Assembly (NCBI RefSeq): GCF_900172315.1
Contig: NZ_FWFV01000002.1
Span: 124,001-188,000, forward strand
Direction of reading: 5' to 3'
Length of the DNA stretch: 64,000 nt
From: Palleronia marisminoris
Lineage (GTDB): Bacteria > Pseudomonadota > Alphaproteobacteria > Rhodobacterales > Rhodobacteraceae
The position numbers and the translations under genes were made by a program. Below are positions 1 to 64,000 of this stretch, piece after piece. Each line of letters starts with the position of its first letter. The stretch's first letter is position 1. A model generated the notes under the pieces. The model worked only from the letters and a program-made list of their open reading frames with translations, made no database searches and was not told where the DNA came from.

Positions 1-55
1 TTTCGAGGTGCGCGAAGGCTTCGAAAGCGTCGACCCGTCGACCTACCTGGACTGA
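1..55 (+). CDS. C-terminal fragment of a probable M23-family peptidase
   Basis: Only the last 17 codons and a TGA stop are in the window, read from base 2. The peptide starts FEVREG and ends VDPSTYLD. The pattern F/Y-E-V-R followed by a VDP..YL ending is typical of the C terminus of M23 (LytM/peptidoglycan endopeptidase) domains, where the preceding residues are LH. The rest of the gene lies upstream, so the assignment is an inference from a short tail. Confidence 0.45.
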   Translation, partial: FEVREGFESVDPSTYLD

Positions 56-89
56 TCGGCGGCTGGCGCGCCCGCCTCGATCGCGGGAA

Positions 90-118
90 GCGTTACAAAC
101 CCGTCACCCGACCTTCAT
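90..118 (+). promoter_or_regulatory. Candidate Pho box (PhoB operator)
   Basis: Three 7-base half-sites repeat at exact 11-base intervals, starting at 90 (GCGTTAC), 101 (CCGTCAC) and 112 (CCTTCAT). The PhoB half-site consensus is CTGTCAT with an 11-base period; the second and third copies match it at five or so positions, the first less well. The site lies 64-92 bases before the alkaline phosphatase start, where phosphate control would be expected. Not proven. Confidence 0.45.
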
Positions 119-181
119 GTAACCGTGTCCCGCGACACGTACCCCCGGCGTCGCAATATCCGCACCCAACGGGGGACACCC

Positions 182-1765
182 ATGAAATTCTCGCTTTCCG
201 TCACGATGGCCGTGCTGCTCGGCTCGACGGCCGCCTTCGCCCAGACCGCCGACCTGCCGCAGCAGGGCAACGAGTGGTTCACCTCCGCGCAAGAGACCTT
301 GCAGCAGCTTGTTGAGCGGCAGGAGAACACGAACCGCGCCCTCAACGTCATCCTGTTCGTCGCGGACGGCAACGGCGTCGGCACCAACTACGCCACCCGC
401 CTGTTCGAAGGTCAGCAGCAGGGCGGCCTGGGCGACGACCACAACCTGCCGCAGGACGAGTTCCCCTACTCGGCCCTCGTGAAGACCTATTCCGCGAACG
501 GTCAGACGCCTGACTCGGCCCCGACCGCGACGGCCATGAACTCGGGCATCAAGACCAAGAACGACCTGATCAACGTGACCGACAACGTCGCCGTCGGCGA
601 CTGTGCCGCGGGCCTCGAGAACGGCGTCCGCACCTTCGCCGAGATCGTGTCCGACATGGACAAGTCGGTCGGCGTCATCTCGACCGCCCGCATCACCCAT
701 GCGACCCCTGCCGCCGTCTATGCTCGCACCGCTGACCGAGACTTCGAGGACGACACGCTGATCCCCGAGGGCTGCGAGCAGGACGACATCGCCCTCCAGC
801 TCTACCAGCAGATGGAGAACGGCGTCATCGACCTCGCCATGGGTGGCGGCCGCCGTCACTTCATCACCACCGACACGACGGATGCCGAAGACAGCGCCGG
901 CGTGCGTGAAGACAGCCAGAACCTGGCCCAGATGGCGGTCGACAACCTCAGCGCCTCCTACGTCCAGACGCAGGAAGAGTTCGACGCCCTCGACCTGACG
1001 GCCGAAGGTCCGATCCTCGGCCTGTTCGAGCCGTCGCACATGCAGTACGAAGCCGACCGCTCGGGCGAGCCCTCGTTGGCTGAGATGACCACCGCCGCCA
1101 TCGAGAAGCTGAGCCAGAACGATAACGGCTACTACCTCGAAGTCGAGGCCGGCCGCGTCGATCACGCCAACCATGCCGGCAACGCCGCCCGCGTGCTGAC
1201 CGACGGCGTCGCCTTCGCCGAGGCCATCCGCGTCGCCGACGAGATGACCGATGACGCCGACACGCTCATCATCGTCACGTCGGACCACGAGCACGCCATC
1301 GCCTTCAACGGCTATTGCGGCCGCGGCTCGGACATCCTGGGCCTCTGCATGCAGGTCAACGGCGACGGCATCGAAGCGCTGGACGAGCCGAACATGGCCT
1401 CGGACGCGCTGCCCTACACCGTCATCGGCTACCTGAACGGCGCCGGTTCGGTCCTGGTCGAGCAGATCCCCGACGAAGCAGAGACCTCGGCTGCGACCGA
1501 CGTCGACACGGGCGAAGCCAGCCCCGAGGCAGGCGCCCCGATCTACTCGGGCGACCGTTCGGCCATCGCCGATGCCGACGTGACGGACATCGACTACCTC
1601 CAGCAGGCGCTGATCCCGATGTCTTCGGAAACCCACTCGGGCGAGGACGTGGCCGTCTACGCCAAGGGTCCGTGGGCGCACCTCTTCGACGGCACGATCG
1701 AGCAGAACGTGATCTTCCACGTGATGCACCACGCCGCCACCGCCGGCGAAGCGACGTCGAATTGA
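182..1765 (+). CDS. phoA: Alkaline phosphatase, secreted
   Basis: A 527-residue PhoA-superfamily alkaline phosphatase that hydrolyses phosphomonoesters in the periplasm or outside the cell. The start at 182 gives a clean signal peptide (hydrophobic core, cleavage near AAFA-Q, about residue 20); the upstream in-frame ATG at 125 would bury it. Metal-binding Asp is in ILFVADGNGVG (about residue 62), the nucleophile Ser in DSAPTATAMNSG (about 112), and further metal ligands in EAGRVDHANHAG and TSDHEHA. A candidate Pho box lies upstream and a hairpin terminator follows, so it looks like a single-gene phosphate-starvation unit. The insert around residues 430-460 is acidic and Ala/Glu-rich. Family call is secure; substrate range is not known. 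Confidence 0.93.
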   Translation: MKFSLSVTMAVLLGSTAAFAQTADLPQQGNEWFTSAQETLQQLVERQENTNRALNVILFVADGNGVGTNYATRLFEGQQQGGLGDDHNLPQDEFPYSALVKTYSANGQTPDSAPTATAMNSGIKTKNDLINVTDNVAVGDCAAGLENGVRTFAEIVSDMDKSVGVISTARITHATPAAVYARTADRDFEDDTLIPEGCEQDDIALQLYQQMENGVIDLAMGGGRRHFITTDTTDAEDSAGVREDSQNLAQMAVDNLSASYVQTQEEFDALDLTAEGPILGLFEPSHMQYEADRSGEPSLAEMTTAAIEKLSQNDNGYYLEVEAGRVDHANHAGNAARVLTDGVAFAEAIRVADEMTDDADTLIIVTSDHEHAIAFNGYCGRGSDILGLCMQVNGDGIEALDEPNMASDALPYTVIGYLNGAGSVLVEQIPDEAETSAATDVDTGEASPEAGAPIYSGDRSAIADADVTDIDYLQQALIPMSSETHSGEDVAVYAKGPWAHLFDGTIEQNVIFHVMHHAATAGEATSN

Positions 1766-1787
1766 TCGCGAATAATCGCGACAGATC

Positions 1788-1814
1788 GAAACGGGCCCTT
1801 CCGGGGCCCGTTTC
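1788..1814 (+). terminator. Rho-independent terminator after alkaline phosphatase
   Basis: Perfect 11-base inverted repeat (GAAACGGGCCC / GGGCCCGTTTC) with a 5-base loop TTCCG, 23 bases after the phosphatase stop codon. The 3' arm ends in TTTC followed by a T-containing stretch, giving a weak U-tract. Confidence 0.75.
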
Positions 1815-1857
1815 TCGTTCCATATCAAGAGATGCACCGATCGCAGAGGAGGGAAAG

Positions 1858-2283
1858 ATGCTCCACCGACGCCACATGCTCGCCCTGACGGGCGCCATCC
1901 TGATCGCGCCCGGCCTCGTCCATGCGCAGAAGGGCCCGATCAAAATCCGGGATCTCTACAACAAGGACGGGTCCATGTCCGACCTCGCCCTGTCCCTCGA
2001 AGGCGAGCGCGCCACGTTCGAGGGGTTCATGGCCCCGCCCCTGAAGGCCGACGCGCAGTTTTTCGTCCTGACGAAGCGCCCGATGGCCGTCTGCCCGTTC
2101 TGCGAGACCTCGGCCGAGTGGCCCGACGACATCCTTGCGATCTACACGAAGAGGACCGTCGACCGCATCCCGTTCAACGTGGGCATCGACACCCGCGGCG
2201 TACTGGAGATCGGCGAATACAAGGACCCCGACACCGGCTTCGTCTCGATGGTGCGGCTGACCGACGCGACCTATGGGCGGTGA
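1858..2283 (+). CDS. Secreted CPFC-motif protein of an ABC transporter operon
   Basis: A 141-residue exported protein. The start at 1858 follows a GGAGG-type ribosome site and opens a signal peptide cut near VHA-Q (about residue 23). The mature part has a beta-rich pattern with FEGFMAPP and a CxxC pair in MAVCPFCETSAEWPDD, then NVGIDTRGVLEIG. This resembles the DUF3299 type of small periplasmic proteins. The stop overlaps the start of the downstream ATPase gene, which is followed by a permease gene, so all three are probably one operon. Metal handling or lipoprotein export are both possible; I cannot assign the substrate. Confidence 0.7.
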   Translation: MLHRRHMLALTGAILIAPGLVHAQKGPIKIRDLYNKDGSMSDLALSLEGERATFEGFMAPPLKADAQFFVLTKRPMAVCPFCETSAEWPDDILAIYTKRTVDRIPFNVGIDTRGVLEIGEYKDPDTGFVSMVRLTDATYGR

Positions 2284-2956
2284 GGGTCTGCCCCTCGCCA
2301 TCGAGGATCTCGAAGTTCGCTCCACCGACGGACGCGTTCTCCTGTCGGTACCCCGGCTCGAGCTGCCCGCGGGTGGCACGTTGGGGATCCGCGGCCCGTC
2401 TGGCGCGGGAAAGTCGACGCTGCTCTTTGCACTTGCCGGGTTGCAGGACCGCATGACCGGCCGGATTCGATGGGGCGACACCGACCTGGGCGCGCTCCGT
2501 TCGGGCCCTCGGACTGCGTTCCGCGCGCTCCATGTCGGCATCGTCTTCCAGGACTTCCTGCTGTTCGAGGAACTCGGCCCTCTCGCCAACGCCTCCCTTG
2601 CCGCGATGTATCGCCCTCGCGCCGAGCGGCCCGGCATCCGCGACCGCGCCCGCCGCCTGTTGCGGCGCTTTGGCGTCGATGAGGATGGCCGAACCGTGCC
2701 CACCCTTTCGGGCGGCGAGCGCCAGCGCGTCGCCGTGGCCCGCGCCATGTCGGGCGATGCCGCAATCCTGCTGGCCGACGAGCCGACAGCCAATCTCGAC
2801 CGCGACACCGGGGAGCGGCTGCTCGCCGACCTTCTGGCCCGCGTGCGCGAGAACGGCACGACCTTAGTCGCCGTCAGCCATGACGACCGCCTTCTGGCGC
2901 GCATGGACCGGGTCGTGAAAATTGTGGACGGACAGATGGTGTCGGCGCATGCGTGA
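2273..2956 (+). CDS. ABC transporter ATP-binding protein, LolD/MacB type
   Basis: A 227-residue ATPase. Walker A GPSGAGKST is at residues 41-49, the signature LSGGERQRVAVARAM at about 145, Walker B ILLADEP just after, and the H-loop Ser-His near VAVSHDD. The sequence is closest in style to LolD/MacB/FtsE ATPases that pair with FtsX-like permeases. The start overlaps the preceding secreted-protein gene by 11 bases and the stop overlaps the permease start by 8 bases, which points to translational coupling of a three-gene operon. Confidence 0.9.
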   Translation: MGGEGLPLAIEDLEVRSTDGRVLLSVPRLELPAGGTLGIRGPSGAGKSTLLFALAGLQDRMTGRIRWGDTDLGALRSGPRTAFRALHVGIVFQDFLLFEELGPLANASLAAMYRPRAERPGIRDRARRLLRRFGVDEDGRTVPTLSGGERQRVAVARAMSGDAAILLADEPTANLDRDTGERLLADLLARVRENGTTLVAVSHDDRLLARMDRVVKIVDGQMVSAHA

Positions 2957-4262
2957 TCTCTGGGACGGCCTCTCGGTCGGCACGCAGGACATCCTGACCG
3001 CCATCGCCCTTGCCCTGCCGATCCTGATCGTGGGCTTCGTCATCCTGCGGGGCTTCGCGCCGTGGCCCCTGATCCGGGCACTGGCCGCACGGTTCCGCCT
3101 GCCCGTGGTGCTGTTCGTGCTGCTTGTGGCGGTTTCCGTCGGCACCGGCCTGGGCCTCGTCGCGCAGGAGCGAGCTCTGCGGCACGGCACCGCTCAGGCG
3201 GCCGACAAGTTCGACCTGGTGGTCGCAGCTCCGGGCTCCGAGATCACCATGCTGATGGCCGCGGTCTTCCTGCAGCCCTCGGACGTGCCGCTGGTCGACG
3301 GCCCCACCTTCGCCGAAGTCGCGAACGCCCGCGACGTGGACCTTGCCGCCCCGCTCGCCTTCGGGGACAGCGCCGACGGCGCGCCGGTGGTCGGCACCAT
3401 CGCCGACTTCGTGACCCACCTGACCGACGGCGGCATCGAAGGGCGCATGTGGCAGGAGACCAGCGAGGCCGTGGTCGGCGCCGCCTCGCCCTTCGCCATC
3501 GGCGACACGATCGTTCCTGCCCACGGGATCGGCGATGCGGTCGAGGAAGGAGCCCACGGCGACCTCAGCTACACTGTCATCGGCCGCATGGCCCCCACCG
3601 GCTCGCCTTGGGATCGCGCCGTGCTCGTCCCGGTCGAGGCGGTGTGGGAGGCGCACGGCCTCGCCCCCGGCCACGCGCCCGACAGCCCGACGCAGCTCGG
3701 CCCGCCTTTCGATCCCGACTACTTCCCCGGCACCCCGGCCATCGTGATCCGGGCCGAGAACCTCGCCGCGAACTACGGCCTGCGCGCGCAGTTCCAGGGC
3801 ACGGGCGAGACGATGGCCTTCTTTCCCGGCGCGGTGCTGTCGCAGCTCTACACGATCATGGGCGACGTGCGGCAGGCGATGTCGGTCCTGTCCATCGTCA
3901 GCCAGCTTCTGGTGGCGGCCTCTGTGCTGGTCGGGCTCTACCTGCTCGGCCGGCTGATCCGGCGGCAACTGGCGTTGCTGCGCGCGCTCGGGGCGCCGGC
4001 GCGCTTCGTCTTCGCGGTGGTCTGGGGGTTCGCCACCTCGATCCTCGTGACCGGCGCGATTCTGGGGATCGGGGTCGGCTACGGCGCGGCGGCGGTGCTG
4101 TCGCGGATCGTCAGCGAGCGGACGGACATCCTCGTCGAAGCCGGGATCGGCTGGACCGAGATCCACCTGGCGATCGGCTTCGCCTCGGCCGCCTCGATGG
4201 CCGCGCTGATCGGCGCATGGGGTGCGACACGCGTGGGGATCGTCGGCGCGCTGCGGGGGTAG
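2949..4262 (+). CDS. ABC transporter permease, FtsX-like
   Basis: A 437-residue inner-membrane permease. A transmembrane segment lies near residues 15-40 and another near 45-70, followed by a large periplasmic domain, then three C-terminal hydrophobic segments (about 310-430) with the FtsX/MacB-type motif SERTDIL. This is the MacB/LolC/ZrgC topology, used for extracting or moving substrates from the periplasmic side. The start at 2949 overlaps the ATPase stop; the next upstream ATG would lengthen the overlap. It probably works with the ATPase and the CPFC secreted protein. Substrate unknown. Confidence 0.85.
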   Translation: MRDLWDGLSVGTQDILTAIALALPILIVGFVILRGFAPWPLIRALAARFRLPVVLFVLLVAVSVGTGLGLVAQERALRHGTAQAADKFDLVVAAPGSEITMLMAAVFLQPSDVPLVDGPTFAEVANARDVDLAAPLAFGDSADGAPVVGTIADFVTHLTDGGIEGRMWQETSEAVVGAASPFAIGDTIVPAHGIGDAVEEGAHGDLSYTVIGRMAPTGSPWDRAVLVPVEAVWEAHGLAPGHAPDSPTQLGPPFDPDYFPGTPAIVIRAENLAANYGLRAQFQGTGETMAFFPGAVLSQLYTIMGDVRQAMSVLSIVSQLLVAASVLVGLYLLGRLIRRQLALLRALGAPARFVFAVVWGFATSILVTGAILGIGVGYGAAAVLSRIVSERTDILVEAGIGWTEIHLAIGFASAASMAALIGAWGATRVGIVGALRG

Positions 4263-4313
4263 TCAACCGCCGCGCCCCGCCCTAACCATGGCGCACACCA
4301 AGCGGAGGGGCAC

Positions 4314-4742
4314 ATGCCGACGATCTACCTTCTCAACGGGCCGAACCTGAACCTTCTGGGCAAGCGCCAGCCCGAGATCTACGGGTCCGAAACGCTCGAG
4401 GATGTCGAGCGCCTCTGCCGCGCCGCCCTCCCCGAGGGCTGGGACCTGCGCGCCCTCCAGTCCAACTGGGAGGGGCAGCTGATCGACTGGATCCACGAGG
4501 CCCGCGACCACGCCGCCGGCATCGTCATCAACCCCGGAGCGTTCACCCACACCTCCGTCGCGATCCTCGACGCGCTGAACGCCTACGAGGGGCCGGTGAT
4601 CGAGATCCACATCTCGAACGTCCACAAGCGGGAGTCGTTTCGGCACCACTCCTACGTGTCGTTGAGGGCGGATGGGGTGATCGCGGGGCTGGGTATTGAA
4701 GGGTACGTGGCCGGGGTGAGGCGGGTCTGCAGCACACGCTAG
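4314..4742 (+). CDS. aroQ: Type II 3-dehydroquinate dehydratase
   Basis: A 142-residue enzyme of the shikimate pathway, converting 3-dehydroquinate to 3-dehydroshikimate in the cytoplasm. Family motifs are [17 protein letters not shown] near the N terminus (active-site Tyr and Arg), [12 protein letters not shown] in the middle and [18 protein letters not shown] (catalytic His region). An AGCGGAGGGG ribosome site precedes the ATG. The C-terminal residues RRVCSTR look unlike the usual ending of the family, and the stop overlaps the stop of the converging abortive-infection-like gene by two bases of the codon; the end may have been reshaped by insertion of that gene. Confidence 0.95.
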
Positions 4743-5584
4743 TGCACCGCGATCTTTCGTCTATAACGACTTGATTCAATCAGAAACTCGCAGAACGCAA
4801 ATGTGAGACTGACCACAAGCTTCGCGTGATGAAGATTGGGGCTGTACTTGGCAGCGTGCCTGTCGCTCGCTTTGTTGGAAACTTCGTAGAAGCCTCCGAC
4901 GAGAGATGTGAGACCGCTGAGCAAAGGCTTAAGCACCGTGTCGGTTTGCTCCGACACCGCCAACCCTGCCGCGCTCGAATATTGCTTATATAGCTTTTTG
5001 ATATCTCCCTCACCTTCGCGGTACTCTTCGGATAGCTCATCCAAAGACAGCTTCAGGAAGGATTCAATCAGGGTATAGCAAATAGAAATAGCGCCCGCGT
5101 AGTCGGACTGGTCGATGCGCGAGTTCGCCTTGGATACATGTGCCCGCAAATTGTCGTTCCTGAGAAGGTAACCTGGCGGCGTCAGAATCCGCCCTTCTGT
5201 GGGAACAACTTCGAAGTAAACTGGGCCTTCCACGTACATGCCGTTGTGTATGAAGCCTTCCTGATAGTCTTTGCGCAGTTTAAAGCCGCTTGGCGCGAGC
5301 AGCCGGCTGAACTGGAAAGCATGATCCTCAATTTCTCTATCTGAATCTGCGCTCCAGTCAAATGCGGCCTCGATTATATTTTTAATCTTGGGAGTGGAAT
5401 TATAGTTCGCCAATCTTTCCCGCGCATACACATGTCGGGACGGGAAACCGTTCCCATACAAATCATCCGCGCCAAATCGGTTGAAAAAATCCACGAGCTG
5501 CGGACCCGACCTGTACGGCGACAGGCCGCTGTTCCCGGTGATATATCCCACAAGGAACTCTATCGCCTGCTCGGACAGGTTCAC
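4739..5584 (-). CDS. Abortive-infection (Abi_C-like) protein
   Basis: A 281-residue protein with a GTG start. The N terminus ([18 protein letters not shown], then YGNGFPSR) and the C terminus ([15 protein letters not shown], then a hydrophobic helix) match the layout of abortive infection family proteins with a C-terminal Abi_C domain (PF14355-type, HEPN-like helices with an R/N...H-type motif). Such proteins are linked to phage defence, often by RNA cleavage, but this is inferred. The GTG overlaps the thyX stop (GTGA) and the stop overlaps the aroQ stop. Base use is clearly AT-richer than neighbours: 26 of 60 bases are G/C in 5341-5400. This points to horizontal acquisition. Confidence 0.7.
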
Positions 5585-6486
5585 CCGATCACCCCCATAG
5601 CCTCAGCCCACTCCCGCTTGCTCAACCCGCTGGTCTCCTGCGTGACCTCCTCGCCTGCCAGCATCCGGCGGACGACCTCCACCGCGCCGCGGGACAGGTG
5701 GGCGCCGCCCATGCGGTAGTCCTCGAAGGCGCCATAGGCCAAGGGGACCCAGTCGCGGACGATGGCGGCGATGGCGTCGGCATAGACGCGGATCTCGTAT
5801 TGGGCGTGGGGGTCGGCGCGCAGGCGGAGGAAGTGGAAGAGGTTGTGAAGGTCCGTCTTCCAGTACCACTGGGTATAGACGTTCGCCGGCAGGTTCATCC
5901 GGGCAAGCTCGCGCGCGAGGCCCTGCTGGCCGTCGGTGCGCAGCATGTCCTCGTAATGGTCGTAGGCGCGGTTGCTGTCCTCGCGCAGCATGTCGAGCAC
6001 GCGCTGCGCCTCTTCGCCCTCGAGCACCGTGCCCCGGCCCTGGTTGTTCTGCCTCGATTGCGCGGCAAGGTGCTCGGGCGCGGGAATGTAGAACTCGCGG
6101 TCCAGCACCGAGTAGCGGGCGGAATATTCGTTCACGTTGGCGGTGCGGTGCCGGATCCACTGGCGGGCGACGAAGACCGGCAGCTTCACATGCAGCTTGA
6201 TCTCGCACATCTCGAAGGGGGTCGAGTGCCAGTGTCGCATGAGGTAGCGGATCAGCCCCTCGTCATTGCTGACCGTCCTGGTGCCCCGCCCGTAGCTGAC
6301 GCGGGCGGCCTGCACGATGGCTGCGTCGTCGCCCATGTAGTCGATCGCCCGCACGATGCCGTGGTCCAGCACGGGCTTGGCCTCGTAGAGATGCGCCTCG
6401 ATGCCGGGGGCGGTGGCGCGGCGGGTGGGCGTGGTCTCGGCGCGCTGCGCGTCGATTTCGGCCTGCTGTTCGGGGGTGATGGGCAT
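5581..6486 (-). CDS. thyX: Flavin-dependent thymidylate synthase
   Basis: A 301-residue ThyX, which makes dTMP from dUMP using methylene-tetrahydrofolate and FAD/NADPH. The signature RHR-x7-S is seen as [11 protein letters not shown] at residues 112-122, followed by ARYS. An AGGAG ribosome site lies 6 bases before the ATG. The gene is longer than many ThyX proteins because of an N-terminal stretch rich in Ala/Glu, as common in Rhodobacterales. Its stop overlaps the start of the abortive-infection-like gene downstream, so that gene may be translated from thyX mRNA. Confidence 0.95.
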
Positions 6487-6564
6487 CGGGTTCTCCTACG
6501 GCGTGCGACTTTACGGACTTATGCCCGACGCTAGATGCAGCGGAAACCACGAAAGGGGGAGCCG

Positions 6565-6999
6565 ATGGGCATCGAATACCTGCACACGATGGTGCGCGCG
6601 AAGGACCTGGAGAAGACGATGGCTTTCTTCGAGATGCTGGGTCTGAAAGAGCGGCAGCGCAAGGAAAGCGAGGGCGGCCGCTTCACGCTGGTCTTCATGT
6701 GCCCGCCCGACCAGGACGACGGTCGCGCCGATGTCGAGATCACCTACAACTGGGACGGCGACGACAAGCTTCCCGACGACTCGCGTCACTTTGGCCATCT
6801 CGCTTACCGCGTGGACGACATCTACGACATGTGCGCCAAGCTTCGGGACGCGGGCGTGACGATCAACCGGCCCCCGCGCGACGGACATATGGCCTTCGTC
6901 CGCTCGCCCGACAATATCTCGATCGAGCTGCTGCAGCGGGGCGACGCGAAAGAGCCGCAGGAGCCTTGGGCCAGCATGGAGAACACCGGGCACTGGTAA
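6565..6999 (+). CDS. gloA: Lactoylglutathione lyase / VOC-family protein
   Basis: A 144-residue single-domain vicinal-oxygen-chelate protein. It begins EYLHTMVRAKDLEKTMAFFE, contains VEITYNWDGDD and FGHLAYRVDDIYDMC, and ends with RSPDNISIELLQ. The His, Glu, His and Glu positions expected for metal binding in glyoxalase I are all present (H in EYLHTM, E in DVEITYN, H in FGHLAY, E in SIELL), so conversion of methylglyoxal-glutathione hemithioacetal to lactoylglutathione is the likely activity. A GGGGGAG ribosome site sets the start at 6565 instead of 6535. Divergent from thyX. Confidence 0.85.
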   Translation: MGIEYLHTMVRAKDLEKTMAFFEMLGLKERQRKESEGGRFTLVFMCPPDQDDGRADVEITYNWDGDDKLPDDSRHFGHLAYRVDDIYDMCAKLRDAGVTINRPPRDGHMAFVRSPDNISIELLQRGDAKEPQEPWASMENTGHW

Positions 7000-7016
7000 G
7001 GACCCGCGTGCCGGAC

Positions 7017-7042
7017 GGCCCGCGCCAGGAAGAGCGCGGGCC
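7017..7042. terminator. Hairpin between converging genes
   Basis: Perfect 9-base inverted repeat GGCCCGCGC / GCGCGGGCC with an 8-base loop, placed between the stop codons of the VOC gene and the MarR gene. No clear T-tract on either strand, so it is a likely but imperfect shared terminator. Confidence 0.55.
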
Positions 7043-7048
7043 TGATCG

Positions 7049-7552
7049 TCAGTAGATGTAGCGGATCTGGTCGGACCAGTAGCGCTCGACGCGCTTCAGG
7101 GTGCCGTTGATCTGGGTGATCTGGTCGAAGCTGAGCACGTCCTTGCCCTGCAGGCCCTGCGCATGACGAGAGAACAGGCGCGCGACGATCTTGTGGACGT
7201 CGTGGCCCTTTGGGGTCAGGCTGACCCGCACGGCACGGCGGTCGATCTCGCAGCGCTTGTGGTGCATGTAGCCCATCTCGACCAGCTTCTTCAGGTTGTA
7301 GCTGACATTCGAACCCTGGTAGTAGCCGCGGGACTTGAGTTCGCCCGCCGTCACCTCGTTGTCGCCCACGTTGAACAGCAACAGGGCCTGGACCGGGTTG
7401 ATCTCGAGCACGCCGACGCGCTCGAACTCGTCCTTCAGGACGTCGAGCAGAAGCCGGTGCAGCCGCTCGACCAGCGACAGGCTGTCGAGATACTCCGCGG
7501 CGAACCCGCGGTCGGCCGCCGTGATGGTCAGTGTATCGTTATGAATGTTCAT
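7049..7552 (-). CDS. MarR-family winged-helix regulator
   Basis: A 167-residue DNA-binding regulator. The winged-helix core runs from about residue 55 to 135: EINPVQALLLFNVGDNEVTAG, then a recognition helix in GYYQGSNVSYNLKKLVEMGY and a wing at KRCEIDRRAVRVSLTPKG. This is the alphaproteobacterial LdtR-like branch of MarR proteins. The start at 7552 is preferred because GGAG lies 6 bases upstream; an in-frame ATG at 7585 has no such site. Target genes cannot be named from the sequence. Confidence 0.85.
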   Translation of the reverse strand: MNIHNDTLTITAADRGFAAEYLDSLSLVERLHRLLLDVLKDEFERVGVLEINPVQALLLFNVGDNEVTAGELKSRGYYQGSNVSYNLKKLVEMGYMHHKRCEIDRRAVRVSLTPKGHDVHKIVARLFSRHAQGLQGKDVLSFDQITQINGTLKRVERYWSDQIRYIY

Positions 7553-7609
7553 CGCATTCTCCGCCGTATCGATTGGATCGACCATGCGGCGGCAATGACT
7601 AACAATTCG

Positions 7610-7894
7610 TCAAATGATGTCACTTTTTGCCGATTCAGCACGTTCCTTGGTCACAGCGGCGATGTCGGTGACCAATCCCGCATAGACAGGCGGCGCCGGT
7701 TCCTGCCCGCTGATCCACCGATAGAGGTCCTGGTCGTTCTCGTTCAGGAACGCCTCGTAGGTCGCGACCTCTTCGGGAGACAGCGTCGCGAGGCGCGTCT
7801 CGGCCCAAGCCGAAAGGATCAGGTCCATTTCGCGCATGCCGCGCCGCATGGACCGCATCTTCAGGCGGCGCAGGGTGGTGTCGTCCACGCTCAT
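7610..7894 (-). CDS. sdhE: Succinate dehydrogenase assembly factor (FAD insertion)
   Basis: A 94-residue SdhE/Sdh5-family protein that promotes covalent flavin attachment to SdhA. The hallmark is the basic RxxRRGM motif, seen as MRSMRRGMREMDLIL near residues 13-27, followed by an acidic LSPEEVATYEAFLNENDQDLYRWISG pattern shared by the family. The ATG overlaps the stop of the upstream XRE regulator gene (ATGA), so the two are probably cotranslated. The longer in-frame extension upstream lies inside the regulator gene and is rejected. Confidence 0.92.
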   Translation of the reverse strand: MSVDDTTLRRLKMRSMRRGMREMDLILSAWAETRLATLSPEEVATYEAFLNENDQDLYRWISGQEPAPPVYAGLVTDIAAVTKERAESAKSDII

Positions 7895-8274
7895 GGCTTC
7901 AACGCCCGCAGACGCTTTTCCAGCCGACCGAGCTTCTCGGACGTGCGGACGAGCTCGCTTTGCAGTTGGCGCATCTCGGTCAGGATCTGCGTCACCTCGG
8001 CCGGCACCTCGTCCACGGGGGCGCTCAGCCCCTCGCCTTCGCCGGTCAGGAGCCACACCAGCGAGACGTTGAGCAGGCCCGAAATCATCTGAAGCCGGTT
8101 GGCGCGCGGCTCGGAGATGTCGTTTTCCCACGACTCTAGGGTCTGCAAGCGGACCCCGAGGCGGCGAGAGAATTCCTTCTGGGTCAGGCCGACAGCCTGA
8201 CGTGCATCGGCCAGCCGGTCGCCGAAGGTCGCTGTCTCGTCGGAGTACCAGTCGTGTTCGGTCGCGTCGCTCAT
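7891..8274 (-). CDS. XRE-family helix-turn-helix regulator
   Basis: A 127-residue protein. The helix-turn-helix domain spans about residues 15-75: FGDRLADARQAVGLTQKEF, then RLGVRLQTLESWEND and RMISGLLNVSLVWLLTGEG-type endings. The C-terminal 45 residues (TQILTEMRQLQSELVRTSE onward) look like a coiled coil, perhaps for dimerisation. The ribosome site AAGGGAG lies before the ATG at 8274. Overlaps sdhE by four bases. Divergent from the gene at 8392, which it may regulate; this is an inference from layout only. Confidence 0.85.
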   Translation of the reverse strand: MSDATEHDWYSDETATFGDRLADARQAVGLTQKEFSRRLGVRLQTLESWENDISEPRANRLQMISGLLNVSLVWLLTGEGEGLSAPVDEVPAEVTQILTEMRQLQSELVRTSEKLGRLEKRLRALKP

Positions 8275-8391
8275 ATCGCCGTCTCCCTTGTGCGGTGCCG
8301 AGGCCGATCTTAAGACGTCCGTGTCGGCGTGGCCACTGATCCCGACGCCGGCCTGCAGAAACGCGACATACTTCCCGGATCGAGAGGCTCC

Positions 8392-8802
8392 ATGGCCGCA
8401 GAGCTGCCCCGCTACTACTTCCGTACCCGCGAGAACGGGGCGATCGTGTTCCGCATCGAGCAGGAAACACGGACGCGCCGGATCGACATGGAGCAGATCG
8501 CGGTGGTCAACATCCGCAACGGCGAGGTGAAGCCGCATGGCGACCGGACGTTGAGCGCCGATGACATCGACGCCATCGACGGCTGGATGGCCGAGCGGCG
8601 GCGCGTGTTGGCCGAGCGAATGGTGGACGACATCCGCCGCACCGTCGACCATCTGAACCAGGTCGCACACTGGATCCAGTCGAAGGCAGAGGATCACGAG
8701 ATCGATGCCGTGACGGACGACCTGCTGCTGTCGATGCACGATCTGCGCAGCGTTCTGGTGCGAAAGCGGGCCGAGCGGGTGCAGACGACGCGCGAGAGTT
8801 AA
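8392..8802 (+). CDS. Conserved hypothetical protein
   Basis: A 136-residue soluble protein I do not recognise. It begins MAAELPRYYFRTRENGAI and is rich in charged helices; the C-terminal half (residues 65-135) is almost entirely predicted helix, with VDDIRRTVDHLNQVAHWIQ. No signal peptide, membrane segment or Cys cluster. The start at 8392 has a GAGAGG ribosome site; an in-frame ATG at 8329 would lie close to the divergent regulator start. It converges on the DUF4198 gene with a 4-base overlap of ends. Confidence 0.6.
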   Translation: MAAELPRYYFRTRENGAIVFRIEQETRTRRIDMEQIAVVNIRNGEVKPHGDRTLSADDIDAIDGWMAERRRVLAERMVDDIRRTVDHLNQVAHWIQSKAEDHEIDAVTDDLLLSMHDLRSVLVRKRAERVQTTRES

Positions 8803-9617
8803 TCGGCGGCCGGGACGGCGAAGGTCAGGCTGGCCCAGAGCGTCTCCCACATGGGGTCGAACTCGGGGTCGAGCGTGTCCGCGGGTTGCCGGAACACGAC
8901 CGCGTTGAGAAGGTAGGTGCGCCCAGCCTCGACCGGCACGGTGGCGCGTCCGTCGGCATCGGTGCGCACCGTTTCAATGCGGACATCGTCTGGCCCGGTC
9001 TTCGAGAAGACCTCGACCTGCGCGTCGGCGCGAGGCGCCGCGCCGTAATAGAGCTGGACATCGAGCCCGTCGGACAGGTCGCCGGTATAGGGGTTCTCGC
9101 GCGCGACGATCTCTGTTGGCAGGCCGAAGGCGCGGTCCTCTCCGCGCCCCTCGCCGACCGCGACGAGCGACTTGCCGTAGCGCGAGTAAACCTCGCGCAC
9201 GTCCTCCTGCGGGTAGCCCTGTTCGGAATGGGTCTCGAGCACCCCCTCGCCCGCCTTGTGCGCGACGAAACCGGCGAACTCGCCCCAGCTGTCCCAGGTC
9301 AGCTGATAGTCCCGGGTGACGTGGATGATCTTGAGAAGACCCGTCGTGTCGATCTCGGTCTGCAACGCCGGTCGGTCCCCGATGCGCCCCGCAGCCGGGC
9401 GCGGCTCTTCGTCCCCGATGGCCAGGTCGAAGCGCCGGAAGTTCGCGGGGATATAGGCGTAGGAGGATCCCCCGAAATCCTCTCCCACCATCAGGGCAGC
9501 CGAGAGTTGGCCTTCGGGCACAATCGTGTAGTCCTGAACCTCGAGCCAGAATTCGTGGGCGTTCGCCGACAGGGTCAGCATGCTCAGAACCGCCGTCGCG
9601 GCAGACAGGAGTCTCAT
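8799..9617 (-). CDS. DUF4198-family periplasmic protein
   Basis: A 272-residue exported protein. The signal peptide ends at ANA-H (about residue 20), and the mature protein starts HEFWLEVQDYTIVPEGQ, the typical opening of DUF4198 proteins, which are associated with nickel/cobalt or other metal uptake. A second beta domain with RTDADGRATVPVEAGRTYLL at the end resembles an Ig-like or carboxypeptidase-regulatory fold. The start at 9617 is only 2 bases from the start of the divergent HupE/UreJ gene and lacks a clear ribosome site, so a longer form starting up to 9689 cannot be excluded. Functional link to the HupE-like gene is inferred. Confidence 0.75.
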   Translation of the reverse strand: MRLLSAATAVLSMLTLSANAHEFWLEVQDYTIVPEGQLSAALMVGEDFGGSSYAYIPANFRRFDLAIGDEEPRPAAGRIGDRPALQTEIDTTGLLKIIHVTRDYQLTWDSWGEFAGFVAHKAGEGVLETHSEQGYPQEDVREVYSRYGKSLVAVGEGRGEDRAFGLPTEIVARENPYTGDLSDGLDVQLYYGAAPRADAQVEVFSKTGPDDVRIETVRTDADGRATVPVEAGRTYLLNAVVFRQPADTLDPEFDPMWETLWASLTFAVPAAD

Positions 9618-9619
9618 CG

Positions 9620-10957
9620 ATGACAACCACACCAGGGAAACAGGCAGCGAAGGTGGGCCGCTGGGCCCTTCTGTCAAGGATCGCCGCATTGCTTACGATC
9701 TTGGCAGCGCCCGTCGTCGCGCACGAAGTGCAGCCATCGGTCATGAACCTGACGCTTCAGGGGAACTCCGCCCAGGTCGAGGTCGAGGCAACGCTCGAAC
9801 CGATGATCGCCGGTGTGGACCTGGACGGGCTGTCCGACACCAACAACTCGGATCGATCGGACGAAACCGACCGGCTGCGCGCCCTGCCCCCCGAGGAACT
9901 GGCCGCTGCGTTCCGCGAGAACTGGTCCGACATGCAGCAGCGGCTGCAACTGCGCGTCGATGGCGAACCGGTTCCACTGGAGCTTCAGGATGTCTCGGTG
10001 CCGCCGGTCGGCAATCCCGCCCTGCCCCGGGTCTCGACCTTCAGCGCCACGGCCGAATTGCCGCCGGAGGGCGGGCCGGTGACCGTCGCGTGGGACCCTT
10101 CGCTGGGTGCGGTGGCGATCCGGCAACTGGGACAAGGGAACGAAGGCTACACCGCCTACCTGACCTCGGGCGGCGAGACCGATCCGATCCCCCGTACCGG
10201 CGCCAGTACGCAGGGTTTCGGTGCGGCATTCCTGAGCTATATCCCCGTGGGCTTCGAGCATATCGTGCCGCTGGGCCTCGACCACATCCTGTTCGTGCTG
10301 GGGCTTTTCTTTCTTGCCGCGCAGCTCCGCCCGCTTCTGTGGCAGGTCACTGCGTTCACACTTGCGCATACGGTGACCCTGGCGCTTGCGGCGCTGGGGA
10401 TCGTGCAAGTTCCCGCCGCGGTGGTCGAGCCGCTGATCGCTGCCTCGATCGTCTATGTCGGGGTCGAGAACGTCCTGGCTCGCGGTCTGTCGCCCTGGCG
10501 GCCGGTGGTGATCGTGCTCTTCGGCCTGCTGCACGGTCTGGGTTTCGCCAGCGTGCTGTCGGAATACGGGCTCGGCGCGCAGAACTTCGTGGCCAAGCTG
10601 ATCGGCTTCAACATCGGGGTCGAAATCGGACAGCTTGCCGTGATTGCCGCCGCGTTCCTGATCGTCGCCGCGGCGCTTCGGCACGATCGGGCCAGCGAGC
10701 GCAATCGTCCGCTGGCCTACGGCTATATGGTACTCTCCTTCGTGGCCGCACCGGCCCTTCTGGCGGTCCTGTCGACGATGCTGCCGATCGGTGCGCTGAT
10801 GCCGCTGATCGCGACGGCGGCGGTCCTGTTCGGCTTCACCGCGGCTGCCCTCGTCTCGGATGGGGCCGACAGCTACCGCCAGAACGTGGCGAACCCCGCT
10901 TCGATCCTGATCGCACTGACCGGCGCCTACTGGTTCGTCGAACGCGTTTTCCTGTGA
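9620..10957 (+). CDS. HupE/UreJ-family membrane protein
   Basis: A 445-residue protein with a signal peptide (to about residue 34, VVA-H), a periplasmic domain of about 190 residues and then seven hydrophobic segments. The membrane part has the HupE/UreJ_2 signatures GFEHIVPLGLDHILFVLGL and TLAHTVTLALAALG plus HGLGFAS, whose His residues are thought to bind nickel or cobalt. A role as metal permease is known for relatives; the metal here is not shown. AGGAG lies 8 bases before the ATG, inside the opposite gene's first codons. The partner is probably the divergent DUF4198 protein. Confidence 0.8.
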   Translation: MTTTPGKQAAKVGRWALLSRIAALLTILAAPVVAHEVQPSVMNLTLQGNSAQVEVEATLEPMIAGVDLDGLSDTNNSDRSDETDRLRALPPEELAAAFRENWSDMQQRLQLRVDGEPVPLELQDVSVPPVGNPALPRVSTFSATAELPPEGGPVTVAWDPSLGAVAIRQLGQGNEGYTAYLTSGGETDPIPRTGASTQGFGAAFLSYIPVGFEHIVPLGLDHILFVLGLFFLAAQLRPLLWQVTAFTLAHTVTLALAALGIVQVPAAVVEPLIAASIVYVGVENVLARGLSPWRPVVIVLFGLLHGLGFASVLSEYGLGAQNFVAKLIGFNIGVEIGQLAVIAAAFLIVAAALRHDRASERNRPLAYGYMVLSFVAAPALLAVLSTMLPIGALMPLIATAAVLFGFTAAALVSDGADSYRQNVANPASILIALTGAYWFVERVFL

Positions 10958-11276
10958 TAGCGCATCGGCATGATATCGCGGAGCGCCGTAGGTCGGGTGC
11001 GACGTGCCATTTATTTCTCGCGTTTGGAGGGGCTCCCTTCCGACGTTGCCTGTCCGATTCGCGGGAAAGTTGGTCCGGCCGTTCGCCGCGGTCGAAGTGG
11101 ACGCCGTGCCAGTATAGGCACCCTTTGCGCGGCGGTAAAAACGAACTGCGGGGGGTTGCTGACTCCGATCGTCGACCGTCACAATGATTTTGCAGCGCAG
11201 CATATCAACCTGAAACTCCTCCGTCAGCCGGAGCTTGGCCCTTGCCGCAGGCCGGAACACGGACAATTTAGGAACC
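10958..11276. other. Gene-free gap between hupE-like gene and gpsA
   Basis: 319 bases without a convincing gene. A 109-codon reading frame at 10970-11299 has an Arg/Cys-rich, non-family-like translation and runs into gpsA. The second half is AT-richer than the surroundings and probably holds the promoter of the glucosylglycerol operon. A small stem CTCCG/CGGAG lies near 11218-11232. No riboswitch or tRNA pattern was seen. Confidence 0.6.
11156..11185 (+). promoter_or_regulatory. Weak candidate promoter for the gpsA-HAD-ggpS operon
   Basis: TTGCTG (11156-11161) and CACAAT (11180-11185) are separated by 18 bases, a partial match to a sigma-70 promoter (four of six in the -10). It would give a leader of about 85 bases before the gpsA-like gene. 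Other promoters in the gap are equally possible. Confidence 0.25.
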
Positions 11277-12392
11277 ATGAGTGTAAGCAAGACAGTTGAA
11301 CGCGCTTCCGCCGCCCTGGCCGAACCATATCGCCGCATCGCCGTGATCGGCACTGGCAGCTGGGGCACCGCTCTCGCCTCGGTCGCCCGTCGCGCCGGGC
11401 GCGAGGTGATCATGTGGGGTCGCGACGCCGAGACGGTGCGCGCCATCCACGAGCGGGCAGAAAACCCGAAATACCTGCCCGAGATGGCCCTGCCCCTGGG
11501 GATAGAGGCCACGACGGACATGGCCGAGGCGCTTAAGGGCGCAGAGGCGGTGCTGATCGTCACCCCCTCCGAGACGCTGCGCGACGTCTGCCGCCAGATG
11601 AAGCCGCACCTCGCGCCGCGCGTGCCGGTCGCGCTCTGCGCCAAGGGGATCGAGGCGAAGACCGGTCTCCTCCTCGGAGAGGTCGCGGCGTCCGAGCTGG
11701 GCGACAATCCGGTCGGCGCGCTCTCGGGGCCGACCTTCGCGAAGGAGACCGTGCTCGCGCATCCCACGGCTGCTACCGTCGCCTTCGACTTCTCCTACCA
11801 GGACCGGCTCGACCCGCGGAACGCTCCGGCGGCGCGCCTGGCAATCTCGATGAGCTCGGAGAGCTTCCGCCCCTACATCTCGGACGACCTCGTCGGGGTC
11901 GAGATCGGCGGCGCGGTCAAGAACGTCATCGCGATCGCCTGCGGGATGATGTCCGGCGCAGGCTTTGCCGAGAACACGCGCGCCGCCCTCATCACCCGCG
12001 GCATGGACGAGATGAAGACTCTGGCCGAGAACCTGGGCGGCCGTCGCGAGACCGTCACCGGCCTGTCCGGCGCGGGCGACCTGACGCTGACCTGCTCGTC
12101 CACCACCTCGCGGAACATGAGCCTCGGGATGCAGCTGGGACAGGGGCTGAAGCGGAGCGAGTGTTTCGACGGCCAGAAGGTCGTGGTCGAGGGCGAGGTC
12201 AACTCGGTCTCGGTCATCGACCTGGCGCGGCGCATCGGCGTGACGCTGCCGATCTGCGAGGCCGTCTACGCGATCCTGCACGAAGACGCCGACATCCCCC
12301 AGACCTTCCGCGATCTCTGGGCCCGCCCCATCGAGGCAGAGCCGAAAGGCATGCCCCTCCAGTTCAAGCACCCATTCGGAGAACCCGCATGA
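11277..12392 (+). CDS. gpsA: Glycerol-3-phosphate dehydrogenase [NAD(P)+]
   Basis: A 371-residue cytoplasmic enzyme that reduces dihydroxyacetone phosphate to sn-glycerol-3-phosphate. The Rossmann motif is GTGSWGTA near residue 25, the catalytic Lys region is VALCAKGIE, and GALSGPTFAKE and VGVEIGGAVKNVIAIACGM are family hallmarks. It is longer than most GpsA proteins, with about 20 extra N-terminal residues and an insert around YQDRLDPRNAPAARLAISM. It overlaps the HAD phosphatase gene by 4 bases, and ggpS follows. Because GgpS uses glycerol-3-phosphate, this copy is probably dedicated to osmolyte synthesis; a housekeeping copy elsewhere is expected but not visible. Confidence 0.9.
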   Translation: MSVSKTVERASAALAEPYRRIAVIGTGSWGTALASVARRAGREVIMWGRDAETVRAIHERAENPKYLPEMALPLGIEATTDMAEALKGAEAVLIVTPSETLRDVCRQMKPHLAPRVPVALCAKGIEAKTGLLLGEVAASELGDNPVGALSGPTFAKETVLAHPTAATVAFDFSYQDRLDPRNAPAARLAISMSSESFRPYISDDLVGVEIGGAVKNVIAIACGMMSGAGFAENTRAALITRGMDEMKTLAENLGGRRETVTGLSGAGDLTLTCSSTTSRNMSLGMQLGQGLKRSECFDGQKVVVEGEVNSVSVIDLARRIGVTLPICEAVYAILHEDADIPQTFRDLWARPIEAEPKGMPLQFKHPFGEPA

Positions 12393-13177
12393 GCGAGACC
12401 CTCGACCGCGACATCGGCAGCTGCAAGTTCGTCCTGGCCACCGATCTCGACGGCACCTTCCTTGGCGGCTCGGAAGAGGACCGCAAGACTCTCTACGACT
12501 GGATCGAGGCCAACCGCGAGACGATCGGCCTGATCTTCGTGACCGGCCGCGACCCGGAGTTCATCGCCGCGCTCTGCGACGGCGGGGTACCGTGGCCGGA
12601 ATACGTGGTCGGCGACGTCGGCACGACCATCGCCAAGATCGGCAACGGTGCGCTTGAACCGATCCCGGCGCTCGAATCCGACATCGCCGAGGCGTGGGAC
12701 AATGCCGGCGATCGCGTCCGGAGCGCCCTCGACGGAAAGCCGGGCCTGACCCTGCAGCCGACCGAATTCCGCTATCGCGTCAGCTACGACATGGACCCCG
12801 ACATGTTCGATCGCTCGGCGATCGACGCCGTCGAAGAGATGGGGTTCGACTGGATCGCCTCGGACGGCAAGTATTTCGACGTGCTGCCGAAGGGGATTTC
12901 GAAGGGGCCGTCGCTCAAGAAGCTGGTCAGCCATCTCGGGGTTCCGCCCAATGCCGTGCTCGCCGCGGGCGACACCTTGAACGACCTCTCCATGCTGGAA
13001 TGCGGCCTGCCCGCGGTCGCCGTCGGCGGCTCCGAGGCGTCGCTCGTGGAACGGGTCCAGCCGCTACCCCATGTCTACATCGCCAAGGCGGTCGGTGCGG
13101 CAGGCATTCTTGAAGCCGTACAGGCGCTCGATCTGCACGAGACGCCCGGCGCCGACGCGTCCGACACCCAAGATTGA
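12389..13177 (+). CDS. HAD-family (sucrose-phosphatase-like) phosphatase, probable glucosylglycerol-phosphate phosphatase
   Basis: A 262-residue HAD-IIB/S6PP-type phosphatase. The nucleophile motif is LATDLDGTFLGG (about residues 15-26), motif II lies in FVTGRDPEF, the Lys in PKGISKGPSLKKL, and motif IV in AAGDTLNDLSML. The ATG overlaps the gpsA stop, and ggpS starts 10 bases after its stop. In some proteobacteria the phosphatase and the synthase are fused in one GgpPS protein; here they appear as adjacent genes. Dephosphorylation of glucosylglycerol-phosphate is therefore the best guess; sucrose- or mannosylglycerate-phosphate are alternatives. Confidence 0.8.
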   Translation: MSETLDRDIGSCKFVLATDLDGTFLGGSEEDRKTLYDWIEANRETIGLIFVTGRDPEFIAALCDGGVPWPEYVVGDVGTTIAKIGNGALEPIPALESDIAEAWDNAGDRVRSALDGKPGLTLQPTEFRYRVSYDMDPDMFDRSAIDAVEEMGFDWIASDGKYFDVLPKGISKGPSLKKLVSHLGVPPNAVLAAGDTLNDLSMLECGLPAVAVGGSEASLVERVQPLPHVYIAKAVGAAGILEAVQALDLHETPGADASDTQD

Positions 13178-13187
13178 GGAGGTCCCG

Positions 13188-14672
13188 ATGTCGTCCGATC
13201 TGGTTATCGTCTACCATCGCCAGCCTTACGAAGAGGTTGAGGAAAACGGCCAAATCGTCAGGAAGGAGAACAAGAGCCCCAACGGCATCGTGCCGACGCT
13301 GAAAAGCTTCTTCCGGCGCGTGGACAAGGGGGCCTGGGTCGCCTGGAAGCTGTCGGAGACGCCGAACGAACCCGATTTCGACCGCGTGATCGAGATCGAG
13401 GACAGCTACGGCACCTACTCCGTCAGCCGCCTTCCCCTGACCGAGGCCCAGGTCAAGTCGTTCTACCACGTCACCTCGAAAGAGGCCTTCTGGCCGATCC
13501 TGCACTCCTTCAAGGAGAAGTACGACTACGACCCTGTCGACTGGCCGACCTTCCGCGAGGTGAACTGGGCCTTCGCCGAAGCCGCCGCGAACGAGGCGGC
13601 CGAGGGCGCCGTGGTCTGGGTCCACGACTACAACCTGTGGCTCGTGCCCGGCTACCTGCGCAAGATGCGGCCCGACCTCAGGATCAGCTTCTTCCACCAC
13701 ACGCCCTTCCCTTCGGCCGACATGTTCAACGTGCTGCCGTGGCGGCGCGAGATCATGGAAAGCCTCTTGTCCTGCGACGTGGTCGGCTTCCACATTCCCC
13801 GCTACGCGGCGAACTTCGTCGGCGTGGCCGAGAGCCTCTTCTCGATCGAGACCGGACCGCGTGAGCCCGTGAACCCCGATTTCGTCAAGGAATACGTGGC
13901 ACTGTCCGACCGGAAGGTCGCCCAGTGGGTCGAAAACGAGGGGCGCCGCGTACAGGTGCTTGCCTCGCCTGTCGGCGTGGACGTGGACTACATCGAGGGC
14001 AAGGCCGGCACCGAGGACACGCTTGCACGCGCCCAGCAGATCCGCACCGAGATGGGCGACGGCGCGATGATCCTGTCGGTCGGACGTACCGATTACACGA
14101 AGGGCGGTGCCGACCAGCTGATGTCCTTCGAGCGTATCCTCGCCGAGAATCCGGACCTTCACGGCAAGGTCAGGCTGATGCACGTCTCGGTCAGCGCCAA
14201 CCGCAACATGGCGGTCTACGAGAGCATCCAATCCGAGATCGAAGAATTCGTCGGCCGCATCAACGGCCGGTTCGGCACCTTCGACTGGACGCCCGTGACG
14301 CTGATGAGCCGCGCGATCCCGTTCGACGAGCTCGTGGCCTATTACCGCGCCGCCGACGTTTGCTGGATCACGCCGCTTGCCGACGGGATGAACCTGGTTG
14401 CCAAGGAGTTCGCCGCCTGCCGCGCCGACCTGCGCGGGGCGCTGGTACTATCCGAATTCGCCGGTGCCGCGATCGAGATGGGCTCGGCCGTGCTGGCCAA
14501 TCCCTTCTCGCACAAGTCCATGGACAGGGCGCTCCTGCAGGCGCTGAACATGGGCGAGGAAGAGCAGGAGAATCGCATGCGCGACATGCGTGACACGATC
14601 CGTAAATACGACATCAGGGCCTGGGCCGAGGATCAGATGGCCGGATTCTCGGGCATCGATGCTGCGCCGTGA
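13188..14672 (+). CDS. ggpS: Glucosylglycerol-phosphate synthase
   Basis: A 494-residue GT20-family retaining glycosyltransferase. Compared with trehalose-6-phosphate synthase it has the GgpS-style opening LVIVYHRQPYEEVEENG and NKSPNGIVPTLKSFF. Shared catalytic blocks are VWVHDYNLWLVPGYLRK, FFHHTPFPS, GRTDYTKG and PLADGMNLVAKEF. The reaction joins ADP-glucose to glycerol-3-phosphate, making 2-O-glucosylglycerol phosphate, a compatible solute precursor. An AGGAGGT ribosome site sets the start at 13188. Upstream genes supply the acceptor (gpsA) and the phosphatase, so the operon is functionally complete except for ADP-glucose supply. OtsA-type activity is less likely given the N terminus. Confidence 0.87.
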   Translation: MSSDLVIVYHRQPYEEVEENGQIVRKENKSPNGIVPTLKSFFRRVDKGAWVAWKLSETPNEPDFDRVIEIEDSYGTYSVSRLPLTEAQVKSFYHVTSKEAFWPILHSFKEKYDYDPVDWPTFREVNWAFAEAAANEAAEGAVVWVHDYNLWLVPGYLRKMRPDLRISFFHHTPFPSADMFNVLPWRREIMESLLSCDVVGFHIPRYAANFVGVAESLFSIETGPREPVNPDFVKEYVALSDRKVAQWVENEGRRVQVLASPVGVDVDYIEGKAGTEDTLARAQQIRTEMGDGAMILSVGRTDYTKGGADQLMSFERILAENPDLHGKVRLMHVSVSANRNMAVYESIQSEIEEFVGRINGRFGTFDWTPVTLMSRAIPFDELVAYYRAADVCWITPLADGMNLVAKEFAACRADLRGALVLSEFAGAAIEMGSAVLANPFSHKSMDRALLQALNMGEEEQENRMRDMRDTIRKYDIRAWAEDQMAGFSGIDAAP

Positions 14673-14796
14673 CGCCAAAGTGTTCAAGAAAGTGTGGCGA
14701 CTTCTAACGGTCGTCGCGCTTTCACCAACCGGGAAGACGTTACCTTAAGAATTGCGTGGCCTACTCGGCTGAATCATTTCGCCGAGGACCCTCCGC

Positions 14797-16701
14797 ATGA
14801 CGTTCACTGTCACACGAAAACTCCAATCGATCATCGCGCTCGCAGCCGTCCTGCTGATCGCGCTGTTCCTAAGCGTCCTCGCCGATATGCGCAGGGACGC
14901 GATGCAGGTCTACAAAGAGCAGGTCGCAAGCTTGGTCGAGGCGGCCGTCGGCATCGCCGACGAGTATCAGCAGTTGGCAGCAGCGGGCGAGATGTCCGTC
15001 GCCGAAGCGCAAGCCCGCGCCAAGGCAGCCATCGGCGGCATCAGCTATGACGAGACGAACTACATCTTCGTTCTGGACACCAAGGGCGTGCTCATCGTCC
15101 ACGGGTATCCGTCCAAGATCGGCACGAGCCTCTATGACGCGCAGACCGAGGATGGCAGCTATTTCGGCCGTGAATTGCTGGCGGCCGGTCGCGCCGGTGG
15201 AGATTATGTTTCCTACGAATGGCCCAAGAGCGAAGGTGCGGAACCGACCATGAAGCTCAGCTATGCCAAGAGCGTGGCCGAATGGGGCTGGGTGGTCGGT
15301 ACCGGCACTTGGACGGACACCATCGGAGCGGCGATCCGCGACACGATCCTGAAGGCCGCGGCATTCCTTGCGCTGTTCCTCCTTCTTCTCGGCGCGGCGG
15401 GCTGGATGATTGCGCGCAGCATCACGAATCCTCTCGAGCGGCTCTCGTCGACCGTGCACGACATCCGCACGGGCAGCATCCACGATCCTGTCGCCCTTGC
15501 CGACCGACCCGACGAGATCGGCGCACTTGCCCGGAACGTCGACGGCCTTCGCCTGAGCCTGGTGGAAAAAGAGACTCTCGAAGCGGACCAGGAACGTCTG
15601 CGTCAGAAGAGCGAAGCCGAACGTATCGCTCGCGTCGAAGAAGACAGGCGTCTGGCAGAAGAACGGGCGAACGAGCAGACCAAGGCGGCACGTCGTGAAC
15701 TCGAGATGCAGCGCGCCGAAAAGGAGCGCCGCGAGTCCGAAGAAGCCGAGCGGGTGAAGCACGCCGACGAGCAGGCGCGCGTGGTGCGTGCTGTGGCCTC
15801 GGGTCTGCAGGATCTGGCAAGCGGCAAGTTCCACATCCGGATCGAGGAAGCCTTCCCACCCGCCTATGAGCGCCTGCGCACAGATTTCAACGACGCCGCG
15901 TCGACCCTGGCGGAACTCATCGAAAACGTCGGCGACACGACGGAATCGATGGACGGCAACATCGAGGAGATCTCCACCGCGGCAACTTCGCTGTCGCAAC
16001 GCACCGAGTCCACCGCCTCGACGCTCGAGACCACCGCGAAGGCGTTGGAACGATTGAGCATATCCGTCAACGAGGCCTCCGAAGGCGCAGGTCGCGCCGA
16101 CAGCCTCGTCAAATCCGCGAGCGATACCGCCCGCACCGGGCAGTCGGTCGTCGACCGCACCGTAGACGCGATCGGTGAAATCGCCGAATCCTCCGAAGAA
16201 ATCAGCAAGATCATCGACCTGATCGACGACATTTCTTTCCAGACGAACCTGCTGGCCCTGAACGCGGGGGTCGAGGCCGCCCGAGCCGGCGAGGCAGGAC
16301 GAGGCTTTGCCGTCGTCGCGTCCGAAGTGCGCGCCCTTGCCCAGCGCTCCACGGAAGCTGCGCGGAAGATCGACACCCTGATCTCGCAGTCCAGCCAGAA
16401 GGTCAGTTCGGTCGTCGGGATGGCATCCGAAGCAGGGTCGGCGCTGCAATCCATCGTCGCGTCGGTGGACGATCTGGCCGGCCAAGTCGGTCTGATCGCG
16501 ACCTCGTCCGCGGAACAGGCCAGCGAGTTGTCGGGGATCAATTCCTCCATGCGGCAACTCGAGAAAGCCACGCAGCAGAACGTCGCCATGTTCGAGGAGA
16601 CCGCTGCCGCGACCATGGCCTTGCGCAACGAGTCCCGTACCCTCTCGGATCTGGTCAGGCAGATCGACTCGAAGGACCAGCGCTCCACCCGGGCAGCCTG
16701 A
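14797..16701 (+). CDS. Methyl-accepting chemotaxis protein with Cache domain
   Basis: A 634-residue chemoreceptor. A transmembrane segment at about residues 10-30 is followed by a periplasmic single Cache domain ([20 protein letters not shown] and [11 protein letters not shown] are typical), a second membrane segment at about 187-208, a HAMP domain starting ITNPLERL, a long charged coiled coil (about 245-320) and the signalling domain. The hairpin tip is seen in [20 protein letters not shown]. It senses a small ligand outside and controls CheA. No che genes are nearby. The C terminus lacks a CheR pentapeptide. Confidence 0.93.
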
Positions 16702-16727
16702 TCGAGCAGCCAATCCACCCGATACCC

Positions 16728-16781
16728 AGCCGCTGGCGGCTCGACACCTGGGAAGCATACGCTACCTGACCGCCAGCGGCT
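16728..16781. repeat. 12-base inverted repeat upstream of gnd
   Basis: AGCCGCTGGCGG at 16728-16739 is perfectly complementary to CCGCCAGCGGCT at 16770-16781, with a 30-base loop. It fills the gap between the chemoreceptor stop and the gnd start. It could be a terminator for the chemoreceptor or a structure near the gnd ribosome site; there is no T-tract. Confidence 0.6.
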
Positions 16782-16802
16782 AACCCGATGAGCGGAGACG
16801 GT

Positions 16803-18209
16803 ATGAGTGGAGCAGATATCGGCCTGATCGGCCTGGGCACCATGGGTTCTGCCCTTGCGCTGAACATCGCGGAAAGCGGCTTCGACATTGCCGTCTACAA
16901 TCGCTCGGACGATGTGACACATGCCTTCGTGGAAGAGGCCGGAGATCTCGCCGAGCGCGTGACTCCGGCCTTCAGCCTGGAAGATTTGGTTGGAAAGCTG
17001 AGAAGCCCTCGCGCCATCATCCTGATGGTACCGGCCGGCGACATCGTCGACGACCAGATCGAGCGTCTCCGCCCCCTCATGAATCCCGAGGACATGGTGA
17101 TCGACGCCGGAAATGCGAACTTCCGCGATACGATCCGCCGGGCCAAGGCCGCGGCCGCCAAGGGCGAGAGCTTCCTTGGCATCGGCGTATCCGGTGGCGA
17201 AGAAGGTGCACGACATGGTCCCTCGATCATGGGGGGCGGCACGCCAGAGGCCTGGGACAGGGTAGAACATATCCTGAAGGCCATCGCGGCAGACCACCAA
17301 GGCACTGCCTGCGCGACCTATATGGGTCCCGATGGCGCGGGCCATTTCGTGAAGGCCGTTCACAACGGCATCGAATATGCCGACATGCAGATGATCGCGG
17401 AGATCTACGGCGTCCTGCGCGATGGATCCGGCCTCAGCTATGCCGAGATTGCTGCTCATTTCGAGCGTTGGAACAACGGCCCGCTGCAATCCTATCTTGT
17501 CGAGATTTCCGCCAAGGTCGCGGCGGCGATCGACGATCGGTCTGGTCAGCCACTGCTTTCGGTGATCGAGGACACGGCGGGGCAGAAGGGCACGGGCCGT
17601 TGGACTGCCATCGAAGCTCAGCACCTCGCCGCGCCCGTCAACGTCATCGAAGCTGCGGTGTCGGCCCGCAACATTTCGGCCCAGAAGGACGAGCGTGCCG
17701 CGGGCGAACAGCGTTTCGGCGCTGCGCCCCAGCATGTCGACATCGACGCGGAGACGCTGGAGCATGCTCTCGTGGCAGGCAAGATTCTGTGCTACGCGCA
17801 GGGTTTCGAGATGCTGCGGAAAGCGAGCGCCGAGTTCGGCTGGTCTCTACCTTTACCCGAGATCGCAAGAGTTTGGCGCGAAGGCTGCATCATTCGCTCG
17901 GCGATGCTCGACGACATGGCGATCGCACTGGAGGACGCCCCCGAAACACCTCTCCACCGCGCGCCGCCTTTCGCCGACCGGCTGGAGAGCGCCTTGCCGG
18001 CGCTTCGCAAAGCCGTCGTTGCCGCCCTCGGCAATGGCCACCCCGCGCCTGCACTCTCCGCTGCGTTGACCTATTTCGACGCGATCCGCACATCGCGCGG
18101 AACTGCCGACATGATCCAGGGCCAGCGAGACTTTTTCGGGTGGCACGGCTTTGCTCGCCTCGACGACGAGGGGCGCGATCATCACGGCCCGTGGGTGACG
18201 TCAAACTGA
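16803..18209 (+). CDS. gnd: 6-phosphogluconate dehydrogenase (decarboxylating)
   Basis: A 468-residue enzyme of the oxidative pentose phosphate pathway, converting 6-phosphogluconate to ribulose-5-phosphate, CO2 and NAD(P)H. The nucleotide site is IGLIGLGTMGSALALNIAE, the substrate region GVSGGEEGARHGPSIMGGG and KAVHNGIEYADMQMI. Length matches the decarboxylating long form. The start at 16803 has GGAGA upstream; an in-frame ATG at 16788 lies against the inverted repeat and lacks a site. It stands alone, with a different function from both neighbours. Confidence 0.93.
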   Translation: MSGADIGLIGLGTMGSALALNIAESGFDIAVYNRSDDVTHAFVEEAGDLAERVTPAFSLEDLVGKLRSPRAIILMVPAGDIVDDQIERLRPLMNPEDMVIDAGNANFRDTIRRAKAAAAKGESFLGIGVSGGEEGARHGPSIMGGGTPEAWDRVEHILKAIAADHQGTACATYMGPDGAGHFVKAVHNGIEYADMQMIAEIYGVLRDGSGLSYAEIAAHFERWNNGPLQSYLVEISAKVAAAIDDRSGQPLLSVIEDTAGQKGTGRWTAIEAQHLAAPVNVIEAAVSARNISAQKDERAAGEQRFGAAPQHVDIDAETLEHALVAGKILCYAQGFEMLRKASAEFGWSLPLPEIARVWREGCIIRSAMLDDMAIALEDAPETPLHRAPPFADRLESALPALRKAVVAALGNGHPAPALSAALTYFDAIRTSRGTADMIQGQRDFFGWHGFARLDDEGRDHHGPWVTSN

Positions 18210-18286
18210 AGCCTGGGCGGCGACACCGCGGGGCTGTGATGTCGCACCCCCTAGCCCTCGAAAGCTCAAGAACATAATGTGAACGC

Positions 18287-19522
18287 ATGACGCGTTTCAC
18301 ACTCGAGCAAAAGCTGGCGGTCCTGTCGGATGCAGCCAAATATGACGCCTCCTGTGCGTCCTCCGGAACATCGAGACGCCATTCCCGCGCGGGCGATGGA
18401 CTGGGCTCGACTGAGGGCTCGGGGATCTGCCATGCCTACGCGCCGGACGGACGTTGCATCAGCCTGTTGAAGATTCTGCTGACGAACTTCTGCATCTACG
18501 ACTGCGCCTATTGCGTGAACCGCGTGAGTTCAAACGTGACCCGCGCCCGCTTCACCGTGGACGAGGTCGTGACCCTCACGCTCGAATTCTACCGGCGCAA
18601 CTATATCGAGGGGTTGTTCCTGTCGTCGGGCATCATCCGGTCGCCCGATGACACCATGGGCGAGATGGTCGAGATCGCTCGCAAGCTGCGCCACGACCAC
18701 CGCTTCCGCGGCTACATCCATCTCAAGACCATCCCAGACGCCGACCCTGCACTCATCGAGGAAGCCGGCCTTCTTGCAGACCGGATCTCGATCAACGTCG
18801 AGCTTCCGACCGATGCCAGCGTCCGGACCTACGCCCCCGAAAAGAAGCCGGAGACCATTCGCAAGGCCATGGCTGACGTCCGCCTTCGGACGGAGGCGGC
18901 GAGCGACCGGACGCATACCGGCCGACGCGCGCCACGCTTCGCTCCGGCCGGGCAATCGACCCAAATGATCGTGGGCGCGGACGAAGCGAACGACGCCACC
19001 ATCCTCGGGCAGTCCACCCGCCTCTATTCCAGCTACAAGCTCAAACGCGTCTACTATTCGGCGTTCTCGCCCATTCCCGATGCCACCGCGAAACTGCCGC
19101 TTGTGAAGCCGCCGCTCGCGCGTGAGCATCGGCTGTATCAGGCGGACTGGCTCCTCCGGTTCTACGGCTTCAACCTCGACGAGATCACCGGCGCGACCGA
19201 AGGCGGTAACCTCGACCTCGAAATCGATCCCAAGCTGGCTTGGGCACTGCAGAATCGCCACCTGTTCCCGATCGACGTGAACCGAGCCGAGCGCGACATG
19301 CTCCTGCGGGTGCCCGGATTCGGGACGAAGACCGTCGACCGCATCCTCGCCACCCGACGACACCGGACCCTGCGTTACGAAGACCTGGCGCGCATGGGCG
19401 CCAGCCTGAAAAAGGCGCGCGCCTTCATCACCACCATCGGATGGCAGCCGGGCGCCCTGACGGACAGCGCCGATCTGCGCGCGCGATTTGCCCCCGCTCC
19501 GGAACAGCTTACGCTCTTTTGA
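18287..19522 (+). CDS. Putative DNA modification/repair radical SAM protein
   Basis: A 411-residue radical SAM enzyme of the group linked to uracil-DNA glycosylase-like proteins (TIGR03916 type). The iron-sulfur motif CxxxCxxC is seen as CIYDCAYC near residue 68, preceded by SLLKILLTNF. Other family features are YIEGLFLSSGIIRSPDDTM, the AGQSTQMIVGAD block and a C-terminal helix-hairpin-helix (MLLRVPGFGTKTVDRIL, about residues 345-361) that suggests DNA contact. The stop overlaps the start of the DUF4130-UdgX gene by one base (TGATG). The chemistry it performs is unknown. Confidence 0.87.
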   Translation: MTRFTLEQKLAVLSDAAKYDASCASSGTSRRHSRAGDGLGSTEGSGICHAYAPDGRCISLLKILLTNFCIYDCAYCVNRVSSNVTRARFTVDEVVTLTLEFYRRNYIEGLFLSSGIIRSPDDTMGEMVEIARKLRHDHRFRGYIHLKTIPDADPALIEEAGLLADRISINVELPTDASVRTYAPEKKPETIRKAMADVRLRTEAASDRTHTGRRAPRFAPAGQSTQMIVGADEANDATILGQSTRLYSSYKLKRVYYSAFSPIPDATAKLPLVKPPLAREHRLYQADWLLRFYGFNLDEITGATEGGNLDLEIDPKLAWALQNRHLFPIDVNRAERDMLLRVPGFGTKTVDRILATRRHRTLRYEDLARMGASLKKARAFITTIGWQPGALTDSADLRARFAPAPEQLTLF

Positions 19523-20958
19523 TGCGTACGGTGGCCCTGTCCGAAATAGGAACCGACAAGGCCTGGCGCGTTGCGGCGCGCGGCCTACTGGCGGAAGGCG
19601 TCCGTCCCGAAGATGTGCTATGGCAATATGGCGCGGTTGAGAGCGATCTTTTCGCCACCGCCCCCGCAACCCCGTCCGGCACCGCCCTGCGCGTCCCTCG
19701 TGCCTTCGTCGACTTGGCCGGAACCGTCTGCTGGCACGTCGACCCCGAGCGCTTCGCACGGCTCTACGCGCTGCTTTGGCGGCTCATGGGCACGCCTGGC
19801 CTGATGACCGACCGCGGCGACGTACGCGTGAAGACGCTCTTCGAGATGGAGAAATCCGTCCGCCGCGACATGCACAAGATGAAGGCTTTTCTACGTTTCC
19901 GGGAGATTGATGCTGCTGGGCCGCGCCGCCGCTTCGCCGCGTGGTTCGAACCGCAGCATCACATCGTCGAGCCGCTGGCGCCCTTCTTCGCCCGTCGCTT
20001 CGGCGACATGGACTGGATCATCGCGACGCCTAACCGCACCGTGCATTTCACGGACGGCCAGATCGCCCTTGCCCCCGGTCAGCCGAAACCGGCCCTGCCC
20101 GATGATGCCGCCGAACAGCTCTGGACCACCTATTTCAGGAACATTTTCAATCCGGCGCGCCTGAAGGTGAAGGCCATGCAGGCGGAGATGCCCAAGAAGT
20201 ACTGGAAGAACATGCCCGAAGCCGCGGCAATTCCCGACATGATCGCCAGCGCCGAGGACAGGGCGAGACAGATGCAGCTCGCGGCTCCCACGCTGGCGCC
20301 GAGGCGGGCCGGCAAGATCACGGAGCGTTTGAGCATGACCGCGACGGACACACCTTCCCCGGGCAGCCTCGATGCGCTGCGCCACGACGCCGCGGCGTGC
20401 ACCCGCTGTCCGCTGCACCAGAGCGCCACGCAGGTCGTGGTGGGCGAAGGTCCCCGGAACGCACCGCTCATGGTGGTTGGCGAGCAGCCGGGCGACCAGG
20501 AGGATCTCTCGGGCCGCCCCTTCGTCGGCCCGGCCGGGCAGCTTTTCGATCGGCTGGCCGAGGAGGCCGGCCTCGACCGCGACGCCGCCTTCGTCACGAA
20601 CGCGGTCAAGCACTTCAAATTCCAGCCCCGCGGCAAGCGGCGCATCCACCAGAAGCCCGACGCCGGCGAAGTTCAGGCGTGCCGGTGGTGGCTCGAGGCC
20701 GAACGCGCGCTCGTCAAGCCGAAGCTCATCCTCGCCATGGGCGCGACCGCTGCCCTGTCCCTGACCGGCAATGGCGACGGCATCATGAAGCGCCACGGTA
20801 CCTTCGAGGCGACCGAGGACGGCACGCCGGTCCTTCTGACCCTTCACCCGTCCTACCTGTTGCGCGTGCCGAACGCCGCCGCGAAGGCAGCAGCCGAGCA
20901 GGACTTCCGCGCCGATCTTGCCCTCGCCGCCGACTGGATCGCGCGGAACGCCGCCTGA
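19522..20958 (+). CDS. udgX: DUF4130-UdgX fusion: uracil-DNA binding/glycosylase protein
   Basis: A 478-residue two-part protein. Residues 1 to about 250 are a DUF4130 (TIGR03915-type) domain; about 280-478 is a family-4-like uracil-DNA glycosylase domain. Visible are GEQPGDQED (320-328), HPSYLL (442-447) and the KRRIH motif at 372-376, which in UdgX carries the His that bonds covalently to the abasic site after uracil removal. Iron-sulfur ligands are probably Cys293, Cys296, Cys387 and His363, the last replacing a Cys of ordinary family-4 enzymes. It partners the radical SAM gene just upstream. Confidence 0.88.
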   Translation: MRTVALSEIGTDKAWRVAARGLLAEGVRPEDVLWQYGAVESDLFATAPATPSGTALRVPRAFVDLAGTVCWHVDPERFARLYALLWRLMGTPGLMTDRGDVRVKTLFEMEKSVRRDMHKMKAFLRFREIDAAGPRRRFAAWFEPQHHIVEPLAPFFARRFGDMDWIIATPNRTVHFTDGQIALAPGQPKPALPDDAAEQLWTTYFRNIFNPARLKVKAMQAEMPKKYWKNMPEAAAIPDMIASAEDRARQMQLAAPTLAPRRAGKITERLSMTATDTPSPGSLDALRHDAAACTRCPLHQSATQVVVGEGPRNAPLMVVGEQPGDQEDLSGRPFVGPAGQLFDRLAEEAGLDRDAAFVTNAVKHFKFQPRGKRRIHQKPDAGEVQACRWWLEAERALVKPKLILAMGATAALSLTGNGDGIMKRHGTFEATEDGTPVLLTLHPSYLLRVPNAAAKAAAEQDFRADLALAADWIARNAA

Positions 20959-20991
20959 CGACCCGCGTTCGAGGTGAAACAGGAGGATGCC

Positions 20992-21264
20992 ATGGCGATC
21001 GCGAGACATGTCCACGTGACCGGCCGCGTGCAGGGCGTCGGCTATCGGGCCTGGACTCGGGACGAGGCGCAGCGGCTCGGGCTCGGCGGCTGGGTGCGCA
21101 ATCGCGAGGACGGTTCGGTCGAAATCCTGCTTGAAGGACCCGAGCCGGCCGTGGCCGAAATGATCCAACGCCTGCGCGACGGCCCCTTCGCCGCCCGGGT
21201 CGACGATGTTCAGGCAAGCGACGGGATCCCGGAGGGGGCTGTGGATTTCGAGATACGGCGCTGA
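20992..21264 (+). CDS. acyP: Acylphosphatase
   Basis: A 90-residue enzyme hydrolysing carboxyl-phosphate bonds such as acetyl phosphate. The signature GRVQGVGYRAWTRDEAQRLG contains the catalytic Arg, and GGWVRNREDGSVEI the catalytic Asn. A strong AGGAGG site sets the start at 20992. It lies 33 bases after the UdgX gene and may share its transcript, though no functional link is known. Confidence 0.95.
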   Translation: MAIARHVHVTGRVQGVGYRAWTRDEAQRLGLGGWVRNREDGSVEILLEGPEPAVAEMIQRLRDGPFAARVDDVQASDGIPEGAVDFEIRR

Positions 21265-21380
21265 TTTCTCTTGCCTCATAAATCGAATCGGAACGGTTCG
21301 CATGCTAGCCAAGTGGCCATGGCAGCGGCCTGAGGAACCCGGCAAAGACCGGACCCGGCCCGACAAGACGAGGCAGAGCA

Positions 21381-21680
21381 ATGAAATCACTTATCGCAAT
21401 CGCCGTGGCGAGCGCGGCGATCGCCGGATGCGCCGGCGCCGGCGCGATCGAAACCGCCTGCAACACCTCAGACCGGGGCGCGAACAAGCGCCAGTTGTGC
21501 AGCTGCATCCAGCAGGTCGCCGACTTCACCCTCGACAACCGCGACCAGAGAATGGCCGCCAGGTTCTTCAAGGATCCTCACATGGCGCAGGAGATCCGCC
21601 AGTCCGACAATCACGGGCACGAGGTCTTCTGGAAACGCTACGGGGCCTTCGGCGACGCCGCGGAGAGCTACTGCAGCTGA
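21381..21680 (+). CDS. Small lipoprotein, conserved in Rhodobacterales
   Basis: A 99-residue predicted lipoprotein. The hydrophobic signal ends in an IAGC lipobox, with Cys17 as the lipidation site. The mature part has three further Cys residues (in ETACNTS and QLCSCIQ) and one at the C terminus, suggesting disulfides. Relatives in roseobacters are often labelled 'arginine transporter', a label not supported by anything visible here. Its 3' end overlaps the 3' end of the opposite phosphatase gene by 13 bases. Confidence 0.75.
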   Translation: MKSLIAIAVASAAIAGCAGAGAIETACNTSDRGANKRQLCSCIQQVADFTLDNRDQRMAARFFKDPHMAQEIRQSDNHGHEVFWKRYGAFGDAAESYCS

Positions 21681-22117
21681 GCCACCAGCTCGGCGGCGGC
21701 GCGCTCGACCAGTTGCAACGCGCCGTCGAAATCACCGGTGTGATAGGGATCGGGAATCGAACGCTCCGCACCCCCGGCATAGGGCGCGAACAGGCGGACG
21801 GGAGTCGTGTCGCCGGACGGGCGCAGCGCCTCGACATCCCGCAGGTTCGCCTCGTCGGCCACGACGATCAGGTCGAACCTCGCGAAATCCACCGCCGTGA
21901 CCTGCCGCCCGCGCAGTGCCGACATGTCGTAGCCCCGGGCCCGCGCCGCGCGGACCATCGGCGGATGCGGCGGCTCGCCCACATGCCAGTCGCCTGTCCC
22001 GGCGCTGTCGATCTCCAGTTCCAGCCCCGCCTCGGACGCCTTGACGCGAAGCACCACCTCGGCGGCGGGCGACCGGCAGATGTTCCCAAGGCAGACGAAG
22101 AGGATGCGTTTGGTCAT
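21668..22117 (-). CDS. Low-molecular-weight protein tyrosine phosphatase
   Basis: A 149-residue phosphatase. The P-loop C-x5-R-S is seen as VCLGNICRSPAAE (Cys near residue 9) and the general acid Asp in SIPDPYHTGDF (DPY/DPF motif). It removes phosphate from tyrosine of target proteins in the cytoplasm. Length is normal for the family. The start at 22117 begins directly with MTKRILFVC; longer upstream frames are not family-like. It converges on the lipoprotein gene. Confidence 0.93.
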   Translation of the reverse strand: MTKRILFVCLGNICRSPAAEVVLRVKASEAGLELEIDSAGTGDWHVGEPPHPPMVRAARARGYDMSALRGRQVTAVDFARFDLIVVADEANLRDVEALRPSGDTTPVRLFAPYAGGAERSIPDPYHTGDFDGALQLVERAAAELVAQLQ

Positions 22118-22215
22118 GGATCCGACACTAGCCGGGCCGTCCAACCACTTCCACATTTGCACGTCCTTGCTTCTGGAAATACGCAGGACCCGAAACCGAC
22201 CACGGGAGAGGTTTG

Positions 22216-22887
22216 ATGATCTTCGTGCTGACCGGCGCCGGACTGTCCGCCGAAAGCGGCCTCGGCACCTTCCGCGACCAGGGCGGGATATGGACGAAAT
22301 ACGACCTCTCCAAGGTTGCAACGCCCGAAGGCTACGCGGCCGACCCCTCCACCGTGCTCGACTTCTACAACGCCCGCCGCGCCAACGCTGCCTCGGCCGA
22401 ACCGAATGCCGCCCACAGGGCCCTCGCCCGGTTGCAGGGCGCGCGCGAGACGTTCCTCGTGACGCAGAACGTGGATACGCTGTTGGATCGGGCGGGCGCC
22501 GCACAGGTCCTGCACATGCACGGGCGCCTGGACCAGGTGCTTTGCAACAAGTGCGGCGCGCGGTGGCATGCACCGGAGATCATGGACCCGTTCGACCACT
22601 GCGAACATTGCGGCGCCCAGGCGGTGCGCCCGGACGTGGTGTGGTTCGGAGAGATGCCCCACGGGCTGGACGAGATCGAGGCGAACCTCTCCCGCGCAAG
22701 CCTCTTCGTCGCCATCGGGACGAGCGGCACGGTCTACCCCGCGGCGGGCTTCGTCGAGATGGCCGCCGCACATGGCATCCCAACGCTCGAGCTGAACCTC
22801 GAGCCGTCAGGCGGCGTGTTCGACGAGGGCCGCTATGGGCCCGCGACCGGGATCGTTCCGGCCTGGGTGAACGAACTCTGCGCCTGA
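22216..22887 (+). CDS. cobB: Sir2-family NAD-dependent protein deacylase
   Basis: A 223-residue sirtuin that removes acyl groups from lysine using NAD. NAD-binding motifs are VLTGAGLSAESGLGTFR and TQNVDTLLDRAG; the catalytic His is in LHMHGRL (residue 102). Zinc Cys pairs are CNKC (110, 113) and CEHC (129, 132). Tyr51 and Arg54 in DFYNARRAN form the Y-x2-R motif of class III sirtuins that prefer succinyl/malonyl-lysine. Start at 22216 follows GGGAGAG. Confidence 0.93.
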   Translation: MIFVLTGAGLSAESGLGTFRDQGGIWTKYDLSKVATPEGYAADPSTVLDFYNARRANAASAEPNAAHRALARLQGARETFLVTQNVDTLLDRAGAAQVLHMHGRLDQVLCNKCGARWHAPEIMDPFDHCEHCGAQAVRPDVVWFGEMPHGLDEIEANLSRASLFVAIGTSGTVYPAAGFVEMAAAHGIPTLELNLEPSGGVFDEGRYGPATGIVPAWVNELCA

Positions 22888-22892
22888 AACGC

Positions 22893-22917
22893 AAAAGACC
22901 CCGCGGGTGGCGGGGTC
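22893..22917 (-). terminator. Rho-independent terminator of rpmB
   Basis: On the minus strand an 8-base perfect stem GACCCCGC / GCGGGGTC with a 5-base loop is followed by TTTTGCG. It lies 25-49 bases after the rpmB stop. The sirtuin gene ends just beyond it on the other strand and may share the hairpin. Confidence 0.85.
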
Positions 22918-22941
22918 GGTTGCATCTTCAACGAAGCGGGA

Positions 22942-23229
22942 TCAGGCGGCCGTCTGGGCCTTCTCGATCTCACGCTTGATCTTCACGGCGCGGGGGCTCA
23001 GTTCGCCCTCTTTCGCCTTGGCCATGAACCCGTCCAGGCCACCCCGGTGATCGACGGTCCGCAGCGCGGCGGCCGAGATCTTCAGCTTCACCGTGCGGCC
23101 AAGCACCTCGGACATCAGCGTGACGTCGTTGAGGTTCGGCAGGAAACGGCGACGGGTCTTGTTGTTGGCGTGGCTGACATTGTTGCCAGTGGCGGGGCCT
23201 TTGCCGGTCAGTTCGCAAACACGCGACAT
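22942..23229 (-). CDS. rpmB: 50S ribosomal protein L28
   Basis: A 95-residue L28. It starts [20 protein letters not shown] and contains [13 protein letters not shown], both typical. The length matches alphaproteobacterial L28, which is longer than the E. coli protein. A clear terminator follows. Confidence 0.97.
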
Positions 23230-23331
23230 TGGTTCGTCCTTCGGTTCAGCGTGCCCGGGCAACATGCGTCATGCGCCCACGGACAAGTATGTGTCAGGGT
23301 TGCGGGCAGATAGAAGATAGCGCGGCCGGCG

Positions 23332-24339
23332 TCAAGACGCATCGGTCGGATTTCCGCCCCGGCCCGTCAAAAGCCGCGACAGGATCTCGTCGGCGGCGGC
23401 CGCGGGCGGTGTCTCTCCGGCCGCCACGGCGCGCCCGAGACGGTCCATCTCGCCCCTCGTCCGGGGGTCCTGCACCAGGTGGTGAATCAGTCCCTGGCGC
23501 ACCGCCTCTTCGAACCAGTGCCGATTCTGCGCCGCACGCACGCGGCCCCAATGCCCCGTCTCGCGCCGGAACGCGGCCAGCGCCTGCATCTGCTCCCACG
23601 CAGGCGCGAGCCCTTCGCGCGCCACGGCCGAGACCGCCATCGCCTGCGGGAAGCCGTCGGGATCACCCTCGCGCTTGCGCAACAGCCGCAGCGCGCCTTG
23701 GTAATCGGCGCGAGTCGCCTCGGCCTGGCGCTTCGACGCGCCGTCGGCCTTGTTGATCAGGATCAGGTCCGCGATCTCCATGATCCCGCGCTTGACCCCC
23801 TGCAGCTCGTCGCCGCCGCCCGGGGCCAGAAGCAGCACGAACAGGTCCGTCATCTGCGCGACCATCGTTTCGGACTGGCCCACGCCCACCGTCTCGACGA
23901 TCACCACGTCGAAGCCGGCGGCCTCGCACAGCGCGATCGCCTCGCGCGTCCGTCGCGCCACACCGCCAAGCTCGGTCTGGCTGGGGGAAGGGCGGATGAA
24001 GGCGTTCGGATCGCGCGACAGCTCTTCCATGCGGGTCTTGTCGCCCAGGATCGAGCCGCCCGAGCGGGCCGAGGACGGGTCCACCGCCAGAACCGCCACG
24101 CTCAGCCCCTGCCCCGTCAGCAGCTTGCCGAACGCCTCGATGAAGGTCGATTTGCCCACACCGGGCGTGCCCGACATCCCGATCCGAAGCGCCTGGCGCG
24201 CGGGATCGGCCACATCTGCCAGCAGCGCCACGGCCTCTGCCCTATGGTCGGCGCGGGTGGATTCGACCAGCGTGATGGCGCGCGACAGCGCCCGGCGGTC
24301 GCCCTTTTTCAGGCGGGTGGCGAGGGTGGATCGGTCCAT
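23332..24339 (-). CDS. meaB: Methylmalonyl-CoA mutase-associated GTPase
   Basis: A 335-residue MeaB/ArgK-family G3E GTPase that loads and protects the B12 cofactor of methylmalonyl-CoA mutase. Walker A is GTPGVGKST (about residue 60), Walker B region is [13 protein letters not shown], and the base-recognition motif is INKADG. No mutase gene is in the window, so the partner must be elsewhere. The ATG at 24339 is within 60 bases of the divergent hrpB start, so the promoters overlap or lie inside coding sequence. Confidence 0.95.
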
Positions 24340-24397
24340 GCCACGTTGATGCGTGGCAGGGCTGGGCTTGTCCAGAGCGGGGCGCTATCCCGACACC

Positions 24398-26782
24398 ATG
24401 GACCTACCCATCGACGCCGTCCTGCCCGAGATACGCGCCGCCCTTTCCGCCCACGGCCGCGTGGTCCTGCAGGCGCCCCCCGGCGCGGGCAAGACGACCC
24501 GCGTGCCCCTCGCCCTGTTGGATCAGGTCGCGGGGCGCATCGTGATGCTCGAGCCACGCCGCCTCGCCGCCCGCGCCGCCGCCGAGCGGATGGCGCAGAC
24601 GCTGGGCGAGCCCGTCGGCCAAACCGTCGGCTACGCGATCCGAGGCGAGCGGGTGACCAGCGACACCACCCGGATCGAGGTCGTGACCGAGGGCATCCTG
24701 ACCCGCCGCCTCCAGCGTGACCCCGAGCTCACGGGCATCGGCTGCGTGATCTTCGACGAGTTCCACGAGCGCTCGCTAAACGCCGATCTGGGCCTCGCGC
24801 TGGTGTGGGAGGTCCGCCAGGCCCTGCGCGACGATCTGGCGATCGTGGTCATGTCCGCCACGCTCGACGCCGCGCCGGTGGCGCGCCTGCTGGATGCGCC
24901 GGTCGTGACCAGCGAGGGGCGCGCCTTCCCCGTGACACCTCGCTGGCTGGACCAGCCCCTGCACAAGGGGGCCCGCTTCGACGCGGCCATGGCCGATCTG
25001 ATCGCTCGCGCAGTCGCCGAAGAAGCGGGCAGCATCCTCGCCTTCCTGCCGGGAGAGGGCGAGATCCGCCGAACGATGTCCCGCCTCGAACTGCCGGGGG
25101 TCGAGATTTTGCCGCTCTACGGCGCCCTCCCCTTTGCCGAGCAGCGCGCGGCGATCCGGCCGTCGCAGGGGCGCAAGGTGGTGCTGGCAACATCGATCGC
25201 CGAGACGTCCCTGACGATCGAGGATGTGCGCGTCGTGGTGGACGGCGGCCGGGCCCGCCGCGCGCGTTTCGATCCGGGCAGCGGCATGACCCGACTGGTG
25301 ACCGAGCGGGTCAGCCGCGCCGAGGCCACCCAGCGCGCCGGCCGCGCGGGACGCGTGGCACCGGGGGTGGCGTGGAAGCTCTGGACCAAGGGCGAAGACG
25401 GCGCGCTGCCCGCCTTCGCCCCGCCCGAGATCGAGGTCGCCGACCTGACCGGACTCGCGCTGGAGCTGGCCTTGTGGGGCGACCCGGACGGCGCGGCCCT
25501 GCCGTTCCTGACGCCACCTCCGGCCGGCGCGCTGGCCGAGGCGCAGGCGCTGCTGACGGGTCTCGGTGCGCTTGACGGCGGGTCGATTACCGATCACGGG
25601 CGGGCTCTGGCAGCGATGCCGCTACATCCAAGACTTGCACATCTGCTGCATTCTGCGGGACCGGATGCGGCGGATCTGGCCGCGCTCCTGTCGGATCGCG
25701 ATATTCTGCGCGACCGGGGCAGCGACCTGACGCTGCGCCTCCGCGCCTTGCGGGATCCCGGGAGCTTCGGTGTCGCGAAGGGGGCGGCGCAACGCATCCG
25801 TGCCGAAGCCAGGCGGCTGAAGCGTCATGCCGGCCCGCCCACCGACCTTACGCCCGCGCGGACCGCCGCGCTCGCCTACCCCGACCGCATCGGCCTCCGC
25901 CGTCCCGGTGAGGCGCCGCGATGGCTGCTGTCGGGCGGCAAGGGCGCCGCGATGGCCGAGAGCGATCCGCTCGCAAGTCAACGCCTGATCGTCGTTACCG
26001 ACACCGACGGACACCCGCGCGAGGCGACAATCCGGCAAGCCATCGCCATCACCGAGGCCGACCTTCGCGCCGTTCATGCCTCGCGCATCGCCTGGATCAA
26101 GGTCTGCGAATGGTCCCGCCGCGACCGCCGGGTGATCTCTCGCCAGCAAGAGCGCCTTGGGGCCATCGCCCTCGACGATCGGCCTTGGCCCGACGCTCCG
26201 CCCGAAGCTGTCGCCCGCGCCATGCTCGACGGCGTGCGGGAACTTGGCCTGAATCCCTCCGATCCCGCCCGCCGCTTCCTGGCGCGCGTGGCGCTCGCAG
26301 GCCTCTTCGACACCTCCCACGAGGCGCTCCTGGCCGAGGCCGAAGACTGGCTTCTCCCGTTTATCGGCGGCATCCGCACGGCCGAGGAGTGGAAGCGGTT
26401 CGACCTCCTCCCCGCCCTCCGCGCGCGCCTCGGCTATGACGAGATGCAGCGCCTCGACGCCGAGGCGCCCGCGCATCTGGAAACGCCGCTCGGCCGTCGC
26501 GTGCCCATCGACTATGGCGGCGCGGCCCCCGAAGTGGCGATCCGCGTGCAGGAGCTTTTCGGCATGACCAGCCATCCGACCGTGGCCGGGCGCCCGCTGA
26601 AGCTGACCCTCCTCAGCCCTGCGCAGCGTCCCGTCCAGGTCACCCAGGACCTGCCCGGCTTCTGGGCCGGCAGCTACGCCGACGTCGCCAAGGACATGCG
26701 CGCCCGGTATCCGAGGCACCCTTGGCCCGAAGACCCGACGCAGGCCGACCCCACGCTTCGCGCCAAGAAACGGAAGGACTGA
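24398..26782 (+). CDS. hrpB: ATP-dependent helicase HrpB
   Basis: A 794-residue DExH helicase. Walker A is APPGAGKTTRVPLAL near residue 27, the DEFH box is in IFDEFHERSLNADLG, motif III is VMSATLDA, and motifs IV-VI include ATSIAETSLTIEDV and QRAGRAGRVAPG. The C-terminal HrpB-specific region ends PRHPWPEDPT, typical of the family. It is an RNA-dependent ATPase family; the cellular role is poorly known. The start at 24398 has no strong ribosome site; an in-frame ATG at 24353 lies close to meaB. Confidence 0.95.
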   Translation: MDLPIDAVLPEIRAALSAHGRVVLQAPPGAGKTTRVPLALLDQVAGRIVMLEPRRLAARAAAERMAQTLGEPVGQTVGYAIRGERVTSDTTRIEVVTEGILTRRLQRDPELTGIGCVIFDEFHERSLNADLGLALVWEVRQALRDDLAIVVMSATLDAAPVARLLDAPVVTSEGRAFPVTPRWLDQPLHKGARFDAAMADLIARAVAEEAGSILAFLPGEGEIRRTMSRLELPGVEILPLYGALPFAEQRAAIRPSQGRKVVLATSIAETSLTIEDVRVVVDGGRARRARFDPGSGMTRLVTERVSRAEATQRAGRAGRVAPGVAWKLWTKGEDGALPAFAPPEIEVADLTGLALELALWGDPDGAALPFLTPPPAGALAEAQALLTGLGALDGGSITDHGRALAAMPLHPRLAHLLHSAGPDAADLAALLSDRDILRDRGSDLTLRLRALRDPGSFGVAKGAAQRIRAEARRLKRHAGPPTDLTPARTAALAYPDRIGLRRPGEAPRWLLSGGKGAAMAESDPLASQRLIVVTDTDGHPREATIRQAIAITEADLRAVHASRIAWIKVCEWSRRDRRVISRQQERLGAIALDDRPWPDAPPEAVARAMLDGVRELGLNPSDPARRFLARVALAGLFDTSHEALLAEAEDWLLPFIGGIRTAEEWKRFDLLPALRARLGYDEMQRLDAEAPAHLETPLGRRVPIDYGGAAPEVAIRVQELFGMTSHPTVAGRPLKLTLLSPAQRPVQVTQDLPGFWAGSYADVAKDMRARYPRHPWPEDPTQADPTLRAKKRKD

Positions 26783-26785
26783 CGA

Positions 26786-26989
26786 ATGACACTGATGGAG
26801 CAGGTCGCAGACGACCTGGCGCAAGAGACCATTCGCAAGATCGCGGCCGGTGCCGACGAGAGCCTCGTCCGACAGGTTGCCGAGGCGATTCAGAACGCCA
26901 GTCAGACGATGGAGGAAGCCTATCTCACCGCCGTCCGCGTCCGCCGCGCCGAGGCTCGCGCCCGCGCGGTGCTGGCGCAGAACCTCTGA
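26786..26989 (+). CDS. Small helical protein downstream of hrpB
   Basis: A 67-residue protein starting 3 bases after the hrpB stop, with AAGGA placed about 9 bases before its ATG. The sequence is Ala/Glu/Arg-rich and predicted fully helical (EQVADDLAQETIRKIAAG, then QVAEAIQNASQTMEEAYL). It has no signal or membrane segment. Spacing and ribosome site make it likely to be real and cotranslated with hrpB, but I do not recognise the family. Confidence 0.55.
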   Translation: MTLMEQVADDLAQETIRKIAAGADESLVRQVAEAIQNASQTMEEAYLTAVRVRRAEARARAVLAQNL

Positions 26990-27195
26990 CGCTGCGACGG
27001 CAGCTTCGCCCCCGTCCGCACGCGCGACGTGCCGGTCACCACCGCAAGCGTCGCTATACGGATGAACCCGAGCGTGGCGAAGCGATCTCATCATGGGCCG
27101 CAAGACCGTCCGGAGTTCCGGCGACGGCCATGGCCGCCTAGTCCGTCGTCAGAGCGCAGCGCGGACGACCCGTCCGCAGGCGACCTTGCTGCGGG

Positions 27196-27876
27196 TCACG
27201 CGCGCGCGGCGGTGATCTCTTCCCAGGCGGCGTTCACCGCACGGATACGGCGCTCGGCCAGGTGGAGGGCTTCTTCCGGCACGCCGCGCGCGATCATTCG
27301 ATCAGGATGACTCTCCTTGATCTCGCGCCGCCAGGCGGCCCGGATCTGGTCCATCGGCGTGTCCGGGGAGACGCCCAGCACCTCGTAGGGATCGGGCGGC
27401 GCGTCAGCCACGTGGCGGGCGCGGATCTGGCGGAAGCAGCTTTCCGACAGCCCGAAGATTTCCTGCACGCGGCGCAGGAACACCTCTTCGTGGGGATGAT
27501 AGGCGCCATCCGCCACGGCAATGTGAAACAGGCTGTCCATCAGGTCGATCAGCGTGTCGGCTTCGGAGTCGAACATCTTGCCGATCCGGGCGGCGTAATC
27601 CTCGAATCCGGCGACGTCCTGACGCGCGAGATTGAAGACGCGGCCCGCCGCGGCCTCCGCCTCTTTCGGGATATGAAACACCTCGCGGAACGCGGTCACC
27701 TCGTTGCGAGTCACCGCTCCGTCGGCTTTCGCCATCTTGGCGCCCAAGGCGATGACGGCGATGGTGAACCCCACCGATTTCTCGGGCGCGGTCGAAAGTC
27801 GCTCGAAAACCGCGCCGAGCCCCTCGCCGTGGCGTAGGGCCGAAAGCGCGTCGAGAATGCGGGACCAGATTGACAT
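27196..27876 (-). CDS. TerB-DnaJ (DjlA-like) protein
   Basis: A 226-residue protein. Residues about 35-145 are a TerB-like helical domain (VIALGAKMAKADGAVTRNEV and HIAVADGAYHPHEEVFLRR, the paired acidic motif of the family). Residues about 160-225 are a J domain with DPYEVLGVSPDTPMDQIRAAW and the diagnostic HPD in ESHPDRM. It probably stimulates DnaK, like DjlA, but lacks the DjlA N-terminal membrane anchor. Start at 27876 is preferred over 27885 because of a nearby GGGG. Confidence 0.9.
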   Translation of the reverse strand: MSIWSRILDALSALRHGEGLGAVFERLSTAPEKSVGFTIAVIALGAKMAKADGAVTRNEVTAFREVFHIPKEAEAAAGRVFNLARQDVAGFEDYAARIGKMFDSEADTLIDLMDSLFHIAVADGAYHPHEEVFLRRVQEIFGLSESCFRQIRARHVADAPPDPYEVLGVSPDTPMDQIRAAWRREIKESHPDRMIARGVPEEALHLAERRIRAVNAAWEEITAARA

Positions 27877-28072
27877 ATGCCCCATGGTAGCTGTCGCGCG
27901 CCGCGGGGGAAGCGGTGCTGCTCGGTTTGTCGCGCCGCTTATCCGCTGAAACCTTCAGGGTGGCAAGGCGCTGCCCCGGCAAATCTGGAGCCTGTCGACC
28001 AGCTCATGCCGGCACGGATGCGAGCCCGGCCTGCCGCACGACAGATCCCTCGCGCGTCGAGACGGGCGCGGA

Positions 28073-29299
28073 TCAGACGAACAATGCGTCCGCCTCGGGC
28101 GCGTCGGTCATCGCGATCGGGTCGCTGAACGTCATCGACACCGAAATGGTCCGTAGCGCCACCAATTCCGCCTGATCGAGCCAGTCGAAGGTCGGGAGGT
28201 CCTCCTGGTTCGAGGCGAAAACAAGGTCGTCCCCCCCTCCACCGGCGAGCATGTCCCACCCGTCGCCCCCTTCGAGAGTGTCGTCTCCCCCCGCGCCCAC
28301 CAACGAGTCGTTTCCGTCACGACCGCTCAGGTGGTTTCGCGACCAGTTGCCGCGCAACGTGTCCCCAGCGAGTCCGCCGACCGCGTTCTCGATGGTGACG
28401 CCGTTGGCCACGGTAAATCCACCATAGGTATCGCCAACCCGGCTGACATGTCCGCCCCCGCCCGGAGCATTGTCGAGCGTCGCCGTGCGGAGGTCTATGA
28501 CCGCCCCTTCGACGCCGTTGTGCGCAATCGTGTCGATGCCCCCCGCGTCCCAGATCGCGGTCCAGTATGTGCCGAGCCCATCGGTGGAAGGCAGCGTATA
28601 GACGTCGTCGCCCGCGCGGGTCGACCAGTTCGCGCCGTAGAGGTTTTGTATGGCGGCAATGTCGAAGGCCATCGGTCCGCCGGCCTTGCCCCAGTTGTGC
28701 ACGTATCCCGAGTAGGTCGGCCGAAGATCGGGCCCGTCACGGTAGGACATTAACGTGTAGAGCTCGGAATTCAGTCCGTTCTCACCCTGCGCGCTGGAAT
28801 TCCCTCCGACTCCCGGAAAGACGTAGCGGTCGTCACTGTGGTCCGCGTGGGAATGGTCGAGCCCGATGCCGTGCCCGATCTCGTGCAGAATGGTCGTGAA
28901 CCCCAGCCCCCCCCTCGACAGCCCGCCGGTCGCGTCATTCTCGTCCCAGCCATAGCCCGCGCGGTTGTATTCCCCCTCGAGCGGACCCCACTCACCAATC
29001 TCGACATCGAAGATCGTTTCGCCGTCGCCAAGATAGATGCCGTGAGAGCCCAGCTGCCCCGGCGTGTCGGGATCGGAGTAGAGGCTTTCGGAGAAATCCG
29101 CCTGGGCCAGGTCATGAACGCGGCGGAACTGGATGTTCGCGACGTCGGACCAGAGCGCGGTGGCGTCCGCGAATGCGTCCGCTTCGACCTGCGTCCAGGC
29201 GCCACCGGACGTGTCCAGGTAGTAGTCGATGACCGTGTTGGTCGCGCGAAACCCGATGGTCAGCGCGTCGATGAACGGATTTGAGGTATAGCTGGCCAC
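28073..29299 (-). CDS. Serralysin-like secreted metalloprotease (M10) with RTX repeats
   Basis: A 408-residue metzincin. The zinc motif HEIGHGIGLDH is at residues 139-149 and the Met-turn in YTLMSY (Met184). The C-terminal part holds about four glycine-rich RTX nonapeptides (GRDGNDSLV, GAGGDDTLE, GGDGWDMLA, GGGGDDLVF), which bind calcium after export. There is no N-terminal signal peptide, as expected for type I secretion by a C-terminal signal; the last residues ADALFV fit such signals. The GTG start at 29299 has a strong AGGAGGAG site, while the upstream ATG at 29347 does not. No secretion genes are nearby. Confidence 0.88.
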   Translation of the reverse strand: MASYTSNPFIDALTIGFRATNTVIDYYLDTSGGAWTQVEADAFADATALWSDVANIQFRRVHDLAQADFSESLYSDPDTPGQLGSHGIYLGDGETIFDVEIGEWGPLEGEYNRAGYGWDENDATGGLSRGGLGFTTILHEIGHGIGLDHSHADHSDDRYVFPGVGGNSSAQGENGLNSELYTLMSYRDGPDLRPTYSGYVHNWGKAGGPMAFDIAAIQNLYGANWSTRAGDDVYTLPSTDGLGTYWTAIWDAGGIDTIAHNGVEGAVIDLRTATLDNAPGGGGHVSRVGDTYGGFTVANGVTIENAVGGLAGDTLRGNWSRNHLSGRDGNDSLVGAGGDDTLEGGDGWDMLAGGGGDDLVFASNQEDLPTFDWLDQAELVALRTISVSMTFSDPIAMTDAPEADALFV

Positions 29300-29350
29300 C
29301 CGGCTCCTCCTGTCGTCGCGCCTCGGCAACCAACAGGAACATAACATGAA

Positions 29351-29376
29351 TATCCGGGAGCGGAAGCTCCCGGATA
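29351..29376 (-). terminator. Hairpin after the sugar dehydrogenase gene
   Basis: A perfect 11-base stem TATCCGGGAGC / GCTCCCGGATA with a GGAA tetraloop lies 28 bases after the dehydrogenase stop on the minus strand, before the protease gene. The following minus-strand bases are TTCATGTTATG, so the U-tract is poor; termination is likely but not certain. Confidence 0.6.
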
Positions 29377-29403
29377 CCCGGCATTCGTCTCAACTCGGGC
29401 CGA

Positions 29404-30591
29404 TCAGCCTCCTGTCGTCACGCGCAGGATCTCGCCATTTTCCTTGTCGGTCAGCAGAAGGATCGCGCCCTCCTGGTCCACCGCGACGTCGCGGATGCGG
29501 CCTTGATCGGTCACGAGCCGATCTTCACCGGTCACGGTGTCTCCGTCGAGGGTCAGCCGTACCAGCGCACCGGGAACGAGCGAGGATGCCAGCACGTCGC
29601 CCTGCCAATCCGCGAACATCTCGCCGTCATAGAAGACGAAGCCACCGGGTGCGATGACCGGATCCCAATAATAGCGCGGCTCGACGAATTCCTCGCTGCG
29701 GGGCTCACCGCTACCGACCGGCTCGCCGTCATATGTCACCCCGTAGCTGACCACCGGCCAACCGTAGTTCTCGCCCGGCTGGATCAGGTTCAGCTCGTCG
29801 CCACCCGCAGGGCCGTGTTCGAGCGCCCACAGCTCTCCGGTCTCGGGACGGATGTCGGCCCCCTGGATGTTGCGATGACCGAGCGTCCAGATCTCGTCGC
29901 TGGCGCCCTCCGTATCGACGAAGGGGTTGTCGTCGGGGATTTCGCCGTCCTGCGTGACCCGCACGATCTTGCCGTAGGTCTTGTCGAGATCCTGCGCGTA
30001 GTCGCGGTAGGTCTCGGTGAAGTGCTCGCCCGTGGTGATGTAGGCATAGCCGTCATCCAGCACGACACGGCTGCCGAAGTGCATCGCGTTGTCGGCGGGC
30101 GGGTTCTGGACGAAGATGTCCTCGACTTCGGTCAATTCGGTGCCATCCTCGCTCAGCACGCCGCGCGCGGCGGCGGTCGCGGTCTGGTCCGAGCCCATGG
30201 GCTTCGCGTAGGTCAGGAAGATCACGCGGCTTTCCTCGAAATCGGGGGCGAGCGCCACGTCGAGCAGGCCGCCCTGATCGCGGGACACGACCTCGGGCAC
30301 GCCCGAAATCGGTTCGCCGACCTCGCCATCGCGGGTCACGAGGCGCAGATTGCCCGCGCGCTCGGTCACGAGGTAGTCGCCGTCGGGCAGAACCGCGATC
30401 CCCCAGGGGTGGACCAGCCCGTCGGTCACGGTCTCGACGGACAGTTCGGCCTCGGTCTCGACCTCGGGGGCGCGGGTCTGGTTCTCGAAGGCGGGTTCGA
30501 ACTGGGGAGCGTTCTTCGGCCCCTGCTCGACCTGCGCGGCGGCGGGAACGGCAAGAGCGGTTCCGAGAAGGATCGTCGTTGTACGTAGCAT
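29404..30591 (-). CDS. PQQ-dependent aldose sugar dehydrogenase-like protein
   Basis: A 395-residue secreted beta-propeller of the soluble glucose/sorbosone dehydrogenase family (YliI/Asd-like). A signal peptide ends AAA-Q near residue 21. Family features include HPWGIAVLPDGDYLVTERAG, GGLLDVALAPDF, HFGSRVVL, LGHRNIQGADIRPETGELW and EHGPAGGDELN, where His and acidic residues line the PQQ and calcium site. Probably oxidises sugars in the periplasm. AGGGAG precedes the ATG at 30591. The larger frame extending to 31410 is antisense to the next gene. Confidence 0.9.
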   Translation of the reverse strand: MLRTTTILLGTALAVPAAAQVEQGPKNAPQFEPAFENQTRAPEVETEAELSVETVTDGLVHPWGIAVLPDGDYLVTERAGNLRLVTRDGEVGEPISGVPEVVSRDQGGLLDVALAPDFEESRVIFLTYAKPMGSDQTATAAARGVLSEDGTELTEVEDIFVQNPPADNAMHFGSRVVLDDGYAYITTGEHFTETYRDYAQDLDKTYGKIVRVTQDGEIPDDNPFVDTEGASDEIWTLGHRNIQGADIRPETGELWALEHGPAGGDELNLIQPGENYGWPVVSYGVTYDGEPVGSGEPRSEEFVEPRYYWDPVIAPGGFVFYDGEMFADWQGDVLASSLVPGALVRLTLDGDTVTGEDRLVTDQGRIRDVAVDQEGAILLLTDKENGEILRVTTGG

Positions 30592-30746
30592 CTGAGTCTC
30601 CCTGCGTATTTCTCGATCCCAACGAACCCTGCCCACGGGCGTTCCGGACAGGCAGATAACGGCTGCGTCATGGCCGCGCGGATTGTCGCGGCCGGAACCC
30701 GAGCGCCGTGCGGGATCGTTCATTTTGCGACGAAGGAGGGCCGCAC

Positions 30747-31391
30747 ATGGGCGACGCAAAGAAGACCGATCCCGCGCTTTGGGAAGAGGTGAAGGACGAA
30801 GTGACACGCTCCGACAAGGGCGGCAAGGCCGGCCAATGGTCGGCCCGCAAGGCGCAGATGGCGGTGCAGGAGTACAAGAAACGCGGCGGCGACTACGAGG
30901 ATGACGGCCCCGCCCAGGACGAGACGGACCTGCACCAATGGACCGAGGAGGACTGGGGCACGAAGTCCGGCGAAACGTCCGGGTCGTCTGGCGAGCGCTA
31001 CCTGCCGAAGCAGGTGCGCATGCTGCTGACCGAGGACGAGTACGATCGCACGACCAGGACGAAGAAGGGCGGCTCGGGGCAGTACGTGGATCAGCCGAAG
31101 GACGTGCGGGAGAAAGTTTCGAAGCTGAAGGCGGACGGACCGACCAAGCAGATGCTGCAGGAGCGCGCTGACGACCTGGATATCGAGGGGCGGTCCTCGA
31201 TGACGAAGGAAGAGCTTCTGGACGCGATCGAAGGCGCCACGGACGACAACGGGCGCCGCAAGGGCTCGAAGGCGGCGCTGGAGGGGATGAAGAAGGACGA
31301 CCTGATGGAGATGGCGCAAGAGCGCGACCTCGAGGGGCGGTCGAACATGACCAAGGACGAGCTGGTCGCTGCGTTGCGGGATGCGAAGTGA
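30747..31391 (+). CDS. DUF5872 protein with two C-terminal Rho-N/SAP-like repeats
   Basis: A 214-residue, highly charged cytoplasmic protein. Residues 1-60 match the DUF5872 pattern DPALWEEVKDEVTRSDKGG and GQWSARKAQMAVQEYKKRGG. Residues about 134-163 and 183-211 are two copies of a short helix-extended-loop-helix unit (QERADDLDIEGRSSMTKEEL and MAQERDLEGRSNMTKDEL), similar to Rho N-terminal or SAP domains that bind nucleic acid. GAAGGAGG precedes the ATG. Role unknown; stress or nucleoid association is possible. Confidence 0.75.
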   Translation: MGDAKKTDPALWEEVKDEVTRSDKGGKAGQWSARKAQMAVQEYKKRGGDYEDDGPAQDETDLHQWTEEDWGTKSGETSGSSGERYLPKQVRMLLTEDEYDRTTRTKKGGSGQYVDQPKDVREKVSKLKADGPTKQMLQERADDLDIEGRSSMTKEELLDAIEGATDDNGRRKGSKAALEGMKKDDLMEMAQERDLEGRSNMTKDELVAALRDAK

Positions 31392-31468
31392 TGTCGATCG
31401 GATGAGCCAACCGGGGGTATGGGATCGCCTTGACTGCACATTATATCATGGCGTGAAAGGCGACGCGC

Positions 31469-31867
31469 ATGAGCAGTTTCACGGGCGAGTACGTAGTAGA
31501 GGTCGACGAGGACGGGGCGATCCCGCTTCCCCCCGTCTGGTGGCTTGCGGCGGTGGCCGGTGATCCCGCGGGCGATCCGGGGCCGAACCTGATCGTCGTG
31601 CCGATCGGCCCTGAAGAGGGCGAGGTGCTCGTGACGACGCTCGACCGGCATATCCTGATGGTCGAGAAGATCCGCGCCCTGCCCGAAGGCCGCCCCGAGC
31701 GCGCCGCGCTGGAAGTCTTCGCATTCGAGAAGTGCAGCGCGGTCGTGGTGACGCCGGACGGCTGGCTTCCCCCGATCCCGCTGATCGAGGAGATCACCGG
31801 GTTGAGGCCCGGCGATCTGGCAAGCCTGCGCGGAACCGGCACGGGGTTCCGTCTCCGGCCGGCCTGA
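31469..31867 (+). CDS. Divergent MraZ/AbrB-like protein
   Basis: A 132-residue protein. By eye it follows the two-half layout of MraZ: an N-terminal FTGEYVVEVDEDGAIPLP, a middle IRALPEGRPERAALEVFA and a C-terminal VVTPDGWLPPIPLIEE followed by ITGLRPGDLASLRG. MraZ has two D-x3-R motifs that contact DNA; here the matching positions read DEDGA and TPDGW, so both Arg are lost. It is not near cell-division genes. GAAAGG precedes the ATG. The family assignment is tentative; a plain hypothetical protein is the safe reading. Confidence 0.5.
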   Translation: MSSFTGEYVVEVDEDGAIPLPPVWWLAAVAGDPAGDPGPNLIVVPIGPEEGEVLVTTLDRHILMVEKIRALPEGRPERAALEVFAFEKCSAVVVTPDGWLPPIPLIEEITGLRPGDLASLRGTGTGFRLRPA

Positions 31868-31875
31868 GCGGGCCG

Positions 31876-32781
31876 CTACCGCGCGAGCGCGTGGCGCATG
31901 ATGGCCTTTTGCGCATGCAGGCGGTTCTCGGCCTCGTCCCAGATGACCGAGTGCGGGCCGTCCATGATCTCGGACGTGACCTCGTCCTCGCGATGCGCCG
32001 GCAGGCAATGCATGAAAAGGGCATCGGGCCTGGCCTGCGCCATCAGGCGCGCGTTCACCTGGTAGCCGCGCAGCTGATTGTGGCGCCGCTCCTTCGCCGA
32101 TTGGGGGTCGTGCATCGACACCCAGGTGTCCGTCACCACCAGGTCCGCGCCTTCGACCGCCTTCATCGGGTCGCGCTCGATCGTGATCCGGTCGTGCAGC
32201 GCCGGTTCCGGGTCCAGCGGTTCGGGGCCGGTGAAGACCAGGTCGAACTCGAACTGCGTGGCGGCATGGGCGAAGGAGGCGAATACGTTGTTGCCATCGC
32301 CGGACCACACGACCTTCTTCCCGGCAATCGGCCCGCGATGCTCCTCGTAGGTCATCACGTCGGCCATGATCTGGCAGGGATGGGTGCGGTTCGTCAGCCC
32401 GTTGATGACGGGCACGTCCGCGTGCTCGGCCATCTCGAGCAGCGTCGCTTCCTCGAATGTGCGGATCATGATGAGGTCGACATAGCGCGACAGGACGCGG
32501 GCAGTGTCGGCGATGGTCTCGCCATGGCCGAGCTGCATGTCGGCGCCCGACAGGACCATCGTCTCGCCGCCCATCTGGCGCACGCCGACGTCGAAGCTGA
32601 CGCGGGTCCGGGTCGAGGGCTTCTCGAAGATCAGCGCGACCATGTGGCCGGCAAGCGGGCGGTCGTCGTCCGGGGCGGCCTTGGGGCGACCGTTGCGGCT
32701 GTCCTTCATCGCGCGGGCCGTGTCGATGATCTGGCGCAGGTCGGACTTGTCGGTTTTGTGGATATCGAGGAAATGCGGCAT
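31876..32781 (-). CDS. argF: Ornithine carbamoyltransferase
   Basis: A 301-residue enzyme converting ornithine and carbamoyl phosphate to citrulline in arginine synthesis. The carbamoyl phosphate motif is STRTR (residues 56-60), HPCQIMAD follows, and the ornithine-site HCLPAHR is near residue 265. It lies downstream of argD on the same strand with a 78-base gap that contains the 51-base hairpin repeat, so argD-argF may be one operon with partial termination. Confidence 0.96.
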
Positions 32782-32808
32782 CGGTCGGTCCCGGTTTGCT
32801 CGGTCGGA

Positions 32809-32859
32809 CCGGGGGCTGTCTGCCCCCGGACCCCCGAGAGTATTTCTTGCAGGATGAAG
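32809..32859 (-). repeat. Copy 1 of a 51-base intergenic hairpin repeat
   Basis: Immediately after the argD stop codon, in minus-strand orientation, is a 51-base element beginning CTTCATCCTGC and ending in a GC-rich stem CCGGGGGC / GCCCCCGG. A second copy at 44661-44711 differs at roughly nine positions. The stem suggests a terminator-like or mRNA-end function; similar elements are common between roseobacter genes to my knowledge. Confidence 0.7.
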
Positions 32860-34035
32860 CTACACGACGCGTTCGAGGGCCGTCGCGACGGCGTCGAGGC
32901 GGTCCAGCGCGGCCGCGATCTCGTCATCGGTGATGTTGAGCGGCGGCAGCAGGCGGAGCACGTTGTCACCGGCGGGCACGGTCAGGAGGTGTTGCGCATA
33001 GGCCTGCTGAACCAGTTCGGCCGCGGGAACACGCGCCTTGATGCCGAGCATCAGGCCTGCCCCCCGCACCTCGCCGAAGATCTGTGGGTGCGAGGCGACG
33101 AGCCCTTCGAGCCCCTGGCGCAACCGCCCGGCGGCGGCGTTCACGCGGGGCAGGAAGCTGTCCTCGGTCATCAGCTCCATCACGCGGGCGCCGACCGCGC
33201 AGGCCAGCGGGTTGCCCCCGTAGGTCGACCCGTGGGTGCCCGCGGTCATGCCGGCAGCCGCGTTTTCGGTTGCGAGCACGGCGCCGAGGGGAAAGCCCCC
33301 GCCGATGCCCTTGGCGACCATCATGATGTCGGGCGTGACGCCGGCCCATTCGTGGGCAAACAGGAGCCCCGTCCGACCCATGCCGCACTGCACCTCATCG
33401 AGGATCAGGAGCGCACCCGTCTCGTCGCACATCTCGCGCAGCGCCTGCAGGTCGGCGTCGGGCATCACGCGGATGCCGCCCTCGCCCTGGATCGGCTCGA
33501 TCAGGACGGCCGCAACATCGTCCGTCAGCGCCGCACGAAGCGCATCCGCGTCGCCCCAGCGCAGTTGCACGAAACCCTGCAGCACGGGGCCGAAGCCCTT
33601 GATCATCTTCTCGGACCCGGCGGCGGCGATCGCGGCGCTGGAGCGGCCGTGGAACGCACCCTCGAAGGTCAGGATCGTCGTGCGGTCCTCGCCCTTCTCG
33701 GACCAGTATTTGCGGGCCATCTTCACGGCCAGTTCGCAGCTTTCGGTGCCGGAATTGGTGAAGAACACCGTGTCGGCGAAGGTGTTGTCCACCAGAAGCT
33801 GCGCGAGGCGCTGCTGGTTCGGAATGTCGTAGAGGTTCGACACGTGCCAGAGCTTGCCGGCCTGCTCGGTCAGTGCCTCGACCAGCGCGGGATGCGCGTG
33901 GCCCAATGCATTGACCGCAATCCCGGCGCCCATGTCCAGGTATCGGGTGCCGTCCTCCGTCCAGAGCCAGGCCCCCTCGCCGTTCACGAAGGAAAGCGGC
34001 GCGCGGTTGTAGGTCGGAAGGATGGCGGGGATCAT
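32860..34035 (-). CDS. argD: Acetylornithine aminotransferase
   Basis: A 391-residue class III PLP aminotransferase of arginine synthesis (and possibly lysine synthesis). Seen are [17 protein letters not shown] (PLP phosphate region), [29 protein letters not shown] (Asp binding the PLP ring nitrogen), and [15 protein letters not shown] with the PLP Lys. Start 34035. Lies upstream of argF. Length and motifs are typical. Confidence 0.95.
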
Positions 34036-34217
34036 GTCGAAATCCTCGGAAATAAGCCCGAGAGGTGCCTTACCGGTCGGGCGCTGTCAACGATGCGGGT
34101 GGAGAACGGGCGGAAGGGACGTCAGACGCGGGTGCGTCGACGTCGCAGGATCGAGGTGATGGCGATCATGTTGCCCATGCACCGTGGATACGCGCTCTGC
34201 CCGCGCGGGGCAAGAGG

Positions 34218-35027
34218 TTACGCCTTCAGGCGGTAGCCCCGGTGGAACCACGCGCAGGCGACGGCCACCAGCACCGCTGTCACGCCAAGGCAGACCACGA
34301 CGCCCAGAAGCGGCGGCGCGTCCGAGACGCCGAGCGTACCGTAGCGTGCCCCGTCGATCAGGTAGAAGAACGGGTTGAGGTGGCTCGCGGCCGTTAGTGC
34401 CGGCGGCAGTGCGTCGATCGAGTAGAACGTGCCCGACAGGAACGACAGCGGCGTGATGATGAAGTTCGTGATCGCCGACATCTGGTCGAATTTCGACGCG
34501 TAGATGCCCGCGAGGATGCCCAGCGCGCCCATCATCAGCGCCCCGAGCAGGACGAACAGAAGGAACACGAACGGGTGCGCCATCCCGGTGCCCAGCACCA
34601 CGACCATCACCACGCCGATCACCACCGCAACGAGGCCGCCGCGCGCGACGCCCCCCGCCAGATAGCCCGCGGTCATCTCCACCGCCGAGAGCGGCGGCAT
34701 CAGCGTGTCGACGATGTTGCCCTGCACCTTCGCCGCAAGAAGCGACGAAGAGGTGTTGGCGAAACTGTTCTGGATCACGGTCATCATCAGAAGGCCTGGC
34801 GCCATGAACTGGACGTAGGGCACGCCCATCACGTCTCCGCGCGTGGGGCCGATGGCGATGGCGAAGACCGCGAGGAACAGGCCCGCGTTGATGAGCGGCC
34901 CCATCACCGTCTGCGCCCAGATGGACAGGAAGCGGCGGCACTCGCGCTCGGCCAGGGTCATCATCCCCAAACGGTTCCAGCGCCCGAAACGGCGCACCCC
35001 CATCGGCGTGTCGGGTCTGTCTGACAT
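34218..35027 (-). CDS. ABC-2-type transporter permease
   Basis: A 269-residue membrane protein with six hydrophobic segments. The ABC-2 signature is seen in FMAPGLLMMTVIQNSFANTS and in FIITPLSFLSGTFYSIDALP. This is the YadH/NodJ-like permease type that exports polysaccharide, drugs or lipids. The usual ATPase gene is not next to it: the gene before is gcrA (opposite strand) and the gene after is argD. The partner must be encoded elsewhere, or this gene has been separated from it. Confidence 0.88.
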   Translation of the reverse strand: MSDRPDTPMGVRRFGRWNRLGMMTLAERECRRFLSIWAQTVMGPLINAGLFLAVFAIAIGPTRGDVMGVPYVQFMAPGLLMMTVIQNSFANTSSSLLAAKVQGNIVDTLMPPLSAVEMTAGYLAGGVARGGLVAVVIGVVMVVVLGTGMAHPFVFLLFVLLGALMMGALGILAGIYASKFDQMSAITNFIITPLSFLSGTFYSIDALPPALTAASHLNPFFYLIDGARYGTLGVSDAPPLLGVVVCLGVTAVLVAVACAWFHRGYRLKA

Positions 35028-35046
35028 GGGGCGGCTCCTGCTCGGG

Positions 35047-35075
35047 TTGTTATGGCCGTGACGGATGACTAGAAT
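35047..35075 (+). promoter_or_regulatory. Candidate gcrA promoter
   Basis: TTGTTA (35047-35052) and TAGAAT (35070-35075) are separated by 17 bases, a good sigma-70 match. A start near 35082 would give a leader of about 58 bases that contains the hairpin at 35096-35119. No GANTC methylation site was seen inside it. Confidence 0.55.
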
Positions 35076-35095
35076 AGGCGTTCAACGAATTTCTC

Positions 35096-35119
35096 AAGCG
35101 GCCGCAAGGGGCCGCTTTT
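35096..35119 (+). terminator. Terminator-like hairpin in the gcrA leader
   Basis: An 8-base perfect stem AAGCGGCC / GGCCGCTT with a 6-base loop is followed by more T residues (35116-35119), the form of an intrinsic terminator. It lies 21 bases before the gcrA ATG and after the candidate promoter, with no plus-strand gene upstream to terminate. It could attenuate gcrA. Confidence 0.6.
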
Positions 35120-35139
35120 CTCCGACCGAGGTAAGCGAC

Positions 35140-35736
35140 ATGTCCTGGACCGACGAACGCGTCGAGCTTCTCAAGAAGATGTGGAACGAAGGCCAGTCGG
35201 CCAGCCAGATCGCCAAGGAGCTGGGCGGCGTCACTCGCAACGCGGTGATCGGCAAGGTGCACCGGCTGGGCCTGTCGAACCGCAACCAGGCCGGCGAGGT
35301 CGAGGCCCCCGTGCTCGAGCCCTCCGCCCCGGTCGAACCCGTGGTGGCCGAACCGGCCGAGCCCGCGCCGCGCGCCGAGCCTGTCGAGGCGGCGCCCGCC
35401 GTCGAAACCGACGACGCAGATGACGAGGACGAGCAGGACGCGCCGATCCCCGCGCGCCGCCAGATCGTGCCCGCCGGTCAGCCCCTGCCCCCGCAGCCCT
35501 CGGCGAACGAGATCAGCGCAGAGGCCCTGGAAACCGTGCGCGAGGTCGAGAAGAGCTCGAAGCGGCTGACCCTGATGGAACTGACCGAGCGCACCTGCAA
35601 ATGGCCGATCGGTGACCCCGCAAGCGAGAACTTCTGGTTCTGCGGCCTGCCCGTTCAGTCCGGCAAACCCTATTGCGAGGCGCATGTCGGCGTCGCCTTC
35701 CAACCCATGTCCTCGCGCCGCGACCGGCGTCGGTAG
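35140..35736 (+). CDS. gcrA: GcrA-family cell cycle regulator
   Basis: A 198-residue regulator. The N-terminal DNA-binding domain reads SWTDERVELLKKMWNEGQSA and GVTRNAVIGKVHRLGLSNR, the family hallmark. A long acidic, Pro/Ala-rich linker (about residues 55-145) leads to a C-terminal domain with TCKWPIGDPASENFWFCG and PYCEAHVGVAF, which contacts RNA polymerase sigma-70 in Caulobacter. It controls genes in step with CcrM methylation in alphaproteobacteria. Start at 35140 chosen by homology; the upstream frame is leader. Confidence 0.95.
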   Translation: MSWTDERVELLKKMWNEGQSASQIAKELGGVTRNAVIGKVHRLGLSNRNQAGEVEAPVLEPSAPVEPVVAEPAEPAPRAEPVEAAPAVETDDADDEDEQDAPIPARRQIVPAGQPLPPQPSANEISAEALETVREVEKSSKRLTLMELTERTCKWPIGDPASENFWFCGLPVQSGKPYCEAHVGVAFQPMSSRRDRRR

Positions 35737-35753
35737 GACGGGCGCAGGCGCGC

Positions 35754-36947
35754 TCAGACGAGAAACCGCGCGGCCAGCGGAAGCGAGGCCGCGCCGATCG
35801 CCCGGGCAACGGGACCCACGGTGCCTTCGCGAATCTCGGGGTGTCCGAGACCCGCGAAATCGGCTTTGGCGACGTGCTCTGCCACGCCCCGGACCAATCG
35901 GGCGCGGATGGAGGCGGGAAGATAACCGTCGATCCGTACCGCCCGCACGTCGGTCAGCGACACTGCCGTCACCACCGCCTGGGACAGGGCCGGCACGGCC
36001 TGGGCCAGCCAGTCCTCGACCTCTGCCTCGACGCTCGACCAATCGAGCGGCAGTGTCAGCAGAGGCTCGAGTTCCTTTCCCGCATCGACGATGCGGCGAC
36101 CCAGCCCGTGCAGCGACGCCAGGTCGTATAGCAGGCGAGTGCTGCCATCCGGCTGGGCGATCGGGATCGCTCCGACGGCACCGGCATTTCCCGTCGGACC
36201 GGTGAACACGTGGTTGTCGATAACCAGACCGCCGCCGACGAAATAGCCGATGAAGACGTGTAGAAACGTATGAGGGACCTCGCCCCGCGCGCCGAAGACC
36301 AGTTCGGCCGCGCCACCCGCCGCTGAATCGTTGATCGACTGCACCCTGTAGCGGCACCGTTCGCCCAGTTCGGCGACGAAATCCCTCTCGCCCCACGCCG
36401 ATAGCTGCTCGTGCGGGACGCCCGTCTCGTCCGCCCAGTGGCAGATGCGCGCGGGCATCGCTACCCCCAGCCCCTGAACCCGGCTTCGCTGGACCGCGTC
36501 CAATCCATCTTCCAACGCATCGACCGACGCGAGCACCGCGTCCAGAACGGCGTCGAACTCGGGTTGGTCGTAGATTTGCCGGTCACTCGCGCGAATGGAC
36601 CCCGTCATGTCCACGAGCACGTGCTCGATCCAGCGTCGCCCGACAGAAGCGCCGTGGAAGAACGCGGCGTCGGGGTTGAGCCGCATCGGCACCGAGGGCT
36701 GCCCGACCTTGCCGCGGCGCGGGGCCTCGCGCAGCAGCATTCCGTCCTCTTCGAGGGCCCGCATGATGACCGACACGGTCTGCGCCGACAGCCCGGTCAG
36801 GCGCGCGATCTCGGCCTTCGCAAGCGGCCCGTCGCGGCGCAGGATCGACAGCACGAGACGCTCGTTATGCGCGCGCACGCCGGTCTGGTTGGTGCCGCGC
36901 ATGAGGGCGCGGGTCGGGTCGGATGCTTCGGTATCATTCTGAACCAT
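35754..36947 (-). CDS. ROK-family transcriptional repressor
   Basis: A 397-residue NagC/XylR-like regulator. A winged-helix domain covers about residues 25-90 (LSILRRDGPLAKAEIARLTG, then SAQTVSVIMRALEEDGM). The ROK sugar-binding/kinase-like domain follows, with VFGARGEVPHTFLHVFIGY and GGGLVIDNHVFTGPTGNAG. The ROK zinc motif is not obvious, so it may be a ligand sensor without kinase activity. AAGGGG precedes the ATG at 36947. No sugar transport genes are adjacent, so the inducer is unknown. Confidence 0.88.
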   Translation of the reverse strand: MVQNDTEASDPTRALMRGTNQTGVRAHNERLVLSILRRDGPLAKAEIARLTGLSAQTVSVIMRALEEDGMLLREAPRRGKVGQPSVPMRLNPDAAFFHGASVGRRWIEHVLVDMTGSIRASDRQIYDQPEFDAVLDAVLASVDALEDGLDAVQRSRVQGLGVAMPARICHWADETGVPHEQLSAWGERDFVAELGERCRYRVQSINDSAAGGAAELVFGARGEVPHTFLHVFIGYFVGGGLVIDNHVFTGPTGNAGAVGAIPIAQPDGSTRLLYDLASLHGLGRRIVDAGKELEPLLTLPLDWSSVEAEVEDWLAQAVPALSQAVVTAVSLTDVRAVRIDGYLPASIRARLVRGVAEHVAKADFAGLGHPEIREGTVGPVARAIGAASLPLAARFLV

Positions 36948-37143
36948 GTGGGCCCCTTGAGCGGGATTGTTCAGGCACCCGCCTTCTCGCCACGGCATCG
37001 CGGGCATGAAAAGCGAGGCTCTGTTGCATTCTCAGGTGCTAAGCGCTTTCCTCGGGAAAAGCGATACCGTACCCACCCTCACGTACGCCACCCGCCGCCA
37101 TCGCACTACCCGTGGCGGCGCCGCATCCCGAGGCGACACCCGC

Positions 37144-37587
37144 ATGACCGATCGAATTTTCCCGAACCGTCCCGCCGCCTTGCGTGGCCTCGCCATGCTT
37201 TCGATCCTTCTCGGCGCGTTCGCCACCCCCGTGTCGGCCGAGGAAAGCTGCTGGAAGATGGACGGCGCGACGTTGCGCCTTTCGCTCGAAGGGCCCGAGC
37301 GGGTGCTGCGTTACGAAGGGCCGCCGGCGGCTCTGTCGGACCTCGGGGTAGAGGCAGGCGACCTGCTTTTCCGTGGCCGCGAGGCGGACGGAGATCTTTC
37401 CGGAACGGTCCGTTCGGTCAGCCCGGATTGCCCCGGGGCCGACGTGACCTTCCCCGTCGAAGGACAGATCCATGGCGGGCGGAACCGGATCACCCTGCGC
37501 GGTCCGCGCCCCCTGCTGTCGCAATGCCGCGCCGATGGGACCGCCGCCGCCGAGACCCTCGTACTCGATCGGCGACCGGACTGCTGA
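37144..37587 (+). CDS. Exported hypothetical protein
   Basis: A 147-residue protein with a signal peptide cut near SAE (about residue 33). The mature part is beta-rich with four Cys residues (SCWKMDG, PDCPGAD, SQCRADG and the final RPDC) that could form two disulfides. No family recognised. It stands between the ROK regulator (divergent, 196 bases apart) and lysC; the regulator may control it. Upstream of the ATG an in-frame extension to 36967 has no coding look. Confidence 0.55.
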   Translation: MTDRIFPNRPAALRGLAMLSILLGAFATPVSAEESCWKMDGATLRLSLEGPERVLRYEGPPAALSDLGVEAGDLLFRGREADGDLSGTVRSVSPDCPGADVTFPVEGQIHGGRNRITLRGPRPLLSQCRADGTAAAETLVLDRRPDC

Positions 37588-37742
37588 GGACCATCAGGGT
37601 CCTGAACGCTGCCGATCGTCCGGCTTCTTCGACTGTTCCGCACTCGGACGACCGCTTTGTCGGCGGTCGCGACGGAAACCTTCCCTTGCACCCGCCCCCC
37701 CCTCTTCCTATGAGGCGCGCGGACCATATGGAGGGGCGGACC

Positions 37743-38981
37743 GTGTCGCGTCTCGTGATGAAATTCGGCGGCACCTCGGTCGCCACACCGGACCGCATCA
37801 AGCGGGCCGCCAAGCGCGTGGCGCGCGAGGTGGCGAATGGGCACGACGTGATCGTCATCGTCTCGGCCATGGCCGGCAAGACGAACGAGCTTGTCGGCTG
37901 GGTGGATCAGATCTCGCCCATGTACGACGCGCGCGAATACGACGCGGTCGTGTCGTCGGGCGAGAACGTGACCGCAGGCCTCATGGCCCTGACCCTGCAG
38001 GAGATGGATATTCCCGCGCGGTCCTGGCAGGGCTGGCAGGTGCCCTTGAAGACCAACGGCGCCCACGGCGCCGCGCGGATCGAGGATATCCCCACGAAGA
38101 ACCTCGACGAGAAGTTCGGCGAGGGCATGAAGGTCGCGGTCATCGCCGGCTTCCAGGGGATCAGTCCCGAAGGCCGCATCACCACGCTGGGCCGCGGCGG
38201 ATCGGACACCACCGCCGTCGCCTTCGCCGCGGCATTCGAGGCAGTGCGCTGCGACATCTACACCGACGTCGACGGGGTCTACACGACCGATCCGCGCATC
38301 ACCGCCAAGGCCCGCAAGCTGGACCGCATCGCCTTCGAAGAGATGCTGGAGCTGGCCTCGCTCGGGGCGAAGGTGCTTCAGACCCGCTCGGTCGAGCTGG
38401 CGATGCGCTACGGCGTGAAACTGCGTGTGCTGTCGAGCTTCGAGGAATATGATGAGACCGCGGGCACGCTGGTCTGCGCGGAGGACGAGATCATGGAATC
38501 CAATGTCGTGAACGGCGTCGCCTATTCCCGCGACGAAGCCAAGATGACCCTGCTGGGCGTCGAGGATCGCCCCGGCATCGCCGCGGCGATCTTCGGCCCG
38601 CTGTCCGAGGCCGGGGTGAACGTGGACATGATCGTCCAGAACATCTCGGAAGGTGGCAAGACGGACATGACCTTCTCGTGCCCCGTCAGCGAGGTCGCGC
38701 GCGCGAAGCAGGCAATCGAGGCCGCCCACGAGGCCGGAAACTTCGAATACGGCGAGCTCGTCGTGGATGACAACGTCTCGAAAGTGTCGGTCGTCGGCAT
38801 CGGGATGCGATCCCATGCCGGAGTCGCCGCGAAGATGTTCAAGGCTCTGCAGAACGAGGGCATCAACATCCGCGTCATCACCACCTCCGAGATCAAGATC
38901 TCGGTCCTGATCGACCGCAAGTACATGGAGCTCGCTGTTCAGGCGCTGCATGACGCGTTCGAGCTGGAGAAGGCGCGGTAA
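37743..38981 (+). CDS. lysC: Aspartate kinase
   Basis: A 412-residue enzyme phosphorylating aspartate, the first step to lysine, threonine and methionine. It starts LVMKFGGTSVATPDRIK, has VVSSGENVTAGLMAL and GRGGSDTTAVAFAAAF for catalysis, and two C-terminal ACT domains (VEDRPGIAAAIFGPLSEAG and GMRSHAGVAAKMF) for feedback control. The GTG start at 37743 is preferred because GGAGGGG lies just upstream; that site is made from codons of an alternative ATG at 37728. ptsP follows, an arrangement usual in Rhodobacterales. Confidence 0.95.
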   Translation: MSRLVMKFGGTSVATPDRIKRAAKRVAREVANGHDVIVIVSAMAGKTNELVGWVDQISPMYDAREYDAVVSSGENVTAGLMALTLQEMDIPARSWQGWQVPLKTNGAHGAARIEDIPTKNLDEKFGEGMKVAVIAGFQGISPEGRITTLGRGGSDTTAVAFAAAFEAVRCDIYTDVDGVYTTDPRITAKARKLDRIAFEEMLELASLGAKVLQTRSVELAMRYGVKLRVLSSFEEYDETAGTLVCAEDEIMESNVVNGVAYSRDEAKMTLLGVEDRPGIAAAIFGPLSEAGVNVDMIVQNISEGGKTDMTFSCPVSEVARAKQAIEAAHEAGNFEYGELVVDDNVSKVSVVGIGMRSHAGVAAKMFKALQNEGINIRVITTSEIKISVLIDRKYMELAVQALHDAFELEKAR

Positions 38982-39221
38982 GCGGCGGTAGCGCAGGCGT
39001 CTCGAAACGAAGTTGCGCCGCCGGGCGATGTCCGCCCGCGGCGATCGGGGTTCCAGAAATCGATGCCGTGGCTTGATCCGCGACAGTCCGGTGCCGACCG
39101 CGTAGCGGGCAAGGACGCAACCGCAAGGCGATCCGGGGCAATGTTCTTTCGCCGGGCGGGACGGTGGCCTATACAAAGGCACAAGCTCAAAAAAGGGCGG
39201 CAGAGGGATGGACCTGCGACA

Positions 39222-41480
39222 ATGACGCAGCAGAGCAGTGAATCCGAAAGCCGCAAGCTGCTCAAGCGCCTGCGCGACACCCTCGCCGAGGAAAGCGAGG
39301 GGCAGGAGCGGCTCGACCATATCACCTCGATCATCGCGGAATCGATTCGGACCGAGGTATGCTCGATCTACCTGTTCCGCGACGCCGACACGCTGGAACT
39401 CTGCGCCACCGAGGGGCTGAAGCCCGAAGCCGTCCACCAGACGCGGATGCGCCTGGGCGAGGGCCTGGTCGGCCGTGTGGCCCGGCTGGGGCGCAACATC
39501 AACGCCGCCGACGCGCCCGCCACCAAGGGCTTCCGCTACATGCCCGAGACGGGCGAGGAGATCTATTCCAGCTTCCTCGGCATCCCGATCCAGCGGCTGG
39601 GCGAGAAGCTGGGCGTCCTCGTGGTCCAGTCGAAGGACGCGCGCACCTATACCGACGACGAGGTCTACGCGCTCGAAGTCGTTGCCATGGTGCTGGCCGA
39701 GATGACCGAGCTGGGCGCCTTCGTGGACGAAGGCGCCGCCCTTTCGGCGCGGCACCAGCACCCGGTCCTGTTCCGCGGCCTCGTCGGGCAGGAAGGCACG
39801 GCCGAGGGTCATGTCTGGCTGCACGAGCCCCGCGTCGTGGTCACCAACCCCGTGGCCGAGGATTCCGAGGCGGAAAAAGAGCGCCTGACCGCCGCGATCG
39901 AGAAACTGCAGGTCAGCGTGGACGACATGCTGGACCACGCGAAATTCGCCGACAAGGACCAGCACGACGTCCTGAAAACCTATCGCATGTTCGCCCATTC
40001 CCGCGGCTGGCTGCGTCGCATGAGCGAGGATATCGACCGCGGCCTGTCGGCCGAGGCGGCCGTCGAGAAAGAACAATCGGCCGCCCGCACCCGCCTGCAA
40101 TCGGCCAACGACGCCTATATCAGCGAGCGGATGCACGACCTCGACGACCTGTCCCGCCGGCTTCTGCGCATCCTGACCGGCCAGGGCACCGAGACCGGCG
40201 CCGAGATGCCGCCCGACCCGATCCTCATCGCGCGCGACATCGGGCCGGGCGACCTGCTGGACTATGGCCGGTCACTCAAGGGGATCGTGCTCGAAGGGGG
40301 CTCGGTCGGGTCACATGCCGCCATCGTCGCCCGCGCGCTTGCCATTCCGCTGGTGATCCACACGCGAGACATCACCACCGAGGCGCTGAACGGCGACCAG
40401 ATCCTTGTCGATGGCGAGCAGGGCATCGTCCACCTGCGCCCGGAAGACAACATCGTCTCGGCCTTTCGGGACAAGATCGCCATGCAGGCCAAGGCGCAGG
40501 AGCGGTATGCCGACCTGCGCGGCCAGCCGGCGCAGGCGCTCTGCGGCACGACGATCGCCTTGTCGATGAATGCGGGCCTGATGGCCGACCTGCCCTCGCT
40601 CGAGGGATCCGGCGCCGACGGAGTCGGCCTCTTTCGCACCGAATTGCAGTTCCTCGCCAACCGCAGCGTCCCCAAGCGCGGCGACCTCGCCCGGCTCTAT
40701 GCGCGCGTGATGGACGCGGCCAAGGGAAGGCCGGTGGTATTCCGCACGCTCGACATCGGGTCTGACAAGGTCCTGCCCTACATGAAGCGCGTGGAAGAGC
40801 CGAACCCGGCCCTCGGCTGGCGCGCGATCCGCGTCGGGCTCGACCGCCCCGGCATCATGCGGATGCAGCTCCAGGCCCTGATCCGCGCCTCGGCAGGTCG
40901 GCCGCTGCACGTGATGTTCCCCTTCATCGCGCAGCTCGACGAATTTCGCACCGCGCGCGACATGCTCGACCGCGAGATCGCCCACGAGCAGAGCCTGGGC
41001 CACACCCTGCCAAGCAAGGTCCGCGTGGGTGCCATGGTCGAGACGCCCTCGATGGCCTTCGCCTCGGCCGCCTTCTATGCCGAGACCGATTTCATCTCGA
41101 TAGGCGGCAACGACCTCAAGCAGTTCTTCTTCGCCGCCGACCGCGAGAACGAGCGTGTCCGCCGCCGCTACGACACCCTGAACGTCAGCTTCCTGAACAT
41201 CGTGCAGATGATCGTGGACCGCTGCGCAGAGGCCGACGTTCCCGTCAGCTTCTGCGGCGAGGATGCGGGGCGCCCGCTGGAGGCGCTGGCGCTGGCGGCA
41301 ATCGGGCTGCGGGCGCTGTCGATGCGCCCCGCCTCGATCGGGCCGGTCAAGCACCTGATCCGCCGCGTCGATCTGGCCGAGGCGCATGACGTCATCGCGG
41401 CCGCCCGCGCCCGTGGCGATCAGAGCGTCCGCGATCCCCTGAACGCCTGGCTGACCGACACGCTGACCCGAGGGAACTGA
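39222..41480 (+). CDS. ptsP: PEP-protein phosphotransferase, nitrogen PTS enzyme I
   Basis: A 752-residue EI-Ntr. A GAF domain occupies about residues 20-165, which can sense glutamine or other nitrogen signals in relatives. The swivelling phosphohistidine is His365 in GSVGSHAAIVARA. The PEP-binding barrel includes DGVGLFRTELQFL, RTLDIGSDK, FPFIAQLDEF and ISIGGNDLKQFFFAADREN, and the catalytic Cys is in VSFCGEDAGRP. It phosphorylates NPr, leading to PtsN. The start at 39222 is chosen because the GAF domain follows directly; 240 bases separate it from lysC. Confidence 0.95.
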   Translation: MTQQSSESESRKLLKRLRDTLAEESEGQERLDHITSIIAESIRTEVCSIYLFRDADTLELCATEGLKPEAVHQTRMRLGEGLVGRVARLGRNINAADAPATKGFRYMPETGEEIYSSFLGIPIQRLGEKLGVLVVQSKDARTYTDDEVYALEVVAMVLAEMTELGAFVDEGAALSARHQHPVLFRGLVGQEGTAEGHVWLHEPRVVVTNPVAEDSEAEKERLTAAIEKLQVSVDDMLDHAKFADKDQHDVLKTYRMFAHSRGWLRRMSEDIDRGLSAEAAVEKEQSAARTRLQSANDAYISERMHDLDDLSRRLLRILTGQGTETGAEMPPDPILIARDIGPGDLLDYGRSLKGIVLEGGSVGSHAAIVARALAIPLVIHTRDITTEALNGDQILVDGEQGIVHLRPEDNIVSAFRDKIAMQAKAQERYADLRGQPAQALCGTTIALSMNAGLMADLPSLEGSGADGVGLFRTELQFLANRSVPKRGDLARLYARVMDAAKGRPVVFRTLDIGSDKVLPYMKRVEEPNPALGWRAIRVGLDRPGIMRMQLQALIRASAGRPLHVMFPFIAQLDEFRTARDMLDREIAHEQSLGHTLPSKVRVGAMVETPSMAFASAAFYAETDFISIGGNDLKQFFFAADRENERVRRRYDTLNVSFLNIVQMIVDRCAEADVPVSFCGEDAGRPLEALALAAIGLRALSMRPASIGPVKHLIRRVDLAEAHDVIAAARARGDQSVRDPLNAWLTDTLTRGN

Positions 41481-41549
41481 TCGCGCGGGCGTCCCTTGCA
41501 TTTCCTGCGCAAAGCGGCGACCTTCTCAGGGCAATTTCAGTAAAGCATC

Positions 41550-42644
41550 ATGCCTGACAAATCCTTTTCGGAAGACACTCTCGAGGCCAGTATCGGGAGC
41601 TTTCCCACCTCGATGGTGTTGAGCGACCCGCATCTTCCGGACAATCCGCTGGTTTTCGTCAACGGCGCCTTCGAGAAGCTCACGCTGTACCCCTCGGATG
41701 TCGTCATCGGCCGCAATTGCCGCTTCCTGCAATGCGACGACACCGATCCCGACACGGTTCGCGAACTGGGCGAGGCGATCGCGGCCGAGCGGGATGTGAG
41801 CGTCGACATCCTGAACCGCAAGGCCGATGGCTCGACCTTCTGGAACCGCCTCGTCGTGACCCCCGTGCGCGACGACATGGGCGACGTCCGGGTGTTCCTC
41901 GGCATCCTGACCGAGATCGACCACCCCGAGACGGGCAATGCCGCGGCGATCGATGACGAGAGCCGGCAGATGCTGCGCGAGTTGCAGCACCGGGTGAAGA
42001 ACCACCTCGCCATGGTCGTCAGCCTCGTCCGGCTGCACTCGCGACGCGAGGTGACCAAGGAATCCTTCGAGGCGCTCAGCCACCGCATCCAGAGCCTCGC
42101 GCTGCTCTACGAAGAGCTGTCGCCCCATGGTGCGGTGATGGGTGGCGCGCAGACGTTGGCGGGGGGCGCATATCTCAGCCGGGTCGCCAACACGATCGGC
42201 GGGCTGGAAGGCCGCACGGCCATCCGGTTGAACGTGCTCTGCGACGAGGTCGAGTTGAGCGTCGAGACCGGCGCCCGGCTTGGCATGATCCTGACCGAGT
42301 TCATCACCAACGCCTTCGAGCACGCCTTCAAGGGCCGCGACTCGGGGCTCGTCCAGGTGACCCTGACCCGGATGGAGGGCGACCATGTGCGCCTGCGTGT
42401 AGAGGATGACGGGATCGGCCTGCCCGATGGCTCGACCTGGCCCGACAACGCGCCCAGCCTCAGGAACCGCACGATCGAGGCGAAGGAGGCAGACGGAACG
42501 CTGGACACCCGCGGCAACAAGCGGGAATCCGGCGCCGGCGGCAGCATCGTGCGCGCGATGGTCACGCATATGAAGGGCGATCTGAACGTCACCAGTTCCG
42601 AGTCCGGCACGATCGTCACGCTCGACTTCCAAGCGGACGCCTGA
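41550..42644 (+). CDS. LOV-domain histidine kinase (HisKA_2/HWE type)
   Basis: A 364-residue cytoplasmic sensor. Residues about 18-123 form a LOV/PAS domain with the flavin-adduct motif GRNCRFLQ (Cys57) and flavin-contacting Asn89 and Asn99 in ILNRKADGSTFWN. The strand that normally carries FxGxQ reads FLGIL, so the conserved signalling Gln is Leu120. The kinase part starts with LQHRVKNHLAMV (phospho-acceptor His147) and has the N box LTEFITNAFEHAF and G box VEDDGIGLPDG. Blue-light input is expected. No response regulator is adjacent. Confidence 0.9.
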   Translation: MPDKSFSEDTLEASIGSFPTSMVLSDPHLPDNPLVFVNGAFEKLTLYPSDVVIGRNCRFLQCDDTDPDTVRELGEAIAAERDVSVDILNRKADGSTFWNRLVVTPVRDDMGDVRVFLGILTEIDHPETGNAAAIDDESRQMLRELQHRVKNHLAMVVSLVRLHSRREVTKESFEALSHRIQSLALLYEELSPHGAVMGGAQTLAGGAYLSRVANTIGGLEGRTAIRLNVLCDEVELSVETGARLGMILTEFITNAFEHAFKGRDSGLVQVTLTRMEGDHVRLRVEDDGIGLPDGSTWPDNAPSLRNRTIEAKEADGTLDTRGNKRESGAGGSIVRAMVTHMKGDLNVTSSESGTIVTLDFQADA

Positions 42645-42662
42645 TCCGCGCCCGAACGCCGG

Positions 42663-43439
42663 CTAGAGGCTGATCTCGCGCGGGGGCTCGGCCCTCAGCC
42701 GGAACTCGCGCAGCAGCGTCTCGACCTCGACCCCGCCATCGCGAGCCAGAGCGCGGAGGCCGAAATAGACGCGCGCCATCTCCTGGTAGTAGCTGGTGAA
42801 GGCGTAGTTCGTCGCCGCACCCGCCGCGGCCCCGATCACCGGCACCGCCTGCGCGGCCAGCTTCTGGCCCATGACCGTCGCCAGCCGCGGCGCGACCCGC
42901 GCGATCACCCCGTGGACCGCCGGACCCGATAGGGCGATGCGCGTCGTCAGGAAGGCCATGTCGGTCCCGTCGTCGCGCGATAGCGGCCCCGCGGCAGCGA
43001 AAACCTGCATGCATTGCGCCCGCACCACCGGGTCGGTCACGTCGAATCCCAGCTCGTCCGCGATCCCCTGGATGGCGCGCAGAAGCACCGTCGTCGTCAC
43101 CGGCAGTTCAGCCAGCGCGGTGGACAGGCCTCCGGCACCGCCGACAGCGCCCATGGCCGTCGCGGCCACGGTGTTCAGCCAGTCGGGCCGGTCCGCGACC
43201 CGCCCGCGCGAGAACTGCGCGGCGTCGAACGCGGTTTCCAGCGCGCGGCGCGTCGCCCGGTCGAGCCCCTGTCGCACTCCCATCGGTAGCCGGCCCAGCA
43301 GGTCGTCGGTCTGGCCGCCGATCATGCTGAGGACCTGCATCCCCACGCCGTCGGCGGTGCGGAAGCGCTTGGCGAGCCGGTCCAGCTCGGCGGACATCTC
43401 GGGCGAAATCTCGTCGTATTCGGCAGGTGTCGTTGTCAT
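42663..43439 (-). CDS. EcsC-family protein
   Basis: A 258-residue protein with the EcsC layout: a helical N-terminal part, a Gly/Ala-rich middle (TAMGAVGGAGGLSTALAELP, VTTTVLLRAIQGIADELG), and a C-terminal PVIGAAAGAATNYAFTSYY block. The middle segments are hydrophobic and may associate with membrane. Its function is unclear in all bacteria where it is found. The ATG overlaps the stop of the upstream GNAT gene (ATGA), so the two are cotranslated. Confidence 0.88.
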   Translation of the reverse strand: MTTTPAEYDEISPEMSAELDRLAKRFRTADGVGMQVLSMIGGQTDDLLGRLPMGVRQGLDRATRRALETAFDAAQFSRGRVADRPDWLNTVAATAMGAVGGAGGLSTALAELPVTTTVLLRAIQGIADELGFDVTDPVVRAQCMQVFAAAGPLSRDDGTDMAFLTTRIALSGPAVHGVIARVAPRLATVMGQKLAAQAVPVIGAAAGAATNYAFTSYYQEMARVYFGLRALARDGGVEVETLLREFRLRAEPPREISL

Positions 43440-43945
43440 GCTCGCATAGATGTGGCTTGCGCCGCGTCTTTCCAAGACGTCACGGGACCGGATATTCCGA
43501 CCCAGGCGTCGGGCACCAGATCGAGCCCCAGGACGCGGTCGGGATTCGTCGGCGGCGGCATCTCGACACCGTCCAGCCGTTCGAAGCCGAAGCGCCCGTA
43601 ATAGGGCGCGTCCCCCACCAGCATCACCCGCGCATGACCCAGACCCGCCGCACGGCCAAGGCTCGACTGGATGAGCAGCGCGCCCAGCCCCTCGCCCTGC
43701 CGCGTCGGGTGCACCGCCACGGGCCCCAGCAGAAGCGTCGGCGCGCCGCCGGCCCTCACCGGCCAATAGCGGATCGCGCCGCCCACTATTCCGGCCTCGT
43801 CACGCGCGACGAGGCACAGGGGCTTCACGGGCTTTACCCCGTCCCTCAGCCGATACGAGGACAGAAGCTCGCGCCCGGGCGCGAAGCTCAGGTCGTAGAG
43901 GGCTTCGACCTCCCACCAATCGTCCGGCCGCTCGACAGAGAGCAT
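43436..43945 (-). CDS. GNAT-family N-acetyltransferase
   Basis: A 169-residue acetyltransferase. The acetyl-CoA loop is in LLGPVAVHPTRQGEGLG (R/Q-x2-G-x-G/A type), followed by GHARVMLVGDAPYYGRFGFE, a form seen in YhbS-like N-acetyltransferases. The start at 43945 is chosen because GGGGGA sits 9 bases upstream; an ATG at 43954 is too close to it. The substrate is unknown. Overlaps the EcsC-like gene. Confidence 0.87.
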   Translation of the reverse strand: MLSVERPDDWWEVEALYDLSFAPGRELLSSYRLRDGVKPVKPLCLVARDEAGIVGGAIRYWPVRAGGAPTLLLGPVAVHPTRQGEGLGALLIQSSLGRAAGLGHARVMLVGDAPYYGRFGFERLDGVEMPPPTNPDRVLGLDLVPDAWVGISGPVTSWKDAAQATSMRA

Positions 43946-44018
43946 CGCGCGCATTCCCCCAAAGACTGGCGCGGCGCGTAGCACGACGCTACGTTCCCGG
44001 CAAACCAAAGGAGCCCTG

Positions 44019-44624
44019 ATGTTCTACCGCCCCGAGGATGGCCACGGCCTGCCCCACAACCCGTTCAGTGCCATCGTCGCCCCCCGCCCCATCGGCTGGA
44101 TATCGACCCGGGGCGCGGACGGATCCGAGAACCTCGCCCCCTATTCCTTCTTCAACGCGGTCGCCTACACGCCGCCGCAAGTCGTGTTCGCGTCCACTTC
44201 GGCCAAGCCCGACCGCGGCGACACGAAGGACACCGTCGCCAATATCCGCGAGACGGGGGCGTTCTGCTGCAACGTGGTCTCGGACGCGCTGAAGGAGGCG
44301 ATGAACGAAAGCTCGGGTCCCTGGGGGCGCGAAACGGACGAGTTCGCCCATACCGGCCTGACCAAGGCGCAATGCGAGACCATCGCCTGCCCCCGCGTCG
44401 CCGACGCGCCGGCCAACCTGGAATGCCGGATGACCCGGATCATCGCGCTCGAGGGGCAGAGCAACTTCCTGGTGATCGGCACCGTCACCGGCATCCACAT
44501 CCACGAGGACGCGCTGAAGGACGGCCGCTTCGACGTGCTGTCGTTCAACCCGGTCTCGCGCCTCGGCTACCGCGACTTCGCCAAGGTGACCGAGCTGTTC
44601 TCGATGCCCCGACCGGGCGAATGA
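44019..44624 (+). CDS. Flavin reductase-like FMN-binding protein
   Basis: A 201-residue protein of the flavin reductase-like split-barrel family. Motifs include NPFSAIVAPRPIGWISTRG and NLAPYSFFNAVAYTPPQVVF, which cradle FMN, and FLVIGTVTGIHIHEDAL later. Probably an NAD(P)H:FMN oxidoreductase or FMN-using oxygenase partner. AAAGGAG precedes the ATG. Divergent from the GNAT gene. Confidence 0.9.
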   Translation: MFYRPEDGHGLPHNPFSAIVAPRPIGWISTRGADGSENLAPYSFFNAVAYTPPQVVFASTSAKPDRGDTKDTVANIRETGAFCCNVVSDALKEAMNESSGPWGRETDEFAHTGLTKAQCETIACPRVADAPANLECRMTRIIALEGQSNFLVIGTVTGIHIHEDALKDGRFDVLSFNPVSRLGYRDFAKVTELFSMPRPGE

Positions 44625-44660
44625 CCAAAGGGCGGGACCGACATCGCGGCCCCGCCCCAT

Positions 44661-44711
44661 CTTCATCCTGCCGAAAACACTCTCGGAGGTCCGGGGGCGC
44701 AAGGCCCCCGG
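44661..44711 (+). repeat. Copy 2 of a 51-base intergenic hairpin repeat
   Basis: Same element as at 32809-32859 but in plus orientation: CTTCATCCTGC at the start, a central ACTCTCGG-GGTCCGGGGGC block and the stem ending GCCCCCGG. It sits between the converging flavin reductase and CpdB-like genes. A second, shorter inverted repeat GGGCGGG / CCCGCCC (44630-44657) lies just before it; together they probably terminate both genes. Confidence 0.7.
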
Positions 44712-44717
44712 CCATGG

Positions 44718-46676
44718 TCACAGCGCGATGCGGTAGCGGAAGAAGCCCTCCTGGGCCTCGCCCATCGGCTCGATGGTCACGCCCTCGACCTGGTCGGCAT
44801 AGCGCACGCCCAGGGGGCCGGTGTCGAACAGCACCGTCGTCCCCTCGAGCGGCGCGAAGGTCCAGTTGGCGTCGGCCGAGGGCGAGACCGTCCCCTGCTC
44901 GACGATGTAGCGCACGATCACGTCGCGGTTGGTGTCGGGCGCCTCGAAGATGGTGGTCGAGCCGTCGGCGCCGGGGAAGCTGCCGCCGCCGCCCGCGCGG
45001 TAGTTGTTCGTCGCGACGATGAATTCCTGGTCCTCGTCGATCGGCGCGCCCTCGAAGGTGAGGTTCTTGATGCGGTTGGCGTCCGGGTTCACCACCTCGC
45101 CCTCGCTCCCGTATTTCGAGGGCTCGCTGAGGTCGATCTGGTATTCCACCCCGTCGATCACGTCGAAATTGTAGGACGGGAAGTCGGGATTCAGAAGCTG
45201 CTGGTCCTGCTCGCCCGGCGTGACCTGGTTGAACATCCCCGCGCTGCGCTCGAGCCATTCGCGCACCGTCGCGCCGTCGATCTTCACCGCGCGAACCGTG
45301 TTCGGGTAGAGATACAGGTCGGCCACGTTCTTGATGGCGATATCGCCGGGTTCGACGTCGGTGTAGTAGTCCGGCCCGCCCCGGCCGCCGGCCTTGAAGG
45401 GCGCTGCGGCCGAAAGGATCGGCAGGCCCTCGTGCTCGGTGCCGGCCAGCATCTGCTCGATATACCAGGTCTGCGCGTTCGATACGATCTGCACCGACGG
45501 GTCATCCGCGACCAGTGCGAAGTAGCTGTGGAGCGGCGCGTCCGTCTTGCCCACCGCGCGGCGCACGTAGTCGAGCGTCGCCTGGTGGTCGTCCTCGGTC
45601 GCGTCGAGCACCGGCTGGACGCTTTCCACCGTCGGCTCGACCGAGCGATCCTCGCCGCGCAGGTAGATCGGGCGCGCCTCGACCTCGGCGCCGGCGATGG
45701 TCCAGCCGGCATCCGTCCGTTCCAGCATCAGGTCGATCAGACCCATATGCGAGCCCCAGAAGCCCGCCATGACCGCCGGCTTGCCCTGGATCGTGCCGGC
45801 TTCGGCATCGACGCCCTCGGTGCCCTCGTAGTCAGGGCCGGGGAAGACGCGGTGGTGGTGGCCGGTCAGGATCACGTCGATCCCCTCGACCGCCGCGAGC
45901 GGGATCGCAGCGTTTTCCATCATCGGCTCGTACTCGGCCGCGCCGATGCCGGTATGGGCCATCGCCACGATGATGTCGGCGCCCTCGGCCTTCATCTGGG
46001 GGACGTATGCCTCGGCGGTCTCGACGATGTCGCGGACCTCGACCTTGCCGTCGAGGTGGCTGCGGTCCCACTGCAGGATCTGCGGCGGCACGAAGCCGAT
46101 GAGCCCGACGCGGACAGGGTGCGTCTCGCCCGCACCGTCCGTGACCACCGTATCGAGGATGACGTAAGGCGGCACCAGCGTCTCGTCATCGGTGGGGGTG
46201 TCGCCCAGCTGCGTGGCGACGTTCGCCGTGACGACGGGGAAGTTCGCGCCCGCGACGGCCGACAGAAGGAACGGCAGGCCGTAGTTGAACTCGTGGTTGC
46301 CCAGCGTCGCGGCGTCGTAGCCCAGCGTATTCATCGCCTCGATGACCGGGTGCATCTGGCCGTCTTCCATCCCGCGCTCGTAGGCGACCCAGTCGCCCAT
46401 CGGGTTGCCCTGCAGGAAGTCACCGTTGTCCAGCAGCAGCGCGTTCGTCGCCTCGGACCGGACGCCCTCGATCAGGGCGGCGGTGCGCGCAAGGCCCGCG
46501 GTGTCGATGGCCTCGTCCGCGTAGTAGTCGTAGGGCCAGACATGGACGTGTATGTCCGTGGTTTCCATCAGTCGCAGATGCGCCTGGTTCGCCTGCGCCC
46601 GGACCGAGAACGGGTGCAGCGCGGCAGCCGCGCCCGAGGCGGCAAGGAAGGAACGGCGGGACAGTCGGATGGTCAT
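44718..46676 (-). CDS. cpdB: 2',3'-cyclic-nucleotide 2'-phosphodiesterase / 3'-nucleotidase, Tat-exported
   Basis: A 652-residue periplasmic calcineurin-like phosphoesterase. The N terminus has a twin-arginine signal (SRRSFLAASG) with cleavage near VRA-Q. Metal motifs are TTDIHVHVWPYDYY, DNGDFLQGNPMGDW, LGNHEFNYGLPF, AMAHTGIG and LTGHHHRVFPGPD. The C-terminal 5'-nucleotidase domain includes TVRAVKIDGATVREWLE and YQIDLSEPSKY, of the CpdB branch (RIKNLTFEGAPIDEDQEF). It degrades nucleotides for phosphate and nucleoside uptake, so it may work with the alkaline phosphatase at the start of the window. Confidence 0.93.
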   Translation of the reverse strand: MTIRLSRRSFLAASGAAAALHPFSVRAQANQAHLRLMETTDIHVHVWPYDYYADEAIDTAGLARTAALIEGVRSEATNALLLDNGDFLQGNPMGDWVAYERGMEDGQMHPVIEAMNTLGYDAATLGNHEFNYGLPFLLSAVAGANFPVVTANVATQLGDTPTDDETLVPPYVILDTVVTDGAGETHPVRVGLIGFVPPQILQWDRSHLDGKVEVRDIVETAEAYVPQMKAEGADIIVAMAHTGIGAAEYEPMMENAAIPLAAVEGIDVILTGHHHRVFPGPDYEGTEGVDAEAGTIQGKPAVMAGFWGSHMGLIDLMLERTDAGWTIAGAEVEARPIYLRGEDRSVEPTVESVQPVLDATEDDHQATLDYVRRAVGKTDAPLHSYFALVADDPSVQIVSNAQTWYIEQMLAGTEHEGLPILSAAAPFKAGGRGGPDYYTDVEPGDIAIKNVADLYLYPNTVRAVKIDGATVREWLERSAGMFNQVTPGEQDQQLLNPDFPSYNFDVIDGVEYQIDLSEPSKYGSEGEVVNPDANRIKNLTFEGAPIDEDQEFIVATNNYRAGGGGSFPGADGSTTIFEAPDTNRDVIVRYIVEQGTVSPSADANWTFAPLEGTTVLFDTGPLGVRYADQVEGVTIEPMGEAQEGFFRYRIAL

Positions 46677-46755
46677 CGTGGAACTCCTTTCACGCGGGGC
46701 CGCTTTCTACGGTGCCACCCATGACGCCGCTGTGACAGAGCAAAACGGAGACCCC

Positions 46756-47757
46756 ATGAAAGCGATACGCTGCGTCGCCCCCGGCGGCCTCGACCACCTG
46801 ACCCACACCGACATCCCCGACGCGCCCGATCCCGGGCCGGGCGAGATCCGCGTCCGCCTGCGCGCCTCGTCCCTGAACTTCCACGATTACGGGATCGCAG
46901 CGGGGATCATGCCGACCGAGGACGGCCGCATCCCCATGGCCGACGGCGCCGGAGAGGTCGAGGCCGCGGGCGACGGCGCCCCCTTCGCGGTCGGGGACCA
47001 CGTGGTGTCGACCTTCTTCCCCGACTGGGCCGATGGCCCACCACCCATCGCGGATTTCTCGACCACGCCGGGCGACGGCGTCGACGGCTACGCCCGCGAA
47101 TACGTCACCCGCCCGGCGCGCTACTTCACCAAGGCGCCCGAGGGCTGGTCGCACCAGGAAGCCGCCACGATCACCACCGCCGGGCTGACCGCGTGGCGTG
47201 CGCTCGTCGTGGATGGCGGGCTGAAGGCGGGCGACGACGTGCTGGTGCTGGGCACCGGCGGCGTGTCGATCTACGCGCTGCAGATCGCCCGCGCCATGGG
47301 CGCCCGGGTCTTCGCGACCTCGTCCTCTGACGACAAGCGCGCCCGCCTCGAGGAGCTGGGCGCCACGGCCACCGTCAACTACAGGACGACCGAGAACTGG
47401 GGCGCCGAAATCGCGCGCCTGTCGGGCGGCGGCGTCGATCACGTGATCGAGGTTGGCGGCCCCGCGACGCTGGCTCAGTCCATCCAGGCTTGCCGGATCG
47501 GCGGCCACATGGCGCTGATCGGGGTGCTGACCGGCCGGTCCGGAGAGATTCCGACCGCCGCGATGATGGCAAAGCATCAGCGCCTGCAGGGGCTCATCGT
47601 CGGCTCGCACGCCATGCAGCGCGACATGGTCCGCGGAATGGAGGTCACCGGCATCCGCCCCGCGATCGACCGCACCTTCGCGCTAGCCGAACTCGCCGAC
47701 GCCTTCCGCCACGAGGAGTCCGGCGCGCATTTCGGCAAGATCTGCGTGTCCATCTGA
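46756..47757 (+). CDS. Zinc-free MDR-family NAD(P)-dependent alcohol dehydrogenase / quinone reductase
   Basis: A 333-residue medium-chain dehydrogenase. The N-terminal GroES-like domain has SLNFHDYGIAAG in place of a zinc site, and IPMADGAGEVEAAGDG. The cofactor domain has the motif VLGTGGVSIYALQIARAMG, and a following SSSDDKRARLEELGA typical of NADPH users. Relatives reduce quinones or enones. Starts at 46756 with GGAG upstream, divergent from the CpdB-like gene. Confidence 0.9.
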   Translation: MKAIRCVAPGGLDHLTHTDIPDAPDPGPGEIRVRLRASSLNFHDYGIAAGIMPTEDGRIPMADGAGEVEAAGDGAPFAVGDHVVSTFFPDWADGPPPIADFSTTPGDGVDGYAREYVTRPARYFTKAPEGWSHQEAATITTAGLTAWRALVVDGGLKAGDDVLVLGTGGVSIYALQIARAMGARVFATSSSDDKRARLEELGATATVNYRTTENWGAEIARLSGGGVDHVIEVGGPATLAQSIQACRIGGHMALIGVLTGRSGEIPTAAMMAKHQRLQGLIVGSHAMQRDMVRGMEVTGIRPAIDRTFALAELADAFRHEESGAHFGKICVSI

Positions 47758-47829
47758 GGCGCCGCGATCGCCCCTTTTCCTTCGGACGAAGCAACGCCAT
47801 GCTCCGCCGCAACCGGACAGGGGGCGCAT

Positions 47830-48699
47830 ATGAGCAGAATCGCGATCATCGGCGGATCGGGCATCTACGACATGGACGGGTTGGAAGACCCGCGCTGGCA
47901 GCAGATCGAGACTCCGTGGGGCGACCCGTCGGACAAGATCCTGACCGGCCGGCTCGGCCAGACCGAGATGGCGTTCCTGCCCCGCCACGGCCGAGGGCAC
48001 ATCCATTCGCCGACCACGGTTCCCTACCGCGCCAATATCGACGCGCTAAAGCGGCTGGGGGTGACGGACGTCATCGCGATCTCGGCCTGCGGGTCGTTCC
48101 GCGAAGAGATGGCGCCCGGCGATTTCGTGCTGGTCGACCAGTTCATCGACCGGACCTTCGCGCGGGAAAAGTCGTTCTTCGGCACCGGGTGCGTCGCCCA
48201 TGTCTCGGTCGCGCACCCGGTCTGCGAGCGCCTGCGGGACGCGGTGAAAGCCTCGGCCTCGGAGGATATCACCCTGCATGACGGCGGCACCTACCTGTGC
48301 ATGGAGGGGCCGCAATTCTCGACCGCGGCGGAATCCAAGCTCTACCGGGACGTCTGGAACTGCGACGTGATCGGCATGACGAACATGCCCGAAGCCAAGC
48401 TCGCGCGCGAGGCCGAGCTTTGCTACGCAGCGGTCGCCATGATCACCGATTACGACAGCTGGCACCCCGAGCACGGCTCGGTCGACATCACCGACATCAT
48501 CGCAACCCTGCAGGGCAACGCCGACAAGGCGCGCGCACTGGTTCGGGGCCTGGCCTCGGCGCTGGAGGGCGCGCACCCGGATTGCCCCCGTGGCTGCGAC
48601 CGCGCGCTGGAGCATGCGATCATGACCGCGCCCGACCAGCGCGATCCCGCCCTCGTCGCGAAGCTCGACTCGGTGGCGGGGCGGGTGCTGGGCACCTGA
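47830..48699 (+). CDS. mtnP: S-methyl-5'-thioadenosine phosphorylase
   Basis: A 289-residue enzyme splitting methylthioadenosine with phosphate into adenine and methylthioribose-1-phosphate. Seen are [35 protein letters not shown] (phosphate and substrate His), and [18 protein letters not shown] followed by [16 protein letters not shown]. The Asp-x-Asp substrate switch region (ITDYDSW) fits MTA specificity. The apt gene follows by 64 bases, and Apt consumes the adenine released. Confidence 0.95.
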
Positions 48700-48763
48700 G
48701 TGCTTGGCGCGGGTCGGACCATGCGCTAGGTCCGCCTCCGGACCATGCCGCCCGGAGAGCCCG

Positions 48764-49303
48764 ATGAGCCAGAAGAAGACCGTCCGCGACTATATCCGGA
48801 CGATCCCCGATTTTCCGAAGCCCGGCATCATGTTCCGGGACGTGACGACCCTGTTCGCCGATCCGCGGGGGTTCCGCATCTGCATCGACCAGCTGCTGGA
48901 CCCCTTCGCCGATCAGCGGTTCGACAAGGTGGCGGCGCTGGAATCGCGCGGCTTCATCATGGGCGGCGCCATCGCGCACCAGCTGAACGTGGGCTTCGTG
49001 CCGATCCGCAAGAAGGGAAAGCTGCCCGGCGCCACGATCAGCGAGGAGTACCTGCTGGAATACGGCGAGGCCACGATGGAGGTCCACGACAACGCCTTCA
49101 CGCCGGGCGAGCGCGTGCTTCTGGTAGATGACCTGTTGGCCACCGGCGGCACCGCCGGTGCGGGGGTGAAGCTGTGCGAGCGGCTGGGCGCCAGGATCGT
49201 CGGCTGCGCCTTTATCATCGACCTGCCAGACTTGGGCGGCCGCAAGCGGCTGGAAGAGATGGGCCTCAGGGTCGAGTCGCTCTGTTCGTTCGAGGGCGAT
49301 TGA
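48764..49303 (+). CDS. apt: Adenine phosphoribosyltransferase
   Basis: A 179-residue enzyme making AMP from adenine and PRPP. It contains [18 protein letters not shown] at the N terminus, [15 protein letters not shown], and the PRPP motif [17 protein letters not shown] near residue 124-140. GGAGAG precedes the ATG at 48764. It follows mtnP on the same strand, forming an adenine salvage pair. Confidence 0.96.
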
Positions 49304-49306
49304 GCC

Positions 49307-49978
49307 ATGCGCATCGGCCTTCTCCAATGCGGCGCGATCTTGGAGCCCCTCGCCAAGCAGCACGGGGATTATCCACAGCTTTATGCACAGCTTGTCGGAC
49401 CCGGTTTCGACTGGAGCGTGTTCCGCGTCTTCGAGGGTGACGTGCCAGACGACCCCGAGCTTTGCGACGGCTGGCTGGTGTCCGGCTCGCGTCACGGCGC
49501 CTACGAGGGGCATGACTGGATCGAGCCGCTGGAGGCGCTGATCCGTGACATTCACGGGCGGCGGCCGCTGGTCGGTATCTGCTTCGGCCACCAGGTCGTG
49601 GCTCAGGCCCTGGGCGGCCAGGTCGAGAAGTTCGCCGGCGGCTGGTCGGTAGGGCGGCGCGCCTATGACTGGCAGGGCGAGATCGTTCACCTGAACGCCT
49701 GGCACCAGGACCAGGTGATCCGCCCGCCAGAGGGGTTCGAGACGATCATGACCAACGACTTCACCACCCATGCCGGGCTGTCCTGCGGGAAAACCCTGAC
49801 GATTCAACCGCATCCCGAGTTCGACGCGGGCTTCATCGCCGGCCTGATGGACCAGGTGGGCCGTGGCACCGTGCCCGAGCCCCTACTCGCCGAGGCCGAG
49901 GCCACCCTGCCCCAGCCGACCGACAACGCCATGACCGGCGCGCGCCTCGCCACCTTCTTCCGGGACAATGCCCGATGA
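49307..49978 (+). CDS. Class I glutamine amidotransferase (GuaA-type domain)
   Basis: A 223-residue stand-alone glutamine amidotransferase. The nucleophile elbow is GICFGHQ with Cys92, and the His-Glu partners are in IQPHPEFD (about 169 and 171). It lies 3 bases after apt and overlaps the downstream glutamine synthetase-like gene by 4 bases (ATGA). That pairing suggests cleavage of gamma-glutamyl compounds made by the synthetase, or release of glutamine nitrogen; PuuD-like activity is possible but its sequence is closer to GuaA-type domains. Confidence 0.85.
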   Translation: MRIGLLQCGAILEPLAKQHGDYPQLYAQLVGPGFDWSVFRVFEGDVPDDPELCDGWLVSGSRHGAYEGHDWIEPLEALIRDIHGRRPLVGICFGHQVVAQALGGQVEKFAGGWSVGRRAYDWQGEIVHLNAWHQDQVIRPPEGFETIMTNDFTTHAGLSCGKTLTIQPHPEFDAGFIAGLMDQVGRGTVPEPLLAEAEATLPQPTDNAMTGARLATFFRDNAR

Positions 49979-51330
49979 CCGACTGGCTGGACCAGGCCCC
50001 CGAGGCAGCGCGCCTGTACCTGAACGGCAAGCGCCCGGAAGAGATCGAGTGCATGGTCTCGGACCTGCCGGGGATCGCCCGCGGCAAGGCGATGCCTGCG
50101 GGCAAGTTCGCCCGGCAGTCGCGGTTCTTCCTGCCCCGGACGATCTTCCACCAAACGATCACCGGTGGCTGGGCCACCGTCCCCGTCCCCGAGGACGCGA
50201 CCGAGCCCGACATGATCCTGACGCCGGATTACTCCACAGCCACGGCCGCGCCCTGGACCGCCGACCGGACGCTGCAGGTGATCCACGACATGGAGTTGCA
50301 GGAAGGCGGTCCCGTCCCCGCAGCCCCACGCAACGTGCTGAAGCGCGTCGTGGCGGCCTATGAGGCGCGTGGCTTGACCCCTGTCGTGGCGCCCGAGATG
50401 GAGTTCTACCTCGTCGCCCGCAATACCGATCCCGGCCATGCGATCGAACCGATGATCGGCCGCACGGGCCGTGCGGCGGCGGCGCGGCAGGCGTACTCGC
50501 TGTCCGCGGTGGACGAATATGGCGGCGTGATCGACGACATCTACGACTTCGCCGAGGCCCAAGGATTCGAGATCGACGGCATCACCCAGGAAGGCGGCGC
50601 CGGGCAGCTCGAGATCAACCTGCGCCACGGCTCGCCGGTGAAGCTGGCCGACGAGATCTTCTTCTTCAAGCGCCTGATCCGCGAGGCCGCGCTGCGCCAC
50701 AATTGCTTCGCGACCTTCATGGCCAAGCCGATCGAGAACGAGCCCGGCTCGTCCATGCATATCCACCACTCGATCATCGACGCGGACGGGCGGAACATCT
50801 TCTCGGGGCCGAACGACGAAGAGACCGACGCCTTCCGCCACTTCATCGGCGGGTTGCAGCACCACCTGCCCTCGGTGACGGCGCTACTTGCACCTTACGT
50901 CAACAGCTACCGCCGCTACGTTAAGGAATTCGCCGCGCCCGTGAACCTGGAATGGGGGCGCGACAACCGGACGGCCGGCCTGCGCATCCCGATCGCGGAA
51001 CCACAGGCGCGCCGGATCGAGAACCGCATCGCGGGGATGGACTGCAACCCCTATCTCGGGATCGCCGCGTCCCTGGCCTGCGGCCTCCTCGGAATGGATG
51101 AGCAGCGCGAGCCGCGCGAGGAATGCAACGGTGACGCTTATGACAGCGACCAGGGCGTGCCGCGCGGCCTGTTCGATGCACTGGAGCTGTTCGATAGCGC
51201 ACATGCGCTGCACGACTTGCTGAGTCCCGAATTCGCGAAGGTCTATTCAGTCGTCAAACGCACGGAATACGACGAATATCTGCAGGCCATCTCTCCGTGG
51301 GAGCGGGAGCACCTTCTCATCAACGTCTGA
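49975..51330 (+). CDS. Glutamine synthetase-family protein, gamma-glutamylputrescine synthetase-like
   Basis: A 451-residue GS-fold ligase. Catalytic blocks are VVAPEMEFYLVARN, EGGAGQLEINLRHG, FMAKPIENEPGSSMHIHHS (His region binding ATP/metal), and NLEWGRDNRTAGLRIPIAE with the Arg residues for glutamate. The latch and adenylylation Tyr of true GlnA are absent, and the sequence fits the PuuA/GlnA-like group that joins glutamate to amines such as putrescine. It overlaps the amidotransferase gene, consistent with an amine-degradation module. Confidence 0.88.
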   Translation: MTDWLDQAPEAARLYLNGKRPEEIECMVSDLPGIARGKAMPAGKFARQSRFFLPRTIFHQTITGGWATVPVPEDATEPDMILTPDYSTATAAPWTADRTLQVIHDMELQEGGPVPAAPRNVLKRVVAAYEARGLTPVVAPEMEFYLVARNTDPGHAIEPMIGRTGRAAAARQAYSLSAVDEYGGVIDDIYDFAEAQGFEIDGITQEGGAGQLEINLRHGSPVKLADEIFFFKRLIREAALRHNCFATFMAKPIENEPGSSMHIHHSIIDADGRNIFSGPNDEETDAFRHFIGGLQHHLPSVTALLAPYVNSYRRYVKEFAAPVNLEWGRDNRTAGLRIPIAEPQARRIENRIAGMDCNPYLGIAASLACGLLGMDEQREPREECNGDAYDSDQGVPRGLFDALELFDSAHALHDLLSPEFAKVYSVVKRTEYDEYLQAISPWEREHLLINV

Positions 51331-51426
51331 GCGTTGCACCAGGCGCATGGCTCACATGACCGCCATGCCATTGACGCAGGGGCGAAATGGGTGAAGGGGA
51401 AGCCTCCCATCCGAGAAGGATCCGCG

Positions 51427-52662
51427 ATGACCGTCGCCAGCAACTCCGAGACACCGGCGGGCCCGGCCCTGTCCTATGTCGAATTCGTCGGCATGATCGC
51501 GTTTCTGATGGCGCTGAACGCGGCTGCCATCGACATCCTGATCCCCGCGCTGACGACGATCGGCGACAGCTACGACGTCACCGACTCCAACGCGCACCAG
51601 TTCGTCATCACTTCCTACGTCTTGGGCTTCGGTGCCGCGCAGATCGTGTACGGACCGCTGGTCGACAGGTTCGGCCGCAAGTCGATCCTCCTGGTCGGGC
51701 TTCTGATCTACATCGCCGGTGCCTTTGGCGCCATCTGGGCGCCCACCTTCGGCGCGCTGCTTGCGATGCGCCTGGTGCAGGGCATCGGCGCCGCCGCAAC
51801 CCGCGTGGTGGCGATGGCGCTCGTGCGGGACCGCTTCGACGGCGCACGAATGGCGAGTGTCATGTCGCTGGTGATGATGGTCTTCATGATCATGCCCATC
51901 GTCGCCCCCAATATCGGGGCGCTGGTCCTCGCCTTCGGCGCCTGGCACGAGTTGGGCATCGTGATGGCGCTGATCGGCGTAGCAGCGCTGGTCTGGACGT
52001 CGATCCGGCTGCCCGAGACCCTCGATCCCGCGGATCGTCGGCCGCTGACCGGAAAGCGCGTGGCAGAGGCGTTCCGCATCGTCGTGTCGAACCGCATTGC
52101 CGCCGGCTATACCGCTGCCATGGCCGCGTTCTTCGGGGTCCTGTTCGCCTTCATCAACCAGGCCGAACAGATCTACACGCGCACATATGGCCTGGGTGAC
52201 AGCTTCACCCTGTATTTCTCGCTGGTCGCCGCGTTCATGGCCGCGTCGAGCTTCGCGAATTCGCGCCTGACCCGGCACTTCGGCGTTCGGCGCCTGTCGC
52301 AGACCGCCCTGGTGGCGTTCATCATCATCGCCGCCGCCCACCTGGGACTCGCGATCGCCTATGGCGGCGTGACCCCGTTTCCCCTCTTCATGGGCATGTT
52401 CATCCTGATGATGTGCTGCTTCGGCTTCGTCCCGCCGAACCTCAACGCGCTTGCCATGCAGCCGATGGGGGCCGTCGCCGGCGTGGCCTCGGCCGTGCTC
52501 GGCACCGCGCAGACCCTGGGAGGCGGCATCCTGGGCGCGGCAGTGGCCTATTTCTACGACGGCACCCTCGTGCCGCTGCTGAGCGGCTTTCTCGTGTTGT
52601 CGGTCGCCTCCTTCGCCCTCGTCGCGGTAGCCGAGCGCGGACGGATGTTCGGGCCCGACTAA
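51427..52662 (+). CDS. Bcr/CflA-type MFS multidrug efflux transporter
   Basis: A 411-residue membrane protein with twelve hydrophobic segments (first FVGMIAFLMALNAAAIDILI). The MFS motif A is seen in VYGPLVDRFGRKSILLVG, and motif C-like VAPNIGALVL lies in helix 5. The opening with Asp in helix 1 is typical of the Bcr/CflA group (drug:proton antiporters). GAAGGA precedes the ATG at 51427. It converges on phaR with a 4-base overlap of ends. Confidence 0.92.
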   Translation: MTVASNSETPAGPALSYVEFVGMIAFLMALNAAAIDILIPALTTIGDSYDVTDSNAHQFVITSYVLGFGAAQIVYGPLVDRFGRKSILLVGLLIYIAGAFGAIWAPTFGALLAMRLVQGIGAAATRVVAMALVRDRFDGARMASVMSLVMMVFMIMPIVAPNIGALVLAFGAWHELGIVMALIGVAALVWTSIRLPETLDPADRRPLTGKRVAEAFRIVVSNRIAAGYTAAMAAFFGVLFAFINQAEQIYTRTYGLGDSFTLYFSLVAAFMAASSFANSRLTRHFGVRRLSQTALVAFIIIAAAHLGLAIAYGGVTPFPLFMGMFILMMCCFGFVPPNLNALAMQPMGAVAGVASAVLGTAQTLGGGILGAAVAYFYDGTLVPLLSGFLVLSVASFALVAVAERGRMFGPD

Positions 52663-53216
52663 CCGTTCATTTTCTTCAGGACGGCCTGCATCTCGGCGAG
52701 CTGGCGGCGGATCTCATCGAGTTCCTCCTCCTTCTCGCGCACCTCTTCCACGGGGACGGTCTGGCCGGATTCGGGTCCGGTCGAGCCTGCAGCACCCGTC
52801 CAACCGCCGGTCATCGCCTTCAGGAACGCCTCTTGCTGCTTCTGCACGGCACCGAAGCCGGGCATGACGGCCATCGGTCCCAGCATGTTCGCTTGGCCCT
52901 TGCGCAGCATGTCGAAGGACATCTTGAGGAATTGCGGAACGACCGAGTTCGCCTGCGTCGTGTAGGATCGAACGAGATCGGTCAGCACCTCGATTGGCAG
53001 GACGCTTTCGCCCTTCGATTCATGTTCGGCGACGATCTGCAGAAGGTACTGACGGGTCAGGTCGTCCCCGGACTTGAGGTCGATGACGTTGACGTCGCGA
53101 CCCTCGCGAATGAACCCCGCGATATCCTCGAGCGTCACGTAGTCGCTGGTCTCGGTGTTGTAGAGCCTGCGGCTCGCGTATCGCTTGATCAGAAGCGGCT
53201 TTTGCTCTTCCGGCAT
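52659..53216 (-). CDS. phaR: Polyhydroxyalkanoate synthesis repressor
   Basis: A 185-residue PhaR. The N-terminal DNA-binding domain is typical (LLIKRYASRRLYNTETSDYV, TLEDIAGFIREGRDVNVID), followed by a PHB_acc repeat (DLTRQYLLQIVAEHESKG) and a C-terminal coiled coil ending KKMNG. PhaR binds PHA granules and represses the phasin gene until polymer is present. The start at 53216 fits family N termini, with a G-rich stretch just upstream; an ATG at 53231 is also possible. Lies downstream of phaP, separated by its terminator. Confidence 0.93.
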   Translation of the reverse strand: MPEEQKPLLIKRYASRRLYNTETSDYVTLEDIAGFIREGRDVNVIDLKSGDDLTRQYLLQIVAEHESKGESVLPIEVLTDLVRSYTTQANSVVPQFLKMSFDMLRKGQANMLGPMAVMPGFGAVQKQQEAFLKAMTGGWTGAAGSTGPESGQTVPVEEVREKEEELDEIRRQLAEMQAVLKKMNG

Positions 53217-53276
53217 GGCATTGCCCCCCATGCGCCTTGTGTCTCGAGTCGAGCCTAGGCGCATGAATCGCAAAAA

Positions 53277-53304
53277 GAAAGGGCGGACCGAGGTCCGCCC
53301 TTTC
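53277..53304 (-). terminator. Rho-independent terminator of phaP
   Basis: A 12-base perfect stem GAAAGGGCGGAC / GTCCGCCCTTTC with a 4-base loop is followed on the minus strand by TTTTTGCG. It lies about 40 bases after the phasin stop and before phaR, so phasin message is separated from phaR. Confidence 0.88.
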
Positions 53305-53343
53305 TCACGTCGCCGATGGTCGGACGACGTATTTTTCGTAGCC

Positions 53344-53799
53344 TTACTTCGCGGCGGCGGTCGAGCGCTTGGCGGCCGAGGTGGCGTCGCCAGTGGCCTT
53401 CTTCGCGGCGGCGGTCAGGTCCTCCGAGACGTCCTTGCCGGCGGCGAGCATCAGCTCGACCGTCTCCATCTGGACCTTCTTCGCGACTTCGGCGAATTGG
53501 GCCATGGTCTCGGCGGTCACTTCGGCCTGGGCCGACGCGAAATCGGTCATGGCCTTGCCGTAATCGGCGGGCTCTTCACGGACGACGACGGCGGCGTTCA
53601 TGCGCTTGAGCGTGTCCTGGGTCCACTTGGACGAAATCTCGTGCGACTTCTCGGCGGCTTCGAGCGTGACGCGGGACATCTTCTCGCCGAAGCTGGCGTA
53701 GGACTTGAACGCGTCCTGGAAGGCCGACATGTCGGTCGGCATCGAGGACATCATCTCTTGCATCATCTTGGTGTAGTCGGTGTTGGTCTTGGTCGCCAT
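53344..53799 (-). CDS. phaP: Phasin (PHA granule-associated protein)
   Basis: A 151-residue amphipathic, fully helical protein that coats polyhydroxyalkanoate granules. Phasin features are FQDAFKSYASFGEKMSRVTL and DFASAQAEVTAETMAQFAEV, with an Ala/Lys-rich tail (AAAKKATGDATSAAKRS) that may bind DNA or polymer. GGAG lies before the ATG. A promoter with a palindrome in its spacer lies 84-112 bases upstream. Confidence 0.93.
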   Translation of the reverse strand: MATKTNTDYTKMMQEMMSSMPTDMSAFQDAFKSYASFGEKMSRVTLEAAEKSHEISSKWTQDTLKRMNAAVVVREEPADYGKAMTDFASAQAEVTAETMAQFAEVAKKVQMETVELMLAAGKDVSEDLTAAAKKATGDATSAAKRSTAAAK

Positions 53800-53882
53800 A
53801 ATTCAATCGCTCCAATTCGGTGTGTCGGGCTGTGTGTGTGCGGGCGGGGCGGTGCATCGCCCTCTCTTGTCTTGTGTGATAC

Positions 53883-53911
53883 TCATATTGTGCCGCGCTG
53901 CGGCATTACAA
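53883..53911 (-). promoter_or_regulatory. Candidate phaP promoter with PhaR-type operator
   Basis: On the minus strand, TTGTAA (53906-53911) and ATATGA (53883-53888) are 17 bases apart. The palindrome TGCCGC-AGC-GCGGCA occupies 53891-53905, almost filling the spacer. PhaR of Paracoccus is known to bind TGC-rich palindromes, so repressor binding here would block polymerase directly. The -10 match is weak. Confidence 0.55.
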
Positions 53912-53922
53912 GCCCGTTTTCT

Positions 53923-53933
53923 GCGCTGCGGCA
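53923..53933 (-). promoter_or_regulatory. Second copy of the phaP operator half-site
   Basis: The 11 bases read TGCCGCAGCGC on the minus strand, identical to part of the palindrome at 53891-53905 and 28 bases away from it. It may be a second PhaR contact upstream of the -35 element. Confidence 0.45.
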
Positions 53934-54054
53934 AAAAAAGTTCCGTTGGGTAACCCCGGCGATCCGGCCTGATCCATCGCATACATGTCCCGGAATCTTC
54001 GACTGGCGCAACAAAAGGCGCCGCACGACTTTCGCGCGTGCAGCAGCGCCCAGT

Positions 54055-55848
54055 TCAGGTGAGAGGCTTCTCGACCACGTAGGTTCCCGGGGCATCGCAA
54101 AGCCCCTCTTCCGGGTTCCGCGCCTCGACCTTGCGCCCCGACCGCTTTGCCAGCCACTCGCCCCACCGCATCCACCACGTACCGGAGTGGAACTCGGCAG
54201 CCGTCTGCCAGTCCTCGGGAGAACCGTTCCAATCGCCATTCGTGTAGTGGCCATACTTCTTCTTCGAGGGCGGATTGACGATGCCCGCGATATGCCCGGA
54301 CTCCGACAGAAGGAACGTCTTGGACCGCGAGCCCATCTTCTGAAGCCCACGATACGAGCTTTTCCAGGCCGCGATGTGGTCCGTCTCGCAGGCGATGCCG
54401 ATCAGGGGCACCTTCACGTCCTGCAGTGTCACTGTCTCGCCAAGGATCTCGAACCCGTCCATTGCCAGCCGGTTCTGCTGGCAGAGCCCGCGGAGGTATT
54501 CAATCGCCATGTCGCGCGGCAGGTTCGTCCCGTCCCCGTTCCAGAACAGCAGGTCGAAGGCGGGTGGAGTCTCGCCCATCATGTAGCTGCGGATGGCCGG
54601 GCGATAGATCAGGTCGTTCGACCGCAGGAACGAGAACGTGCGGCTCATGTAGAAGCTGTCGAGGTAGCCCGCGCGCTTCACCTCTTCCTCGATCCCGTCC
54701 ACGAAATCGTCGTCGAGGAAAACGCCCACATCGCCCTGGTCAGAGAAGTCCGTCAGCGTCGTGAAGAAGGTGGCGGACTTCACGCTTTTGTCGCCGCGCT
54801 TCGACATCAGCCCCAGCGTGATCGCCAGCGTGGTGCCTGCTATGCAGTAGCCGACGACATTGACCTGGTTCTCGCCGGTGATCTCCTTCACCTGGCCGAT
54901 CGCCTCGAGGAACCCTTCCTCGACATACTCGTCCATGCCCACTTCGGCGTAGTCGGGACCGGGGTTCTTCCAGCTGACCACGAACAGGGTGAAGCCCTGT
55001 TCGACGATCCAGCGGATCAGGCTGTTCTTCTCTTTCAGGTCGAGGATATAGAACTTGTTGATCCATGGCGGGAAGATCACGAGCGGGGTCTTGTGCACCT
55101 GCTCGGTCGTCGGCGCGTACTGGATCAGCTCGAACATGCGGTTGCGATGGACGACCTTGCCGGGCGTGGTGGCCAGGTCCTCACCCACCGTGAATGCGTC
55201 GGGATCGGCAAGCGTGACGACCAGCTCGCCGTTGTTGCGCTCGAGGTCGCGCACGAGGTTCTCCAGACCGTCGACGAGGCTCTGCCCCTCGGTCTCGACG
55301 GCGCGGGCCAGCGCTTCGGGATTGGTGCCGAGGAAATTCGCAGGGCTCATCATGTCCACGATCTGCTGGCTGAAATACTCCAGCCGCTTCTTGTCCCGCT
55401 CGGCCAGCCCGTCGATCGAGGCGACCGCACTGCTCACAAGCTCGGCATTCATCAGGTATTGCTGCTTGACGTAGTTGAACATCGGGTGGTTCTCCCAGAG
55501 CTCGCCCGAGAACCGCCCGTCCGAGCCGGTCGCGTCGGGCGGCGGGGTGAAGTCGCCCTGCATCATCCGCGACTGCGCGTCGACATAGTGTGTCATCGTC
55601 TTGCCCCAGTAGTCGATCTGCGTCTGCATGATCTTGGCCGGGTTCTCCATCATCTCGCGCATGTAGGCGAGGCCGGCCTTCGCGTAGAGCTCCTGCGCGG
55701 GGCCCTGCAGCGACTTGGGCACCTGCCGCTTGTTCGACATGACCGTCGCCAGGCGGGCCGAAAGAACCTCGAGCCGCGCGATGTTTCGCGCCATTGCCTC
55801 GGAATGTTGCGAAAGATTTGTACCTGTTTCGTGATCCTTCGTTGCCAT
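54055..55848 (-). CDS. phaC: Class I polyhydroxyalkanoate synthase
   Basis: A 597-residue enzyme polymerising (R)-3-hydroxyacyl-CoA. The lipase-like box is GYCIAG with catalytic Cys335; the catalytic Asp lies in IACETDHIAAW and His in SESGHIAGIVNPP. The conserved LIFPPWINKFYILDL-type stretch and WNGDGTNLP are present. Length matches class I synthases that act without PhaE or PhaR subunits. AGGGGG precedes the ATG at 55848. It diverges from phaZ, and a CTGC-N3-GCAG palindrome lies 23 bases upstream of its start. Confidence 0.96.
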   Translation of the reverse strand: MATKDHETGTNLSQHSEAMARNIARLEVLSARLATVMSNKRQVPKSLQGPAQELYAKAGLAYMREMMENPAKIMQTQIDYWGKTMTHYVDAQSRMMQGDFTPPPDATGSDGRFSGELWENHPMFNYVKQQYLMNAELVSSAVASIDGLAERDKKRLEYFSQQIVDMMSPANFLGTNPEALARAVETEGQSLVDGLENLVRDLERNNGELVVTLADPDAFTVGEDLATTPGKVVHRNRMFELIQYAPTTEQVHKTPLVIFPPWINKFYILDLKEKNSLIRWIVEQGFTLFVVSWKNPGPDYAEVGMDEYVEEGFLEAIGQVKEITGENQVNVVGYCIAGTTLAITLGLMSKRGDKSVKSATFFTTLTDFSDQGDVGVFLDDDFVDGIEEEVKRAGYLDSFYMSRTFSFLRSNDLIYRPAIRSYMMGETPPAFDLLFWNGDGTNLPRDMAIEYLRGLCQQNRLAMDGFEILGETVTLQDVKVPLIGIACETDHIAAWKSSYRGLQKMGSRSKTFLLSESGHIAGIVNPPSKKKYGHYTNGDWNGSPEDWQTAAEFHSGTWWMRWGEWLAKRSGRKVEARNPEEGLCDAPGTYVVEKPLT

Positions 55849-55870
55849 GGCCCCCTCCCGTCCTTTAATG

Positions 55871-55881
55871 CTGCACAGCAG
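55871..55881. promoter_or_regulatory. CTGC-N3-GCAG palindrome, candidate PhaR operator
   Basis: CTGC-ACA-GCAG lies between the divergent phaC and phaZ genes, 23 bases upstream of the phaC start. It matches the TGC-rich palindromic form reported for PhaR sites in Paracoccus. It could allow PhaR to control synthase expression. Confidence 0.5.
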
Positions 55882-55953
55882 CAGGCTCTGTTGCGGCCGC
55901 TCGGAACGTCCGGGCGTCGTCGTCCACAAGTGTGACCCTAGCAGAGCCGATCG

Positions 55954-55965
55954 CTATTTAAATAG
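55954..55965. promoter_or_regulatory. AT-rich 12-base palindrome before phaZ
   Basis: CTATTTAAATAG is a perfect palindrome in an otherwise GC-rich gap, 26 bases before the phaZ start. It can serve as a -10 region in either direction or as an operator; no clear -35 partner was found. Confidence 0.4.
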
Positions 55966-55990
55966 TGGGCCCGTTTTTGAAGGACCTTTC

Positions 55991-57307
55991 ATGTACAACA
56001 TGTTCGCCTACGATATCATGGAGACGATGCGCGTCACGAACCAGTGGCTCGGCGCGTCAGCTCAGGCCCTCGGGTCGTATCCCGTCCACGGACTGGCACC
56101 GAATCCGATGTTCCGGATGCTGTCCGCGTGGGGCGACGTGACCGAGCGCAGCTTCGACCGGATGGTCGCGCGTCCGGACTGGGGGATCGACACGGTCGTC
56201 GGCGAGGACGGCCGCGATCACGTGGTCGAGGTCGAGATTGTGCAGAAGCGTGATTTCGGCGACCTGATCCGCTTCCGCGTCCAGGGCCGCCCCGAAAGCC
56301 AGCGCAAGGTGCTGATGGTGGCGCCCATGTCGGGGCACTATGCCACGCTCATGCGCTCGACCGTGGCGTCGCTGCTGCCCGATTGCGAGGTCTACGTCAC
56401 CGACTGGCACAACGCGCGCGACATCCCCGTCTCGGCCGGCAAGTTCGATGTCGAGGATTACACCCGCTACGTCGTCGATTTCCTGCGCAAGATGGGGCCC
56501 GACACCAACCTCGTCGCGGTCTGCCAGCCGGTGCCGCTGGCCCTTGCCGCCGTGGCGTGGCTGGCCGAGCACGAGCCGAAAGCCCAGCCCGCCTCGATGA
56601 CGCTGATCGGCGGTCCGGTGGACCCGGACGCCAACGCGACCGAGGTGACCGATTTCGGCCGCCGCGTGACGATGGGCCAGCTCGAGCACCTGGTGATTCA
56701 GCGGGTCGGCTTCAAACATGCCGGTGCCGGCCGCTCGGTCTATCCGGGGCTGCTGCAGCTTTCGTCGTTCATCTCGATGAACCTCGATACCCATACCACC
56801 GCCTTCCGCGACCAGATCATGAAGGTTGCCAAGGGCGAGGCCGGCGATCACGACCGCCACAACAAGTTCTACGACGAATACCTCGCCGTCATGGACATGC
56901 CGGCCGAGTTCTACCTGTCGACGGTCGAGCGGGTGTTCAAGAACCGCGAGATCGCCCGCAACGTGTTCGAGATCGAGGGACAGCGCGTCGACATCTCGAA
57001 GATCAAGGAGGTGGCGACGATGATCGTCGAGGGCGAGAACGACGACATCTCGGCCCCCGGCCAGTGCCTCGCGGCGATGGATCTTCTGACGAACCTGCCG
57101 GCCGCGAAGACCAAGACCCATCTCGAGCCGGGCGCGGGGCATTACGGCATCTTCGCGGGCCGCTCCTGGCGCAACAACATCCGGCCGCTGGTCCTGGACT
57201 TCATCGACGACAATGCGGGTCGCCCGGCCAACCGCAGGCCGGCGAATGGCACGGGTCAGGCGGCCGATACCTCCACGCTCGAGGAAAGTGGACCGACCCC
57301 GGTCTGA
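55991..57307 (+). CDS. phaZ: Intracellular polyhydroxyalkanoate depolymerase
   Basis: A 438-residue intracellular PHA depolymerase of the PhaZ1 type that mobilises stored polymer. The catalytic nucleophile is Cys178 in VAVCQPVP, not the Ser of extracellular enzymes. Other conserved parts are MAPMSGHYATLMRSTV-like text, VYVTDWHNARDIP, and GAGHYGIFAGRSWR near the end with the catalytic His. AAGGA precedes the ATG at 55991. Divergent from phaC, so storage and breakdown are controlled from one intergenic region. Confidence 0.95.
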   Translation: MYNMFAYDIMETMRVTNQWLGASAQALGSYPVHGLAPNPMFRMLSAWGDVTERSFDRMVARPDWGIDTVVGEDGRDHVVEVEIVQKRDFGDLIRFRVQGRPESQRKVLMVAPMSGHYATLMRSTVASLLPDCEVYVTDWHNARDIPVSAGKFDVEDYTRYVVDFLRKMGPDTNLVAVCQPVPLALAAVAWLAEHEPKAQPASMTLIGGPVDPDANATEVTDFGRRVTMGQLEHLVIQRVGFKHAGAGRSVYPGLLQLSSFISMNLDTHTTAFRDQIMKVAKGEAGDHDRHNKFYDEYLAVMDMPAEFYLSTVERVFKNREIARNVFEIEGQRVDISKIKEVATMIVEGENDDISAPGQCLAAMDLLTNLPAAKTKTHLEPGAGHYGIFAGRSWRNNIRPLVLDFIDDNAGRPANRRPANGTGQAADTSTLEESGPTPV

Positions 57308-57333
57308 ACGGGGCGCGCAGCCGGCGCTCCGCG

Positions 57334-58302
57334 TCAGATGCTGCCCATCCAGTCGAGGATTCGCGCCACGACGACGGCTGTCGCGGCGGGGCTGAGGATA
57401 TCGCCCGCGAGGACATGGTTCATCGGGTCGATGCCCTCGCCCGGCGGGATCTCCATCATCGTGACGGGGCCACCCCACTCGGCGGTCTCGGCCCGGATCG
57501 CTGCGGGGCTGACGACCTCGTCCTCTTCAGAGTAGATCACCAGTAGCGGCGCCTCCGCCGCCGACAGGTCCAGCGCACGCGCCCGCACCACCGCGGCCTG
57601 CATCGGGATGGTGGCGACGGTGGGATAAGTCTCGGTCCAGTAGCGCGCGTGCAACTCGTTCATCGGCTCGAAGCCACGCGTCCTGCCGGCGAGCAGGGGC
57701 ACCCACTGGCGCGCGAAGGGCCATGTCAGCATCTGCGCCGCCCTGTTCCGCAGCCCGAAATTCGGCGAGATCATCACATGCGCGTCGATCCGCCCCATCG
57801 TGACCGGGTCGGCGGCGGCGATGGCCGCCAGCGTCGCGCCCGTGGACGTCGAGATCACCAGAACCCGGTCGCCGATCCGTTCGGCCACGGCGATCGCTTC
57901 GGCCACGTCGCGCCCCCATCCGGCGGTCGACCCCGCGGCCATGTCCTCGGCGTCGCGCCCATGGCCCTGGAACCGGGTGTAGAAGAGGTTCGCCCCCAGG
58001 GCCGCGGCGACCAGTTCCGGCACCGGGCGGATCTCCTCGGACGATGCCGAGAAGCCGTGCAGGTAGACCACCGACCACGCGGTGCGTTCGCCCGGTTCTC
58101 CCGCCCAGTCGACGCGCTTCTCGGTGCCCTCGACGATGTCGTTGAACCGCGCCTCGCGCCGTTCGAGGTGCCGCGAGACATTTGTCCCGATATCGATGGC
58201 ATCGGGCGACGGCAGGCGGTTCATCACCGCACCCGGGGCGTAGTAGAACACGGCCGCGGCCGCTGCGACGAGGAAGCAGAAGACCGCCGCGATCACGCGC
58301 AC
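57334..58302 (-). CDS. Alpha/beta hydrolase with N-terminal membrane anchor
   Basis: A 322-residue hydrolase. Residues 1-22 are hydrophobic (VIAAVFCFLVAAAAAVFYY) and probably anchor it in the membrane or act as a signal. The oxyanion-loop region is VVYLHGFSASSEE and the nucleophile elbow is ISTSTGATL with Ser. Asp and His positions are in IYSEEDEVV and PMNHVL. The GTG start overlaps the stop of the upstream hydrolase gene; the ribosome site GAGGAGGT lies in that gene's last codons. Substrate unknown. Confidence 0.82.
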   Translation of the reverse strand: MRVIAAVFCFLVAAAAAVFYYAPGAVMNRLPSPDAIDIGTNVSRHLERREARFNDIVEGTEKRVDWAGEPGERTAWSVVYLHGFSASSEEIRPVPELVAAALGANLFYTRFQGHGRDAEDMAAGSTAGWGRDVAEAIAVAERIGDRVLVISTSTGATLAAIAAADPVTMGRIDAHVMISPNFGLRNRAAQMLTWPFARQWVPLLAGRTRGFEPMNELHARYWTETYPTVATIPMQAAVVRARALDLSAAEAPLLVIYSEEDEVVSPAAIRAETAEWGGPVTMMEIPPGEGIDPMNHVLAGDILSPAATAVVVARILDWMGSI

Positions 58303-59027
58303 GCGAGCACCTCCTCGACCGTCCGTTCGATCAGCTCGAGGCAGGCGTCGTCGGAAAAGCGGTGGTCGGCCCCTTTGACGAAGGTCAGGCGCACGTCGCC
58401 GGCCAGGTGGTCGAGCAGCCGCAGGGCAGTCTCGCGGCTGACATCGGCGTCCTCCGTTCCCTGCAACAGGCGGACGGGGCCGAACGGGGCGACTTGCTCG
58501 CGCAGGACGAGCTGCGTCCGCCCGTCCTCGATCAGCCGGCGGGTGATAACGTAGGGCTCGTCGTAATCCGACGGCAGGCTGACCTGCCCGTGCTCGGCCA
58601 GCTCGGCCCGCTGACCCTCGTCGAAGCCGGCCCACATGCTGTCCTCGGTGAAGTCCGGCGCCGCAGCAATGCCGACAAGCCCCACCACCCGGTCGATGGC
58701 GCGCGCGACAAGCAGCGAGACCCAGCCCCCCATGGAAGAGCCCACCAGCACCACCGGCCCCTCGGTCAGCGCCTCGATCGCGTCGATCGCATCCTGCGCC
58801 CAGTCCCCGATCGAGCCGTCCTCGAAGGCCCCCGACGACTGGCCGTGGCCGGAATAGTCGAACCGTAGGAAGGCCCGGCCGGCGCCGCCGGCCCATCCTT
58901 CTAGGTGCACGGCCTTCGTGCCGTTCATGTCGGACTTGAATCCACCGAGAAAGACGACCCACGGGCCCTTTCCGGTCGTGCGATGATAGGCGATGCGCCG
59001 CCCGGTACGTGTGTCGAGATATTCCAT
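58293..59027 (-). CDS. Alpha/beta hydrolase, ABHD10-like
   Basis: A 244-residue serine hydrolase. It starts MEYLDTRTGRRIAYHRTTG; the oxyanion region is VVFLGGFKSDMNG, followed by FDYSGHGQSSG, the nucleophile elbow GSSMGGW and the catalytic His in VKGADHRFSD. The pattern fits the ABHD10/acyl-glucuronide esterase and depalmitoylase group. The start at 59027 is chosen by homology; longer frames to 59147 lack coding character. It overlaps the downstream anchored hydrolase by 10 bases. Confidence 0.85.
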   Translation of the reverse strand: MEYLDTRTGRRIAYHRTTGKGPWVVFLGGFKSDMNGTKAVHLEGWAGGAGRAFLRFDYSGHGQSSGAFEDGSIGDWAQDAIDAIEALTEGPVVLVGSSMGGWVSLLVARAIDRVVGLVGIAAAPDFTEDSMWAGFDEGQRAELAEHGQVSLPSDYDEPYVITRRLIEDGRTQLVLREQVAPFGPVRLLQGTEDADVSRETALRLLDHLAGDVRLTFVKGADHRFSDDACLELIERTVEEVLACA

Positions 59028-59221
59028 GCCGTGGACCGTCACGCGCAGGTGCGACCTCGTCAAGCCGGATCGCGGAACGGAAACGCGGCCGCGCAGCGAT
59101 ACGCCGAACCCCACTGGTACCGCCCCTTGGACCGATGCGAAAATCACCCCGCGCGCTTGTGATCGTGCCCCACTGTCGCATAGGGCTTCGCGAAGTGCCC
59201 GCGGCCCCCTACATTCCAGTC

Positions 59222-59686
59222 ATGTTCAGACACATCCTCTTGCCTGCCCTGCTTTCGCTGCTGCCGCTCATGGCCGCCCCCCTCGCCGCGCAGGAGGCCG
59301 ACGATGCCGTCGCCCGCTGGCGCGAGGATCCAACCACCGTGTTCGAGGCGGCCGAGATCGACCTCGATGATTTCCTGTGGATCGCGCGCCCGGTGGTGGT
59401 TTTCGCCGACGCACCGCAGATGCCGGCCTTTCAGGAGCAGATGGATCTGATCGCGGACCGTCCCGAGGAACTCGCCCGCCGCGACGTGGTCGTCGTCACC
59501 GATACCGACCCCGCTGCGATGAGCGACATCCGCCGCAACCTGCGGCCACGAGGCTTTCAGCTGACCGTCATCGGCAAGGATGGCTCGGTCGCGTTGCGCA
59601 AGCCGTTCCCCTGGGACGTGCGCGAGATCACCCGCTCGATCGACAAGATGCCGATGCGCCAGCGCGAGATCCGCGAGGGAAGCTGA
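59222..59686 (+). CDS. DUF4174-domain exported protein
   Basis: A 154-residue protein with a signal peptide (cleaved near LAA-Q, about residue 23). The mature part has RPVVVFADAPQMPAFQEQMD and the closing block VIGKDGSVALRKPFPWDVRE, both typical of DUF4174. The fold is probably thioredoxin-like but no CxxC is present, so redox activity is unlikely. The start at 59222 is set by the signal peptide. It converges on the ornithine cyclodeaminase-family gene. Confidence 0.85.
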   Translation: MFRHILLPALLSLLPLMAAPLAAQEADDAVARWREDPTTVFEAAEIDLDDFLWIARPVVVFADAPQMPAFQEQMDLIADRPEELARRDVVVVTDTDPAAMSDIRRNLRPRGFQLTVIGKDGSVALRKPFPWDVREITRSIDKMPMRQREIREGS

Positions 59687-59690
59687 CCGC

Positions 59691-60617
59691 TCAGGCCACC
59701 GAGGCGATGTAGCGCGCGACCATCAGGTCCAGATGCGCGCCGCCTCCGTTCTTGAACACTGTGATCTCGTCGTCCGAGCGGCGCCCCGCACCCCCCGACA
59801 CGAGGTCGTGGAAATCGCCCCGCACGTCCTCGGGCGTGATGACGCCGGCCGCGATGGGGATGCTCAGTTCGCCGATATGCCCGATGGTCGTCTCGCGGCT
59901 GTCGACGAACAGCGACCCGCCCGAAATGAGCGCGTCGTCGGCCTCGCGCATGTCGGGCTTGAAGGCGCCGATCAGGTCCACATGCGTGCCGGGCGCGATC
60001 CACTTGCCCCTCAGGACCGGCTCACGCGCCATCGTCGCGGTCGAGACGATGTCGGCATGCCCCGCGGCCCTCGCCAGATCGTCCACTGCCGCGACCGAGG
60101 CGGAATGCGAAGGAAACTCGTCCGCCAGCGCCTCGGCCTGCTCGGGCCGGCGCGACCAGATCGAGATCCGCTCCAGGGACGGGAAGGCGGCGCCGTAGGC
60201 CAGGATAAGGCTGCGCGCGACCGTCCCGCCGCCGACGATCAGCAGCTCGACCGGGTCGGGGCAAGCCAGCAGGCGCGCGCCGAGGATCGAGTCGCCGGCC
60301 GTCTTGAACTCGGTCACGAGGCGGCTGTCCACGATGGCCTCGAGGTGCCCATCCTCGGGCGAGAAGACGAACATCGCCCCCTGCACCGTCGGCAGCCCCC
60401 GGTCCGCGTTGCCCGAGAACACGGTGACGGACTTCACGCCATAGCCCAGCCCCTCGACATAGGCGCCCCGCGTCAGGAGCGTGCCGTCCGAAGGGCCGAG
60501 GAACAGGTCTCCGATCTGTGCGCGGGGGCGGGTATGGCCGGCGCGGATCGCCTCCATCGTGTCGGTCCAGGAGAGGCGCGGCCGGGTGGCGTCGTAGGTG
60601 ATGATGCGGGCGTCCAA
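59691..60617 (-). CDS. Ornithine cyclodeaminase / mu-crystallin-family protein
   Basis: A 308-residue NAD(P)-binding protein. Substrate-binding parts include GYGVKSVTVFSGNADRGLP and LVTEFKTAGDSILGARLL; the cofactor motif is ELLIVGGGTVARSLILAYG. Members are ornithine cyclodeaminases, ketimine reductases or amino-acid dehydrogenases; the sequence does not decide. The start is TTG at 60617, supported by a strong GGAGG site 5 bases upstream and the absence of a better ATG. Confidence 0.87.
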   Translation of the reverse strand: MDARIITYDATRPRLSWTDTMEAIRAGHTRPRAQIGDLFLGPSDGTLLTRGAYVEGLGYGVKSVTVFSGNADRGLPTVQGAMFVFSPEDGHLEAIVDSRLVTEFKTAGDSILGARLLACPDPVELLIVGGGTVARSLILAYGAAFPSLERISIWSRRPEQAEALADEFPSHSASVAAVDDLARAAGHADIVSTATMAREPVLRGKWIAPGTHVDLIGAFKPDMREADDALISGGSLFVDSRETTIGHIGELSIPIAAGVITPEDVRGDFHDLVSGGAGRRSDDEITVFKNGGGAHLDLMVARYIASVA

Positions 60618-60677
60618 GGGTACCTCCGTGTTTGCCCCAGAGAGCCACGCACACGGGGGGAATGTCGATAGCCGGAC

Positions 60678-61505
60678 CTAAGCGGCGGCCGCGCCCCGCA
60701 GCGCACGGTTGAGGAACGCGGCAACGAACAGCGCCGTCAGCACCAGGATCGCGGTCGGCGCGGGGGCACTGTCGAGGAAGAACGACAGGTAGGTACCAAG
60801 CAGCATCGACCCCATGCAGGCCAGCACCGCCACGATCAGCATGCCCCGGAACGTCCGCGCCGTCAGGAAGGCGATGGCGCCGGGCGCGATCAGCAGACCG
60901 ATCGCCAGGATCAGCCCCGCCGCCGAGAGGGTCGCGACGATGGTCAGAGACAGCATCGCGAGCATCCCGTAATGCAGCCACCCCACGGCCAGCCCCGAGG
61001 CCCGCGCCTGCGCCGGATCGAACGCGTGCAACAGCCAGTCGCGCCACTTGAGCAGAATCGCCCCCCCGACCCCGGCCGAAATCGCGGCGGCGGTCCATAG
61101 TTCCGACGTCGAGACGCCCAGCATGTTGCCGAACAGGATGTGATCTAGATGCACGCCCGTCTCGACCGACACGAACAGCACGATCCCCGCCGCGAACATC
61201 CCCGAATAGACGACGCCCAGCACCGTGTCCGGCTTGACCCGGGAATTTCCCGTCAGGAACCCCGTCGCCACGGCGCAGGCCATTCCGGCCGCGAAGGCGC
61301 CGACGATCAGCGGCAGGCCCAGGATGTGCGCCAGGACGATGCCGGGCAGCACCGCGTGGCTGATCGCGTCGCCCATCAGCGCCCAGCCCTTCAGGACCAG
61401 GAAGCACGAGAGCAGCGCCGCCGGCACCGAGACGACCGCTCCGATCAGGAAGGCCGTACGCATGAACGGGAACTGGAATGGAAGAAGAAGCGTCTCGGCG
61501 TTCAT
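60678..61505 (-). CDS. sitD: Metal ABC transporter permease (SitD-like)
   Basis: A 275-residue ABC-3-family permease with eight or nine hydrophobic segments. The family pattern is GDAISHAVLPGIVLAHILGLP, and LILAIGLLIAPGAIAFLTAR near the end. The ATG overlaps the stop of the preceding permease gene by 3 bases. With the neighbouring permease, ATPase and binding protein it forms a SitABCD/MntABC-type importer for manganese, ferrous iron or zinc. Confidence 0.88.
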   Translation of the reverse strand: MNAETLLLPFQFPFMRTAFLIGAVVSVPAALLSCFLVLKGWALMGDAISHAVLPGIVLAHILGLPLIVGAFAAGMACAVATGFLTGNSRVKPDTVLGVVYSGMFAAGIVLFVSVETGVHLDHILFGNMLGVSTSELWTAAAISAGVGGAILLKWRDWLLHAFDPAQARASGLAVGWLHYGMLAMLSLTIVATLSAAGLILAIGLLIAPGAIAFLTARTFRGMLIVAVLACMGSMLLGTYLSFFLDSAPAPTAILVLTALFVAAFLNRALRGAAAA

Positions 61506-62356
61506 GTCGCGCCCTCCCCCGCCGCGGCGCGGCGGCGGGCGGCCAGCATCCCGTGCTTCGGCGCGAAGGCGAAGGCGACAAGGAACAGGAGCGTCTGGAG
61601 CGACACGATGATCCCGCCCGTCGCACCGTTCAGGAAGTAGCTCGCCCAGGCGCCAAGGAAGGCACTCCCCGCGCCGATCGCGATCGAACACAGGATCAGC
61701 CGGGGAAATCGGTCGCACAGAAGGTAGGCCGTGGCGCCGGGCGTCACGACCATGGCGACCACCAGGAATGCCCCCACCGTCTGCATCGCCGCAACGACAC
61801 TGGCCGAAAGCAGCACGAAGAACATGGCCTTCAGTGCGCCGACCGGAAGGCCGATGCTGCGGGCGTGCGCCTCGTCGAAGAAGGTGACCATCAGGTCCTT
61901 CCACTTGGCCGTGAGTAGGGCCAGCGAAACGATCCCGATGATCGCCAGCTGCACGGTGTCTCCGGGGGTGATCGCCAGGATGTTGCCCATGGTGATCGTC
62001 TGGACCGAGACGGCCATCGGGTTCACCGACACGAGGAAAAGCCCCAGCCCGAAGAACGACGTGAAGATCATGCCGATGATGACGTCGATCTTCAGTCCCG
62101 ATCGGTTCGACAGGAACAGCATCGCGCCAGCCGCCAGCCCTCCGGACAGGAACGCGCCCAGCGCGAAGGGCAGGCCCAGCATGTAGGCCCCTGCCACCCC
62201 CGGCACGACCGAATGGGAGAGGGCGTCGCCGATCAGCGACCAGCCCTTGAGCATCAGGTAGGCCGACAGGAATGCGCAGACCGCGCCCACAAGGGCCGAG
62301 ACCCACATGGCGTTGGTCATGTAGGTGTAGGCGAAAGGCTCGAAGAGCACGCTCAT
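61502..62356 (-). CDS. sitC: Metal ABC transporter permease (SitC-like)
   Basis: A 284-residue ABC-3-family permease. It has GDALSHSVVPGVAGAYMLGL (coupling and conserved region), NPMAVSVQTITMGNILAITP and AFLVVAMVVTPGATAYLL. The C terminus is basic (RRRAAAG). It overlaps both neighbours by 4 bases, so all importer genes form one translationally coupled operon. Two permease genes are typical of SitABCD systems. Confidence 0.88.
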   Translation of the reverse strand: MSVLFEPFAYTYMTNAMWVSALVGAVCAFLSAYLMLKGWSLIGDALSHSVVPGVAGAYMLGLPFALGAFLSGGLAAGAMLFLSNRSGLKIDVIIGMIFTSFFGLGLFLVSVNPMAVSVQTITMGNILAITPGDTVQLAIIGIVSLALLTAKWKDLMVTFFDEAHARSIGLPVGALKAMFFVLLSASVVAAMQTVGAFLVVAMVVTPGATAYLLCDRFPRLILCSIAIGAGSAFLGAWASYFLNGATGGIIVSLQTLLFLVAFAFAPKHGMLAARRRAAAGEGAT

Positions 62357-63156
62357 TCTGCGACCATGCGCTGCCGCGCCTCGGGCGCCGGATCGCCGGG
62401 CAAGGCGAAACGGCGGAGCGCGCCGCCGAACGCGGCCTCGAGGTTCGCGCGGGTGAAGACCTCGGAGGTCGGGCCCTGGGCAAGGACGGTGCCTCGGATC
62501 AGCGCAACCCGGTCGCAGTATTGCGGAACGGACCCCAAGTCGTGGGTCGAGACCAGCATGACCCGCCCCTCGGCCCGCAGCTCGCGGATCAGGGCGATGA
62601 TGGCTTCTTCCGTCCCGGCATCGACCCCCGTGAACGGCTCGTCCAGCAGGATGACCTGCCCGTCCTGCGCCAGCGCGCGGGCCAGGAAGACACGCTTGCG
62701 CTGGCCGCCCGAAAGCTCACCGATCTGGCGGTGCCGAAACGCCTCCATCCCGACGCGGCCCAGCGCCGTGTCCACGGCCGCCCGGTCGGCCGGTCTCGTG
62801 CGGCGCAGGAACCCCATATGGCCGTATCGGCCCATCATCACCACATCCTCGACGAGGACGGGAAAGCTCCAATCCACCTCTTCGGCTTGCGGAACGTAGG
62901 ACACGAGGTTCTGGCGCAGCGCGTCGCGGACGGGCAGGCCGAGGATGCGAATCCGCCCGGACGCCAGCGGCACGAAGCCCATGAACGCCTTGAAGAGGGT
63001 CGACTTTCCCGCACCGTTCACCCCGACCAGCGCCGTGACGCTTCCCCGCGGCGCCTCGAGGCTGGCGTCATTCAGCGCGGTGAGGCCGTTGCGGTAGCTG
63101 ACCGTCACGCCCTCGGCCATGAGGCCGGGTGTGCAGGGGGCGCTTTCGACGCTCAT
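62353..63156 (-). CDS. sitB: Metal ABC transporter ATP-binding protein (SitB-like)
   Basis: A 267-residue ATPase. Walker A is VGVNGAGKST (near residue 44), the Q-loop is YVPQAEEVDW, typical of manganese/zinc importers, the signature is LSGGQRKRVFLARAL, and Walker B is VILLDEPFTGVD. The H-loop is VSTHDLG. It overlaps the binding-protein gene and the SitC gene by 4 bases each. Confidence 0.93.
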   Translation of the reverse strand: MSVESAPCTPGLMAEGVTVSYRNGLTALNDASLEAPRGSVTALVGVNGAGKSTLFKAFMGFVPLASGRIRILGLPVRDALRQNLVSYVPQAEEVDWSFPVLVEDVVMMGRYGHMGFLRRTRPADRAAVDTALGRVGMEAFRHRQIGELSGGQRKRVFLARALAQDGQVILLDEPFTGVDAGTEEAIIALIRELRAEGRVMLVSTHDLGSVPQYCDRVALIRGTVLAQGPTSEVFTRANLEAAFGGALRRFALPGDPAPEARQRMVAE

Positions 63157-64000
63157 CGGTCGGCCCGGGTCAGGCCGTCGGCCACCGTCTCGGCCGTGAC
63201 GCGCAGCAGGTCCAGGTAGGTGGGCACCGGGCCATCCGGGGCCGACAGCGAGTCGACATGAAGCTCGCCCCCATAGGCCGCCCCGGTCTCGCGGGCGACC
63301 TGCTCGGCGGGGGCGGTGTTGACGGTGCTTTCGCAGAAGACGACAGGGATTTCGTGTTCTCGCACCCCGTCGATCACCGCACGCACCTGCTGCGGCGTAC
63401 CCACCTGATCGGCGTTCATCGGCCACAGGAACAGCTCTTGCATCCCGAAATCGCGGGCGAGGTAGCTGAACGCGCCCTCGCAGGTCACCAGCCAGCGCGC
63501 CTCTTCGGGCAGCGCGCGGATGCGGGCGCGCAGGGGCGCGATGGTGCGCGACAGCTCGTCCTTGTAGGCCGCCGCGTTGGCGGCATAGGCCTGGGCGTTC
63601 TCGGGGTCGTGCTCGGACAGGGCGGCGGCGATGTTGTCGATATAGACCCCGGCGTTCTCGAGCCCCATCCACGCATGGGGGTTCGGCGCGCCCTCGTATT
63701 CCCCCGTCGCAATCGGGATCGGGTCGATGCCGTCGCTCAGCACAGCCGAGGGAACGTCGCCCAGGTTGTCGAGGAACTGCTCGAACCACAGTTCGAGGTT
63801 CAGTCCGTTCCACAGGATCAGGTCGGCCCCCGAGGCGCGCACGAGGTCCTGCGGCGTCGGTTCGTATCCGTGGATCTCGGCGCCCGGCTTGGTGACCGAC
63901 ACGACCTCGGCCGCGTCGCCGGCGACGTTCTGCGCCATGTCGGCAAGAACCGTGAAGGTGGTCACGACCTTCAGCTTGTCCTGCGCCAGGACAGGTGTCG
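63153..64000 (-). CDS. sitA: Metal ABC transporter substrate-binding protein (SitA-like), 5' end missing
   Basis: The gene runs off the window; at least 281 residues are present. The upstream codons read LAQDKLKVVTTFTVLADMA, so a signal peptide lies just beyond the edge. Cluster A-I features of manganese/zinc-binding proteins are seen: the metal His in GAEIHGYEPTPQD, another in NPHAWMGLENAG, the acidic residue in VVFCESTVNTAPA and the Asp near VDSLSAPDG. It delivers the metal to the permeases downstream. Manganese or iron is more likely than zinc because there is no His-rich loop. Confidence 0.9.
   Translation of the reverse strand, partial: TPVLAQDKLKVVTTFTVLADMAQNVAGDAAEVVSVTKPGAEIHGYEPTPQDLVRASGADLILWNGLNLELWFEQFLDNLGDVPSAVLSDGIDPIPIATGEYEGAPNPHAWMGLENAGVYIDNIAAALSEHDPENAQAYAANAAAYKDELSRTIAPLRARIRALPEEARWLVTCEGAFSYLARDFGMQELFLWPMNADQVGTPQQVRAVIDGVREHEIPVVFCESTVNTAPAEQVARETGAAYGGELHVDSLSAPDGPVPTYLDLLRVTAETVADGLTRADR

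Follow-up and report, generated by a model that had tools for sequence, protein, structure and literature searches.

A predicted SOS-regulated operon pairs a radical SAM protein bearing a candidate clamp-binding motif with DUF4130, while UdgX is an optional component

The radical SAM gene and the DUF4130-UdgX fusion gene studied here in Palleronia marisminoris are an ordinary member of an already known operon family, whose SOS control has already been published (PMC8565304, as far as the part of its text at hand goes), and in this family the radical SAM protein and DUF4130 form the constant part, with UdgX being optional. Three points appear to be new, namely the optional character of UdgX beside the constant radical SAM-DUF4130 pair, a motif at the C-terminus of the radical SAM protein that resembles those binding the sliding clamp, and a conserved set of residues (Cys23, Cys48, His49 and Cys57) in the same protein. 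Our favoured reading, which we regard as evenly poised between right and wrong, is that the operon encodes an SOS-induced radical repair complex that would dock on the clamp and that UdgX, as an accessory, would anchor at uracil sites; both the binding and the reaction are predicted.

Both genes lie on the forward strand of the window, i.e. the whole stretch of 64,000 nucleotides that was analysed. The first (positions 18287-19522) encodes a radical SAM protein of 411 amino acids, modelled by AlphaFold2 with a mean pLDDT of 84.2 and assigned by NCBIfam to TIGR03916 (rSAM_link_UDG; 582.6 bits against a cut-off of 343.5, model positions 1-388 of 415), a family that we take to be identical with COG4277. 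The second (19522-20958) encodes the fusion protein of 478 amino acids, matched by both NCBIfam and Pfam; the Pfam models Radical_SAM, DUF4130 and UDG each exceed their cut-offs. The initial annotation had placed a radical SAM gene and a DUF4130-UdgX fusion at 18287-20958 and had described them as overlapping by one base, and both statements are borne out: at the junction ...CTTTTGATGCG, the TGA of the radical SAM gene (19520-19522) and the ATG of the fusion (19522-19524) have one base in common, forming TGATG (19520-19524, forward strand). The neighbouring genes in the window encode 6-phosphogluconate dehydrogenase (upstream) and acylphosphatase (downstream).

A LexA-type SOS box, GAAC-N7-GAAC (GAACATAATGTGAAC; 18270-18284, forward strand), occurs at the predicted promoter, where it ends 2 bases ahead of the radical SAM start codon; the pattern is presumably the LexA box consensus of this lineage. 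It is the sole exact match in the window, but 1.97 matches are expected there by chance, so the claim for an SOS box is carried by position and conservation. Among 80 relatives (the best 80 of 585, all alphaproteobacterial and not independent), 77 have an exact box on either strand between -80 and +15 relative to the start of the radical SAM gene, and 78 boxes fall between -80 and 0 as against 24 across the rest of the 1.0 Mb. A LexA-type box is likewise found in 31 of the 33 located loci of a further set (34 were given, L177 not being located); in L152 and L172 the script found none of the box types upstream. Two betaproteobacterial relatives carry a different box, of the CTGT-N8-ACAG form, at distances of roughly 20 and 33 bases upstream. 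When four box types were tried upstream of the gene in 11 distant loci, hand-picked from 168 matching records with L119 left out of the analysis, seven (L108, L110, L111, L112, L116, L117 and L118) gave no script match. Near-matches are visible by eye upstream in L111 and L117. From the predicted box and its conservation we infer that the operon is SOS-regulated. In the available part of PMC8565304, the COG1573-COG4277 operons are placed under SOS control and described as a putative base excision repair operon; the TIGR03916/TIGR03915/TIGR03914 operon, which we take to be the same, resembles that of the window in its radical SAM gene, its uracil-glycosylase-related genes and this control.

The DUF4130 region of the fusion (TIGR03915; residues 10-234, 19549-20223, forward strand) scores 210.1 bits against a cut-off of 112.25, in a gene directly adjoining that of the radical SAM protein, and the AlphaFold2 model of residues 1-235 has a mean pLDDT of 86.6. 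A search for relatives of known function turned up no PDB fold with an E of 0.001 or lower, and no further Pfam family is common to DUF4130 members. Thirteen of the 50 PDB matches listed resemble members of the DHH family (none at E ≤ 0.001), and the viral library leans similarly; these Foldseek matches are weak, the best having an E of 0.015 and 8a8k_B reaching a probability of 0.89 at an E of 0.14. A relationship to DHH/DHHA1 proteins was nevertheless rejected for now, the hhalign probability against 14 DHHA1 stretches (L193 excluded from the alignment) being 0.2. A low-confidence loop of the model contains SDLF (residues 41-44, 19642-19653, forward strand) with a conserved LF pair, L43 being kept in 75 and F44 in 70 of 78 rows; that SDLF is another clamp motif is doubtful, as it is only partly clamp-like, with the Q of the full QxxLF form in just 5 of the 78 rows.

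The literature searched describes no reaction for the radical SAM protein or for DUF4130, in agreement with the initial annotation. In the portion of PMC3765255 consulted, DUF4130 is a predicted mutagenesis-related enzyme linked to SplB-like radical SAM proteins and uracil glycosylases, ‘which might modify thymines’. The pair could modify bases (e.g. thymine or cytosine) so as to raise or direct mutagenesis in the SOS response and not for repair, UdgX then working on the deaminated base. Besides that prediction, the SOS control favours such a role, and docking on the clamp would place the enzyme where the SOS polymerases act; we still hold it to be unlikely, as neither of the two neighbouring genes in the window encodes a polymerase and the UdgX-free versions of the system have no fused glycosylase.

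The phylum sample of genomes comprises 53 with the radical SAM gene (loci being given for 30 of these matches), 57 with DUF4130 and 52 with UdgX. In the genome of Caulobacter vibrioides, which served as a control, all three families match above their cut-offs. DUF4130 is present in all 53 radical SAM genomes, and four of the 57 DUF4130 genomes (G203, G330, G346 and G415) are without the radical SAM gene. UdgX, in contrast to this constant pair, is missing from 13 of the 53 radical SAM genomes, and the radical SAM gene from 12 of the 52 UdgX genomes. In nine genomes with the radical SAM-DUF4130 pair but without the fusion, a genome-wide search for UdgX at E ≤ 1e-50 gave no match in any of the nine. 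The pair occurs without a fused UdgX at loci of Bacteroidota, Bacillota and Acinetobacter, including those of Spirosoma and Pusillibacter. On the tree of radical SAM proteins (L050, L062 and L078 excluded), the UdgX state changes at least six times, or seven counting L068, and one of these changes sets apart the four Bacteroidota, Bacillota and Acinetobacter loci. The invariable company of DUF4130, together with the gene overlap and the LexA-type box, lends support to the coupling of the genes and the role in DNA damage proposed earlier.

The UdgX region of the window (TIGR03914; residues 236-468, 20227-20925, forward strand) scores 329.8 bits against a cut-off of 189.95 and matches UdgX structures from an E of 3.9e-49. 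Its motif set is complete, consisting of motif A with the UdgX-type Gln (GEQPG at residue 320, 20479-20493, forward strand; motif as defined in PMC10359453), the KRRIH R-loop (residues 372-376, 20635-20649, forward strand), whose cross-linking His is indeed residue 376 as previously noted, and motif B (HPS at residue 442). According to the parts of PMC10359453 and PMC10776899 seen, UdgX of Mycobacterium smegmatis likewise has GEQPG, KRRIH and HPS; judged by chain lengths, it was studied in a form of about 210 residues, whereas the UdgX of the window is fused to DUF4130 and lies behind a radical SAM gene. All 68 fused relatives whose motif A is intact keep the R-[ILMV]-H pattern (63 recognised by script and 5 by eye), and one fused UdgX, that of L068, has lost both motif A and the His in an operon that was retained. 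On the strength of its conserved residues, the window UdgX looks competent to cross-link uracil-DNA.

The initial annotation had envisaged that UdgX caps uracil-derived abasic sites and that the radical SAM protein then releases, repairs or edits the UdgX-DNA adduct. The capping part fits a UdgX that looks competent, and the processing part could draw on UdgX being fused to DUF4130, with which the radical SAM protein is paired, on the cross-linking His in the 68 fused proteins and on the gene overlap. However, the pair persists without UdgX in the nine genomes searched and in the 13 of the phylum sample, the loci of Spirosoma, Pusillibacter and Acinetobacter have no fused UdgX, UdgX itself occurs apart from the radical SAM gene in the 12 genomes mentioned, and the L068 operon outlived the loss of motif A and the His. 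Since UdgX is optional and the radical SAM-DUF4130 pair constant, adduct processing as the purpose of the radical enzyme is weakened, and we consider it improbable; an SOS-induced, clamp-docked repair complex is more likely.

The docking would depend on the last five residues of the radical SAM protein, QLTLF (residues 407-411, 19505-19519, forward strand), a candidate sliding-clamp-binding motif. The clamp-binding consensus is given as QL[S/D]LF or QxxLF in PMC12309361, in the excerpt of which QLSLPL serves as a tight-binding clamp peptide. The motif lies in a flexible segment (pLDDT blocks of 62 and 38), the tail being of low confidence in the AlphaFold2 model, as expected of a docking peptide. 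A terminal motif is kept in the radical SAM proteins of all 80 alphaproteobacterial relatives (the best 80 of 585). Among 1838 mechanically derived six-frame ORFs of at least 150 amino acids from these 80 loci, 79 end with the motif (78 are radical SAM genes, the remaining one being the frame-shifted terminus of that of L050), and no ORF other than those of radical SAM proteins does so; the L106 protein ends in a six-residue form, QLSLAL. Five- and six-residue forms interchange among relatives (QLSLF, QLSLAF, QLSLGF, QLGFGF), and the last position is F in 51, L in 24, I in 5 and A in 1 of 81 rows. Q407 and L408 are kept in 13 of 13 rows of the wider-family alignment A2, following a linker variable in length and sequence. 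All 11 distant loci, with alignment identities as low as 36%, have a QL motif no more than 34 residues from the end of the radical SAM protein; four loci (L111, L112, L116 and L117) have 15 to 34 residues beyond it, and the motif of L118, QLRFDF, is far from the clamp consensus.

There is a small chance that QLxLF is coincidental or serves some other contact, the operon then serving base excision under SOS regulation but uncoupled from the clamp. A motif match is by itself not binding, the last position tolerates L and I, and in the four distant loci just named further residues come after the motif; yet its extreme conservation closes a variable tail, it is absent from all other ORFs of the 80 loci, and its forms interchange between five and six residues, with QLSLPL being a known tight clamp peptide (PMC12309361, in part).

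Further features of the radical SAM protein bear on its chemistry and its target. The CX3CX2C cluster motif, CIYDCAYC (residues 69-76, 18491-18514, forward strand), has three Cys that are invariant in all 81 rows of alignment A5 (close relatives, excluding L050 with its frame-shifted radical SAM gene) and all 13 rows of A2; L050, L078 and L029 (uncertain start) were excluded from alignment A4. Cys23, Cys48, His49 and Cys57, within the stretch 18353-18457 (forward strand), are kept in 81 of 81 A5 rows and 12 of 13 A2 rows, missing only in Gemmatirosa, which suggests a second metal site. A helix-hairpin-helix, already claimed for this protein, is upheld in part: the region of residues about 325-380 (19259-19426, forward strand) gives profile matches to ComEA structures and weaker ones to those of RuvA, the 13-sequence family profile reaching an E of 7e-5 with a ComEA-type structure (profile positions 319-374), but the single protein stays below the Pfam cut-off (18.1 and 18.5 against 27) and the profile of 81 close relatives reaches only 0.064. 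The box, the terminal QLTLF and the Cys/His set were absent from the initial annotation. The nearest folds, among 50 listed of 1259, include protein-modifying enzymes, e.g. MgmA and RimO. Many radical SAM enzymes modify proteins, and with these folds and the LF pair in the flexible DUF4130 loop there is a slim chance that the target is not DNA but some protein, be it DUF4130, the clamp or a polymerase; yet the helix-hairpin-helix, the SOS box and the UDG fusion all indicate DNA.

In the SOS-induced, clamp-docked complex that we favour, cleavage of LexA would yield both proteins from one transcript, as the box and the gene overlap suggest. The radical SAM protein would dock on the DnaN sliding clamp via its QLTLF tail and engage DNA with its helix-hairpin-helix, and DUF4130, its regular partner, would probably be the subunit presenting the lesion or the DNA. 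A 5'-deoxyadenosyl radical may then reverse or modify a blocking DNA lesion near the fork. Where fused, UdgX would be expected from its conserved residues to cut out uracil and bond covalently to the abasic site, as known for the M. smegmatis protein; this bond would keep the complex attached to DNA or protect the site, and would not supply the substrate of the radical enzyme. More tentatively, and with somewhat more doubt than trust, we envisage a multi-phylum family of clamp-docked radical SAM proteins acting with DUF4130 at the SOS fork, possibly with a second iron-sulfur cluster (Cys23/Cys48/Cys57) and pinned by UdgX in some lineages. To our knowledge, spore photoproduct lyase is the main example of DNA repair by a radical SAM enzyme; if true, ours would be a second, wider repair family tied to the clamp and the SOS response, making radical repair a general feature of how bacteria respond to damage. 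With a clamp-type motif, an SOS-type box and an optional UdgX, a vague ‘DNA modification/repair’ label gives way to testable terms.

The COG1573-COG4277 operon is described as uracil-glycosylase-based in the part of PMC8565304 available, whereas here UdgX is optional and the radical SAM-DUF4130 pair constant; in the same part of that account we found no mention of the clamp motif or the extra Cys/His set. SplB is similar in being a radical SAM enzyme linked to DNA damage, and proteins linked to DUF4130 are called ‘SplB-like’ in the portion of PMC3765255 consulted, but SplB (COG1533) is listed apart from COG4277 in that of PMC8565304, and the window protein differs by its helix-hairpin-helix, clamp motif and Cys/His set. 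An SplB-like identity was not supported: no SPL model matched at E ≤ 0.001 (NCBIfam), and no SPL chain appeared among 29 profile matches (E ≤ 10), in the 81-sequence profile search (E ≤ 10) or among the 50 fold matches listed of 1259. One SPL family had no match at E ≤ 1e-20 in 115 genomes, so there were no SPL sequences for comparison. Covalent capping of abasic sites also recalls HMCES/YedK (SRAP), which shields them via Cys2 and in its human form, HMCES, also has a clamp (PCNA) motif; the window system differs in its glycosylase and His chemistry and in the radical enzyme of the same operon, and SRAP membership was rejected, SRAP not being among the Pfam matches up to an E of 1. A defence system was rejected as well, with no PADLOC model at E ≤ 0.1, as was a phage origin: 32 viral-contig stretches had a pattern, and 2 of them encode a relative. 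Ten phage-labelled records matched; of the four examined, three are without annotation and one has chromosomal housekeeping genes.

Two genes on the forward strand form the operon: 18287-19522, encoding a radical SAM protein of 411 aa (TIGR03916), and 19522-20958, encoding a fusion protein of 478 aa that combines DUF4130 (TIGR03915) with UdgX (TIGR03914), all three matches lying well above the NCBIfam cut-offs. One base is common to the radical SAM stop codon and the start of the fusion gene. The UdgX motif set of the fusion is complete (GEQPG at 320, KRRIH at 372-376, HPS at 442), and UdgX structures are the best solved relatives of this part, from 3.9e-49; 6AIL and 6IO9 are identified in PMC10359453 as UdgX from M. 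smegmatis. The initial annotation described the locus accurately, and the locus belongs to a known, uncharacterised operon family.

As judged from sequence comparisons, the functional core of this family is the radical SAM-DUF4130 pair, with UdgX being an addition, because co-occurrence counts, changes on the radical SAM tree and UdgX-free genomes and loci all speak for it. Among 299 Pseudomonadota genomes, TIGR03916 occurs in 53, TIGR03915 in 57 (56 above cut-off) and UdgX above cut-off in 52. DUF4130 accompanies the radical SAM gene in 53/53 genomes and occurs without it in four (G330, G346, G415 and, as a fragment with a stop, G203); UdgX is present in 40 and absent from 13 of the same 53 genomes, and is found without the radical SAM gene in 12. 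The corresponding counts above cut-off in 142 genomes of the class are 7 for radical SAM, 6 for DUF4130 and 12 for UdgX, the sole radical SAM match without DUF4130 (G045) stopping near a contig end. A readable DUF4130 gene adjoins the radical SAM gene in 78 of the 80 named loci (exceptions L050 and L078). UdgX with an intact GE-x-PG is encoded in 68 of these 78, two of them (L062 and L097) being cut or altered near the C-terminus, and nine have no UdgX domain. The fused gene of Acetobacter nitrogenifigens (L068, 6930-8360) has TDQPG for GEQPG, GRRIP for KRRIH and no HPS, and looks like a dead UdgX retained in the operon. The radical SAM tree (84 rows) implies at least seven changes of UdgX presence counting this locus and at least six without it; one change separates L108-L111, and several distant rows are long-branched. 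Nine genomes whose DUF4130 lacks a fused UdgX were searched for UdgX elsewhere: taking the assemblies as they stand, 0/9 had one at E <= 1e-50. The Spirosoma, Pusillibacter and Acinetobacter loci are likewise annotated as a pair without UdgX, the ORF next to the radical SAM gene of Acetoanaerobium encodes a DUF4130 protein without UdgX motifs, and the addition is seen in alpha- and betaproteobacterial loci. Three genomes (G185, G189 and G203) carry UdgX with the full DUF4130 linker and no radical SAM gene, G203 retaining a DUF4130 fragment of 50 positions with a stop; all three appear to be what remains of the fusion. In two records, a 240-kb Acinetobacter phage MD-2021a (L119) and an A. baumannii "plasmid" (L110), glyQ, glyS and other housekeeping genes flank the pair, and both look like mislabelled chromosomal DNA.

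A LexA-type box, GAACATAATGTGAAC (18270-18284, forward strand), ends 2 bases 5' of the radical SAM start codon; its direct-repeat consensus is the LexA site of Alphaproteobacteria. Within the window alone the match is not significant (1 found versus 1.97 expected); the whole genome holds 114 sites versus 59 for a reversed control pattern. The named relatives comprise the best 80 of 585 candidates; 77 of them have an exact box on either strand at -80 to +15 of the radical SAM start, and the remaining three (L046, L064, L104) have an upstream sequence one base off; across the 1.0 Mb of these loci, 78 sites fall inside the -80 to 0 windows versus 24 elsewhere. When four kinds of LexA-type site were sought in 34 further loci, 33 of which were located, 31/33 had one in the roughly 150 bases preceding a conserved N-terminal anchor, and L152 and L172 had none of the four over the same distance. 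In a set of 11 distant loci, CTGT-N8-ACAG lies about 20 bases upstream in one betaproteobacterial locus and about 33 in another, GAAC-N4-GTTC occurs twice (-200 and -171) in a Clostridia locus (L109), and Azospirillum (L115) has the alphaproteobacterial type. The script search for the four types returned nothing upstream in the other seven; inspection by eye gives near-matches in two of these, L111 and L117. We take COG4277 to be the radical SAM family of this operon. That operons of this type are under SOS control is already known, and our result agrees with it: PMC8565304 describes such control for a COG1573-COG4277 operon of Bacteroidetes and cites Verrucomicrobia as well as Alphaproteobacteria. 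Over 18274-18286 the box leaves no space for a Shine-Dalgarno sequence ahead of the ATG; judged by eye, the spacer between its repeats looks similar to a -10 element, and the mRNA may be leaderless.

PEQLTLF forms the C-terminus of the radical SAM protein. PMC12309361 gives the bacterial clamp motif as QL[S/D]LF, more broadly QxxLF, with QLSLF at the C-terminus of B. subtilis PolC itself and QLSLPL in use as a tight-binding peptide. In an alignment of 81 close relatives Q407 and L410 are invariant, position 408 is L in 72 and M in 9, and position 411 is F in 51, L in 24, I in 5 and A in 1. The 80 named loci contain 1838 mechanically called six-frame ORFs of 150 aa or longer, many of which are not genes, and 79 of these ORFs end in Q[LM]x[LIM][FLI] followed by no more than three residues. 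Of the 79, 78 correspond to the radical SAM gene and one to the shifted end of that gene in L050; L106, the one locus left of the 80, ends in the six-residue form QLSLAL. In the further loci the motif pattern of the script was matched in 31/33, the exceptions being L172 (QGSLF) and L007 (cut by the contig end). Twelve distant loci were opened among 168 matching plasmid and phage records, and the QL motif is present in all 11 examined (Bacteroidota, Bacillota, Gammaproteobacteria, Betaproteobacteria, Gemmatimonadota, Azospirillum and phage-labelled gut contigs), in locus order as QLSLF, QLSLFD, QLSLGF, QLSIFD, QLSLWD, QLSLI, QLSLL, QLSLF, QLSMF, QLSFF and QLRFDF, with 0 to 34 residues trailing the five-mer and identity to the window protein as low as 36% (alignment without L115). 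Ahead of the motif, the linker is conserved neither in length nor in sequence, and the AlphaFold2 model drops below pLDDT 50 at only a few residues, 409-411 among them. Such features are characteristic of a conserved docking peptide, presumably one for the clamp. In the portions of the open-licence PubMed Central literature searched, those of PMC3765255 and PMC12309361 included, nothing was found joining the TIGR03916 family and the clamp.

Beside CX3CX2C, the residues Cys23, Cys48, His49 and Cys57 are invariant in 81/81 close rows and kept in 12/13 diverse rows, which makes a second metal site plausible. The outlier, on a Gemmatirosa plasmid (L112, about 3992-5260), aligns at 36% identity; it has the cluster motif and, 21 residues from its end, QLSLW, but lacks the extra Cys/His set and is followed by an ORF other than DUF4130, and possibly represents a sister family. 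The best 50 of 1259 structural matches come from radical SAM enzymes in general (MgmA, biotin synthase, MiaB, HydG, HydE, RimO); spore photoproduct lyase appeared neither among these 50 nor in profile searches.

The AlphaFold2 model of DUF4130 is confident and gave no convincing fold match. Its invariant residues in 16 diverse rows are R125, F126, P144, F156, R159, I167, R213 and P224, and its most conserved acid, E143, occurs in 13; a binding or presenting role probably fits better than a hydrolase because arginines, aromatics and prolines are conserved and no acid is invariant. In an otherwise variable, low-confidence loop (19642-19653) an LF pair is conserved (75/78 and 70/78 rows).

While the overlap, box, motif and co-occurrence are observed directly, the following steps are our proposal. 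Release of LexA would co-express both genes, the QLTLF tail would dock the radical enzyme onto DnaN, DUF4130 would recognise or present DNA, and radical chemistry would reverse or alter a lesion, much in the working mode of clamp-coupled repair factors. Where present, UdgX would anchor the complex at uracil-derived abasic sites, shielding them like HMCES, a known abasic-site shield to which UdgX is not related. Alternatively, the pair may act in mutagenesis instead of repair, e.g. by thymine modification, as suggested for this system in a figure legend of PMC3765255. Relative to the open-licence literature searched, this analysis contributes the clamp tail of the radical SAM protein, its additional conserved Cys/His residues, and evidence for UdgX being dispensable.

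Directly upstream of the operon lies an NADP-dependent 6-phosphogluconate dehydrogenase gene (16788-18209) with no known link to it. The gene at 13188-14669, farther upstream, matches glucosylglycerol-phosphate synthase (TIGR02398) at 665.9 bits and does not encode a trehalose-phosphate synthase; this suggests a compatible solute like those of salt-tolerant bacteria.
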